Virus record (IMG/VR): IMGVR_UViG_3300035670_000457
Span: 1-42,803 of that record
Reading direction: 5' to 3' (one strand)
DNA length: 42,803 nucleotides
From: a virus
Made by a program: the position numbers and the translations under genes. The notes under the pieces were generated by a model, which saw only the letters and a program-made list of their open reading frames with translations, was not told the origin of the DNA and did not search any database. Of the stretch, positions 1-42,803 are shown one piece after another (within the stretch, counting starts at the first letter, position 1; every line of letters begins with the position of its first letter).

Positions 1-1877
1 CCGGCGGCTTGTTCCACGGGCATCGGTTCTGGCGGGGGCGGGGGGAGGATATCGTAATCGTCGGGATCGTCATCGTAAGCGATTGTCGTGTCTTTAGCCA
101 TCTTTTCGGTGTTACCCATGAGAATCTGAGGGAAATAAGTGGCCATTACCCTTAACTTTTCTTCTTGTTTGAGCTGAGTAATGGAACTTTCCTGCTGGTA
201 AATGGACTCGCTTACCACTTTGACGTCGTAAACCCAGTCGTCGAGGTAATCTGAGGTGATGGAAATGAATTCGTAATCTTCTCCGCTCTTTTTCTTGTGG
301 TACTCTTCTTCAATATCGAGCTCGTCGGAGGTGGGAAGGTCTGAATTAGACTCGACCATCTTGATTCCAAGGGTCCCTTTTCTCGGTTCGGTCCCATTGA
401 CCGGGGAGAGTTCGGCATTTTCTACCATGAAAGATTGGAACTCGGCCCCCTTTTCTCCGATAGCTGAATCTACTTTAGGTTGGGTGTAGTAAACCAGAAT
501 GTTCATGATCCTAAGCTTAATCTTCTGGATCCAAAGGGAGGTGAGGAACATATATAAGATACCCTTAAGCTTCTTGGCGTTCTCGTTGGCAATCACCACT
601 TCTCTCGCGCTCACGCCCTTGCCCTGGACTCCCTGCTGGGCGGCATCGACTGAACTTAGGTCTAACCCCCGGCTGATCATTTCGAGCATCTGGAAGTCGG
701 AAGAGGAAACTCCCTTGATGGGCATTTCTCTCACTTGAGCGATATCTTGCACGTAAATCTTAGTATCGATGGTAGTGTTCTGATCCTCTAAGTCAAAGTC
801 ATCCTTGTTCACATTTCCAATTAAGAGGGCGGGGGCCATCGACTTATAGGTCTTGTCGAGAGCCATGTTATATAAACTGTTGATGACATCCTGCTCACCC
901 ATCAGAGAGTTGGGGAGAGAGTTGCCGTAGAAAAAGTCAAAGGCAAAGGGTTCAAAGACAGTCTTGGCGAAGGGATACCATTTCTTCTTTTTCCCGAGGA
1001 TGAGGGGTGAGTTGTGAAGCAGGACTCCGTTAGCTAAAATCATGAACTCGTCCTTCCCCTTGTTATAATACCTCACTATCTCAATCGGTTCGTCGTCCTT
1101 ATCCCGTTCCTGCCAGATAGTTTGGAACTCCCTGAAGAAAGAGTCGTTCTCGTTCTCATCGGTCAGTTGAGTAGAGGTTTTGACGAACTTAGATTTTTTA
1201 TATTTTCCAAATTCAGTGTTGAACTCATCGACTCCCATCCGTTCCACCCAACACAAGCTCGGTTGCTTCTGGATGTCATAAATGGACCAGTCTTTGATGA
1301 AGAAGTTTAAGAGAGGAACGGTGAAACTGACACAGCGGTTCTCGGTTTCAAGCTCCTGTTCTTCGGTCTCCACCTCTCCGGTTATGGGGTCATAACTCTT
1401 AATTACTTTTCTCGTCTCTTTGGACTTAAGATAGCCGTCATAAACGACGATGGTTCCCTTTTCGAGGCACTCCCAAGCCTCAAAGAAGATCTGTTCTTCC
1501 TTGTTGTCCTGGTCGTAACTGAACCTAACTAAATTCTTAATGACGTCGGCACGGTTGCGGTCTCTCTCTTGCTTGTCGTTTTGGGCCACAATCCTGATTT
1601 TGGGCACATCTAAAGCCACGGAGGCAAGAAGCGCCTTCGATTTGTTCCGAGTGACGGGGTGGAAGACGTTTGCCTGCCAGGTTTCCTTCCCCTGGGATTC
1701 CCTGGTCGGGACGTAACAATTGAGTCGAAGTTGGGAGTCGTCGATGTATTCTTTAAGGGTCCTGTCGTTGAAATACTTCCATCTCTGGCCCCGAAGATCT
1801 TTCATCTTGGAGTACTCCGAATAAACTCGACGTATAGTTTGCTTTTCCTTTTCCCCCGGGTTATAAAGATTTTCCAT
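1..1877 (-). CDS. Phage portal protein (partial, C-terminus beyond left edge)
   Basis: An open frame starts at the ATG at 1877 and runs 625 codons to the left edge without a stop, so the C-terminus is missing. The portal forms the dodecameric ring at the head vertex through which DNA is packaged and ejected. The N-terminal part is helical and charged. The middle contains a segment ending in YGNSLPNSLMGEQDVINSLY, which resembles podoviral (P22-like) portals in which conserved aromatic and glycine residues precede a long helix. The visible end is acidic and proline-rich (DDDPDDYDILPPPPPEP). It sits four bases after a small gene and downstream of the large terminase, the usual terminase-portal order. 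The assignment rests on context plus sequence character. I did not recognise an invariant motif, so the exact portal family is uncertain. Confidence 0.8.
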   Translation of the reverse strand, partial: MENLYNPGEKEKQTIRRVYSEYSKMKDLRGQRWKYFNDRTLKEYIDDSQLRLNCYVPTRESQGKETWQANVFHPVTRNKSKALLASVALDVPKIRIVAQNDKQERDRNRADVIKNLVRFSYDQDNKEEQIFFEAWECLEKGTIVVYDGYLKSKETRKVIKSYDPITGEVETEEQELETENRCVSFTVPLLNFFIKDWSIYDIQKQPSLCWVERMGVDEFNTEFGKYKKSKFVKTSTQLTDENENDSFFREFQTIWQERDKDDEPIEIVRYYNKGKDEFMILANGVLLHNSPLILGKKKKWYPFAKTVFEPFAFDFFYGNSLPNSLMGEQDVINSLYNMALDKTYKSMAPALLIGNVNKDDFDLEDQNTTIDTKIYVQDIAQVREMPIKGVSSSDFQMLEMISRGLDLSSVDAAQQGVQGKGVSAREVVIANENAKKLKGILYMFLTSLWIQKIKLRIMNILVYYTQPKVDSAIGEKGAEFQSFMVENAELSPVNGTEPRKGTLGIKMVESNSDLPTSDELDIEEEYHKKKSGEDYEFISITSDYLDDWVYDVKVVSESIYQQESSITQLKQEEKLRVMATYFPQILMGNTEKMAKDTTIAYDDDPDDYDILPPPPPEPMPVEQAA

Positions 1878-1880
1878 ATT

Positions 1881-2342
1881 TTACTTGGTAAATTTGAAAG
1901 ACTTGGCCTCCTCGAAAGAAATTTCTTTCACCGGGAATTTCTTGATCTGGTAAAGATCGGCCATATCAACCCCTTGTTTAATTGCTAAAAGGGCGGTGTT
2001 GGCTTCCGCCGCCTGATACCTTTTGACATCGATATTCCCCTTAGAATCGAGCACTTTTTTACCGTACCAGTTAATGACGTTCAGGGTATTATTTAAAAGA
2101 TTTTTGACGTTGACCTTGGCTCTCCAGGCCTGATGTTTCTCTTCATTCCGCTTGGCCCCCTCTACCTTCTCGATCTCCCAGCCAAAGCAGTAAACTTCCT
2201 TGATCCCATCGGTAGTGACGACAGGGCTCGCCCCCTCATACTTATCCCCTTTTCTCCACAAATAAATCGTCCAGGCATCGGCCACCAATTTCTTGGGCTT
2301 CTCTTTGAGTCTAATCGTGTCAGTGCGGAGAATATTAACCAT
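1881..2342 (-). CDS. Hypothetical protein between terminase and portal
   Basis: A 153-residue protein, lysine-rich with a central VNWYGKKVLDS-like segment and no membrane span, signal peptide or cysteine cluster. I do not recognise the family. It lies 7 bases after the large terminase stop and 3 bases before the portal start, so it is co-transcribed with the packaging genes. Position alone suggests a packaging or head-completion accessory factor. The start at 2342 has a weak purine stretch (AAGAAG) upstream and nothing better nearby. Confidence 0.7.
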   Translation of the reverse strand: MVNILRTDTIRLKEKPKKLVADAWTIYLWRKGDKYEGASPVVTTDGIKEVYCFGWEIEKVEGAKRNEEKHQAWRAKVNVKNLLNNTLNVINWYGKKVLDSKGNIDVKRYQAAEANTALLAIKQGVDMADLYQIKKFPVKEISFEEAKSFKFTK

Positions 2343-2349
2343 TGTCTTC

Positions 2350-3648
2350 TTAATAGTTAGTCATTTTTAAACGGATTCCAACTTCCTTTTTCCTTGAGTC
2401 TTTTTCCATCTTTCTCAGGCTATTGATGGGGACTCTTTCGGATAATCCCCAACAGGCGAGAGCGAGACTCATTACCCTGTCATCGTGGAGTCCCTCGGGG
2501 GTCTGCATCCGGACCTTCTTTCCGATTAGTTCATATTGCATCCCGCGGAGTTCATCCTTAAGTTCAGGGTCGTCGGGTATCTTAATCTTGTCCTGCTCAA
2601 ACATGATTTGCAGGTTATTTAAAAGCTGAGTCCGACTGGTTTCGTTAAAATGGAAAGGTTCGACTGAAATCTGCCTTTTTAAATCATCGATTATCGGGTC
2701 CCCTATCCCCGTCGAGTCTATAAAAGTCCGGGCCCGGTTCCAATACTTCACTTCCTTCACAATCATCTCTTTCTGCTCATTCCAATCAATCTTATTGAAA
2801 TGAATCTGCTTTACCAAATGGAAGGTGTGGAGATCTATCACACTTATCACGGTGAAATCTTGATACTTAGCCAGGTCGATCCCAATCTGATACCTCTTTC
2901 CCCTGACCAGCTTATCCTCCTCCCCCTTAGGCACATAAGTGTTCTCATCGATCCTTTTAAATACGGCACTGGCTCCATCGATGAACTTCACATAGTATTC
3001 CTGTTCAAAAAGGTCAATCGGCATTTCTCTGCGCTCCTGCTCCAAAACTTCCCTAGGGATCGCTTCAGTATCCTCCACCGTCAGAATCTGATACCACCAC
3101 TGCTCCCCCCCCTCCTTGGCAGTCTGGAGGATCTTCCATCCTTCGTTCATGCCCCGGGGGGTATAAACAAAAATGGCAAAGCCTCCATTTTCGGCTAAAA
3201 TCGGTCGGATGAAGTCCCAGACCTGAGCCTTCATGAGTGAATATTCCGAGAATACCACCCCCACCGGATTAGTCCCCACCAAGTTATCTATGGTATCTGC
3301 TCCCACTACCTGGAAGATACTTCCATTCTTCAGCTCTATTTTCATCTCGGTAATGTTGGGCTCCCCCTTGATCAGTTCAGGGGGGAAGTGGTCAAGGAAG
3401 CGAAATCCGTCGCGGTCGATGCCGTTCCACAGAATTTTTCGACCCTGGTTGAACGTTGGGAAGAAATAGTAGTATGTCCCCACCCGGTCTATCATCTTAC
3501 TTATCACTCCATTTAGTACTGTTTTATCCTTGCCGCTACGTCTATGCCATATACATACAAAGCGCCTAGCCTTGCTGCTCTGTAGGGCTGTTAGCAATGG
3601 TACTTGATATGTTCGTGGCTCGAAGCGATATGGTATCTTTATTGGCAT
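2350..3648 (-). CDS. terL: Terminase large subunit (TerL)
   Basis: The ATP-driven DNA packaging motor and headful nuclease, 432 residues, a normal family length. ATPase half: Walker A-like WHRRSGKDKT at residues 34-43, Walker B VVFSEY at 131-136 with the catalytic Glu, and the coupling motif TPRG at 163-166. Nuclease half (RNase H fold): acidic residues in IGIDLAKYQD (Asp258), FIDSTGIGDP (Asp311) and HDDRVMSLALA (Asp389/390). All key residues are present. The start codon lies inside the end of the small terminase gene (83-base overlap in another frame), and no Shine-Dalgarno precedes it, so translation may be coupled to the upstream gene. Confidence 0.95.
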   Translation of the reverse strand: MPIKIPYRFEPRTYQVPLLTALQSSKARRFVCIWHRRSGKDKTVLNGVISKMIDRVGTYYYFFPTFNQGRKILWNGIDRDGFRFLDHFPPELIKGEPNITEMKIELKNGSIFQVVGADTIDNLVGTNPVGVVFSEYSLMKAQVWDFIRPILAENGGFAIFVYTPRGMNEGWKILQTAKEGGEQWWYQILTVEDTEAIPREVLEQERREMPIDLFEQEYYVKFIDGASAVFKRIDENTYVPKGEEDKLVRGKRYQIGIDLAKYQDFTVISVIDLHTFHLVKQIHFNKIDWNEQKEMIVKEVKYWNRARTFIDSTGIGDPIIDDLKRQISVEPFHFNETSRTQLLNNLQIMFEQDKIKIPDDPELKDELRGMQYELIGKKVRMQTPEGLHDDRVMSLALACWGLSERVPINSLRKMEKDSRKKEVGIRLKMTNY

Positions 3649-3946
3649 TGTATATGACTTGATTGATGACTATATCTTCACCGTCTTTATTGGTTAGGGC
3701 GTTAGATTGGACGGGCTTGCCGAAAACTTGCTCTAAAAGGAACTTGAGCATCGCTTTATCGCCTCGTCTAGCTTGGTCTTTAGCCATTTTGATAAATTCC
3801 CGGAGCTCTTTTCTTTTAAAGTGATCCTTGATGTTAAATTTCGAGCCTTTCGTCGTTCCTTTGGGGCGTCCAGGTTTGGCTCTTTCTTGGCTTGTATAAG
3901 GTATAATATCCATAAACTTTGATACAAAAGTCGTCCAAAACATCAC
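3566..3946 (-). CDS. terS: Terminase small subunit-like protein
   Basis: A 126-residue protein directly upstream of TerL and overlapping it. The N-terminus has a PGRPKGTTKGS basic stretch typical of DNA-contacting tails in small terminases and regulators. A charged helical region follows (HFKRKELREFIKMAKDQARRGDKAMLKFLL), then a loose C-terminal tail. Small terminases recognise the packaging site and load TerL. Size, order and the GRPKG start support the call, but I cannot point to a defined helix-turn-helix. The start at 3946 follows AAGGGG about nine bases upstream; an internal Met (MDIIPYTS) is an alternative. Confidence 0.75.
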   Translation of the reverse strand: MMFWTTFVSKFMDIIPYTSQERAKPGRPKGTTKGSKFNIKDHFKRKELREFIKMAKDQARRGDKAMLKFLLEQVFGKPVQSNALTNKDGEDIVINQVIYNANKDTISLRATNISSTIANSPTEQQG

Positions 3947-3969
3947 TTTTTCCCCTTATAATTTCCCCT

Positions 3970-4038
3970 ATATGGTGATATGGTGTTTTTATTTATTGTA
4001 TATCCGTAATGTTTTAGGAAACCTAAAATCCATTTTTT
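3970..4038. other. Perfect hairpin and short direct repeat upstream of terS
   Basis: In the gap upstream of the small terminase, TTTTAGG at 4012-4018 and CCTAAAA at 4022-4028 form a perfect 7-bp stem with an AAA loop. On the plus strand a T6 run follows at 4033-4038. A tandem ATATGGTG repeat lies near 3970-3986. The element could be a weak plus-strand terminator or a binding site controlling the packaging genes. Only the sequence symmetry is certain. Confidence 0.4.
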
Positions 4039-4109
4039 AATCCAATAAACAGGCGGGCAAAATGAATAGATTCGATCCTATTTCGTAATTTCCGGCGTCC
4101 TTTATATAA

Positions 4110-4217
4110 TTATTTCGTACACTTTTTTACCATTCCCATATTGATTGTCTTCCGCTTGGGATATTGGATCGGCTTTTTTTTAATCCGGGCCGGTTTTTTA
4201 TTCTTGGGATTGCGCAT
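4110..4217 (-). CDS. Small very basic peptide (35 aa), putative
   Basis: A 35-residue frame whose sequence is dominated by Lys, Arg and Pro (MRNPKNKKPARIKKKPIQYP at the start). It begins 13 bases after the stop of a small membrane ORF and is codirectional with the packaging genes. The upstream stretch is A-rich with no strong Shine-Dalgarno. No family is recognised. A short nucleic-acid-binding peptide is possible, but at this length the frame could be chance. Confidence 0.35.
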   Translation of the reverse strand: MRNPKNKKPARIKKKPIQYPKRKTINMGMVKKCTK

Positions 4218-4230
4218 AATCTTTTTTCTT

Positions 4231-4320
4231 TTAATCAGCCAGGCGGGAAATTTCGAATAGGAACAAATAAACTACTAAAAAAATAATCGTAATTGTAATT
4301 AAAAAAGATAAAAATTGCAT
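4231..4320 (-). CDS. Small single-span membrane peptide (29 aa), putative
   Basis: A 29-residue frame starting 18 bases downstream of a consensus -10 box on the minus strand. Almost the whole peptide is one hydrophobic segment (MQFLSFLITITIIFLVVYLF) ending in a charged tail. It would be the first gene of the leftward transcript. No Shine-Dalgarno is visible and no family is known. The placement just after a strong promoter raises the odds that it is real. Confidence 0.4.
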   Translation of the reverse strand: MQFLSFLITITIIFLVVYLFLFEISRLAD

Positions 4321-4337
4321 ACCGTTTTGTTATCCCT

Positions 4338-4366
4338 ATTATATCACAATTTTTGGCTTGAGTCAA
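4338..4366 (-). promoter_or_regulatory. Leftward sigma-70 promoter for the packaging genes
   Basis: On the minus strand TTGACT (4366-4361) and a perfect TATAAT (4343-4338) are separated by 17 bases. It points toward the terminase and portal genes. Its -35 box lies within the palindrome at 4356-4368, so it looks repressible. Confidence 0.75.
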
Positions 4367-4368
4367 GC
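4356..4368. promoter_or_regulatory. Palindromic operator candidate over the leftward -35 box
   Basis: GCTTGAGTCAAGC is a perfect 6-bp inverted repeat around a central base and covers the leftward -35 hexamer. The half-site GGCTTGA recurs at 4404-4410, overlapping the rightward -35 box, so one dimeric repressor could touch both promoters. The winged-helix protein at 6970 is a candidate ligand, but this is not shown. Confidence 0.45.
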
Positions 4369-4406
4369 AAATTTCAGGGTTTTAGGGGCTGTGGATAACT
4401 CAAGGC

Positions 4407-4434
4407 TTGACATATTTTATGGATCTGCTACAAT
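4407..4434 (+). promoter_or_regulatory. Rightward sigma-70 promoter for the early genes
   Basis: Perfect TTGACA (4407-4412), a 16-base spacer and TACAAT (4429-4434). It points into the structured RNA and the plus-strand early genes. It stands back to back with the leftward promoter, forming the main transcription divide of the window. Confidence 0.8.
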
Positions 4435-4464
4435 AGTAATTGATAATATAATAATTGTCAAATA

Positions 4465-4585
4465 ACAAGATGAATCGCATAAAACTAAAACATCTCATAT
4501 TGGCTGGTGGTGCAAGGCATTGCCAAGCACGGAAAGGTTTTATGCGAACCTATCTTGTCGCCAGCCAATAGAAGATGTTTTTTTT
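4465..4585 (+). ncRNA. Structured RNA with two crossing long helices and a U-tract
   Basis: It begins about 30 bases after the rightward promoter. Helix A pairs ACAAGAT (4465-4471) with ATCTTGT (4552-4558) and CGCATAAAAC (4476-4485) with GTTTTATGCG (4537-4546). Helix B pairs AAAACATCT (4487-4495) with AGATGTTTT (4573-4581) and TATTGGCTGG (4498-4507) with CCAGCCAATA (4561-4570). The order A, B, A', B' is that of a pseudoknot. A small hairpin (GTGC 4510-4513 with GCAC 4527-4530, inner GGC/GCC) fills the middle, and a T-rich tract follows helix B. The RNA may be a discrete small RNA, an attenuator whose two helices alternate, or a two-helix knot. No protein frame is convincing here. I do not recognise an Rfam class. 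Confidence 0.65.
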
Positions 4586-4832
4586 ATTTTGCAAAACACG
4601 CTCCGGAAAAATTAAAGTTTTGATTTTTTGAGAGCTTCTTTTGCTCATAATGGCCAATTACCCCATTCATTATGAGATTATCCTTACACTAGAGCCTAAA
4701 TATTGATTGATTGTTGCCTACTCTGGAAGGTTATGCTCCAGAGTGCAAACACCATTCAGGCTCAAGGGAAGAATAACAAGAGGGGGTAATAGTTAACTAG
4801 TATACTGTATCAATAAAAAAGGCTTATATAAT
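4586..4832 (+). other. Non-coding leader with further hairpins
   Basis: No gene is seen between the structured RNA and the next CDS. Stems visible: CTCATAATG (4644-4652) with CATTATGAG (4668-4676); CTCTGGA (4721-4727) with TCCAGAG (4737-4743, 9-base loop), enclosed by GAGCCT (4692-4697) with AGGCTC (4758-4763). A TATAAT-like box lies just before the next start codon, without a good -35. This may be a second structured RNA or a leader acting on the gene at 4833. Confidence 0.45.
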
Positions 4833-5063
4833 ATGATAATTTCAAATGAAAAATTATTGGAAAAATACAAAGTATACAAAGCTAGTCAGGATCACGAGCG
4901 ACGATCTTTTTTGGCTAAAAAGCCTAAAAGGAAGGCAAAGCCTGGCCAAAAAGCTCGAAAACGTAATAAAAAAATACAGATCATCAAATACTATAAGTCC
5001 AAGCTCCATAAAGAGATCACCCGGCAAAATGACCACATTCGAGAATTAAACAGGATCAGCTAG
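4833..5063 (+). CDS. Small highly basic protein, hypothetical
   Basis: A 76-residue protein with about one third Lys/Arg. A central cluster (AKKPKRKAKPGQKARKRNKK) is flanked by helices, suggesting nucleic-acid binding. It has no cysteines or membrane span. It is the first protein gene of the rightward transcript. AAAAGG stands about 12 bases before the ATG, a weak Shine-Dalgarno. An overlapping frame from 4846 is probably a shadow. Early phage genes of this size often take over host functions, but no family is recognised. Confidence 0.5.
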   Translation: MIISNEKLLEKYKVYKASQDHERRSFLAKKPKRKAKPGQKARKRNKKIQIIKYYKSKLHKEITRQNDHIRELNRIS

Positions 5064-5244
5064 TTTTATTTTGTTTTATAATATGATAAAATAAAAGTGA
5101 AATAAAATAGATTATAGATTGTAGTACATAGTATAAAGTACAAATTCCCGGATAATTGAACCAATAACTCAATTATTGACCGCCCACCGGGTGGCGCTAA
5201 AAATAGACATTTTTGATAAATAAACTAGGAAGCGAGGTGATATT
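5064..5244 (+). other. AT-rich intergenic region with a hairpin
   Basis: No gene is seen. ATAATTGA (5152-5159) pairs with TCAATTAT (5169-5176), overlapping an alternative CAATAA/TTATTG stem, and a small GC-rich hairpin (CCAC/GTGG) follows around 5184-5194. The end of the region carries the strong Shine-Dalgarno GAGGTGAT of the next gene. Confidence 0.35.
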
Positions 5245-5358
5245 ATGACAAAAACAGAACTAAAAAGAGAACTCGGACGCTTGATGTTATTATGCGCCAT
5301 TCTCAAAGTTAAAACAGTAGCCGATTACCTGGCGATCAGCTGGGAGGCTAAAAAGTAA
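5245..5358 (+). CDS. Microprotein (37 aa) with strong ribosome binding site
   Basis: A 37-residue frame preceded by GAGGTGAT at ideal spacing, one of the best ribosome binding sites in the early region, which makes it credible despite its length. The sequence is helical, with a basic N-terminus (MTKTELKRELGRL), a hydrophobic middle and an AISWEAKK end. The pattern KTVADYLAIS resembles half of a helix-turn-helix, but the protein is too short to assign. It is followed 28 bases later by a zinc-ribbon gene. Confidence 0.5.
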   Translation: MTKTELKRELGRLMLLCAILKVKTVADYLAISWEAKK

Positions 5359-5386
5359 ATTTTAAACAATATAAAAAAATAAACTT

Positions 5387-5566
5387 ATGAAAAATGATTA
5401 TAAGGCTGGCGACATTTGCCAGGAGTGTAAAAAAGAAGTTTTGACCGACGGCCGGTGCGATTGGTGCGCGTTTGCCGAATTCGAGGCCCGGCAATTCCAA
5501 GCCGAATTGGAAAGGGAAGACCCGGACTTTAGCGACTTTTATGCTAACGGGGAAATGTACATATAG
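5387..5566 (+). CDS. Small zinc-ribbon protein (59 aa)
   Basis: A 59-residue protein with two CxxC knuckles, CQEC at residues 11-14 and CDWC at 24-27, nine residues apart, as in a compact zinc ribbon. An acidic helical tail follows (FQAELEREDPDFSDF). Such proteins bind nucleic acid or partner proteins; the partner here is unknown. It lies between two early microprotein genes. The leader is A-rich without a Shine-Dalgarno, unlike its neighbour at 5245. GC-rich codons (GCC, CGG, GAC) set it apart from the AT-rich surroundings. Confidence 0.6.
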   Translation: MKNDYKAGDICQECKKEVLTDGRCDWCAFAEFEARQFQAELEREDPDFSDFYANGEMYI

Positions 5567-5578
5567 TTATTCGCTCGG

Positions 5579-5600
5579 GGCTTGCTAGGGGAAGCAAGCC
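5579..5600 (+). other. Intergenic hairpin
   Basis: GGCTTGCT (5579-5586) pairs perfectly with AGCAAGCC (5593-5600) around a 6-base loop. No T-run follows, so it is not a classical terminator. An mRNA-stabilising or processing hairpin between early genes is possible. Confidence 0.45.
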
Positions 5601-5664
5601 TGAAGCGGACCGCTAAAAAATAAACTTTAAACTGGCGTGATCCGTAGCCGTGTACCTTAAAAAT

Positions 5665-6033
5665 ATGGAAAATAATGATTATGCTTTTCAGCAAGCAATA
5701 AATCAATATGACTCCATTAAAGAGAATATTGAAAACTTGCGAAAAGCTAACAAAAAAGGGAATGATGAGGAAATAGAATCAATCCAGCAAACAATCCAAG
5801 AAGACCCTATAGAGGTTGGTATAATTCGCCAGTATTTTATTTTGTTGTGTACTGGTGGCCCAGCCGTTCGAATGATTGGAGAGCTTGACGAATATGGAGA
5901 GCCAGAAACGGCTAGACTCCAATATCAAGACTGGGGAACGCCCTGGACTGATTATCCAAATGCCGGAGATATGGAGGAAATTATGCTGGAATATGCTAGG
6001 CAATTCTATTTTGGAGAGGAGGGGTTAAAATGA
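5665..6033 (+). CDS. Conserved-looking phage protein, unknown function
   Basis: A 122-residue acidic protein. The N-terminal half is helical (residues 1-50). The C-terminal half holds a distinctive block, TGGPAVRMIGELDEYGEPET then QYQDWGTPW, of a kind I associate with small uncharacterised phage proteins of no assigned function. I chose the ATG at 5665; an in-frame GTG at 5650 would add five residues. Its stop overlaps the next start by 4 bases (ATGA type), so the two genes are translationally coupled. No catalytic motif is recognised. Confidence 0.7.
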   Translation: MENNDYAFQQAINQYDSIKENIENLRKANKKGNDEEIESIQQTIQEDPIEVGIIRQYFILLCTGGPAVRMIGELDEYGEPETARLQYQDWGTPWTDYPNAGDMEEIMLEYARQFYFGEEGLK

Positions 6034-6524
6034 AAAAAATAACAATCGAGGTTTATACTTTCGACGAGTTATCCGACGAGGCTAAAGAAAAAGCAAGAGA
6101 ATGGTATCGGGAAGGGATTGACTATCCGTTTTTAGAAGAGTTTATGAATGAATTTATCTACGACAAGCTAACAGAAGCCGGATATATGGTGGATGACTTG
6201 AAAGTCTTATATTCCTTGACTTATTCGCAAGGCGATGGAGTTAGCTTCACCGCTAAATTGACGAAAGGATTGGAAACGTACCAAGTCAATCGATCGGGGC
6301 ATTATGTTCACGAACGGACAATGGACGTTTATCACGAAACGGAAGACGGGGAGGAAACGGAAGAGCCGGAAGTACTGGAGGAAATGCGGAAAATTGCTAA
6401 AGAAGCGGAAAAAGCGGGATATAAGTACATCGAATATGAAGAGAGCAACGAGGCGGTTGACGAAACGATCAGGGCTAACGAGTATCCGTTCACCAAAAAC
6501 GGGGAAAGGAGGGTAATTCTATGA
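6030..6524 (+). CDS. Phage protein of a YSQGDG-containing family
   Basis: A 164-residue acidic protein starting with a motif seen in uncharacterised phage proteins: YTFDELSDEAKEKAREWYRE (residues 9-28), then a YSQGDGVSF block around 68-76. The two blocks are separated by a helical stretch. Function is unknown. It has a strong Shine-Dalgarno (GAGGAGGGG) inside the end of the preceding gene and overlaps the next gene by 4 bases, forming a coupled three-gene unit 5665-6790. The tail (after about residue 110) is very acidic and may be flexible. Confidence 0.7.
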   Translation: MKKITIEVYTFDELSDEAKEKAREWYREGIDYPFLEEFMNEFIYDKLTEAGYMVDDLKVLYSLTYSQGDGVSFTAKLTKGLETYQVNRSGHYVHERTMDVYHETEDGEETEEPEVLEEMRKIAKEAEKAGYKYIEYEESNEAVDETIRANEYPFTKNGERRVIL

Positions 6525-6790
6525 AACTCTATGCAACAATAACGGACAGCAAGGGCAAAAAGGACGGCCGGGGAGATAATGATTACCTGGAAATAATGCT
6601 AACCGAAGGGAATGAAAACAGGTTTTTGGTCTCATTTGACGGAAAAAAAATATTGGTGATCAATTACTCCAATGGCGAAAAGACGTATTTAGAGCAAGCT
6701 ATTAAGCAAAAAGGCAAATACATTTGCGAATGGTGCAAAAACGGCGAGCATTTAGAATGCGAATCCGATATGTGCCAATGCAAACACTAA
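6521..6790 (+). CDS. Small protein with C-terminal cysteine cluster
   Basis: An 89-residue protein: a beta-rich N-terminal part with a GRGDNDYLEIMLTEG segment, then a C-terminal metal-binding-like cluster CEWC, C, C, C, H in the last 20 residues. It is the last gene of the coupled unit, with a strong AAAGGAGGG ribosome site, and is followed directly by a terminator. A zinc-binding regulatory or DNA-associated role is possible. No family is recognised. Confidence 0.65.
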   Translation: MKLYATITDSKGKKDGRGDNDYLEIMLTEGNENRFLVSFDGKKILVINYSNGEKTYLEQAIKQKGKYICEWCKNGEHLECESDMCQCKH

Positions 6791-6803
6791 AAGCCAAAAA
6801 GCG

Positions 6804-6842
6804 AAAAGGCAACACGTATTACACGGGCGGGTTGCTTTTTTT
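6804..6842 (+). terminator. Rho-independent terminator after the first early unit
   Basis: AAAAGGCAAC (6804-6813) pairs with GTTGCTTTTT (6831-6840), including one G-T pair, around a 17-base loop, with a T-run reaching 6842. It ends the first early transcript just before a new promoter. Confidence 0.75.
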
Positions 6843-6871
6843 GTTGGAAATATGATCCGATGTATAAAAAC

Positions 6872-6900
6872 TTGACAACTAACAAATTTTGATATAAGAT
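6872..6900 (+). promoter_or_regulatory. Second rightward promoter
   Basis: Perfect TTGACA at 6872-6877 with either TATAAG (6893-6898, 15-base spacer) or TAAGAT (6895-6900, 17-base spacer). It follows a terminator and precedes a winged-helix regulator, so it likely starts a second early transcript. Confidence 0.65.
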
Positions 6901-6969
6901 AAACTTGGGATTGGATAAAAGACCAAGGCGGATTCAAATTTTTTTTAAATAAATCTTAAGGTAAAAATT

Positions 6970-7194
6970 ATGGTGTTTGTCAACAAAGTAGATGAACGGG
7001 ATATGTACCAATTCATCCTAGAGTTTAAACTCAAATATAAACAACTGCCGTCCATCGGTTTTTTAACCGGGTATTACAAAGTGAACAAGTACACAATTTA
7101 TCGCAAAATGGAAAAGCTCGAAGCCGAAGGGAAGATCACCCGGACCAAGAATGGAGCGGGAGGAATCAAAAAAAATGGTTATGAGCTAACTTAA
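6970..7194 (+). CDS. Winged helix-turn-helix regulator, LexA DNA-binding-domain-like
   Basis: A 74-residue single-domain protein. The pattern FILEFKLKYKQLPSIGFLTG then NKYTIYRKMEKLEAEGKITR follows the layout of the LexA N-terminal domain: helix, turn with Pro before the recognition helix, then wing. It lacks the peptidase half of LexA, so it would not self-cleave. It is probably a transcription regulator of the phage, and is the first gene after its own promoter. AAGG about 10 bases upstream of the ATG serves as a weak ribosome site. Its operator is unknown; the palindrome at 4356 is a candidate. Confidence 0.65.
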   Translation: MVFVNKVDERDMYQFILEFKLKYKQLPSIGFLTGYYKVNKYTIYRKMEKLEAEGKITRTKNGAGGIKKNGYELT

Positions 7195-7198
7195 AAAT

Positions 7199-7423
7199 AT
7201 GAAAAAAAAAGATTTTGTAATTAGAAGATTCAAAAAGTACGACAACCGAAGTGCAGATCACCGGCGCTGGAGCACCCAAAAGCTGAAAAAGGTGGCCCAA
7301 GAATACGATAATTTACTAAGAGAAGAGGGAAAGCCAAAGGACGTGTGGAAACTGGATAAAATGATAATGGAACTGGAGATCCGGGGGCAGAAACCCTTTT
7401 ACAAGCTGAGTTTTAAAAATTGA
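7199..7423 (+). CDS. Hypothetical basic protein
   Basis: A 74-residue basic protein, predicted largely helical (RWSTQKLKKVAQEYDNLLREE), with no cysteine cluster or membrane span. It starts 4 bases after the winged-helix gene, with no Shine-Dalgarno, and is presumably translated in series with it. No family is recognised. Operon position suggests a partner or modulator of the regulator, but nothing in the sequence proves it. Confidence 0.55.
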   Translation: MKKKDFVIRRFKKYDNRSADHRRWSTQKLKKVAQEYDNLLREEGKPKDVWKLDKMIMELEIRGQKPFYKLSFKN

Positions 7424-7592
7424 ATTTAACATTGCCTAACTAACCGAATTAGGACTGACTGGTTTTTTAAATCGAGGATTGCGACTGGTCTGATCCCGGC
7501 ACAACGGGCAATTTCCGCTTCCAGGGGTGCGAAGGCATATGACCCCGACCACCCCTGGGGGCCATAGTTTTAAATTGCATAATAAAAAATAA
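7424..7592 (+). promoter_or_regulatory. Structured leader of the RecB-type nuclease gene
   Basis: This gap has no gene. It holds a strong stem, GCTTCCAGGGGTG (7517-7529) with CACCCCTGGGGGC (7550-7562), with only two G-T pairs. Before it is a small CCCG/CGGG hairpin (7495-7498 with 7505-7508). An AT-rich stretch then leads to the ATG at 7593, with no Shine-Dalgarno. It may control translation or mRNA processing of the nuclease gene. Confidence 0.5.
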
Positions 7593-8498
7593 ATGAAGAA
7601 GGAAATCATCGTAGTTGATGAAAAGCGCAAAGTCTATCGGGTGACCACTCCCGATGAGCGCTTTTATTTGACCGAATCAATCAACAAAGAGCTGGGGCTG
7701 CCCGAATTCACCTACAAGCCCTCAGTCACCTGGATCACCAGCTTTTACCCCAAGGGAGTGGCTTTTTACAAGTGGCTGGCTGACAAGGGGTGGAATGAAG
7801 CTGAAGCCCTCAAGGTGAGCGCCGGAGACAAGGGTAGCAAGGTGCATAAGGGAATTGAACTGTTGGTGGGTGGAGCTGAGGTCAAGATGGAGGATAAATT
7901 GACCAATAAGAGCACTGGAGAGGCAGAAGAGCTCAGTGTGGAGGAATATGAGTGCTTAATGAGTTTTGTGGACTGGTACAAGGCCACAGAACCTCAAATT
8001 TTGACTTCTGAGCGCATTGTGGAGTCAAATGAGTATAATTACGCAGGTACAGTGGATTGTATCGCTAAAATCAAGGGTGAAACGTGGATTATTGACTTTA
8101 AAACAGGGCAAAACGTGTGGCCGGAGTATGAATTGCAGTTATCAGCCTATAAACAAGCTCTGATTGAGATGAAAGAGGATGTGAAAGATGCCAAACTGGC
8201 TATTTTACAGCTCGGGTATAAAAGGAATAAAAGACTCTATAAATTTACTGAAGTAGAAGATAAGTTCAAACTGTTCCTGGGGGCTAAAGATATCTGGCAG
8301 AACGAGTGTGGAAAAGTGAGTCCGAAACAAGTGGAGTACCCTTTAAGTTTAAGCCTCAAAAAAAAGGAGGAAGAAAATAATAAACCTAAGCCTAAAAAAA
8401 ATGAGCTCATTAAAAAAGACGCTGTACGAAAAGATACAGCAAGCCAGCTGGCTCTCGACGGAAGAGATCGAACAGATAGCCAAGGACAACGGGTATAA
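7593..8498 (+). CDS. PD-(D/E)XK nuclease, RecB/Cas4-like exonuclease
   Basis: A 301-residue protein with the RecB-family nuclease signature in order: GSKVHKG (His85), the conserved Asp in YAGTVDC (Asp155), DFKTG (Asp168, Lys170) and QLSAYKQ (Gln182, Tyr186). This fold degrades DNA ends with Mg and in phages usually feeds single-strand annealing recombination or destroys host DNA. The SSB-like gene at 8664 fits a recombination/replication role. The last roughly 35 residues read through the start of the next gene in another frame, and two A8 runs (8358-8365, 8394-8401) stand just before, so the natural C-terminus is uncertain. Confidence 0.85.
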   Translation: MKKEIIVVDEKRKVYRVTTPDERFYLTESINKELGLPEFTYKPSVTWITSFYPKGVAFYKWLADKGWNEAEALKVSAGDKGSKVHKGIELLVGGAEVKMEDKLTNKSTGEAEELSVEEYECLMSFVDWYKATEPQILTSERIVESNEYNYAGTVDCIAKIKGETWIIDFKTGQNVWPEYELQLSAYKQALIEMKEDVKDAKLAILQLGYKRNKRLYKFTEVEDKFKLFLGAKDIWQNECGKVSPKQVEYPLSLSLKKKEEENNKPKPKKNELIKKDAVRKDTASQLALDGRDRTDSQGQRV

Positions 8499-8652
8499 GA
8501 TCTCAAACGCCGAGCGGAGGCTGAGAGAGTTAGAAGGAAAAGGGATTGAGGCAGTAAAGAATAAGAAAGGGTACATCACGGCCTACCGGACCAAAGAAAC
8601 TCCCGTTGAGGCCATAGAATTGTACCAAGATAAGAGACAAGTTTTAATTTAA
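8401..8652 (+). CDS. Winged-helix DNA-binding protein, small
   Basis: An 83-residue protein. STEEIEQIAKDNGYKISNAERRLRELEGKG followed by a YITAYRT wing has the form of a winged helix: helix 2, turn, recognition helix, then a beta hairpin. It could regulate transcription or assist the nuclease. The start lies inside the nuclease gene (98-base overlap, different frame) and follows an A8 run; an AAGGAGG is present but 27 bases too far upstream. A frameshift at the A-run would fuse it to the nuclease. Confidence 0.6.
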   Translation: MSSLKKTLYEKIQQASWLSTEEIEQIAKDNGYKISNAERRLRELEGKGIEAVKNKKGYITAYRTKETPVEAIELYQDKRQVLI

Positions 8653-8663
8653 ATAACAAAACT

Positions 8664-9119
8664 ATGATGCTACACGTCAAAAATGAGTACCAAAAACTAG
8701 ACGCCCCTTTCGCTGAAAAGGGAAAGGACATCGAAACCAACGACTTAGTGGTGATCCTCACCGAGTCAGTCAAACAACCGAGTAGATTCGACCCGGCCAA
8801 AGATCAGACCCTGATCAAGGTGAAGACCAAGAACGGGGAACGCTATGTGGCTCTCAACCAAAAGTCAATCAACATCCTGATTGACGAGTTCAGGAGCAAC
8901 AACGACAAGGATTGGGTGGGAAAGACCGCTAAAGTACTACTCCAGCGGACCACTATCGGGGGGAAAAAGGTCATTGTGGCCTACTTGGTGGGGATCAATT
9001 GGGAATTGGATGAGTACGGAGAGCCAACGCTTCCCGGAAACCAGCCACCACCTGAGGATGATATTCCGGTGGTGCAAGTAGATGAAGATGAGGATATTTT
9101 ATCCAAAGTTCCTTTTTAA
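8664..9119 (+). CDS. SSB-like single-stranded DNA-binding protein (probable)
   Basis: A 151-residue protein with alternating beta-type segments (TNDLVVILTE, TLIKVKTKNGERYVALN, KTAKVLLQRTTIGGKKVIVAYLVG) compatible with an OB fold. A proline-rich linker follows, then a strongly acidic tail ending DEDEDILSKVPF. An acidic tail with a terminal Pro-Phe is the hallmark of SSB proteins, used to recruit replication and repair enzymes. I did not recognise the core sequence family, so the call rests on architecture and on position after a RecB-type nuclease. The start is either Met of MMLHVKN; no Shine-Dalgarno. Confidence 0.55.
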   Translation: MMLHVKNEYQKLDAPFAEKGKDIETNDLVVILTESVKQPSRFDPAKDQTLIKVKTKNGERYVALNQKSINILIDEFRSNNDKDWVGKTAKVLLQRTTIGGKKVIVAYLVGINWELDEYGEPTLPGNQPPPEDDIPVVQVDEDEDILSKVPF

Positions 9120-9122
9120 ATT

Positions 9123-9359
9123 ATGAAGAGGATAAGTGGGGATTACCTCAAAAAATTCCAGCCAGTTAAGGAAGATTCGACCTGGTACCGCGAGCTAGGG
9201 AAGGAAATGACCCAGTATTTCGGGAAAAACTGCTTTTGGATTCCGTTCCGGCACGAGCGCTGGAAGATTATTTCAAAGTTCAAACAAATCCAGGAGATAG
9301 AGGACTCGAAGAAAAATAAGAGTCTCGCCTATTTCCTGGGAATGTTGGATGACCGGTAG
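9123..9359 (+). CDS. Hypothetical protein after the SSB-like gene
   Basis: A 78-residue protein rich in aromatic and basic residues (YFGKNCFWIPFRHERWKIISKFKQI), ending in a helical SLAYFLGMLDDR. It has no known motif. It starts 3 bases after the SSB-like gene, so the two are co-translated and may act together at replication forks. Nothing in the sequence gives a specific reaction. Confidence 0.6.
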   Translation: MKRISGDYLKKFQPVKEDSTWYRELGKEMTQYFGKNCFWIPFRHERWKIISKFKQIQEIEDSKKNKSLAYFLGMLDDR

Positions 9360-9366
9360 TCCCGGC

Positions 9367-9451
9367 CCGGGGAAGGTTCTTTTAAAAGATGGGAGTTTTG
9401 TTTATTTTTCTCACCATCTCTTCCACAGGAGGACACACTCACCTTCCCCGG
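9367..9451 (+). other. Long two-part intergenic hairpin
   Basis: Outer stem: CCGGGGAAGGT (9367-9377) with ACCTTCCCCGG (9441-9451), a perfect 11 bp. Inner stem: GATGGGAG (9388-9395) with CTCACCATC (9410-9418), 8 bp with one bulged A. An AGGAGGA stretch lies in the open loop at 9427-9433. It occupies most of the 140-base gap. A frame open across it exists but its translation is low-complexity and not protein-like. It is probably a structured intergenic RNA element. Confidence 0.6.
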
Positions 9452-9498
9452 ACTGGGGCTACTGTGTTCAACTTAATTCGTTTAATTTTAAAAACAAG

Positions 9499-9669
9499 AT
9501 GAAGACAATGAAGATCGTATCCTATTTCATTTGTGGAATTGGGATATTCGGGAGCTTTTTAAACTTTTCAGACGGAGATGTGTCCGGGGGAGTACTCGGA
9601 CTAGCCCTGTTTGGATTCTTCCTGGCCCTCACCGCTAACATAAAACTCGATGTGGACGCAAAAAACTAA
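9499..9669 (+). CDS. Small membrane protein, two predicted spans
   Basis: A 56-residue protein with two hydrophobic segments, IVSYFICGIGIFGSFLNF and GVLGLALFGFFLALTANI, separated by a short polar turn (SDGDVSG), i.e. a helical hairpin in the membrane. Starting at 9499 avoids an upstream in-frame extension (from 9349) that reads through the intergenic hairpin. It overlaps the next gene by 20 bases. Its role is unknown; early phage membrane peptides can mediate exclusion or inhibit host functions. Confidence 0.55.
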   Translation: MKTMKIVSYFICGIGIFGSFLNFSDGDVSGGVLGLALFGFFLALTANIKLDVDAKN

Positions 9670-9880
9670 GTATTTCAACACTAAGAAGGTAAACTTTAAC
9701 AATAAAAGCTATGACTCAAAATTTGAAGCAGATTTCGGAGCGACTCTCGAACTTAGAAAAAGAAGTGGTGAGATTGAGGGGTTTGATACCCACGTTCGCC
9801 TACCACTTAACGTCAACGGGTACACCGTATGTGATTACTACATTGACTTCATCATCTACCAGCAACAAAAAAAAGACTAA
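9650..9880 (+). pseudogene. DUF1064-like nuclease, truncated C-terminus
   Basis: A 76-residue protein matching the N-terminal layout of the DUF1064 PD-(D/E)XK nuclease family: KVNFNNKSYDSKFEADFGATLELRKRSGEIEGF (FDSKxEA-type helix), then a beta strand ending DYYIDFIIY, the first half of the catalytic D...ExK strand pair. The frame stops at QQQKKD, exactly where the family should continue with a Gly turn and an ExKG strand. A polyA run (8 A) precedes the stop. The next gene is a complete nuclease of similar fold. It looks like a gene cut short by insertion or recombination, though a functional fragment is not excluded. Confidence 0.55.
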
Positions 9881-9891
9881 AAAAAAGAAAA

Positions 9892-10773
9892 ATGGAAAAA
9901 AGAATTTGTAAAACCTGTGGGAAAGAATATGAAAAGAACTATAAATACTCTGAGACTCAATGGGCTTTTTCTAAATTTTGCAGTTATGCTTGCAATGCCA
10001 AAAATAAAAAGATAAGAGCTGATAATAAGATACAACCCAAAAAGATTTGTGAATTTTGTGGAAAGGAGTATATAAGAAACAGGACATTATCCCCCCATCA
10101 GTGGGATTCCCGGAGGTTTTGTAGTAACTATTGTGGTATAAATTCCAGACGTAAACATAAGGATGCAAGGGCAAAGGATTTGTTTCATAGGCGTAAAAGG
10201 GGAATATTGCCTCAGGGTAGCCCGGCGCTAAAAGCTAAGATAGCCAAATTAACTGCGCTAGCGATGCAAAGACCAGATGTACAAGAAAAAATTAGAGCAC
10301 CCCGAGAGTCGTTATCGCTAGAAAGGAGAATGCAGATTTCAAATACCAATAAGGGAAAGATGCCAAAAAATCTCGGATATACCAATTGTAATCATTATCC
10401 AAATGTTAAGAGGGGGTACTATGACATAAATGGAACCACAATGTACTTTAGAAGCGGTTGGGAGGCAAATTATGCCCTGTATCTTGATTTTTTAATAGAT
10501 CATAATGAGATAGTTAAGTGGGAATACGAGCCAGATACGTTTATGTTTGAGCAAATAAAACTAGGAACCAGAAGTTATACCCCGGATTTTAAGGTTTTTA
10601 ATAAGGACGGAACAATAGAATATCACGAAGTGAAAGGACACATGAACAGTAAGAGCAAAACCAAACTAAAACGAATGAAAAAATACTATCCAAAAGTAGT
10701 GCTAAAGCTGATTGACAGCTCGGAATACAATCTATTGAAAAAGCAAATTGGTAAGTTGTGTAATTTTTATTAA
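9892..10773 (+). CDS. Zinc-finger PD-(D/E)XK homing-type endonuclease
   Basis: A 293-residue protein. Two tandem zinc modules with the same pattern, CKTCGKEY...QW...FCSYAC (Cys 6, 9, 30, 34) and CEFCGKEY...QW...FCSNYC (Cys 53, 56, 77, 81), precede a basic linker containing a NUMOD-like ISNTNKGKMPKN block (149-160). The C-terminal nuclease shows WEANYALYL (Glu191), YTPDF (Asp232) and HEVKG (Glu246, Lys248), a complete PD-(D/E)XK site. This architecture is typical of free-standing homing endonucleases that copy themselves between phage genomes. Its position directly after a truncated nuclease of the same fold class supports mobility. Confidence 0.75.
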   Translation: MEKRICKTCGKEYEKNYKYSETQWAFSKFCSYACNAKNKKIRADNKIQPKKICEFCGKEYIRNRTLSPHQWDSRRFCSNYCGINSRRKHKDARAKDLFHRRKRGILPQGSPALKAKIAKLTALAMQRPDVQEKIRAPRESLSLERRMQISNTNKGKMPKNLGYTNCNHYPNVKRGYYDINGTTMYFRSGWEANYALYLDFLIDHNEIVKWEYEPDTFMFEQIKLGTRSYTPDFKVFNKDGTIEYHEVKGHMNSKSKTKLKRMKKYYPKVVLKLIDSSEYNLLKKQIGKLCNFY

Positions 10774-10782
10774 GAAAATAAT

Positions 10783-10881
10783 ATGTGCTGTCTCTTTTTA
10801 ATAATCTTGATGTTTGGCCTGCCGGGATTGATTCTATTGATCCTGCTGGCTTGCAGCATATTTTTAAACGGAGACGAATAA
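10783..10881 (+). CDS. Small membrane peptide (32 aa)
   Basis: A 32-residue frame, mostly one transmembrane helix (FLIILMFGLPGLILLILLAC) with a short polar tail NGDE and two cysteines at the N-terminus. No Shine-Dalgarno. It sits 9 bases after the homing-type nuclease and 4 bases before a second peptide of the same type, which makes chance less likely. Function unknown. Confidence 0.45.
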   Translation: MCCLFLIILMFGLPGLILLILLACSIFLNGDE

Positions 10882-10885
10882 ATTT

Positions 10886-10972
10886 ATGAACTCAGAAACA
10901 TTTATCAGAATCCTAGTTCTAATCACAGTCGCTGTTATGGGGATAGGGATTGTTATTTATTCATTGAGATAG
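10886..10972 (+). CDS. Small membrane peptide (28 aa)
   Basis: A 28-residue frame with one predicted span (IRILVLITVAVMGIGIVIY) and a short basic C-terminus (SLR). It lies between another membrane peptide and the DNA methyltransferase, 2 bases before the latter's start. Function is unknown. The tight spacing in a compact operon supports translation. Confidence 0.45.
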   Translation: MNSETFIRILVLITVAVMGIGIVIYSLR

Positions 10973-10974
10973 TT

Positions 10975-11589
10975 ATGAACACGATAGAATTGTTCTCTGG
11001 AACGAAATCATTTTCAAAGGTAGCTAAAAAATTAGGACACGATACTTACACAGTAGATAACGACCCAGGATTATTTCCAGATGAAGTGGCAGATATTATG
11101 AGTTGGGAGAATCCGCAAGGTATATGCGATGTTTTGTGGGCTTCACCACCTTGTCAGGGATTTTCAGTGGCGGCTATTGGAAAGAATTGGAACAAAGATA
11201 GAACGCCAAAGACGGAATCCGCAAAATTGGCGATGGAACTTGTTAAAAGGACAATGGATATTATAGACCACCTAGATCCTGACTACTGGTTCATAGAAAA
11301 TCCAAGAGGAATGTTGCGAAAGATGGATTGGTTTCAGGAATGGGTTAGGGGGAAAGGAGGAACACAACACACGGTCAGTTATTGCCAATACGGAGATACT
11401 AGGATGAAGCCGACAGATATATGGACTAATTGCAGGGAGTGGAAACCAAGACTGATGTGTAAGAATGGAAGCCCGTGCCACGAATCTGCACCCAGAGGAT
11501 CAAAAACTGGAACACAGGGGATAAATGGAGCAAGGGATAGGGGAAAAATACCAGAAGAATTATTTTACGAAATTTTTAAATCAATTTAA
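10975..11589 (+). CDS. DNA (cytosine-5) methyltransferase, minimal phage type
   Basis: A 204-residue enzyme expected to transfer methyl from S-adenosylmethionine to C5 of cytosine in DNA. Motif I: ELFSGTKSF (residues 5-13). Motif IV: SPPCQGFS with the catalytic Cys60. Motif VI: FIENPRG (Glu108). A motif VIII-like block, QYGDTRMKPTDIW, is near 138-150. It is much shorter than typical C5 methyltransferases (over 300 residues) and lacks an obvious target-recognition domain between motifs VIII and IX, as in other compact phage enzymes. It may protect phage DNA from host restriction. No cognate restriction enzyme is visible. Confidence 0.85.
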   Translation: MNTIELFSGTKSFSKVAKKLGHDTYTVDNDPGLFPDEVADIMSWENPQGICDVLWASPPCQGFSVAAIGKNWNKDRTPKTESAKLAMELVKRTMDIIDHLDPDYWFIENPRGMLRKMDWFQEWVRGKGGTQHTVSYCQYGDTRMKPTDIWTNCREWKPRLMCKNGSPCHESAPRGSKTGTQGINGARDRGKIPEELFYEIFKSI

Positions 11590-11614
11590 CCTCCCCTCTA
11601 ATAAAACAATCAAT

Positions 11615-11794
11615 ATGAAAAAGAAACCTAAAAAAGTTAAAGTTAAAAAGGAAAAAAAACAAGTGGTGGAAATCCACATCTACATCCACCAGCCACCGTA
11701 TGATCAATTCACGCCATCACCAAATCATCCGACAGTTTCACCAAGTACAACCGGAATACAACCTTGGAATCCGCCTTATCAAGTAAATTGTTAG
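11615..11794 (+). CDS. Small basic/proline-rich protein, hypothetical
   Basis: A 59-residue protein with a lysine cluster at the N-terminus (MKKKPKKVKVKKEKKQVVE) and a Pro/Ser/Thr/His-rich remainder ending PPYQVNC. It is probably unfolded outside binding partners. I chose 11615; the same frame opens earlier at 11525 but would overlap the methyltransferase by 65 bases. It lies directly upstream of the large structured RNA. No family is recognised. Confidence 0.4.
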   Translation: MKKKPKKVKVKKEKKQVVEIHIYIHQPPYDQFTPSPNHPTVSPSTTGIQPWNPPYQVNC

Positions 11795-11802
11795 TTCATT
11801 CC

Positions 11803-12161
11803 CAACTACACTCGGGCTAAGCGGGTATAAGGTCTGACGGATAAGAGTAGCTAGGCCAGCTAATAACGCCGTCTGAAAATGCACCCACTGCCTAGAGGCC
11901 GCCGAATAAACTTGCCAAGCCGCTTGACAATGCTTGGAAGCTGGCGAACGGCACGCCGCCTTGTGAAACTGATTATCGGGTTCACAACCGCAAAAAGGCA
12001 CATAACCTTGAGCGGTGCAAATACGAGTGTAGTTGAGAGTTAGTTTTTTAAAAGCTGGAGTGGCGTGGTAGCCTGACTGCCAAGTAATCGTAATTGTCAC
12101 GGTGGTAGATATACCTTAATATCCGTTGGATATGTTGCAAACCAATTGCCTCCAGCTTTTA
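11803..12161 (+). ncRNA. Large two-domain structured RNA candidate
   Basis: A 390-base gap with stops in all plus frames, full of helices. Domain 1 is closed by CAACTACACTCG (11803-11814) with CGAGTGTAGTTG (12024-12035), a perfect 12 bp across 230 nt. Inside: GGGT/ACCC (11823, 11883) enclosing GACGG/CCGTC (11836, 11869) and TAGCT/AGCTA (11848, 11858); CCAAGC/GCTTGG (11915, 11932); GGCG/CGCC (11943, 11954); TTGTGAA/TTCACAA (11961, 11981); CCGC/GCGG with AAGG/CCTT (11988-12015). A T6 run follows at 12044. Domain 2 is closed by TAAAAGCTGGAG (12049-12060) with CTCCAGCTTTTA (12150-12161), also a perfect 12 bp, and contains GGTA/TACC, ATATCC/GGATAT and GCAA/TTGC hairpins. I do not recognise a known class. 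A 120-residue minus-strand frame overlaps it but looks spurious. Confidence 0.7.
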
Positions 12162-12184
12162 GTAAATTCATTAACTAAAAAACT

Positions 12185-12520
12185 ATGGATACAAACTTCC
12201 CACTTTGTAATCATTCCCAAAAAGATGGATACAAACCCACCTGGGAAAAAGAATTTGATGAGATTTATTATGAGCCTTGGGGTTCACATCCAGCAGACAA
12301 ATTAGCCTTAATGCTTTCTTTTATCCGTTCTGAAAAGAAGAAAAGTGAGAAACAAGAACGAACCAAAGTTATCAATGAGATAAGAGAGAAAGTTAATTTT
12401 ATTATAAGTGAATCTGCCGAAAGGGAAAATAAATATCGTGAAGAAAAAAATGACAAAGGCTTTATTTATGAACAAGCAAGACAGGGTGGATTAAGATATC
12501 TATTAAATAATATTAAATAA
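12185..12520 (+). CDS. Hypothetical protein downstream of the structured RNA
   Basis: A 111-residue protein. The N-terminal 40 residues include CNHSQKDGYKP and WEKEFDEIYYEPWG; the rest is charged helix (EKKKSEKQERTKVINEIREKVNFII), probably coiled coil. It begins 23 bases after the end of RNA domain 2, so the RNA may be its leader. No Shine-Dalgarno; the start follows an A-rich stretch. It abuts the next gene with no gap. No family is recognised. Confidence 0.55.
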   Translation: MDTNFPLCNHSQKDGYKPTWEKEFDEIYYEPWGSHPADKLALMLSFIRSEKKKSEKQERTKVINEIREKVNFIISESAERENKYREEKNDKGFIYEQARQGGLRYLLNNIK

Positions 12521-12859
12521 ATGAAAACCCTCACTCAATTAAGTAAAGAAGTCCACGATGCGATGAATCAGCCAGCCGAACTGGCGAAGATCTATTTGTA
12601 TTGCGCCGCTGAATTCGGTTATTATTCAGATATTCTGAAAGATATCAAGATCAAAAAAGCCGAAAAATGGCTTCAAATAAAGGAAAGTGGGGATGAAAAG
12701 GACATTTCAGACAAGAAAGCAGATATGTTATTCGCTCAAACTGACGACGGAAAGAAGGAGATCGAACTGACTTATAACCTCAAGGCCCTGGAAAAGTTTA
12801 TGGGAGCAATAAAACAAAGCGCTTATTTGAATAAAGAAGAGGCGAAAAATCTGTATTAA
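12521..12859 (+). CDS. Hypothetical helical protein, last early gene
   Basis: A 112-residue all-helical protein. The pattern IKIKKAEKWLQIKES...ISDKKADMLFAQT...LTYNLKALEKFMGAIKQ resembles small uncharacterised phage proteins that lie near recombination or replication genes. It is the terminal gene of the rightward operon and its stop codon forms the first bases of the bidirectional terminator. Function unknown. Confidence 0.6.
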   Translation: MKTLTQLSKEVHDAMNQPAELAKIYLYCAAEFGYYSDILKDIKIKKAEKWLQIKESGDEKDISDKKADMLFAQTDDGKKEIELTYNLKALEKFMGAIKQSAYLNKEEAKNLY

Positions 12860-12917
12860 AAAAGAGTTGACAAACAGGGGGGGAGTGTCAACTCTTTTTT
12901 GCAGGGCTTTCGCCCTG
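12858..12917. terminator. Bidirectional terminator between early and late operons
   Basis: AAAAAAGAGTTGACA (12858-12872) pairs perfectly with TGTCAACTCTTTTTT (12886-12900): 15 bp with A and T ends, so it works on both strands. Next to it CAGGGC (12902-12907) pairs with GCCCTG (12912-12917); on the minus strand its loop is GAAA, a stable GNRA tetraloop. Convergent genes end on each side. Confidence 0.9.
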
Positions 12918-12958
12918 TACCAGCTAGATTATATTTAAAATCTACATGCTGTTAAGTT

Positions 12959-13135
12959 TTAACTATTCAGATATTTTGTCACCTCACCACTCACCAGTCC
13001 CAGGACAACTACAAGCCAGGTTGGAACGTTGAGGGCTGTTCCGTTATCAATTATAAACCCAATGAGGGCAATTACTATCATCCCTCCTAATCGCCAGGCA
13101 AAGCTCTTGAGGCGATTTTTAATTTGCTCATTCAT
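12959..13135 (-). CDS. Holin candidate, small two-span membrane protein
   Basis: A 58-residue protein with two hydrophobic stretches, LGGMIVIALIGFIID (17-31) and PTWLVVVLGLVSG (38-50), a charged N-terminus (NEQIKNRLKS) and a polar C-terminus. Length, topology and position immediately after a lysin-like peptidase fit a class II holin, which forms the membrane lesion that releases the lysin. Its ATG overlaps the peptidase stop (TAATG), so translation is coupled. It is the last gene of the leftward late operon. A spanin or other membrane accessory is the alternative. Confidence 0.6.
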   Translation of the reverse strand: MNEQIKNRLKSFAWRLGGMIVIALIGFIIDNGTALNVPTWLVVVLGLVSGEVTKYLNS

Positions 13136-13566
13136 TATTTTGCATCGAATGTTGCACCACCCGAAATTATGCTCTTGTTAATAAATTTTCTTTTGCCGTC
13201 CCACGGATCGGCAATCCAGTAATACGAACCGACCTTTTTAATTCCCACTACCCAGTGGTTTCCCCGAACCTGGAGAAGGCAGGAAGTGGTTTTTCCAGCT
13301 AGTGCCGGAAGGATTCTCCCTTCGTCATAGCCATAGAATCTCCAGACGAATTTGAAACTTAACTTAGCGGTGACGGAACTCCAAATAACCTTGTCCACTA
13401 AAAAGGAAAGGTTCTTGGCCATCCAAGCCGGGTCTTTGTACCCGCCATACCAATCAGAAAGCATTGAGAGTCCGGTGATGGTACACCCATAAGCTCCGAT
13501 GGTACTTGTTGATTGTCCGATAGTCTTAAAAGACCAGCGGGGATCTCTTTGGCTCAATAAAACCAT
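13135..13566 (-). CDS. C39-like cysteine peptidase, probable endolysin
   Basis: A 143-residue protein with the papain-like C39 layout: LSQRDPRW near the N-terminus, the catalytic-type Cys28 in IGAYGCTIT, His104 in GNHWVVGI and Asp120 in YWIADPWDG. In bacteria this family cleaves peptides at double-glycine sites; in phages short single-domain members sit in lysis cassettes and are thought to cut cell-wall peptide bridges. It is adjacent to and coupled with a holin candidate. There is no signal peptide, as expected for a holin-dependent lysin. Cell-wall specificity cannot be read from sequence. Confidence 0.75.
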   Translation of the reverse strand: MVLLSQRDPRWSFKTIGQSTSTIGAYGCTITGLSMLSDWYGGYKDPAWMAKNLSFLVDKVIWSSVTAKLSFKFVWRFYGYDEGRILPALAGKTTSCLLQVRGNHWVVGIKKVGSYYWIADPWDGKRKFINKSIISGGATFDAK

Positions 13567-13680
13567 TTTTTTATGAACGCTTGAGCGTCTTTCAGGTGGC
13601 GGAAGCCGTCGAAAGTCACTGAACCGTTAGTTATCTTGAAAAAAAACGCACTCCATCTTTTCTTTCTTCTTAGATATCTT
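13567..13680 (-). other. Gap with a possible gene remnant lacking a start codon
   Basis: Between the peptidase and the membrane protein, one minus-strand frame ending at 13554 reads KKRWSAFFFKITNGSVTFDG then FRHLKDAQAFIKKWFY, which looks protein-like. It has no ATG, GTG or TTG in the gap itself; the nearest in-frame ATG is at 13922 inside the upstream gene. It may be a gene reached by frameshift from the upstream gene, a decayed gene, or chance. Confidence 0.3.
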
Positions 13681-13962
13681 TTAACCGTTAGTCTCCCAGT
13701 AGGAACACCACACAACTTCGTCGTTCCTGATTTTACAGAAGTACTTGTTTCCATCGATGTAGCCTGAAACGAGTCCGGCTTCAGCAAACTCTTTTTTAGT
13801 GACTGGGCGCAAATAGTCTTCTTGGGGTGCTTCATACTTTTCCCACTTAGGTTTAACTTCTTGGTACTGGCGGGGCTGGATATTTTTGATGGAACCCGCC
13901 ACTGATTTAATAGTAAATACACAGAGACAGATGAGGGCGATCAATATCGCCGCCATTAACAC
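13681..13962 (-). CDS. Small exported or membrane-anchored protein
   Basis: About 93 residues from a GTG at 13962 (or 91 from the ATG at 13956). It has an N-terminal hydrophobic segment MAAILIALICLCVFTIKSVAG, then a soluble part with KPKWEKYEAPQEDYL and a C-terminal YIDGNKYFCKIRNDEVVWCSYW containing two Cys. The topology (one span, outside domain) would suit a spanin or lysis accessory near the lysin, but there is no lipobox. No Shine-Dalgarno. Family not recognised. Confidence 0.55.
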   Translation of the reverse strand: MLMAAILIALICLCVFTIKSVAGSIKNIQPRQYQEVKPKWEKYEAPQEDYLRPVTKKEFAEAGLVSGYIDGNKYFCKIRNDEVVWCSYWETNG

Positions 13963-13995
13963 GATGAATTTACGAATAGTGTTTGTCTTATAAAA

Positions 13996-14181
13996 TTAAG
14001 GTATCAACTGCCTATCGCAATACCACATACAAAGCAGATAGACTAAGTTGATAAGGCAGCCGACGGCCAGGATCATCCAAGCTGTCCGGCTCTTGTCCAG
14101 GTTCTTGATCTTCTTTGTTAGTTTGCCGATATGCCTGGTGTACTTCTTATCGGCATCCTTAAAAACTCTTTTTGTAACCAT
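13996..14181 (-). CDS. Small coiled-coil membrane protein
   Basis: A 61-residue protein: a basic amphipathic N-terminus (RVFKDADKKYTRHIGKLTKK) followed by one membrane span (AWMILAVGCLINLVYLLCMW) and a short tail. The soluble helix plus C-terminal span resembles lysis-timing or holin-accessory peptides. It sits in the lysis region, without a Shine-Dalgarno. Function is inferred only from topology and place. Confidence 0.5.
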   Translation of the reverse strand: MVTKRVFKDADKKYTRHIGKLTKKIKNLDKSRTAWMILAVGCLINLVYLLCMWYCDRQLIP

Positions 14182-14207
14182 ATTATAGCTTAAAAATTAA
14201 ACTCACA

Positions 14208-14268
14208 CTAGAGACTACTAATCTAGTGATCTCTAGGATGGGGAGAAGCACAGATTCGTGTTTCTCCC
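14208..14268 (-). terminator. Tandem hairpins at the left end of the acquired module
   Basis: GGGAGAAGCAC (14241-14251) pairs with GTGTTTCTCCC (14258-14268), 11 bp with one G-T pair. CTAGAGA (14208-14214) pairs with TCTCTAG (14230-14236). On the minus strand they follow the stop of the zinc-ribbon gene at 14278 and lead into an AT-rich stretch (GAGTTTAATTTTTAA). They may be a terminator or an mRNA-end element; U content after the stem is moderate. Confidence 0.5.
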
Positions 14269-14277
14269 GGTTTAATT

Positions 14278-14496
14278 TTACTGGCACTGGCAGTTGCCTC
14301 CGCATTTTTCGTCAATCTTCTGGCGAACAGTCACCGGAGTCCGGCAAGAGTCGCAGAGGAAGAGCGAGAGCAGGCGGACGCATTTCTCGTCCCGGTCGTA
14401 TTCAAGCATTCTCGAAACGAAGTGGACAGAGTGCTTGCCACACAGTTTGCAGGTGAGGTGGGCCTTTTCTTCTTGGGTAAAGAGCATTTCAGCCAT
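14278..14496 (-). CDS. Zinc-ribbon protein (72 aa)
   Basis: A 72-residue protein with CKLC (16-19), CDSC (48-51) and a C-terminal CGGNCQC. The spacing of two CxxC knuckles about 28 residues apart fits a zinc ribbon or treble-clef-like fold. The segment before the first knuckle is acidic. GGGAGGG precedes the ATG at proper spacing. The start overlaps the upstream zinc-ribbon gene by 8 bases. Function is unknown; it is the last of five cysteine-knuckle microproteins in this module. Confidence 0.65.
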   Translation of the reverse strand: MAEMLFTQEEKAHLTCKLCGKHSVHFVSRMLEYDRDEKCVRLLSLFLCDSCRTPVTVRQKIDEKCGGNCQCQ

Positions 14497-14653
14497 TTTG
14501 ATTCCCTCCCATCAATCGTTGGACTTTAGGTGAACAATGTTCACAAATAAACACTTGGAGCCCCAGGAACTTGTGGATCAGGAAGAAGATGCTTTCACTG
14601 GGAATCCGTAATTGTCTTCCGCACAGGAAACAGATGGGCAGCTTCTCCCTCAT
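14489..14653 (-). CDS. Zinc-ribbon microprotein (54 aa)
   Basis: A 54-residue protein with CFLCGRQLRI (CxxC at 8-11) and CEHC (37-40), hydrophobic between (SIFFLIHKFLGLQVFI). AGGAGGACTAACC before the ATG is a strong ribosome site, which makes this short frame convincing. It overlaps its neighbours on both sides in a coupled chain. No partner is known; the fold suggests metal-stabilised binding to nucleic acid or protein. Confidence 0.6.
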   Translation of the reverse strand: MREKLPICFLCGRQLRIPSESIFFLIHKFLGLQVFICEHCSPKVQRLMGGNQNG

Positions 14654-14655
14654 GG

Positions 14656-14829
14656 TTAGTCCTCCTTTTCTCCCTCGTCGAGGAGAGAGCAGTTAGGGCA
14701 AACTACGATGGTGGCTTCCCATTTCCCATAATTGGTCCTGAGATGCTTTTCCATCTTTTCGTCGATGGCGACCCACTTGCCGATTTTCTTCACTTTGTGG
14801 CACTTGACACAGAACTGGATCTTGACCAT
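14656..14829 (-). CDS. Zinc-ribbon microprotein (57 aa)
   Basis: A 57-residue protein with CVKC (7-10) and CPNC (44-47) and a charged, beta-type middle (KIGKWVAIDEKMEKH), ending acidic (DEGEKED). AAAGGAGGGGG precedes the ATG. It lies 2 bases before the next zinc-ribbon gene. Most of it overlaps the 3' part of the HNH-like gene in another frame, so one of the two C-terminal readings may be untranslated. Confidence 0.6.
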   Translation of the reverse strand: MVKIQFCVKCHKVKKIGKWVAIDEKMEKHLRTNYGKWEATIVVCPNCSLLDEGEKED

Positions 14830-15037
14830 TTCCCCCTCCTTTCATTTGGCGGAGCCTTTGTAAGACTCGGATGATTTCATCTAGGGTTCGGTTGCCAAAG
14901 ATATAGTGGAGATAGGCGTGCTTCTCAACATCGATGAGGAGCATGTTGTCCTTAGTGTCGCGCCCTCCCCGGCTTCGAGGTTTTAGGTGATGGTAGTTTC
15001 GTCCCCGGTGCCGTCTGAGCCTGGGTTTTTTTCCCAT
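14693..15037 (-). CDS. HNH-like small protein
   Basis: A 114-residue frame. The first 65 residues are convincing: basic start (GKKPRLRRHRGR), then NYHHLKPRSRGGRDTKDNML with a His pair, an Asn in DN and KHAYLH, the His/Asn/His spacing of an HNH beta-beta-alpha metal motif, then a helix. The rest (after about residue 66) overlaps the neighbouring zinc-ribbon gene and looks like read-through of its frame. A GGAGG ribosome site precedes the ATG. It lacks the zinc cysteines seen in many HNH nucleases; nuclease activity is plausible but not certain. Confidence 0.6.
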   Translation of the reverse strand: MGKKPRLRRHRGRNYHHLKPRSRGGRDTKDNMLLIDVEKHAYLHYIFGNRTLDEIIRVLQRLRQMKGGGNGQDPVLCQVPQSEENRQVGRHRRKDGKASQDQLWEMGSHHRSLP

Positions 15038-15308
15038 TGGCGATCCTCCAAAGGAATAAGGTTAAGAGGTGTTTTTTTTGGCGGAACGAGAGGTTTTGGT
15101 AGAGCGAATCTTCGTGAATGACCACCTTGTCCTCGCTCCAATCGGGATGCAGGTGGTGGATGATTTCATGGATGACTGTCGGCAGAAGACAAGCTATCAG
15201 GTTGATAGTGATTGTGTTCTCGCAGTAAGTCCCCATATCAGCCGCCCCAGTCCCGTACCTGAACTCGACTCTGTTATTTTTCAGAGTGGACAGTATGCGG
15301 TGGAACAC
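14952..15308 (-). CDS. Metalloprotease-like protein with HEIIH motif
   Basis: A 118-residue protein started by GTG at 15308 behind GAGGAAAT. The core is CLLPTVIHEIIHHLHPDWSE, carrying HExxH with a following His and Glu, the zinc site of gluzincin or SprT-like peptidases. The preceding strand (MGTYCENTITINL) is the usual edge strand of such folds. An ATG further downstream (MGTYC) is an alternative start. The 3' end overlaps the HNH-like gene. It could be a host-directed or structural peptidase; the third zinc ligand cannot be fixed. Confidence 0.6.
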   Translation of the reverse strand: MFHRILSTLKNNRVEFRYGTGAADMGTYCENTITINLIACLLPTVIHEIIHHLHPDWSEDKVVIHEDSLYQNLSFRQKKHLLTLFLWRIANGKKTQAQTAPGTKLPSPKTSKPGRARH

Positions 15309-15513
15309 GGATTTCCTCCTTGCACCAGTAGCAGGTGCGGTGGCGGAAAGTGGCTCCGTTGTCGAGCATCTCCGCCACCTCTTGAGGGGTGAGTGTTTTC
15401 GGCCAACCTTGGTCATTCATCCAAGCCGTGATGCAGGAAAGACAAAGGTTGACATAGTAGCCTTTAAACTTTGGTTCCGATGCATTTGACGCTGAAGATG
15501 ATGTCTTCTCCAT
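15274..15513 (-). CDS. Zinc-ribbon protein (79 aa)
   Basis: A 79-residue protein with CLSC (24-27) and CYWC (61-64), a helical segment between (TPQEVAEMLDNG) and a short basic tail. GGAGGTGA stands seven bases before the ATG at 15513, an ideal ribosome site. It overlaps the upstream gene by 50 bases and the HEIIH gene by 35. The first 20 residues are Ser-rich. Family not recognised; it shares the two-knuckle design of its neighbours. Confidence 0.6.
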   Translation of the reverse strand: MEKTSSSASNASEPKFKGYYVNLCLSCITAWMNDQGWPKTLTPQEVAEMLDNGATFRHRTCYWCKEEIRVPPHTVHSEK

Positions 15514-15697
15514 TCGTTTTCACCTCCATATCAATTTTTCCACACCAGTCGTGGGCCTTAAAATACTGGTCTCCGACAAACTGGCAGATGGCTTTTTTTT
15601 CGTTAGGCTGGAGGTTGTCCCAATTAGCTTTCGGCATCTTGGCACAATCGATCCAGCCAACCAAGCTAATCAACAATAAGCTCAGCATTCCTTTCAT
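15464..15697 (-). CDS. Small exported protein with signal-peptide-like N-terminus
   Basis: A 77-residue protein starting MKGMLSLLLISLVGWIDCAK, a short hydrophobic signal-like segment. A soluble part follows with CQFVGDQYFKAHDWCGKIDM and a final Cys, giving three cysteines likely to pair or bind metal outside the cell. The ATG at 15697 is preceded by GCGAGGCGACACC. No lipobox of the usual form. It may be an exported effector or exclusion protein; function unknown. Confidence 0.5.
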   Translation of the reverse strand: MKGMLSLLLISLVGWIDCAKMPKANWDNLQPNEKKAICQFVGDQYFKAHDWCGKIDMEVKTNGEDIIFSVKCIGTKV

Positions 15698-15980
15698 GGT
15701 GTCGCCTCGCTTTCCAGTGATTTTCTTCCTTCCGCTTGTAGTAGTAATACAGGCTAATTGAAATAGCGGAAAGAAAGATTCCCACCGAGTTTGAGATGGT
15801 GTAGAAAATGTCCTCAATCAACAGGGAGTAAATGAGATAGAAGCAAAGTCCGCAGAGGACAGCCCACCAAAAGGCGATGCTGACTCCAGCGGTTTTTTTC
15901 TTCCTCACAAACTTGACCACCTGGAATAGGGTTGAACCCTGGACCAGGATGAGTCCGATGATGGCGAAGATTCCTTTCAC
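15666..15980 (-). CDS. SemiSWEET/PQ-loop-like membrane protein
   Basis: A 104-residue protein with three predicted spans: GIFAIIGLILVQGSTLFQVV, SIAFWWAVLCGLCFYLIYSLL and TISNSVGIFLSAISISLYYYYK. A KKKTAGVS linker after the first helix and the N-V-G in the third helix match bacterial SemiSWEET sugar transporters, which work as dimers of a three-helix bundle. The usual Pro-Gln of helix 1 is replaced by Phe-Gln. The GTG start overlaps the upstream stop (GTGA) behind AAGGAGG. Transport of sugar by a phage protein would be unusual; a holin-like or superinfection role is the alternative. Confidence 0.6.
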   Translation of the reverse strand: MKGIFAIIGLILVQGSTLFQVVKFVRKKKTAGVSIAFWWAVLCGLCFYLIYSLLIEDIFYTISNSVGIFLSAISISLYYYYKRKEENHWKARRHHERNAELIVD

Positions 15981-16189
15981 AGTCCGCCTCCTTCCCGAAT
16001 ACAATCGGGGCAAAAGCCCCCGTCCAGCTCTGTTCCCAGTTCCAGTCCGAATACACTATGCTTATAAGCCGAGCAATATTCAGAAGCGGGGCAGGTTTCG
16101 CAGAGCCGGACCATCAGGTTGTCTTCGTGGTGGTAATGGGGACGACAACCGAAAACTAACGCGCATTTGTCACAGACGAGGATGAACAT
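15977..16189 (-). CDS. Cysteine-rich zinc-binding protein (70 aa)
   Basis: A 70-residue protein with four cysteine groups: CDKC (6-9), CETC near 33-36, a lone Cys near 42, and CPDC (60-63). Histidines (RPHYHH) lie between the first two. Two zinc sites are likely. AAGGGGGG stands 5 bases before the ATG, which overlaps the end of the phosphoesterase gene. Its stop overlaps the next gene's GTG. An upstream extension of the frame to 16402 would overlap the phosphoesterase and is rejected. Confidence 0.6.
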   Translation of the reverse strand: MFILVCDKCALVFGCRPHYHHEDNLMVRLCETCPASEYCSAYKHSVFGLELGTELDGGFCPDCIREGGGL

Positions 16190-16190
16190 C

Positions 16191-16994
16191 TTAACCCCCC
16201 TTCTTTCCGAAAAACGGAATCCAGCCAGGATTAAAAGCGATGAGGCTCTTATTCTTAGAAGCCCGCATCTTAATCGCCCAGCCGCCGATGGAAGGATTAA
16301 GACCCTTCCGAATGAGGTAGAGAGATTGACCTTCAAACGCTCCGCAGTGCAGGATGTGGATGTTCCGGTAGAAGAAATAAAGAGAAGTATGCCAGTGGCC
16401 ACAGAGCAAAACTTGAGGCTTTTCGCCCGAAGCGATTTGCTCCGCCACCTTTTGAGATTTATAACTTAAAGCATAACTTCCTCCGCCCTCCCCGTGAAAC
16501 AAACGGATTTTTACTCCATTTAAAATGAAGTCACCTTGATACTGGCCGAGATATTTCATATCCGGCCGAGCCGCCGCAATCCGTTCTCCCACATCGACAC
16601 CAGCGAGTGCCAGCCAAGATAAATCGTGATTCCCAGTGATGAAGTAAGTGGTGATTCCCTTAATTTTGGGGTAGTTGTCAATCACATACCCCACCTGGTT
16701 GTCCGCTCCAAACACCTTGACCTCGTTTTCTTGACCCTTATAGACCTTCCAGCCCGACAAAACATCTCCCGAATGGAACACCGTCTTGATGCCGACCTTT
16801 TGGAAGATGGCATAGATGGTGTGAAGCTCATTCAGTTTTTCGTGGGTGGAGCAGAGGTGGGTGTCGGAAACTACTCCGAAATGCAATTCATCTTCCGTAA
16901 TCTGCTGTTTGAGGATTTTGATTTTAGGTTTCCGCCCATTGAGAATCATCCTAAGCTGCTTTTCCGTCAGTCCAGTTTCTTCCAAAATCTTCAT
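16191..16994 (-). CDS. Calcineurin-like metallophosphoesterase
   Basis: A 267-residue enzyme with the full dinuclear metal site: GVVSDTH (Asp44, His46), SGDV (Asp77), GNHD (121-124) and GHWH (199-202), plus a FHGEGG loop near 167-172. The first 30 residues (LTEKQLRMILNGRKPK) look like a small helix-turn-helix-type prefix not needed for catalysis. Family members hydrolyse phosphodiesters, including nucleic acids (SbcD/Mre11) and cyclic or dinucleotide signals; substrate cannot be read here. Such enzymes in phages can degrade host defence signals or DNA. AAAGGAGG precedes the ATG at 16994. It is the first gene of the SD-rich module. Confidence 0.85.
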   Translation of the reverse strand: MKILEETGLTEKQLRMILNGRKPKIKILKQQITEDELHFGVVSDTHLCSTHEKLNELHTIYAIFQKVGIKTVFHSGDVLSGWKVYKGQENEVKVFGADNQVGYVIDNYPKIKGITTYFITGNHDLSWLALAGVDVGERIAAARPDMKYLGQYQGDFILNGVKIRLFHGEGGGSYALSYKSQKVAEQIASGEKPQVLLCGHWHTSLYFFYRNIHILHCGAFEGQSLYLIRKGLNPSIGGWAIKMRASKNKSLIAFNPGWIPFFGKKGG

Positions 16995-17023
16995 CTTGGT
17001 GCCTCCTTTCTTTTGTAAAAGAA

Positions 17024-17317
17024 CTAAGGTTTGGGTAAACCGACGGCTTGAAAAATATAATAGACTGCCGTCATCGCGAATATTACCAGGACTCCGAGAG
17101 CCCACTTGCGCAACTGGTTCACCTGTTTCAGAATCTCTTGGTGCTGTTCCTTGTTCTGTTCATTGTTTTCTCTCATCGATTCACAGAGATTCTGGATGTC
17201 GTTTTTCATGTCATTCATAGAGATTTCAATCTTCTTATTGAATTCCATTTGCTTTTCCATAAAGTTTACGGTCTTGGGAGCGGGTTCGTGGAACCGGTAA
17301 CCAATTTCTTTCTCCAT
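17024..17317 (-). CDS. Coiled coil plus C-terminal membrane span, XhlA-like
   Basis: A 97-residue protein: an N-terminal polar part, a long charged coiled coil (residues 20-68, EKQMEFNKKIEISMNDMKND onward) and a C-terminal span ALGVLVIFAMTAVYYIFQAV. This is the layout of XhlA-type haemolysin/holin-associated proteins. It has no Shine-Dalgarno, unlike the module that follows. It lies 7 bases after the giant internal protein gene, where the lysis genes would begin, suggesting the module was inserted between it and the lysin. Confidence 0.6.
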   Translation of the reverse strand: MEKEIGYRFHEPAPKTVNFMEKQMEFNKKIEISMNDMKNDIQNLCESMRENNEQNKEQHQEILKQVNQLRKWALGVLVIFAMTAVYYIFQAVGLPKP

Positions 17318-17325
17318 ACGATTTA

Positions 17326-20300
17326 TTAAGAATTTTCACTTAAGAATTTATCGAGCTTTCTTTTTCTTCCAATCATCAAATTCCTGGATAGAATTTTTTG
17401 CCCGTCAACATAAACTATTTCACTATCAGGAATGTTATTCACATCACCATCATATTTCTTAAACCATCCGGGGCGCCACAACCAAAGTATCTTGTCATAA
17501 TCCCGGACAAGTCCATTTTCTTTTTCCAATTTTTCCTTATATTTATCAACCACCTGGTCATAAACATCGGGATCATTATTCATCTGCTCCTTAGTGATAG
17601 ATTCGTCCAATCCATATCTCTTTTTCAAGTCATTCAGGGTACTTTCCTCAAACTGCATCCAATCTCCAGAGGTCTTCCCGGATTGTTCAATTATAGCGGT
17701 GGCTTTTTTAAATTTTTCCCGGTCAAATGATTCGGCTTTTAATGCCCCGACAGTCTCTACTGGCTTTTCGTCAACAATTGTTTTCGGTTCTTCAGGTGCT
17801 GGCTCTTGGGCATTGGCTGGGGTTGGTTCTATATCCTCACTCCTTACCACAAAATTATTCCTATCGACAAACTTATCAATGGCCGTTTTTACCCCACCCA
17901 CAACCCTACCGACAGCTTCCTTGATCTTGGGAACGGGGTTTAAACTAACCTTTTTCTTAAGTTCTTGGTGCATTTCAAACTCAGCACTAGCCGCTTCAGC
18001 TCCTGGTGCGATAGCTTTAAGGATTCCCGGGCGGTCATCTTTTTTAGTAGCCACCTTAACCCCGCCATTTACTTGGCTGGTTTCTTTGGGCTTTTCTTTC
18101 CAGAGTTCCTTGTATTTTTCTTTGACCGCAGGGGTGACCAACTCGAGCTTTTCAATCTTGTTCAAGAAGTTAAGGCGATCCTGATTATTCATCCCCCTAG
18201 TCTTATCAACCAGATAACTGGCCCGGTCTGCAACATTCAGGTTCATCCAGGGGTCTTCGGTTTCCAAACCATTCTCAACAGCCAAGTCGTTCTTTCGATA
18301 CTCCATGACCTTGGATAAAATCTTAGTTCCTTGTTCCTTTCCAATGGTCTTTTTCCAAGCGGCAATCTTATTGTTCCTCTCAAGAGTAGATAAATCCTTC
18401 CACTGGGAATAGAGTTCTTTAGCCTTGATTGAGTTTTCCGAAGTAACCACACCCTTGAGGTCGAAGCCCTCTTCCCGAAGGATATAGGCTTGTTTCTGGC
18501 GCTCATCGTCATTAGGCAGATTATTGATGTACTCCTGGATCTTTTTCTTTTCCGACTCACTGCTGGGTTTCTCATTCTCACGCAAATCTTTCATAAAACC
18601 ATACATTTTCTTGGTCGTTTCTTTCTCTTCCGGGCTCTTAGTGCTCTTGGGATAGGAGAAAAACTTATTCTTGATATACTCACCGGCAAAGGGGATCTCG
18701 CTCGCCAGGGTTCTTTTCCCCTCAAGATATGGATCTTTGGGCTTAACCTTCCCCTTAGCAATGGCGGTTCTCATCTCCTCATTCTTCTGCTTGCTCCCTG
18801 GAATAGATTCAAGGGCGTTAATCATGTTCATTATCTTTCCGGCCGTTGGACCAGCGACTGAAGAAATGGTGCGTCCTACTTTCTTAAGAGGAGTGTTGTA
18901 ATCACTTTTATAGGTATCATAAAGAAACTTCCCCTGAATAATCTTATTAGTAGCGAAGTCTCCGAAAGCCTTGCCCCATTTGTCCCAAGCCCGGATATCC
19001 ATATCCCTGGCAGCATCCTTAGGATCTCTTCCTGTTACCAAGTTTCTGACATAGTTAGCGGCGAAAGAAGCTCCTATCGCTAGGGGGATAAACCGGACCA
19101 GGGGCATAAAGTTCCCCCTTTTAGCTTCTTTCAAGATACTGTCTCGAATAAATTTAGTCTGCATAAAAGCAAAGGATTGGAATTGCATTGCTAGTTTCCC
19201 CCCCGGGGTCTTCCAGGCCGCTGGAACATCTAATGGGTCAACCTTAAATTGAGTTTGCCTCGCCATTTCATAAGCAGCTGAGAGCATATCGTCTTTTGAG
19301 AGTCTGCCATTTTTTATATTCTTAGCGTCGATTCCTAATTCCTTGAGTTTCCTAATGGTAAAGTCATTCATCTCACGATTGATGAGCTGTTTGGCCCTGA
19401 TCTGACCGACGTTGGCTGCTACTCGGCGGTTAAAATTCTCTACCTTCTGGAAGGGCCACATTACTGCCCGGACCAACTTATTGAGGCTTACCCCAGCCTC
19501 TTTAGCATAGATAAAGTCATCATAAACTCCGGCTAGTTCGGCGACTTCCTTTCCCTTTTTGGTGAAGCTCTTAACAATTCCCTTTCCAGTGTTGACCAAC
19601 CCTCCTTTGGCAGCCGTGTTGATCGTCTGGGTAGCGTTGGTAATGGCAGCGAGGTCTAACTGGGTCGCTAAGTTATATTGGGTAATCTTATCGACTATCT
19701 TATTCTTTTTGGCTCCATAAACGGTATAGTCAAATATTTTCTGGGCTTGGTTATAATCTCCACCCTCTTCAACTATCCGGTTTATCATTCCAGCTATCTT
19801 TTCATCTTTCTTGCCAAAGTGTTCTAGTTCGGTAAATCTCTTGGAGGCGGCCGCGGCGTATTTCTTAGAATAAGTAATCGGGTTTCTTTCAAATCCGGGC
19901 AAATCAATTTCTCGGGCTCGTTCAAGGTTTGCATAACGCCGTTCAGCATTCTGTTTGATGAAGTCGTCTAACATCTTAGTGGCCTCAGCCTTGTTTCGAG
20001 CTTGTCCGCTTTCAACCAAATGATCCAAGGCAGCTTCTCGGTGCTTTCCTTTTTGCAACTTATTGAAATCGTGCATCTGGGGGGCGTAGTTCTCTCTGGG
20101 TTTGAATGGAACACTCACTCCCTTAGAATTCTTAATCTCTAGACCCATATCCTGAGCCTTGACCCCAATACTGTCATACCAATTTCTGAGGCTCTTGTAT
20201 GCACCAGCCACATTGGAATTCATCGGGTTGGCCTCGCCCCGAAGCGACGCGTCTAAGTTATCCAGCTCTTCTTTTGAAAGTTTTTTGGTCGCATTATCAA

Positions 20301-22149
20301 TGTGATTGAACCATTTCCCCCGAAGAAGATCGTCAGCTTTCCTTTGTTTCTCCATCACCTCTGCCATTTGCTTTCCTCCCGTTCCGCTTTCACGCAAAAT
20401 CCTTTCCCCTCCAGTAAAAAACTTACTGATCCGTCCTCTCACCTTTACTTGACTTTTCGGGTTTTCTTTGATATTAGTTGGAGTATATGATTCAGTCTTT
20501 TTGGAAATATCTAAAGCCGGTGCTTTTGTTCCTTCTGGGGGCGGCACTTTGGCTTTTGGCTTTGGGGTCGGGACACTCTTTTTAGGAGTTATTCCTTGGG
20601 GTTGGGAGAGTTTGGATTTAGCAAAAGCACTTGGGTCAGTAACCGCAACTGGAATTTCTTTAATACCAACTTCTTTAGCAGCCAAAGCCCTATGTATTCC
20701 GTCATACCAATCATTCTTGTTATCTATCAAGAGAGTATCTAGTTTTTCTCCATTTTGTAGCTTCTTAACAAAAAACTGAACCCTCTTGTCTGTTTTAGGG
20801 TCTATATCTTTAAACCCTACTTTTTTCATTCCCTCTGAAAGTGGTGGTCTAATGTTTAGAAAATCATCTGGTGAAAGTTTGATAACAGTTGCTTCTCCTT
20901 TTTTAATAAGATTATTCCATAATTTATTTCCAGTAGTTGTGTGGTCAAAACCAACAAATTCACTCATCTTCCCTCCTTCTTGTAGAGGAGGTTTGGGTTT
21001 AGGTTTAGGTGCTACTGGGGGAGTTGTTCCCGTCCGCTTATACAGTTCATCAGCCACTTCATTATAAAGCCTCTGCCCGGGTTTGCTCTTGGGCAGGGTG
21101 TCTTGGATCATCGCTTCCTTGACTTCATTCACCAGCTTTGTACTTCGAAGTTCGGGTGAAATCCACTGGGGGAAGGATGACTTTTGTCCGATCATCCCAA
21201 CGGTATCGATCGGTTCATTCACCCCACCAGTCTTGATAGGAATCCTTTGTCCCGGCATCGCCGTGTCTAGTTCCTGATAAACCTTGGCACCTTCATCTGA
21301 CATCAAAACCTCGTCCAATATCTTAACTACTTTATTTTTAACCGCTCCGGAAGCTACTGTTTTAGCTTTTCCCTTGACTATATTTTTAACCACCCCGGCT
21401 GCCCCGCTCACCGGAGCGTCCATCATTCCAATAGCGGAGGAAAAAAACTTTTCTCCCGTTTCCTTTTGGACTTGTTCGGGAGTTGTCCCGAATGTTTTTT
21501 CCAAATAATCCCTTCTTTTAGCCTCTAACTCAGCCTTTCTGGCTAGATACTCATCTTCCTTTATTTCTCCCTTGGCTAATTTATTAAGAAGAACCGACTT
21601 GCTCGTTGATTCGGGGTCATACTGCTTGGCCCTATCTTCATCGGTTGCCCCGGTCAAGAAGTCCTCTACCGTTCTTTGCGCTTTTTTAAAAGGAGATGGC
21701 TTGGTGGTTTCCTGAAATGTTTGTTCGGGGAACTGAGACTGATCCACCCCTTCCACCCCTTGTCCTTGCCGAAAGACCATCTGCTTTTCCTTCTTATCGG
21801 TGAAAAGTTTATCTTTGGTATATTTGAATGGGTCTGGATTTTCTAATAAAAAGTCTCCCACTTTTCTGGGGACGCCAGAAACAGCCCCCTTCAATTTTTC
21901 AAAGGCGCTTTTTTTCTTTTCTTCCACCACCACATTGGTCATTTCATTCAACTTGGCCTGCTCATCCAGGGCTTTTCTCTGTTCTTCAAGCTGTTTTTCC
22001 TGAAGTTTCCGCTCTTCTTCTTTCTTTTTTCGTTCTTCTAGGATCCTGGTTACCTCATCTTCTCCATAGGTAACTCCCCAGCCTCGGTATCCGAGCCCAG
22101 CCCCCGAAGGTTTTTCGTTGGGTTTACCACCCCATCCGGTGTATGCCAT
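17326..22149 (-). CDS. Giant internal/ejected virion protein with ParB-like domain
   Basis: A 1607-residue multidomain protein. Parts: charged coiled coil (about 35-75); Pro/Lys linker; a ParB-like segment near 405-505 with KLSPDDFLNI, a WYDGIHRALAAKEVGIKEIP block and an IPVAV end, as in ParB/sulfiredoxin-fold domains; a long helical region (about 560-1100) with KKYAAAASKRF and a hydrophobic patch FIPLAIGASFAANYV near 1020; acidic linkers; and a C-terminal helical domain with ILWLWRPGWFKKYDG. Podoviruses pack such polyvalent proteins in the capsid and inject them with DNA. Enzymatic activity of the ParB-like part is possible. It is co-transcribed with two other coiled-coil virion proteins just upstream. 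Confidence 0.7.
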   Translation of the reverse strand: MAYTGWGGKPNEKPSGAGLGYRGWGVTYGEDEVTRILEERKKKEEERKLQEKQLEEQRKALDEQAKLNEMTNVVVEEKKKSAFEKLKGAVSGVPRKVGDFLLENPDPFKYTKDKLFTDKKEKQMVFRQGQGVEGVDQSQFPEQTFQETTKPSPFKKAQRTVEDFLTGATDEDRAKQYDPESTSKSVLLNKLAKGEIKEDEYLARKAELEAKRRDYLEKTFGTTPEQVQKETGEKFFSSAIGMMDAPVSGAAGVVKNIVKGKAKTVASGAVKNKVVKILDEVLMSDEGAKVYQELDTAMPGQRIPIKTGGVNEPIDTVGMIGQKSSFPQWISPELRSTKLVNEVKEAMIQDTLPKSKPGQRLYNEVADELYKRTGTTPPVAPKPKPKPPLQEGGKMSEFVGFDHTTTGNKLWNNLIKKGEATVIKLSPDDFLNIRPPLSEGMKKVGFKDIDPKTDKRVQFFVKKLQNGEKLDTLLIDNKNDWYDGIHRALAAKEVGIKEIPVAVTDPSAFAKSKLSQPQGITPKKSVPTPKPKAKVPPPEGTKAPALDISKKTESYTPTNIKENPKSQVKVRGRISKFFTGGERILRESGTGGKQMAEVMEKQRKADDLLRGKWFNHIDNATKKLSKEELDNLDASLRGEANPMNSNVAGAYKSLRNWYDSIGVKAQDMGLEIKNSKGVSVPFKPRENYAPQMHDFNKLQKGKHREAALDHLVESGQARNKAEATKMLDDFIKQNAERRYANLERAREIDLPGFERNPITYSKKYAAAASKRFTELEHFGKKDEKIAGMINRIVEEGGDYNQAQKIFDYTVYGAKKNKIVDKITQYNLATQLDLAAITNATQTINTAAKGGLVNTGKGIVKSFTKKGKEVAELAGVYDDFIYAKEAGVSLNKLVRAVMWPFQKVENFNRRVAANVGQIRAKQLINREMNDFTIRKLKELGIDAKNIKNGRLSKDDMLSAAYEMARQTQFKVDPLDVPAAWKTPGGKLAMQFQSFAFMQTKFIRDSILKEAKRGNFMPLVRFIPLAIGASFAANYVRNLVTGRDPKDAARDMDIRAWDKWGKAFGDFATNKIIQGKFLYDTYKSDYNTPLKKVGRTISSVAGPTAGKIMNMINALESIPGSKQKNEEMRTAIAKGKVKPKDPYLEGKRTLASEIPFAGEYIKNKFFSYPKSTKSPEEKETTKKMYGFMKDLRENEKPSSESEKKKIQEYINNLPNDDERQKQAYILREEGFDLKGVVTSENSIKAKELYSQWKDLSTLERNNKIAAWKKTIGKEQGTKILSKVMEYRKNDLAVENGLETEDPWMNLNVADRASYLVDKTRGMNNQDRLNFLNKIEKLELVTPAVKEKYKELWKEKPKETSQVNGGVKVATKKDDRPGILKAIAPGAEAASAEFEMHQELKKKVSLNPVPKIKEAVGRVVGGVKTAIDKFVDRNNFVVRSEDIEPTPANAQEPAPEEPKTIVDEKPVETVGALKAESFDREKFKKATAIIEQSGKTSGDWMQFEESTLNDLKKRYGLDESITKEQMNNDPDVYDQVVDKYKEKLEKENGLVRDYDKILWLWRPGWFKKYDGDVNNIPDSEIVYVDGQKILSRNLMIGRKRKLDKFLSENS

Positions 22150-22168
22150 ATATTAAAAAAGTAATGTT

Positions 22169-22972
22169 TTAATCCCCCCAACCGCTACCCGAAGTATCCT
22201 CGCCTGTCCCATAATAACCGCTATCGCTTGGGTTAAATAAAGACTTAGCCCTGGTGACAAGAGTGCTCAGCGACTGAAGATCCTTGGAAGCCGTAGCATT
22301 GCTAAGCGCGTCCCGATACCAAGCGTTAAACTCATTAGGGTCCATATAGTTGTCATTACCAATGGTAATTTGTTTGAATCCATTAAGCAGGTTGCTGTAA
22401 TAATCATTGCTCGAGGAAGACCCAGACTTAAGAGCCTTAGCCATGCTCATGGCGTGAGCTTCCTGGTCCATCTTGAGTTTAGCTTTGGCAATCTTGGCCG
22501 CTTCTTTATCTTGTTTTTCAAGTCTTTTAAGTTCTTTCTTTCTCAACTTAAGTTCTGCCTCCCACCTTCTCTTGTCTTCCTCAGCCTCTTTCAGGGTCTC
22601 TAGTCTTCGAGTAATTTCCTGCTGAATTGTCTGATAGGTGTTCATAGTGGAAGCATAAGTCTTTGAAATATCAGCTCCCCGATTAGCCTCTAGGTTACCT
22701 AGAATAGCCGCGAAAGTCCCCCCCGAAACCTTGCTCGGGTCGAATTGGGTCCCCAGTTGCTTCATTTCAGAACTCTGGCGTTCGTTATAGGCTTGGCGAG
22801 AGAAGGTCTGCATCACCTTTTGAAAGTTCATTAAGGTGCTCGGTTGCTGTTGGGCCGAGGCTAATCTCTGGATGTCTTGCTGGGCATTTCCTGTCGAATC
22901 AGGAACCATCAGTCCGGTCGGGGTCGGTGGGGCAGAGGTCACTCCGCTCAGTGTGTTTTGTAGGATGTCCAT
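22169..22972 (-). CDS. Internal virion (ejection) protein, coiled coil
   Basis: A 267-residue protein: Gln/Ser/Ala-rich N-terminus (residues 1-90), a central very charged coiled coil (about 110-175, LKEAEEDKRRWEAELKLRKK onward), and a C-terminal part ending Gly/Ser-rich (GYYGTGEDTSGSGWGD). The size and its place between the 440- and 1607-residue proteins match the set of three ejection proteins of P22/T7-type phages. No motif is recognised, so the role is from context. Confidence 0.6.
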   Translation of the reverse strand: MDILQNTLSGVTSAPPTPTGLMVPDSTGNAQQDIQRLASAQQQPSTLMNFQKVMQTFSRQAYNERQSSEMKQLGTQFDPSKVSGGTFAAILGNLEANRGADISKTYASTMNTYQTIQQEITRRLETLKEAEEDKRRWEAELKLRKKELKRLEKQDKEAAKIAKAKLKMDQEAHAMSMAKALKSGSSSSNDYYSNLLNGFKQITIGNDNYMDPNEFNAWYRDALSNATASKDLQSLSTLVTRAKSLFNPSDSGYYGTGEDTSGSGWGD

Positions 22973-22976
22973 AAAT

Positions 22977-24299
22977 TTAGATATTTAATGATGATTGGTT
23001 AAGTTCTCCATAGATAGCCTGTTTTCTGGCCTCAATGTCCTTCACTTGATCTTCGTAAACCTGTCCGGTCACGCCTCCCAGAGGAGCATAACCTTCGAGC
23101 TGAGGCATATTTTCAGTTCCCAGATAAGCCTCCCCAGCTCTTCCAGTGGCAGTGACGCTTTCATTGAGTTTCCGTTGAAGGTCGGCCATCTGAGCCTGAG
23201 CTTCGGTATTACCCCGTCCAGCCTCAATTTCAAGGTCGGCAATCTGCTTGGCGTAGTCTCTCTGTAACTTATCTCGAGCTTCTTGCATCTGCCGGGTGGC
23301 GGTGTCCATATAGGCACCCTCTTCAGCTAGTTTGAGCCCAAATTGTCTTTCAATGTTTCCGGTCTGTTGCCCATATTGTGAACCAGTATATTCTAGGTTG
23401 GATTGAAGGTCGGCCATAGTCTTATTATACATCCGGTTAGTCGATTCAACTAAACCCTCATTGGATTCTTTTAAGCGGTTCTCGGCAATCTTTCTTTTGG
23501 TTGAAAAGGTGAGGCCTGCTTCGGCCGCCCCTTGGGTAATGTTATCCTTTTGAATCTTGAACTGCTGGTCTAATTTCTTAAGAGCAGCGTTTTTTTCCTC
23601 GGTGCTAAAGTCCATATTCCGATTGATGTCATCTATCGATTTCTGATAATCCAGTTCCGCACCTTGAAGTTGGGCCGCCTTTTCCGCCCCCAAATATTCA
23701 ACATTTCTCTGATAAGTCTCCTGCTTATCCTGAAGGTCAGCCGAAAGTTTCCCCAACTCAGCCTGTTGGTCAAGGCTCAGATAGTCCTTGTTCCGTTCAA
23801 GGTCCTGGTTGAGTTCCAGAATCCTTCTCTGTTGCCTTTCCATCGCCGAAGTATAGTCTCCATTGGCTGACTCCACCCCCCTAAGCACTTCGTCTTGGGC
23901 GATTCGGATAATGTTCTTCCAATAAGGATCAGCTTGTTCGGTGGCTGTTTCCAAGGCTATTGCCAATTTGTTGGCCTTGTCCTGGTCATTCGCCTTCTGA
24001 ATCTCGTAGTTATAGATGGCGATTTCTTTCATATCAGCCGGAAGCGCCTGAAAAGATGGATCGTTTTTCAAGGAATCAGGCAAAGCATCGATCCTGGTTT
24101 GAAGAGCTGAGGTTTTTTGAGCCTCTTCAGCTTGCGTTTTTTCAGGGCTGGCGTTCCAAGAATCGATGAATCTCTGGGTATCCTGAGGATCAATCCAGTC
24201 TCCCTTTCTAAGTTCGGGGTGAGCATCAATGTAGCTCTGGGGAACCCCGGCTGCTAAAATCTTTTGTATTTCAGCGTTTTGTGTTGCTGTATTTCCCAT
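22977..24299 (-). CDS. Internal virion or tail protein, long coiled coil
   Basis: A 440-residue protein. The N-terminal 50 residues contain ILAAGVPQSYIDAHPELRKGDWIDPQD. The remainder is helical and heptad-like (RQQRRILELNQDLERNKDYL and repeated Gln-rich segments), with a small glycine-rich patch ending VTGQVYEDQ. The N-terminal patch resembles sequences seen in phage ejection proteins. It is neighbour to two other probable ejection proteins and to the collar-type tail protein upstream. Function is inferred from position. Confidence 0.55.
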   Translation of the reverse strand: MGNTATQNAEIQKILAAGVPQSYIDAHPELRKGDWIDPQDTQRFIDSWNASPEKTQAEEAQKTSALQTRIDALPDSLKNDPSFQALPADMKEIAIYNYEIQKANDQDKANKLAIALETATEQADPYWKNIIRIAQDEVLRGVESANGDYTSAMERQQRRILELNQDLERNKDYLSLDQQAELGKLSADLQDKQETYQRNVEYLGAEKAAQLQGAELDYQKSIDDINRNMDFSTEEKNAALKKLDQQFKIQKDNITQGAAEAGLTFSTKRKIAENRLKESNEGLVESTNRMYNKTMADLQSNLEYTGSQYGQQTGNIERQFGLKLAEEGAYMDTATRQMQEARDKLQRDYAKQIADLEIEAGRGNTEAQAQMADLQRKLNESVTATGRAGEAYLGTENMPQLEGYAPLGGVTGQVYEDQVKDIEARKQAIYGELNQSSLNI

Positions 24300-24316
24300 T
24301 TATTTAAAATTATAAA

Positions 24317-25282
24317 TTAAGCGGTTCGTTTCCATAAATAACACACGATATAAGGGTTCATTACAGAAAGAGCGGTGCCACTTCCGACGGCGCTTGAAGT
24401 TCCAGAGTAAGTGTGAGTGTGGTCGGCGCTGGCGTTTCCAGATGTCCAGGTTCCAATTGCTCCAGCTGCCTGTGCTCCTCTTATTCCAGTTCCGTCATCG
24501 GTATCATTATAAGTTGTTGAAGTGTGATTGTGAGTGGCTGATTGTCCACTTGAAGTTCCCGAATAAGTATGTGAGTGGGAAGGTAGGTTGGCTTCAGCAA
24601 TGGTGGCTGTTTTTGAACCGCCAGTGTCAGAAATTGAATCAAAATCAGTATCAGATGCGTTATATCCCACTATCATTTTGCCTGCTCCAATAGCCGTCCA
24701 AGTACCAAATCCAAGGAGAGTAGCAGGATTAGTTGAAACTAGGGCATTTATATAGACTGAACCGACAGGCCAAGCAGAACTAGCAGTGGTGGTGGCTGCA
24801 TCGACATAAGCCTTGATAGATTGCTGGGAACAAAATTTCGTTGCTGAATTGGAAGCCATATTGTCTTCATCTAAGAAGGCAGTACCTGAAACACCGGTAT
24901 TGATTACTGGAGAGGTGAGAGTCTTGGTGGTGAGGGTCTGCGAGTCAGAGGTTCCTACAATATCTCCGGTAGGAACAGTCTTTCCTGAACTTTCCAACGC
25001 GGTTCCTGCCGAATTAGTTCTCACTAACTCAGAGACAGTCAGTCCGGTCACATCTAAATTAGTAGTTAAAACTTTTTTAGAATCAGAGCCGTCATGGTCG
25101 TGACCCCCAGTAGTGTTTTTAATCTTGTAATCTAATGACGTCGAAACTGCTGAACTGTCAATCCCGATCTTTTCCTCAATCGCCTCAACGGCGTCATTCA
25201 AGGTATTGATATGGGTTGCCTCTGGGTAATCTACTCCATCAGTCACATCTGCAATAGAATCTAGGGTAGTTGGAAATGCCAT
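24317..25282 (-). CDS. Tail fibre/collar protein with T4 short-fibre-like C-terminal domain
   Basis: A 321-residue protein. N-terminal domain: DVTDGVDYPEATHINTLNDA (attachment region). Middle: beta-rich with TTKTLTSPVINTGVSGT, common in phage fibres. C-terminal domain from about residue 170: PVGSVYINALVSTNPATLLG, GTWTAIGAGKMIVGY, then a His-rich LPSHSHTYSG/ATHNHT/DHTHTYSG region and the final NPYIVCYLWKRTA. This matches the gp12/gp10-type tail-fibre head domain, where His pairs bind metal ions along the trimer axis. It likely contacts the host receptor. Confidence 0.85.
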   Translation of the reverse strand: MAFPTTLDSIADVTDGVDYPEATHINTLNDAVEAIEEKIGIDSSAVSTSLDYKIKNTTGGHDHDGSDSKKVLTTNLDVTGLTVSELVRTNSAGTALESSGKTVPTGDIVGTSDSQTLTTKTLTSPVINTGVSGTAFLDEDNMASNSATKFCSQQSIKAYVDAATTTASSAWPVGSVYINALVSTNPATLLGFGTWTAIGAGKMIVGYNASDTDFDSISDTGGSKTATIAEANLPSHSHTYSGTSSGQSATHNHTSTTYNDTDDGTGIRGAQAAGAIGTWTSGNASADHTHTYSGTSSAVGSGTALSVMNPYIVCYLWKRTA

Positions 25283-25308
25283 AATATTATTTTAAATTTA
25301 AAAATTAT

Positions 25309-26544
25309 TTAAGATGGTGAGGGTGAAACACTGGGACTTACAGATTCACTAACCGAAGGACTAACCGAAAGACTAACCGAGGAACTGACAGACGGACTGG
25401 CAGAGGTACTGATCGAAGTTGAAACAGATGAAACTGCCGTTTGGACACCCACCACATCCCAACCGCCAGGAGTTCCCGCTACTACGCATATTTTTAATCT
25501 TCCGTCAACGACACATAAATCTCCGACTTCGGCTGCTCCGGTGGGGTCATCTGATCGGTTAGGAAGGTGGATATCGGCAACATCTTGTTCAGCCTGGATG
25601 TAAATCGGAACGGCTCTCAGGGAACTATTGATATAAGCTAAAACTCCAGTGCCATAAGATCTCGTATCATCCCCGTACTTATAACCAGAATCTCCATAGG
25701 TCGCCGCAGTAGTACCAACCAGGAGTGTAATTCCCTGGGAGTTAATTTCTGTTCTCTGACCAGAAGAGGCTGTCCGAATCAAACCTCCGGTAATCACTGG
25801 AGCGTCTAATGTGCCTCCATAAATCGCTGTTGAGTGGATTTCTGAAGCGTTGATCGTTCCTTTAAAATAAGCACTTCCATTAGTTAAAATCCGAACATTA
25901 GCATCTCCTAAATCTTGATTATCCTCACAGGCGAAAATCCCTGAATTATTTATTAAAACTCCTCCACTATCGGCACTTCCATCACCTACTGTCGAAGCCG
26001 TCCTTAAAACTGCATTGGTATTTATTTCAAAAACTGATTCTGAGATGGTTCCAAAAGAAAATTCGGGGGCGCTTCCGTCTGAGTGTAAGTTAAAAACTTC
26101 TCCCAAGACTGAATCGTAACCCCGGATGCCATCTGAATCAATAATGACTCCATTGGAACCCGCGGCGACTGTGGCTGAAGTTCTGATGTTCGGAGTTCCG
26201 CTTCCGTTGTAATAAAGCCCGTCATCGTCAATCACCCAACCTCCGATGAGACCTGAACTGGCGTAAACTGAACCACGAATCGTGGCTGTATTGAACTCAG
26301 CGTTTCCTACCCCATCTATCTTCCAGCCATTGACTCCGGTTTGGAAATTATCACTCTTAAGATATCCGTGGACTACATTTAGATTTCCCGTAAGGCCTCC
26401 CGAAGTGATTGAAGCTGGCCCGATTCCTTGCTGAAAAACATTAGCTATGTGAGGAGTTGTCTTGAAGGGTGAGAAAAGCTCTTCAACGGGATTGAACAGT
26501 GGCTCCTTGGTTAAGGTTCGATTGAATCCGTCATTCTCTAACAT
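25309..26544 (-). CDS. Tail protein ending in a Ser-alternating repeat
   Basis: A 411-residue protein. The N-terminal half holds GVNGWKIDGVGNAEFNTATI, SGLIGGWVIDDDGLYY and YGGTLDAPVITGG, beta-rich repeats typical of tail-spike or fibre shafts. Residues 371-411 are a short (S-X)n stretch beginning SSVSTSISTSAS and ending SVSPSPS right at the stop. This links it to the two repeat proteins upstream. It overlaps the next gene upstream by 14 bases. Receptor binding or shaft function is likely. Confidence 0.7.
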   Translation of the reverse strand: MLENDGFNRTLTKEPLFNPVEELFSPFKTTPHIANVFQQGIGPASITSGGLTGNLNVVHGYLKSDNFQTGVNGWKIDGVGNAEFNTATIRGSVYASSGLIGGWVIDDDGLYYNGSGTPNIRTSATVAAGSNGVIIDSDGIRGYDSVLGEVFNLHSDGSAPEFSFGTISESVFEINTNAVLRTASTVGDGSADSGGVLINNSGIFACEDNQDLGDANVRILTNGSAYFKGTINASEIHSTAIYGGTLDAPVITGGLIRTASSGQRTEINSQGITLLVGTTAATYGDSGYKYGDDTRSYGTGVLAYINSSLRAVPIYIQAEQDVADIHLPNRSDDPTGAAEVGDLCVVDGRLKICVVAGTPGGWDVVGVQTAVSSVSTSISTSASPSVSSSVSLSVSPSVSESVSPSVSPSPS

Positions 26545-27988
26545 TTTCTACGATGTTAATGCTCTCACTGGGGAACTCAATTCCCTTAATCTTGACTTGT
26601 CCCGAATCGGTCGTCCCAGTGATCTTGAAATTAAAGACATTCCCCTTTACTTTGAAATCTCCTATTTCTTCTATATCGTTCGTAATGTTCCTGATGCTTC
26701 TCCAGTCTAAATCCCGGTTTGAATTGGAGCGGTACATCAGTTGGCCCAAATTGACATTCTCCGTATAGGAAAATACTGAATCAATTTCCTTGAGCCTGGC
26801 CCTAGAACCCAGATCTATTTCTTGGGGTTCCCAGGTATAACTGATGGGGATAGAGGGGTAATCAGTATAACCTGTCCCGATCTGCAGGGCTTGGCCGTCG
26901 TCATCCCCACCGATTAGAACCTTCAAACTTGAACTGATGTACCAGGTCAAGAACTTGAAGTTGTTATAGTAAGAGTAAATGTCAAAAGTCTGAGAGTCGA
27001 TGTTATATTTAAACATTACATTGTTATAAGTATTCCCGTCTAAGGTGATATCTCCGACATAGATATAGACGTAATCTTCGTCGCAATAAGTATAAACCTC
27101 AGTGTAGTCAGTTATTTCATCCCATAAGTCCTGGATAGGTTTTGAAATCTTTTTAGGATAACCACCATTGGTGACCCAAATCCCCTGCTGGTTGGCAAAG
27201 AATACCATTCCTCGACCCCGGCAAACTGCTTCTTGAGTAGGGGTACCAACGTTAATCAGGTCTTCAGGGAAAGTCGAAGCTCCATCCCATCTTTTCATCG
27301 TCCGTTCCTTGAAAATCAAAAGATAGCCCGGGACTTTTTCAAGAGCAGTGATTCCTCCACCCCCGTCTTCTTGTTCTATTGCAATGTCTCCCGCTCCGCT
27401 TTCTGTCCCGTCGGCTGTCCAGACAATCGTCCTGGCATCAGGATCAGCAATTGAAGAATAGTAAAGGATGTCAGGAGCCGAAGCTACGCCAGCAGTATAA
27501 ACCCGGTCTTTCCATTCAATCACGACGCTTCCAAGAGGCATATTGTCTTCATCAAAAGCTCCTCCAGTAGTAACCCAGGCACTGCCGTTATAACTCTTAG
27601 CCGCGTCTGTCCCATTTACCCTGACCATTGAATCTAAAAAGGTGCAAAACCGAGTCTTTAAACTAGGGTTGTCATCTTCTAAGGACTTAGTTCCGGTCAG
27701 CATATCATAAATATCGTTGTTTGAATTGTCTGAAAACACTCCGAACAGCTTATGGTTGGTTCCCACCGAATCGTTAAAGTAAGCTAAACCATAACAGCGA
27801 GCCCCATCAATGGCTTGAGACCCGATAATAGTGGTACCCAAACGGGAAACCGCTGAGCCCAATTCCTTATCAGTGTCCAGGTTAATCGCTTCCCTGACTG
27901 AGTTTTGAGGGGCAATTGAGTTCTGAACTGTCCTGATGGTACCCCTAGAACAGTCCCGAAAAATGATTGGTTGGTTGATCTTAGCCAT
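26531..27988 (-). CDS. P22 gp10-like DNA stabilisation / tail tube hub protein
   Basis: A 485-residue beta-rich protein with repeating Gly/Asn/Trp blades: FGVFSDNSNNDIYD, VNGTDAAKSYNGSAWVTTGG, WKDRVYTAG, GYLLIFKERTMKRWDG, FFANQQGIWVTNGG and YPKKISKPIQDLWD. These resemble the propeller-like packaged-DNA stabilisation proteins of podoviruses that sit below the portal and close the channel. The adaptor gene is 2 bases upstream, the usual order. No Shine-Dalgarno. Confidence 0.75.
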   Translation of the reverse strand: MAKINQPIIFRDCSRGTIRTVQNSIAPQNSVREAINLDTDKELGSAVSRLGTTIIGSQAIDGARCYGLAYFNDSVGTNHKLFGVFSDNSNNDIYDMLTGTKSLEDDNPSLKTRFCTFLDSMVRVNGTDAAKSYNGSAWVTTGGAFDEDNMPLGSVVIEWKDRVYTAGVASAPDILYYSSIADPDARTIVWTADGTESGAGDIAIEQEDGGGGITALEKVPGYLLIFKERTMKRWDGASTFPEDLINVGTPTQEAVCRGRGMVFFANQQGIWVTNGGYPKKISKPIQDLWDEITDYTEVYTYCDEDYVYIYVGDITLDGNTYNNVMFKYNIDSQTFDIYSYYNNFKFLTWYISSSLKVLIGGDDDGQALQIGTGYTDYPSIPISYTWEPQEIDLGSRARLKEIDSVFSYTENVNLGQLMYRSNSNRDLDWRSIRNITNDIEEIGDFKVKGNVFNFKITGTTDSGQVKIKGIEFPSESINIVENVRE

Positions 27989-27990
27989 AT

Positions 27991-29160
27991 TTATTCAGTG
28001 TCAAAATTAGATTGATTACGATATCCATAATCGATTGTGTTGATGGTGGGCATCATTTTGTACTTTTGACCCGAACTTTCTCTTCGGATCGCGTCAGCTA
28101 AGATCTGGTTGAACATCACCCAGTCTCCGTCTTTGAAGTCCATTTGTCCGTTATTCTCAGTAATGTTTCTGATCTGCCACTTCAACCAATGCTTGACCAT
28201 GTCATGTCGAGCGAGAGTAATCTCATCCGAATCAGAATTAACTTCGACTATATCTGTATAGTAATCCATATAAATAGAATCTCCGGCATATTCAGAACCC
28301 ACCTTCGGGGTGATGTAAATCGAACCGTCATAAACCGTATAATACTTCGGTGTTCCCGCGTCGGCATCCCGGTCGAGGTCGTCAAACTCCTGTTTGTCAA
28401 CATAAGTTAAATTATCCTTATCCTCCATCCAAACCTGAAGTATTGAACGATTTGAGTTCTTATCATAGTAATCTGTGGGAAGGGTCCAGGTGTAATCATT
28501 TTCCACTAAAGCGGCGTCCAGTTCATAGTTATAGACTTGGACATTGGACCACCTTTTAAGTTTACCCCGGACATATCGAAGGCAGGAATTGACCTCGGAA
28601 ATCAGTATGTCATAGGTCAATTTTTCCGAAAGGACCTTGTTTAATTCGGCTAAAGATTGATTTATTATGTACCCGACCGTGTTAGAACTGAATCCAGAAT
28701 AAGGAATCGGGTCGGAGTAATCCCCATAGGTACTGGTGAGTGAATTGACCCAGCGGGCGAAGTAATACCCACTCGTTCCAGTATCAGAATAAGTGGTCTC
28801 TTCCTTTTCCGCGTCGATTGTCACAGTTGTCAGGGTAGTTTTCGCCCCATCAACTGTGGCAGCACTGTAAAAAGCCACTTGGTTATACGGAATGATATAG
28901 ACCTTGGTGTCTTTAGGATGAGACTTGGTTATAGCAGCTGACAAGGTAACTGTAGTGCCCGTAGGAGTAGTAGCTGAATGGGTGGCTACAATCTCACTGC
29001 CCTCTTGACCGAATTCACCAATCAGAAGAGCCTGGTCGATATCGAAATTGGCGATGCTGTAAACACTAAGAGTGGTATCGGCGGAAGTTGCCGCTGAACT
29101 TAAAGACGAGTAATCCGACCCCTTCGTCAACTCTGTGTTGTAAGCGCGTATGATGCTCAT
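27991..29160 (-). CDS. Head-tail adaptor protein (gp4-like) with Ig-like N-terminus
   Basis: A 389-residue protein. Residues 1-160 form a beta-rich part (ADTTLSVYSIANFDIDQALL, GTTVTLSAAITKSHP), Ig-like. From about 170 a helical adaptor follows: IINQSLAELNKVLSEKLTYD then NSCLRYVRGKLKRW, typical of small podoviral adaptor proteins that bind under the portal, with a final region of TWTLPTDYYD and beta strands. It lies next to the stabilisation protein gene. The extra N-terminal domain is unusual for the family and could face the outside. Confidence 0.65.
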   Translation of the reverse strand: MSIIRAYNTELTKGSDYSSLSSAATSADTTLSVYSIANFDIDQALLIGEFGQEGSEIVATHSATTPTGTTVTLSAAITKSHPKDTKVYIIPYNQVAFYSAATVDGAKTTLTTVTIDAEKEETTYSDTGTSGYYFARWVNSLTSTYGDYSDPIPYSGFSSNTVGYIINQSLAELNKVLSEKLTYDILISEVNSCLRYVRGKLKRWSNVQVYNYELDAALVENDYTWTLPTDYYDKNSNRSILQVWMEDKDNLTYVDKQEFDDLDRDADAGTPKYYTVYDGSIYITPKVGSEYAGDSIYMDYYTDIVEVNSDSDEITLARHDMVKHWLKWQIRNITENNGQMDFKDGDWVMFNQILADAIRRESSGQKYKMMPTINTIDYGYRNQSNFDTE

Positions 29161-29168
29161 AGTTTTGG

Positions 29169-31097
29169 TTATTTGAATATATTGATTAAGGTTTTCAGTT
29201 TATTAACGATACCAACCGTCGGTTTTTTCCCTATTATACCACATTTTGGGACATTATTCAAACGCTCGACGTTGACTTTGGGTTGGATTTTATAAATATC
29301 TCCCACGATTTTAACTCGAAAGACATTGACTTTTATTTTAAGGGGAACTCCGGGAGAGGGGGATGGACTGACAGAGGGGCTGACTGACTCAGAGGGACTA
29401 GGTGAACCGCTAGGGGAGGCTGAAATTGAAATTGATTGGGAAATACTGGAAGAAGGAGACTCAGAGGGAGAGAGGGAGGGAGAGGCAGAGGGGCTAATAG
29501 AACCGGATATCGAAGGTGAAATTGAAGAACTTATGGAAGTTGAAACCGAACCCGAGGGTGAGATGGAGGGGCTGATTGATGGGCTGAGAGATTGACTGAC
29601 AGAAGGACTGATACTTGTTGAAATAGATGAAGAGATTGAAGGGCTGAGGCTGGGGCTTAAAGACGGAGAAAGTGAAGAAGATATCGATGGGCTGAGGCTA
29701 GGACTAAGACTTGAACTGATACTGGGAGAAATAGAGGGAGAAAGAGAAGCGGAAACAGAGGGGCTAAAGCTGGAAATTTCCCCAAAAGTCACCTTCCAAT
29801 AATCAGTCTTTAGTGTGGTTTGATCTGGTGGAGATGGACTAGGTGAGACCGATGGAGAAACCGAAGGCGACAATGAGGCGCTGGCCGAAGGGGAGACAGA
29901 GGGACTTTCCGATGGACTAGTTGAGGGGCTTTCGCTTATTGAAGTTGACGGGGAAATAGAGGGGGAAATTGAGGGAGAAACAGAGGTGGACGGTGATTCC
30001 GATGGCGATACCGAGGGACTCGCGGAGGGACTAGTTGAAATTGAAGCCGAGCGGGAGACAGATGAGCTAGCTGATGGAGAAACAGAAACGGAAATGGATT
30101 GGCTCGCTGAAGATGAAACTGAGGGTGAAGCCGAAGAAGAAGCACTAGTTGAGGCTGACGGGGAAATGGAGGGTGAAACTGAAGGCGAACCCGAACTTGA
30201 TATGGATGGGCTCGCGGAAGGCGAAGCTGAAATCGAAGTGGATGGACTCACCGAGGAAGAGACAGACTGAGAAATGGAACCCGATGGACTAACTGATGGG
30301 CTTAAGCTAAGACTTAAACTTCCCGAAGGAGAAATACTAGGGCTAATACTGGATGAGGCAGATGGTGATTGGGAAGAACTAACCGAGGGGGACGTACTGG
30401 GGCTGACTGAAGAACTGGCTGATGGGCTAGTACTGGGAGAGATTGAAGAGGAAGCGCCCGCAGCTGCCTTAACTGAAATTCCAGCGTGGACATAAGTATC
30501 AGCAAATGCTCCACTCCAAGTCCATTCCATCGTCTGGGCACCAGCCGTAGCAGCACTTTTATAACTCATCCCGTGACAACCGTGGTCTGAAACTGAATCC
30601 ATTACCTGTGTCTGAGCTGCATTTTCTTCCATTGATTCTGCCCAAAAATCATATTTTTCTATCGCATCAATGACTATTGTTCCATCAGTAGCGGTAGTAA
30701 TATTAAACGTATTTCCAGTAGTAGATGATCCTGTTTCTTCGGCATTAGCGTCCGGTTGGGTAGATTGGTCAGCCCCAGTTAAAGAAACGGCTCCCGCTTC
30801 ACCCCAAAGCTGCAAACCAAAACCAGAAAAATCAACTGTCAGGGTATTAGCGCCAGTAGTGGGAGCAACTAAGTAATAAAAAGCAACCTTATTATATCCG
30901 CTGGCAATTGTCGCTCCAGCAATATTGGTCATGGAAACACCAGAGTATTTAACCGAACTAATACTATAAGCAGTCGTATAATAAGAAACTGCCACCACCA
31001 ATACTCTGTCTGAGCCAGAACAAGTATGACTCCAACTCCATGGATCAACCGCATTTTTTACGCCACTACTACTTACTGCGTCTATTGCTAAAGCCAT
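29169..31097 (-). CDS. Modular tail protein with two Ser-alternating mucin-like blocks
   Basis: A 642-residue protein. Residues 1-211: jelly-roll-like domain (HTCSGSDRVLVVAVSYY, SVKYSGVSM, YYLVAPTTGANTL), paralogous to the N-terminus of the next protein upstream. Residues 212-421: block of alternating Ser (S-X)n. Residues 422-440: a short island (DQTTLKTDYWKVTFGEISS). Residues 441-581: a second block. Then a 61-residue basic beta-type C-terminus with KIKVNVFRVKI. Each block ends SVSPSPS. The repeats probably form extended, possibly glycosylated stalks; the N-terminal domain may bind the virion or cell-surface glycans. No Cys-linked or catalytic motif. Confidence 0.7.
   Translation of the reverse strand: MALAIDAVSSSGVKNAVDPWSWSHTCSGSDRVLVVAVSYYTTAYSISSVKYSGVSMTNIAGATIASGYNKVAFYYLVAPTTGANTLTVDFSGFGLQLWGEAGAVSLTGADQSTQPDANAEETGSSTTGNTFNITTATDGTIVIDAIEKYDFWAESMEENAAQTQVMDSVSDHGCHGMSYKSAATAGAQTMEWTWSGAFADTYVHAGISVKAAAGASSSISPSTSPSASSSVSPSTSPSVSSSQSPSASSSISPSISPSGSLSLSLSPSVSPSGSISQSVSSSVSPSTSISASPSASPSISSSGSPSVSPSISPSASTSASSSASPSVSSSASQSISVSVSPSASSSVSRSASISTSPSASPSVSPSESPSTSVSPSISPSISPSTSISESPSTSPSESPSVSPSASASLSPSVSPSVSPSPSPPDQTTLKTDYWKVTFGEISSFSPSVSASLSPSISPSISSSLSPSLSPSISSSLSPSLSPSLSPSISSSISTSISPSVSQSLSPSISPSISPSGSVSTSISSSISPSISGSISPSASPSLSPSESPSSSISQSISISASPSGSPSPSESVSPSVSPSPSPGVPLKIKVNVFRVKIVGDIYKIQPKVNVERLNNVPKCGIIGKKPTVGIVNKLKTLINIFK
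29354..29774 (-). repeat. Ser-alternating repeat block D (642-aa protein)
   Basis: About 140 residues in which every second residue is Ser (period 6 nt), intervening positions mostly Pro, Ile, Leu, Val, Ala, with occasional Gly or Glu. It begins SSFSPSVSAS and ends SVSPSPSPG. The plus strand shows matching GA-rich runs. Confidence 0.9.
29833..30462 (-). repeat. Ser-alternating repeat block C (642-aa protein)
   Basis: About 210 residues of strict (S-X)n. It begins [17 protein letters not shown] and ends SVSPSPSPP. It has the same composition as block D but is richer in Thr and Ala at the variable position. Confidence 0.9.
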
Positions 31098-31100
31098 ATC

Positions 31101-34100
31101 TTAAATGTCTAATTGATAAACTCGGCAGGAAATGACATTACTCGCGTCTTTGTAATTCGTGAGATCAGCAATCGAAGCGGTGAGGGTAAAGTCAGTGTCA
31201 ATCGGAGAGGAGTTGTCAGAATCGACCGTTTCCCAACTCGAACTTATTCGATTATATATTTGTAAAACAACTGGACTTAAAACCGGAGGCATATTGGTCT
31301 GTCCTTCCCATTCTAAAATACAGTCATTGGATAATCCGGCGAAGTCTTTGAATTGAAAAATAGCGTATTCTGAGGTTGCGGTTTGGTCAACCCGAGTATC
31401 GTCGTTAGAATCAACATCTAAATAATCTTGGGCTGAAAAATCAGTCTCAAGTTCAGTGTCACTGGCGGGCAGGGCAACGTAGTCCCCTCGGGTATATTTT
31501 TCCCAACCAGCACTGGGAGAGGGGGAGACAGAGGGAGAGATTGATTCAGATGGGACTGCTCCACTTTCAGATGGAGATATTGATGGAGAGGCGGATGGAC
31601 TGACAGAGGAAGAGAGACTGGGTGAAACCGAAGTAGAAACGGACGGAGAAGCACTCGGGCTGGTAGAAGGTGACACTGAAACCGAAGCAGATGGTGAAAT
31701 GGATGGTGATAGCGATGGAGAAGCTGATGGACTGACTGAAGGAGATGTGGAAACCGACACCGAACCAGACGGGGAGATTGACGGAGACAACGAAGGTGAA
31801 ACCGAAGGGCTGGCCGATGGACTGCCAGAGGAACTCGCCGATGGTGAAGCTGATGGAGAGGCACTGGGGCTTCTGGAAGATGATGCCCCGCCTTCCTGAA
31901 GGTAAAACTTGTCAAGGTGCATGTAATGACCGGCGCTTCCGTTCGAGGTATGGATTACCCGCAGTTTTATATTCCCACTGGAAATATAATCAGCGGAATC
32001 CAGTAAAAAGAATTCGTATGTTGTTTCACTGGCGCGTGAAGGAAAGTCTTGGGTTTCCGAAGTAACGTTGTCCCACTGGGAAAGGGTGTAGTTCCATTGC
32101 TGGAGTTTAACATTATGGGCAGGATTGCCTTCATACCAACCTTCGACATATAAATCAACATTGGAGCTGGGAACATCTTGATACTGGCCAAACTCAAAGT
32201 CCAGGGTAAATCCACCACCCGTAGAGGGGTCGGAATAAACTCCCAAAACTTCATCTAAAACTAACTCAGTGGCGTCGCTTTCTAGGTAAACATCAGCCAA
32301 TGTGCCAGTGGAAATTGTTCCTTTGGTCGCGGTGACGGAGGATGGATTCCACCAGCTGGATTGAGGAGGAGATGGGGATGGGGAAACGGATGGGGACACC
32401 GATGGGCTGGCGGATCGAGAAACAGACGGGGAAACCGAGGGGGATTCCGACGGACTAGCAGACTTTGAAACCGAAGGAGATAAAGATGGACTGATAGATG
32501 GAGATAATGAGGGTGAAACTGAAGATGAAACAGAGGGACTTATTGATTGGGAAACACTACCAGAAGGTGAGATGCTGGGACTGGTTGATGGGCTGATTGA
32601 AGGAGAGGTTGATGGACTGGCAGAACGTGAAGCAGACGTGGAGACTGACGGACTGGCTGAAATGCTAGCAGAGGGTGAAATGGAGGGAGAACGAGAAGAA
32701 GAAGCCGAGGGTGAAAGTGAAGAACTAATACTTCCAGAGGGTGAAATCGAGGGACTGATTGAGGGACTAACCGATGTTGAGACGGATGGAGAGGTACTGG
32801 GAGATGTGGATGGACTAATTGAGGGAGAAACAGAAATAGATCCTGATGGACTCGTAGATGGAGAAGCTGATTCTGATGGACCACTAGGAGCAGCTGACGG
32901 AGAAATTGAAGGAGATTCTGATATAGAAACTGAGGGACTGGTACTAGGAGATTCTGACGGACTTTGAGAAGGAGATTCAGAAACCGAAACTGAACCAGAG
33001 GGGGAAATCGAGGGAGAAGTGGAAGGAGATTCACTGTCACTAGCCGAGGGAGAGGCGGATGGACTCGCAGAAGTTGAAGCTGAGGGAGATGCTGAATCAC
33101 TGGCTGAGGGGGACGCTGAGGGACTAACAGAATCAGAGGCTGAGGGACTTACACTTGTTGAGATAGATGGAGAGATAGATTGTGAGACAGACCCCGAAGG
33201 TGAGATGCTCGGGGATTCAGACGGACTGACTGATATCGAAGCGGAAGGGCTAACAGATGGAGAAGCCGAACGAGAGGCACTTGGAGAAACTGACGGGCTT
33301 TCTGAACGTGAAACTGATGGACTTAATGAGGGTGAGATACTCGGACTCGCAGAAGTTGAAACGGATGGAGATATACTTTGGGACACGCTTCCTGACGGAG
33401 AAATTGAGGGAGATGTTGAGGGACTGATTGACGGTGATGCTGACGCGCTTATCGAGGGTGAGACTGATATTGACGCACTCGGAGACAATGAAGGAGATGC
33501 AGAAACACTCCCTGATGGACTGGTGCTCGGAGAAACAGAGTGGGAAATTGATAACGAGATTGAACCGCTAGGAGAGATGGATGGTGAGATTGAGGGTGAA
33601 AGTGAGGGGCTAGCGGAAACTGACGCCGATTCAGAGGAAGAAGGAGAAGCGGAAGGAGATTCGCTCCGGCTGGCAGAGGGTGAGAGGGAAGGACTTAAAG
33701 AGGGCGAAAGGGAAGGACTAGCGGAAACTGAAGCCGAAGGAGATAAACTAGGTGATTCTGATGGTGATATTGATAAGGAAATTGAACCTGATGGAGAAAT
33801 TGAGGGGGAGACGGATGGACTGATGGAGGGGCTGGCTGAAGTCGAAGCTGACTCAGAAGCGGATGGAGAGGCACTAGGCGAAGCCGACGGGGAACGGGAT
33901 GATGATCCCGTCGTCAAATGAAAATGGTCATATCCTAAAGTAGAATCTCCTGGACTCCAAGCTCCCCAAGTATTAGAGCCTGTTGGGTCGGTAGCTCTTA
34001 CTCTCCAGTAATAAGTTCCAGCGGAAAGAGCAGAACCTGCGGGAACTGTATAAGTTATTTCATTTCCTGAAGGCCAAGGATGAGGGTCGCCTGTACCTGA

Positions 34101-35426
34101 CCAGTTAGCGTGGTCATCGGTGGAGGAGAGGGCGTCAAGGAGAGGAGAAGTGATTGAAACAGTAAAGGATTGACCAATTTTTTCATATGAACCAGTAGAA
34201 TCTTCTCCCCTGATGGCGACACCACCTCCATCTATTAGAGTTTGGGATAGTATTTGGGTTGTGTTTGTATCAAATATTTTAAATGTCAAATCGTTCGTTC
34301 CTGATTCGGCCGACCACGAACCTGTTGAAGAGGTATATCTTCCACCCCCACCATATGCACTCGCACCTGAATAATTACAAACGCAAAAATTTGTATCATC
34401 AACCGCAGTAGATCGCCTTAAAACTAAATAATATTTTGTGTCCGCACTTAGGGTAACTGGTGTTGCAAATGTAAAGCGTATATAGTCACCAGGACTTGCT
34501 GAAACAGACGTTGCCGCTACCGCATTACTTGTTCCAAGAACACTACCACCTATTGAGGTGGAACAAATATCAACATATAAATTGTCAGTGGGAGACGCTA
34601 TTTTATATAAAAGAAAATCAATATATTTTAAATCAAACCCGACTGAGACACTATCAAACGTACTCGCCGTATCCACCTGTACCTCATATTCCACTTCATC
34701 TCCTTCTGAGTCTGTTCCGGTAAAAGTTAAAGCGGGGGTGGTGTCGGTGATTGAAGCATTGTCTGCGGGAGTTCCCAGAGCAACAGTCGGGGCAAATTGT
34801 TCATAAAAAGTCGCTGCGGCGGCATAACAGGTCACTCCTGAATAAGTCCAAGTAATAGTGGCTGAACCGCCTGATTCAGCGGCGGTTCCCACACTGGAGC
34901 ATTGCGAACCCATATCTACTTCCGAACCGGAAATTTCCGTTCCAGTAGAAACTGATAGCGAACCAGGCGTTCCGCCGACTGCCACACCTCCACCGACTGC
35001 ATAAGAACCAGTCCGAGCGGTGATGACCGCCGAAGCCGAACCTGAACCCGTCCCGTCATCGTCAGAATCCTTGATAATGGTGACCGCCGTTGAAGAAACC
35101 AAGTTTACCGCCGTCAACTGGACATCGGTGCAAGTTCCTCCATAAGTAGCGACAATATTAAGAGAACTTCCCGTGGTGGGAAGTGAAAGATACCAGATTG
35201 AAATCAACCCATAACCTGAAGAAGAAATGTATTCTTTGGCTTTTGTGAGGTTTGTCCCGCCATAAGTAACCGAAGCTACCGCCAAATCAGTCGCCGAAGA
35301 ATCATAACCCGTTACGGTTACGACTAAACACTTGGTATTGGAATCACAGGTATGGGCAATAGTCGTCGAGGTATCGTTTGTCCCGTTTCCTGTGTTGGTT
35401 TGTGTTGCTCCGAGTGAAATACTCAT
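31101..35426 (-). CDS. Giant modular tail adhesin with Ser-alternating mucin-like blocks
   Basis: A 1441-residue protein. Order: jelly-roll domain (1-215; [32 protein letters not shown]); Fn3/Ig-like domain split by an anchor-type beta insert (216-500; [17 protein letters not shown], then [20 protein letters not shown]); block A (about 506-1020) of alternating Ser; a carbohydrate-binding-like beta domain (about 1021-1177; [35 protein letters not shown]); block B (1178-1304); and a final beta domain ([15 protein letters not shown] onward) similar in layout to the middle one. It is probably an elongated receptor-binding or decoration fibre. It is the largest and most repeat-rich member of the tail cluster, next to the glycosyltransferase cassette. 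Confidence 0.75.
31514..31893 (-). repeat. Ser-alternating repeat block B (1441-aa protein)
   Basis: About 126 residues of (S-X)n. It starts [16 protein letters not shown], almost the same as block A, and ends SVSPSPSAG. It includes the Gly-bearing hinge motif [11 protein letters not shown] seen repeatedly in block A. Confidence 0.9.
32366..33912 (-). repeat. Ser-alternating repeat block A (1441-aa protein)
   Basis: About 515 residues of strict alternating Ser, the longest block. It starts [15 protein letters not shown] and ends [10 protein letters not shown] higher-order motif SPSGS(I/V)S recurs about every 25 to 60 residues. At the DNA level it is a degenerate 6-nt periodicity, not an exact tandem copy, so selection rather than recent slippage keeps the pattern. 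Confidence 0.9.
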
Positions 35427-35734
35427 TCTCTTACTGAATAGGTTTTAAAGTAGGTTATACCCTCATCGCTTATAGTGTTGTTTTCTAAATCAATATATTG
35501 AGGAGGCATTTTGAAAACCGCATACTTGGGGATTTTCGCCCAAACATATCCGTTTTCCTGGACGGCGTATTGCCCATCAGAGAGATTCCCGTCAGGCGTG
35601 TCAAAATAAATCCCCTTTGAGACAACCTCTCCCGCTTGAGGATCACGATACTCAGAAAGAACGGTTTTTACTCCGTCCTTGTAGAGATACCATCTTTGTC
35701 CGGCGATATTAACTTTTTGGATAGTGAGTGCCAT
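35423..35734 (-). CDS. Small structural protein upstream of the giant adhesin
   Basis: A 103-residue beta-type protein ([40 protein letters not shown]) with no Cys and no membrane span. Its stop overlaps the giant adhesin start by 4 bases, so they are coupled. It may be a tail adaptor or chaperone for the adhesin. It lies 5 bases after the GT2 gene. Family not recognised. Confidence 0.6.
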
Positions 35735-35739
35735 TTAAA

Positions 35740-36765
35740 TTATTTCTCCCCCAATTTCTTCAAATCTTCTTCTTTCCATCCTGGTACTGGCCAAAATCTT
35801 TCCAGTAACCAGGAAACCGGACGGACTTGATATTTCCAATTGTTATTAAAAAATAGTTCCCAAACCCTTCTTTTAGTGCGACTAACGTGCTTTCCTCCCT
35901 GAGGATAAGGGAATCCAAAATCTCCCCCCTGAGTCCTGAAGAGATGAGCATACCAGGTATTATGATTGACTAAACACCTTCCTCCTGATAACCAAGTCTT
36001 ACAAGCCATTTCAATCCCTTCATTTCCCCAACTGCCTAACTCGTCTCGTCCTTCGGCAAACTGGGCATACTTTTCTCTGGTCAGCATCCAGCAACTTCCC
36101 TGAAGACTCATTGTTTCAGTGAACCCAGTCTTAAGCTGTTCTTGATAAGCGGGTCTGTTTTCGAAATCACGGAAGTACTGAAAGTGGGGTTCCGAATCAA
36201 AACAATAAGACTTACTGGCGGGACTCATCCGGCTCTTCCAATTCTTGCGGGCTGACTCGCCATGCTTCGCCTCCCTCTTCCAAGTTATCTTTCTTCTAAA
36301 CACTTTTCCATCGCAATTAGGATTTGGGACTGGTCCTCTTTCTTGGATCATACACTGGGTGGGAGTTGTCCCCTGATACCAGCGGGATCCGCACTTATAA
36401 CACTTCCAGTCAAAGGCCCAGAGATTATGCATGATCGGGACCATTGTCACATCATCTCCCACTGTCTTAAATCCCTCAATCATCTTTCGGTCAAACCCTT
36501 TGTCAAAGGCGCAATGGGCGTCAACTTTCATGATGTACTTACCTTTAGAGAGTTTAAAAGCAAGGGTAGTAGCGGCTCTTTGCCCAATAGCCTCGGGAAC
36601 ATAAATTATGTTTACCCTAGGGTGTTGAGGCACCGGAGGATCTGCCCAGGCTCCATCTAAGACGGCAATTATCTCGGTGTCCATCTCAATGTTCTCTAGG
36701 ATGTTGTCAATCGTTTGCTTGAGAAACATTTCATTCCTACTGGGGATGAGTATTGATAAGTCCAT
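35740..36765 (-). CDS. GT2 glycosyltransferase with GT27-like (mucin-type) motifs
   Basis: A 341-residue GT-A enzyme that should transfer a sugar from a nucleotide-sugar. N-terminal Rossmann half: LSILIPSRNEMFLKQTI, AVLDGAW. The metal motif is DAH (Asp82-His84 in KVDAHCAF), a DxH as in polypeptide GalNAc-transferases rather than the common DxD. The acceptor/catalytic half has SWGNEGIEMACKTWLSGG (from 245) and AHLFR (273-277), spaced as in GT27 enzymes (as I recall them). A zinc-ribbon-like insert (Cys122, 125, 138, 151) sits between. It lies just upstream of the Ser-repeat tail genes in transcription order, so tail protein is a plausible acceptor; cell-surface glycan is the alternative. Confidence 0.75.
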   Translation of the reverse strand: MDLSILIPSRNEMFLKQTIDNILENIEMDTEIIAVLDGAWADPPVPQHPRVNIIYVPEAIGQRAATTLAFKLSKGKYIMKVDAHCAFDKGFDRKMIEGFKTVGDDVTMVPIMHNLWAFDWKCYKCGSRWYQGTTPTQCMIQERGPVPNPNCDGKVFRRKITWKREAKHGESARKNWKSRMSPASKSYCFDSEPHFQYFRDFENRPAYQEQLKTGFTETMSLQGSCWMLTREKYAQFAEGRDELGSWGNEGIEMACKTWLSGGRCLVNHNTWYAHLFRTQGGDFGFPYPQGGKHVSRTKRRVWELFFNNNWKYQVRPVSWLLERFWPVPGWKEEDLKKLGEK

Positions 36766-36768
36766 ATA

Positions 36769-37515
36769 TTAGTTGATTCGATATTTAGGAAACCAATCTT
36801 CATATAACTCACGGAGATTCCAATAAGGGATGTCATCTATCGGAACTTCAGTAAAGTCTTCAGGAACGTGCTTGAAATCTTCCTTATGGGTTTTGGGGTT
36901 AGAGAAACAATGGCGGTGGCGCAAATCTACATTGGGCATCGGACTCTTCCACCTTTCGAAATCTTCGTCTGAGAACCCTCCGTTTCTTTTCTTCTTAGTT
37001 CCCGGTTCATATCCCCACACCCTTCCGAACCTGGGTTCCCTGGACCTTTGTTTGTCCATTCCGGTTTCTTCGATCCAGGCGAGCCTTCTTTTAAAATGGT
37101 CAAGGGCTAGTTTGCGGTCACAGCACATTTGGGAGAGAGAATGGAGCCCGTCATAAGTGATGGCGAAATCTTCCTTCACATACCAGCGGTAATTGTTGAC
37201 GTTATAATAATAAATATCATCTCTGGGAGGAGTAAATTCAAAATGGCTTGGGTGGTAAAGAACATCGTGTTCCAAAAAAAAGACGTAATCTGTATCTAAC
37301 TTCTCGAGAGCCAGCACCTGTTGATAAACCATAGTCGGATAACTCCTAAACCGGTCGGTAACACATATATTTTCTCCAAGATCTATCGGCTGATTAAGCG
37401 AGACTGAGACTATCGGATAAGGACAATTCTTCTTCAGTGTTTCCCGGCAATAATCCAGGATAAACTTTTTTGGCCGTAAATCTGTGTAGAAAATACACCC
37501 CTTTGTTTTCTCCAT
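36769..37515 (-). CDS. Glycosyltransferase-like protein, FTPPR family member 1
   Basis: A 248-residue protein. GT-A-like features: PIVSVSLNQPIDLG, then DYVFFLEHDVLYHPSHFEF, where EHD stands for the metal DxD site, followed by TPPRDDIYYYN. The C-terminal half is basic with a VWGYEPGTKKKR block. It is a paralog of the next gene (shared PIDLG, E.D.LY and FTPPR.D blocks), about 30 residues longer. Substrate unknown. It is tightly packed in the operon, and no Shine-Dalgarno is present. Confidence 0.6.
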   Translation of the reverse strand: MEKTKGCIFYTDLRPKKFILDYCRETLKKNCPYPIVSVSLNQPIDLGENICVTDRFRSYPTMVYQQVLALEKLDTDYVFFLEHDVLYHPSHFEFTPPRDDIYYYNVNNYRWYVKEDFAITYDGLHSLSQMCCDRKLALDHFKRRLAWIEETGMDKQRSREPRFGRVWGYEPGTKKKRNGGFSDEDFERWKSPMPNVDLRHRHCFSNPKTHKEDFKHVPEDFTEVPIDDIPYWNLRELYEDWFPKYRIN

Positions 37516-37519
37516 AATT

Positions 37520-38149
37520 TTATAAATAATTAGATTTAACTTCTTCTATGGTTCCCCAGTAGGGGATCTCTCCCACTGAACCCTGTTTGAACCCGGTCTT
37601 GAACCCGATGCCCTGCCTGGTCTTAAAATAGAGTACCGGGTTTTCTCCGCTCCAGGAATATTCGTCTTTTTCCTTGAAAATGAATTTGAACTCTTCTGGT
37701 TCCCAACTGTCAGGATTTTCTAGGATATTCTCGATGCTCTTGATCCAATGTTCCCGGCCGCACATCTGCGCCCCTTCTACCCAGGCTTTTTTCCAAAATC
37801 GGTTATACCCGTCGAAATAAACATAGAGATTGGTGTAGCGGTAAACCCTGTCATTTCTGGGTGGGGTGAATGTAAAGTACTCAGGGGGATAGAGGATGTC
37901 AGACTCGGCTGAAATACAGAACTCGGTTTTGGCTTCTTTAAGCCCAATTAGGAGTTGCTTGAACGAGTTGGAATAACAGACGGGTTTGGGTCCGATGCAG
38001 ATATTGGTTCCCAGGTCTATCGGTTTTTGGGTAACCGAGATGATGGGAATATCTCCGGCTTGCTTTTTTAAATTATCAATAATCTTCTGTTCAAATTCGG
38101 GCTTCTCTTGGTTGGCGGAGTAGTAAATTATTAATCTATTTCCAGCCAT
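37520..38149 (-). CDS. Glycosyltransferase-like protein, FTPPR family member 2
   Basis: A 209-residue protein paralogous to its neighbour at 36769: IPIISVTQKPIDLGTNICIG, EFCISAESDILYPPEYFTF and TPPRNDRVYRYTN match block for block. The putative metal site is ESD. It is shorter, with an internal region (WKKAWVEGAQMCGREHW) aligning less well. Tandem duplication with divergence suggests two different sugar additions. It overlaps the next upstream gene by 14 bases. Confidence 0.6.
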   Translation of the reverse strand: MAGNRLIIYYSANQEKPEFEQKIIDNLKKQAGDIPIISVTQKPIDLGTNICIGPKPVCYSNSFKQLLIGLKEAKTEFCISAESDILYPPEYFTFTPPRNDRVYRYTNLYVYFDGYNRFWKKAWVEGAQMCGREHWIKSIENILENPDSWEPEEFKFIFKEKDEYSWSGENPVLYFKTRQGIGFKTGFKQGSVGEIPYWGTIEEVKSNYL

Positions 38150-38876
38150 ATTTATTAAAAAATCCTATTAACCTGTCTGATAAGACATTGACCCCTAGAA
38201 CATTCTCTCCCGTCATCACCCGATAGAACAATCCCTTTCGGTTATTGGGATGGAAATGGGGGACTAAAACTGGCTTATCTGTCTTGTTATATATCATTTC
38301 AAAATTTCTGACAGCGTTGACACTTCCCGGGAAGTTGTAAGTAATATTTAAAACTTCATACTGGTCGTTTATGTTTCCGATATTTTGTTTGGTAAGCCTT
38401 CCCAATGCCCACTCTTCTCCGTCCTGATGGGCGTCGCTGTCATTCTTAATCAGTTGGAAAATGTCTCTGGCTTCTTTTTTGAAAAAGAAACTGCCGGTAT
38501 TCCACCGCTCGCAATAACCGTAATCAGTAAGCGCCAGGTCCTTAGTGAGTTCAAAATTGAACGGATAATTCTGGAAGGCTTCCATATCGTGGAACCAATA
38601 GGTATCGTCCCCAATTAGTTTGTTTTCAAACATCCAAAGGATCGTATTGATCTTACTGGCTTGGGGAAAATAGGGACAGAATAATTCATCGGGGGCAACT
38701 AATGAAATTACTTCATCGTAATCATAGGGAAAGTTAGTAATCAGCAAAATATCTTTCCTTTTCCAACCCAGGCTCAAACTGTTATCTATTTGGAGTTTAA
38801 CCAACTTCTTGTTCTCTTCGCTCCATTCGTGGCTGGGATTGATATAAATGAGTAAATTCTTCATTTCTTTCCCCAA
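38136..38876 (-). CDS. Glycosyltransferase-like protein, NFPY family member 1
   Basis: A 246-residue protein. Blocks shared with the genes at 39998 and 40839: an N-terminal LLIYINPSHEWSEENKKLVK, ILLITNFPYDYDEVI, then YWFHDMEAFQNYPF with HDME as a metal-type DxE site, NTGSFFFKKEARDIFQLI and a HFHP near the end. This looks like a GT-A fold family found in phage and cell-envelope gene clusters. Reaction and sugar unknown. The genes overlap by 14 to 16 bases on both sides. Confidence 0.6.
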   Translation of the reverse strand: MGKEMKNLLIYINPSHEWSEENKKLVKLQIDNSLSLGWKRKDILLITNFPYDYDEVISLVAPDELFCPYFPQASKINTILWMFENKLIGDDTYWFHDMEAFQNYPFNFELTKDLALTDYGYCERWNTGSFFFKKEARDIFQLIKNDSDAHQDGEEWALGRLTKQNIGNINDQYEVLNITYNFPGSVNAVRNFEMIYNKTDKPVLVPHFHPNNRKGLFYRVMTGENVLGVNVLSDRLIGFFNKYGWK

Positions 38877-39436
38877 TTCTTAAACATAAAATAACTGAGG
38901 CTGTGTTCTTGGCTGTCTTTGGTTCCGACGACGTAGAAGTTCTCAATGTCGTTAGCCTCTACGAATGCATCCACCACCATTCCCACCTGGCGCAACCCCC
39001 TGTTACCTATAGTTGAATAGTAATCGTGCCCGGCAATGATTCCCCCTCGTCTCACCCTGTGAGCCCAAAGGTGCAGATCCATCGCCACATATCCGAACTC
39101 ATGGCTTCCGTCGATATAGACAAAATCAAGACTGTATTTGGGGATTTGTTCCGCCGCTTCAATGGATGTTTTTTTGATCAAAGTACAGTTAGGATAATCT
39201 TTGGTCCTTTCAACCGCCTTCTCTTCATAATATTCTTTACCCTCGGGAAACGGGTCGATTCCGTACATTTCAAACCCCGCCTCGCAGTATTTTACTAAGT
39301 TGGCTGCCCGTTGCACTCCGATCTCAGCTCCCCTTTTAAAACCTAACTCTTTGAAAAATTCTGGGAGTTCATCCCTTCCGGCACCCGGGATCCAAAATGG
39401 TTTCCCTTTAAATTTGAGAGCGTCTAGTATCTTCAT
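38861..39436 (-). CDS. SAM-dependent methyltransferase (Methyltransf_24-like) 1
   Basis: A 191-residue class I methyltransferase: GAEIGVQRAANLVKY (motif I), MYGIDPFPEG (motif II acidic residue), DFVYIDGSHEFGYVAMDLHL (motif IV) and GGIIAGHDYY (post-motif). Members in surface-polysaccharide clusters methylate sugars. Here it sits between glycosyltransferases and could cap a phage-made glycan. Its start overlaps the stop of the next upstream gene by 1 base. Acceptor unknown. Confidence 0.75.
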   Translation of the reverse strand: MKILDALKFKGKPFWIPGAGRDELPEFFKELGFKRGAEIGVQRAANLVKYCEAGFEMYGIDPFPEGKEYYEEKAVERTKDYPNCTLIKKTSIEAAEQIPKYSLDFVYIDGSHEFGYVAMDLHLWAHRVRRGGIIAGHDYYSTIGNRGLRQVGMVVDAFVEANDIENFYVVGTKDSQEHSLSYFMFKNWGKK

Positions 39437-40041
39437 TATTCCGGCTTAATTATGCACCATCCGTGAGAGGTGAGCCGATGGACCGGAAGACCTAACTTCT
39501 CGGCAAACTCATCAACTGCCCTGATTACCTCAAACTTCATCCCCGTGACAGGAGCGTGGGAGTGGGAATAATCGTCTCCGGTGAAAAACTTTCCCGGTTT
39601 AACTTTGGGCCACCAAGCCTCCATATCTTTCTTACAACCTTCATAACTGTGGTCAGCATCGACATAAATCAGGTCAAAATAATTGTCAGGAAAGTTCTGA
39701 GCCGCCTCGTCAGTGTACATCCGGTAAAGTCTGATTGAAGGATAACGGTGCATCAGGCTTTTAAAATACTCACACTGAGCATCTAATTGTTCCTGGGTAA
39801 AACTGGAATCGTTGTGTCCTGGGTTTCCGTCATTAATCCAGGCGTCCACTCCGACTGCCACATCTGGGTTGCCATCTAAAAATCTTTTAAAATTTTGGGA
39901 GGCAAAGACTCCCACCTCGCAGACATTCTTAATTTCGTACTTCTCCATAAATGGCTTCCAAATCCGGCGGTGCCGGTGTAGCACCAAGTCGTTTAAGTCA
40001 TTGATCACTTGAGGAGACATCTCCCGTGGTAATAATTCCAT
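39436..40041 (-). CDS. SAM-dependent methyltransferase (Methyltransf_24-like) 2
   Basis: A 201-residue class I methyltransferase: VCEVGVFASQNFKRFLDG (motif I), AVGVDAWIND, DLIYVDADHSYEGCKKDMEA (motif IV with the acidic and His residues of the family), then KPGKFFTGDDYS. Related to but clearly distinct from its neighbour. It may add a different methyl group to the glycan. It overlaps the gene at 39998 by 44 bases. Confidence 0.75.
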   Translation of the reverse strand: MELLPREMSPQVINDLNDLVLHRHRRIWKPFMEKYEIKNVCEVGVFASQNFKRFLDGNPDVAVGVDAWINDGNPGHNDSSFTQEQLDAQCEYFKSLMHRYPSIRLYRMYTDEAAQNFPDNYFDLIYVDADHSYEGCKKDMEAWWPKVKPGKFFTGDDYSHSHAPVTGMKFEVIRAVDEFAEKLGLPVHRLTSHGWCIIKPE

Positions 40042-40870
40042 TTTGTTTAAATAAATTGATTAACCTTTCATTTATTAGCGGTCTCCTCAACTTGTTTTCC
40101 CCCAGGAAAAATGGGAGCTTCCATTCAATCACGTCTTTTCCTTTCCTGCTAGCTTGTTCGGGAAACGGATTAAAGTGAGCCGTCTTAGGATTTCCTCCGC
40201 ACATCTTCCAAAGAGAGGTCATGTTATAATCGGCAAAATTATAGGTGATCGGCATAATGTGGACTCTCTTTGAAAGGTGGCTCATATCCTCAAAGGTATA
40301 AGGAGCGAACGAGTTTTCCGCCCCAATACTAGACCTGAAGGCCCAATTCCGGTTGTTAGTCATCATGATCATGAGGGCCCGTTCTTCCTCGCAGCGCTTG
40401 CTCCATTGGCGGCAGTCAACCATAATATCCCTTATCTTAGCATAAATATCGGCTGCTGATTTTCTGAAAAATATCGAACCGCAGTTCAGTTTGACTCTTC
40501 TTCCGTAATTGCAAAGGGCAAAATCACTCTCCCCCATCTCCCTAACTATCTCTTCTTCATCAAACGGTAACTGTTGGAAATGGTCGATGTCGTGGACCCA
40601 GTACAGTTCCTCGTCATTAAACACCTGGTTTTTCTCAAACATCTTAGAGAGAGTATAACACTTGGTGGAGGCGGGATCGTCAGAGAAAAAGTAATCACTC
40701 GGAACCTCGGTTGCCTTTACCCCCATGAATTCGTAGGGAAAATTAGTGATGAAAATAATGTCTTTCGGGTCCCAGCCCAATAGCAAAATATTCTCTATCT
40801 GGACCTTGACCAGCTTGTCAGCGTTCTCGCTTATTCCCTTAGGATTTAGGTATAGAAAAACGTTTTTCAT
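39998..40870 (-). CDS. Glycosyltransferase-like protein, NFPY family member 2
   Basis: A 290-residue protein: VFLYLNPKGISENADKLVKV, IIFITNFPYEFMGVKATEVP, YWVHDIDHFQQLPF (HDID metal-type site), NCGSIFFRKSAADIYAKI and KTAHFNPFPEQ, aligning with the genes at 38136 and 40839. It is longer in the middle (CEEERALMIMMTNNRNWAFR). It ends with a Gly/Asp/Ser tail. Likely another sugar transferase of the cassette. Overlaps both neighbours. Confidence 0.6.
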   Translation of the reverse strand: MKNVFLYLNPKGISENADKLVKVQIENILLLGWDPKDIIFITNFPYEFMGVKATEVPSDYFFSDDPASTKCYTLSKMFEKNQVFNDEELYWVHDIDHFQQLPFDEEEIVREMGESDFALCNYGRRVKLNCGSIFFRKSAADIYAKIRDIMVDCRQWSKRCEEERALMIMMTNNRNWAFRSSIGAENSFAPYTFEDMSHLSKRVHIMPITYNFADYNMTSLWKMCGGNPKTAHFNPFPEQASRKGKDVIEWKLPFFLGENKLRRPLINERLINLFKQNGIITTGDVSSSDQ

Positions 40871-42128
40871 CGACTTGATAGGTGTTAAAATCGTGAAAGC
40901 GCAGTATCTTAAAAATATCTTCTTTTAATTCATCCATCGTTCGGCAGTTAGGTTTGGGAGTGTCAGTTATCTCACAGAGTTTCAAAACGATAACCTTAAG
41001 TCCTTTCTTGGCATACTCCTCAATCACCTGTTGGGCTTCTTTTTTGCTCTTTCCGTAATCTTCTTGGTTAGAAATTGTCCCGAAATGGATCATCTTGCAA
41101 CCGTATTCTAAACATAGTTCAGCCACATTCTTAGTTCCAGTAACGTTCGTTTGGAAATAATCTCCCCGGCTTTCTACTTTTAACTTGGCAGCGGTATGGA
41201 TGACAAACTCCGCTTTCTCAAAATAGGGTCGGAGTGCTTCCTTGTCCGTTACATCTTCCGTTATCCCTTCCACCCTCAAGGCGCAGCGCTTCAAGAAGTC
41301 AGTTAGGTTTGAACCGATATAACCTTTGCAACCAGTAATCAAGACACCCTTGTCATTGAACCGCTCCTCTATCAATTTTCTTAACTTGTCGTTTAAAAGG
41401 AACCACATCTTCCGGTACCACCTATTTTGATTAGGAGGAAAGTGCGCCATCTTAACCGGTTTTTCGGCTAGGTTGACGTTGATCTTGGTGCACCTGATTC
41501 CAATATTATACCCAGCATCCATAATCTCAACCCGGTCTTCAATTCCGTCCACATTTTCATCCAGCATCAGGGACATTGCGTCCTCTTCATACAGTCCGTT
41601 GCTGTCCATTCTATCTAATAGTTTTTTAAATATATCTAGTACCCCTGGTTTAAAAAAGACGTTTCCGAAGTTGATCCTTCTGGGATATCCCCACTTGGTT
41701 TCTTTCATCGGTTTAGCCAATTTCCCAGTGCTCTTCCCCCAGTGCTGGAAAATCCAGGGAGGATAAACTCCATAACAAGTCAGTCCCATATCCTTTTTTA
41801 AAACGGCTGGATCTATCGGAGCTACCTGGAAAGAATCAAAATCGTGATAAAAGGCTGGTTCAGTCAGTATCTTATTTTCAATGATATAAATAAAAATGTT
41901 TACCTTGCTGTTGATTATGGCTCTCGGGTTGGCTGGCCACTGGCTATTGAATAAGTCGGGGAGTTCAACCGCTTTTATTCCTTTGTACTCGTAAGGAAAG
42001 TTAGTCACTAACAAAATGTCTTCCGGTTTCCAGTAATCCAGGGAGTTTTCAATCTGGATCTCAAGCATCTTCCGATGGTTGTGGTCCATCCTGTGTTCGG
42101 GGCTCATGAATGTCAGCAGATTTTTCAT
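40839..42128 (-). CDS. Fusion: NFPY glycosyltransferase-like domain plus SDR/epimerase domain
   Basis: A 429-residue fusion. Residues 1-258 match the NFPY family: LLVTNFPYEYKGIKAVELPD, FYHDFDSFQVAPID (HDFD, 95-98), NFGNVFFKPGVLDIF and KMAHFPPNQNRW. Residues 259-429 are an NAD-binding short-chain dehydrogenase/epimerase: GVLITGCKGYIGSNL (GxxGxxG, Gly266/269/272), NVTGTKNVAELC, then the catalytic YGKSK (Tyr358, Lys362). The SDR part is short (about 170 versus roughly 300), missing much of the substrate half. It may make the activated sugar its own transferase uses, or be regulatory. The junction falls exactly where the shorter paralogs end. Confidence 0.7.
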   Translation of the reverse strand: MKNLLTFMSPEHRMDHNHRKMLEIQIENSLDYWKPEDILLVTNFPYEYKGIKAVELPDLFNSQWPANPRAIINSKVNIFIYIIENKILTEPAFYHDFDSFQVAPIDPAVLKKDMGLTCYGVYPPWIFQHWGKSTGKLAKPMKETKWGYPRRINFGNVFFKPGVLDIFKKLLDRMDSNGLYEEDAMSLMLDENVDGIEDRVEIMDAGYNIGIRCTKINVNLAEKPVKMAHFPPNQNRWYRKMWFLLNDKLRKLIEERFNDKGVLITGCKGYIGSNLTDFLKRCALRVEGITEDVTDKEALRPYFEKAEFVIHTAAKLKVESRGDYFQTNVTGTKNVAELCLEYGCKMIHFGTISNQEDYGKSKKEAQQVIEEYAKKGLKVIVLKLCEITDTPKPNCRTMDELKEDIFKILRFHDFNTYQVDEKRFSIPKS

Positions 42129-42712
42129 TTATGTTTCACGACGATTAGGTTGTTATCTCTTGAAAATCTTCCATTTAACATCACGGGTTCCAGTCTCAAA
42201 ATAGTGACATCGTACTCAGGCAAACTTTTTCTGATATTATTACAAGCCTTGACGTCCTCAATGATATAGATGACTTTCTTATCAAGAAGGGGCATCAGAG
42301 TCCTTGCGGTGTTTATCTGTAAATATGTAGCGTGGGGTCCGTCATCTATTACCACATCGAGGTCAGATCCCACCGTCTTTATCAAATTCTCCAACTCTTC
42401 TTTCTTGGTGGTGTCGGCTAAAATTGTCGTTATCCTATCCTCGGTGAACATTGTTTCAGGAATGATATCCACCCCATAGATCTGGGCGTTAGGAAAGAAA
42501 TCTCTCCACATCCTGAGCGATGCCCCCGACTGATAAGCCGTGGTGTGCTTCATGGTTTCGGGAGACCCGATACCCAGTTCTAAAACCTTTTTGAATGAAT
42601 CCTTCTTGTCCTTAAACATTTCGTAATACACGGGAGTATAAGTATGAAATATCTGGGGACACTTATCGGTGCGATATTTGTGCGCTATTTCGCAGAGTTC
42701 TGTTGTTTCCAT
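42125..42712 (-). CDS. Sugar O-methyltransferase, MycE/cephalosporin-hydroxylase-like
   Basis: A 195-residue protein: KVLELGIGSPETMKH (motif I), GASLRMWRDFFPNAQIYGVD, DRITTILADTT, DLDVVIDDGPHATYLQINTA and KVIYIIEDVK. The block GASLRMWRDxFPxAxIxGxD and the DDGxHA.. stretch match the family of macrolide-sugar O-methyltransferases (MycE type) and related hydroxylase-like proteins. A metal site on the DD pair is likely. In this cassette it probably methylates a sugar hydroxyl. Its stop and the next gene's start overlap by 4 bases. Confidence 0.75.
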   Translation of the reverse strand: METTELCEIAHKYRTDKCPQIFHTYTPVYYEMFKDKKDSFKKVLELGIGSPETMKHTTAYQSGASLRMWRDFFPNAQIYGVDIIPETMFTEDRITTILADTTKKEELENLIKTVGSDLDVVIDDGPHATYLQINTARTLMPLLDKKVIYIIEDVKACNNIRKSLPEYDVTILRLEPVMLNGRFSRDNNLIVVKHK

Positions 42713-42803
42713 TGGTTTTGTAATTCATTAAAATAATCACCCCACACCTCGATGGCATATTTGTAACCTGCCTCCTGGTTCGCGGGGTTTTCGGGAGTCC
42801 CAT
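42685..42803 (-). CDS. C-terminal fragment of another cassette gene (partial)
   Basis: Only the last 39 codons are in the window: GTPENPANQEAGYKYAIEVW then GDYFNELQNQWKQQNSAK and a stop. It is helical and charged. The overlap of 28 bases with the following gene is typical for this operon. It shows the cassette continues beyond the right edge. Identity cannot be told from this fragment. Confidence 0.6.
   Translation of the reverse strand, partial: GTPENPANQEAGYKYAIEVWGDYFNELQNQWKQQNSAK

Follow-up and report, generated by a model that had tools for sequence, protein, structure and literature searches.

Two adjacent 12-bp stems bound a candidate structured RNA in an intergenic gap of a phage genome

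Virus record IMGVR_UViG_3300035670_000457, the 42,803 bases of which were analysed as a whole and are referred to here as the window, contains a gap of approximately 390 bases without genes in which two long inverted repeats lie side by side. The question raised by this locus is whether the gap encodes a structured RNA and, if so, on which strand and of what kind.

Gene content of the gap and its surroundings

The window comprises a plus-strand block of replication and small genes extending to 12859, followed by a late-gene block on the minus strand. Family searches identified the terminase large subunit at 2350-3648 (minus strand) and, on the plus strand, a PD-(D/E)XK exonuclease at 7593-8498, a nuclease/Holliday-junction-resolvase-like protein at 9892-10773 and a cytosine DNA methyltransferase at 10975-11589. 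The two-stem segment lies near the 3' end of the plus-strand block (Table 1). Its upstream neighbour, for which a family search of the encoded protein yielded zero matches, ends in a stop codon 8 nt 5' of stem 1, and the start codon of the downstream neighbour at 12185 lies 23 nt 3' of stem 2. Neither relatives nor families were found for the protein encoded at 12185, and no relatives were found using the last protein of the operon as query. The block is followed by a perfect 15-bp inverted repeat (12858-12872/12886-12900) that on inspection resembles a terminator. The G+C content of domain 1 is approximately 0.52, compared with approximately 0.3-0.45 in the flanking genes.

Table 1. Coordinates and supporting evidence for the features of the two-stem segment and its neighbours.
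Feature	Position	Strand	Evidence
Upstream neighbour, possible 59-aa Lys-/Pro-rich protein	11615-11794	+	ORF
Open frame of 120 codons, judged not to be a gene	11738-12100	-	Codon score
Stem 1, 5' arm CAACTACACTCG	11803-11814	+	Perfect 12-bp pairing with 12024-12035; repeat I9
Domain 1, first arm, elongated hairpin (GGC/GCC, GGGU/ACCC, GACGG/CCGUC, UAGCU/AGCUA)	11815-11892	+	Pair probabilities 0.87-1.00
Domain 1, middle, ill-defined with competing pairings	11896-11961	+	Pair probabilities 0.38-0.58
Domain 1, hairpin UGUGA...UCACA	11962-11986	+	Pair probability 0.93
Domain 1, hairpin ACCGC...GCGGU	11987-12016	+	Pair probability 0.97-0.98
Stem 1, 3' arm CGAGTGTAGTTG	12024-12035	+	Pairs with 11803-11814
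T6 run, linker between domains	12044-12049	+	Sequence
Stem 2, 5' arm TAAAAGCTGGAG	12049-12060	+	Perfect 12-bp pairing with 12150-12161; repeat I6
Domain 2, interior, five short predicted hairpins	12061-12149	+	No better than shuffles
Stem 2, 3' arm CTCCAGCTTTTA	12150-12161	+	Pairs with 12049-12060
Downstream neighbour, 111-aa orphan protein	12185-12520	+	ORF
112-aa orphan phage protein, final gene of the plus-strand operon	12521-12859	+	ORF

The original prediction held that the gap contains no plus-strand coding frame. This was correct for the gap in its full length, but a frame of 54 codons from ATG (11879-12043) is present, the longest on that strand, and is not gene-like: 11% of shuffles reach this length, its codon score of -0.446 is below that of the minus-strand frame, and no relatives were found in the phage collection. 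When scored against the codon use of the phage itself, a measure that separates genes only weakly, the longer frame on the minus strand obtained -0.234 bits per codon; the median for spurious frames was -0.216, and scored genes were higher. Used as a query against viral and genome collections it retrieved no relatives, nor were any DNA relatives caught by this means, and a family search gave no match below an E-value of 0.14. It was rejected as a protein gene on its non-gene-like codon use and the lack of homologues and families. Protein evidence for this frame had been named beforehand as what would speak against an RNA; none was found, and the RNA reading stands. The best interpretation of the gap is that it does not encode protein.

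Closing stems, interior folds and strand

Both stems were recovered at exactly the coordinates first proposed, with pair probabilities of 0.99 for stem 1 and 0.96 for stem 2, and neither contains a G-U pair. Stem 1 encloses 209 nt and is lengthened by the pairing of 11798-11801 with 12037-12040 beyond a C.A mismatch; stem 2 encloses 89 nt. This pairing supports the description of the segment as a two-domain element, each domain (approximately 240 and 115 nt) being closed by its own stem.

The 371-nt region was dinucleotide-shuffled 20,000 times and searched for perfect 12-bp stems with a loop of 50-300 nt; one such stem occurred in 0.25% of the shuffles and two in none. Across the whole window, perfect inverted repeats of at least 12 bp with 50-300 nt between the arms number three, against a mean of 0.81 in shuffled windows; two of the three are stems 1 and 2, and the third lies within a gene (26731/26932). 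That background, and the ordinary interiors described below, would be compatible with two unrelated inverted repeats coinciding in a non-coding gap. Two adjacent 12-bp stems are nevertheless very unlikely to arise by chance, even allowing for approximately 100 similar stretches in the window, and coincidence is given very little credence as an explanation.

Since the perfect stems lack G-U pairs, their palindromy is complete on the DNA, and this, with interiors near random, would also suit repeats that act at the DNA level, either as the termini of a small mobile element or as a DNA structure for replication or recombination. The two repeats are, however, unlike in sequence, no abutting target-site duplication was seen by inspection, and a second copy is absent from the window; a role of this kind is considered quite improbable.

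When folded as a whole, the region gave z-scores against shuffled sequences of -3.8 on the plus strand and -5.7 on the minus strand. The individual domains, stems included, scored -4.3 and -3.9 on the plus strand, better than 400 of 400 shuffles, and approximately -4 whichever strand was folded. Without the stem, the plus-strand interior of domain 1 scored -1.42, with 40 of 400 shuffles as good, and that of domain 2 scored -0.07. In a second test the stems were kept and only the interiors shuffled; on the plus strand, 12% of such shuffles for domain 1 and 23% for domain 2 folded at least as well, and energy, pairing entropy and the share of confident pairs were all in the ordinary range. The whole-region score of -3.8 is therefore the doing of the stems. 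The original prediction had counted at least eight nested hairpins and regarded them as too dense for chance, a claim that did not hold, the plus-strand interiors being within the range of the shuffles. At present the evidence supports the stems, and the stems only.

On the minus strand, the interior of domain 1 was better than approximately 99% of stem-kept shuffles by entropy (p of approximately 0.007, against 0.13 on the plus strand) and approximately 97% by energy. Such values would fit a minus-strand RNA, with domain 1 and perhaps both domains read in the direction opposite to the operon, possibly to give an antisense regulator, as would the eight G-U-only pairs on that strand compared with three on the plus strand, and a promoter-like site at 12648-12621 directed toward the segment. 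Against this, the neighbouring genes are both on the plus strand, most of the eight minus-only wobbles sit at helix ends, and wobbles with Watson-Crick pairs on both sides number two per strand in domain 1 and lean towards the plus strand in domain 2. Moreover, no minus-strand terminator was found past domain 1 and the folding signal is modest after several tests, so that transcription in this direction is held to be distinctly unlikely. Domain 1 is A-rich on the plus strand, which fits a plus-strand transcript, as does the position between plus-strand genes, and on this context the plus strand is tentatively preferred over the minus as the sense strand.

Domain 1 had also been described as ending near a run of six T residues. 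The run exists on the plus strand, but it starts 8 nt past the perfect stem and does not make up a hairpin-plus-T terminator. No plus-strand terminator was called there by the terminator scan, and the scan for promoters and terminators found none belonging to the segment at its borders. Domain 1 as a terminated RNA was rejected, given the distance of the T run from the stem and the absence of a called terminator.

Relatives and comparison with known RNAs

No Rfam family matched the region at the gathering threshold or at E-values up to 10, in agreement with the initial remark that it resembles no known RNA class, and none of the Rfam covariance models for self-splicing introns or self-cleaving ribozymes was matched. 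A BLASTN query with the region returned nothing from phages, plasmids or E. coli genomes. Relatives of the region were absent from 29 virus records with the terminase or another late gene in common (28 retrieved with the terminase as query and one with the late-gene protein 26531-27988). A search of all fetched loci with nhmmer found none, and single-sequence covariance models run over 0.7 Mb of related records recovered the window itself only. Scanning with the best-defined loop motif gave zero viral matches and eight genomic matches without extended similarity, which were taken to be due to chance. The exonuclease query yielded one distant record, from which the RNA is absent, and the methyltransferase query an 18-residue match only. 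Matches in L056 and L044 were dismissed as short chance words in coding-looking DNA. The closest relative has a terminase 62% identical to that of the window, and its contig stops approximately 1.5 kb beyond that gene and does not reach the part of the genome in which the segment lies. The missing homologues are therefore partly a limit of sampling and say little against an RNA.

Among known systems, GOLLD and ROOL are large RNAs of phages and prophages whose function is still open; like the present segment, they are long, gene-free and phage-borne, with a multi-branched predicted fold (PMC12286853). The segment matches neither of their Rfam models at E-values up to 10 and measures approximately 360 nt, whereas many GOLLD members exceed 800. 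GOLLD and ROOL are often found near tRNA islands, in contrast to the 42.8-kb window, which has no tRNA genes, and the segment differs further in having no homologues found and hence no covariation. It is a possible new orphan of the large phage RNA kind, outside both families. In being intergenic, non-coding and phage-borne it also resembles the small regulatory RNAs of phages, but it is longer than is typical of these and has no called border promoter or terminator of its own.

Possible roles and other structured gaps

The explanation tentatively favoured is a structured intergenic segment of the plus-strand operon, with stems bounding two domains that would probably be released and stable. 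The gap would be transcribed within the operon, and the two long stems would fold back to back as the boundaries of the RNA domains, which lie between one small gene upstream and two downstream. The stems would most likely form termini that withstand nucleases or direct their cleavage, and one or both domains may be freed from the polycistronic transcript as a stable noncoding RNA acting in trans. In this explanation we infer transcription, strand, processing, stability and any function in trans. In its favour are the observed side-by-side stems beyond chance, the whole-domain z-scores, the raised G+C content, the lack of a gene-like frame and plus-strand neighbours without a separate promoter or terminator at the borders. 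Counting against it are the ordinary plus-strand interiors, the better-defined minus-strand domain 1 and the lack of a homologue, an Rfam match and signals of its own for initiation or termination.

The segment is thus an orphan RNA candidate, as yet unproven, which if real would join the few large phage RNAs that are known. That it represents a new class, namely a two-domain phage noncoding RNA that is excised from an operon transcript and has each domain sealed by its own long stem, within a genome that has several stem-closed intergenic elements, is unlikely.

Early transcripts of T7-type phages carry RNase III sites between their genes. The present stems would be comparable in being intergenic, double-stranded and part of a polycistronic phage transcript, and unlike in that T7-type sites have a short loop, whereas the predicted stems enclose 209 and 89 nt. 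The closest rival to a released RNA is a cis-acting element of the operon mRNA, in which the stems would be nuclease-processing or protective sites, or domain 2 a leader controlling translation from 12185, with no function as a free RNA. The location inside the plus-strand operon agrees with this, domain 1 beginning just past a stop codon and domain 2 ending just before a start codon (8 and 23 nt, as above), and three further gaps (4464-4582, 9354-9465 and 14180-14285) likewise show small hairpins enclosed by a long stem, with no sequence similarity among the three. However, a simple processing site would not be expected to occupy as much as 390 nt, features for binding a ligand or ribosome were not recognised, and the gap at 14180-14285 sits among genes of the opposite strand. 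A role in cis alone is considered possible, if somewhat doubtful.

All three of these gaps fold more strongly than the two-stem segment. If the favoured RNA is real, its occurrence together with them would suggest repeated use of stem-closed intergenic RNA elements by this lineage.

The gap at 4464-4582 has a z-score of -6.8 on the plus strand, with a range of -6.8 to -7.6 for the fold of 4400-4590. A promoter-like TTGACA-16-TACAAT (4407-4434) lies upstream, and the 21-nt closing stem (4487-4507/4561-4581, 90% paired) runs into a T run. An 11-bp helix (4475-4485/4537-4547) would not easily coexist with this stem, and the two are therefore possibly a terminator/antiterminator pair. Judged from these sequence features, 4400-4590 on the plus strand is likely to be a small RNA gene. 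The gap at 9354-9465 (z of -7.3) lies between two plus-strand genes. Its 22-nt closing stem is 86% paired and encloses two small hairpins, and a longer frame overlapping the gap, 9349-9669, stays open across it. At 14180-14285, a gap among the late genes, two strong nested hairpins are predicted within an AT-rich closing stem (z of -7.4 on each strand).

Elsewhere in the late block, a run of minus-strand genes at 38136-42712 matches methyltransferases and a nucleotide-sugar epimerase. A single stretch of contig L032 (3154-3885) is matched by three genes of the window, at 38136-38876, 39998-40870 and 40839-42128, which suggests a duplication of modification genes.
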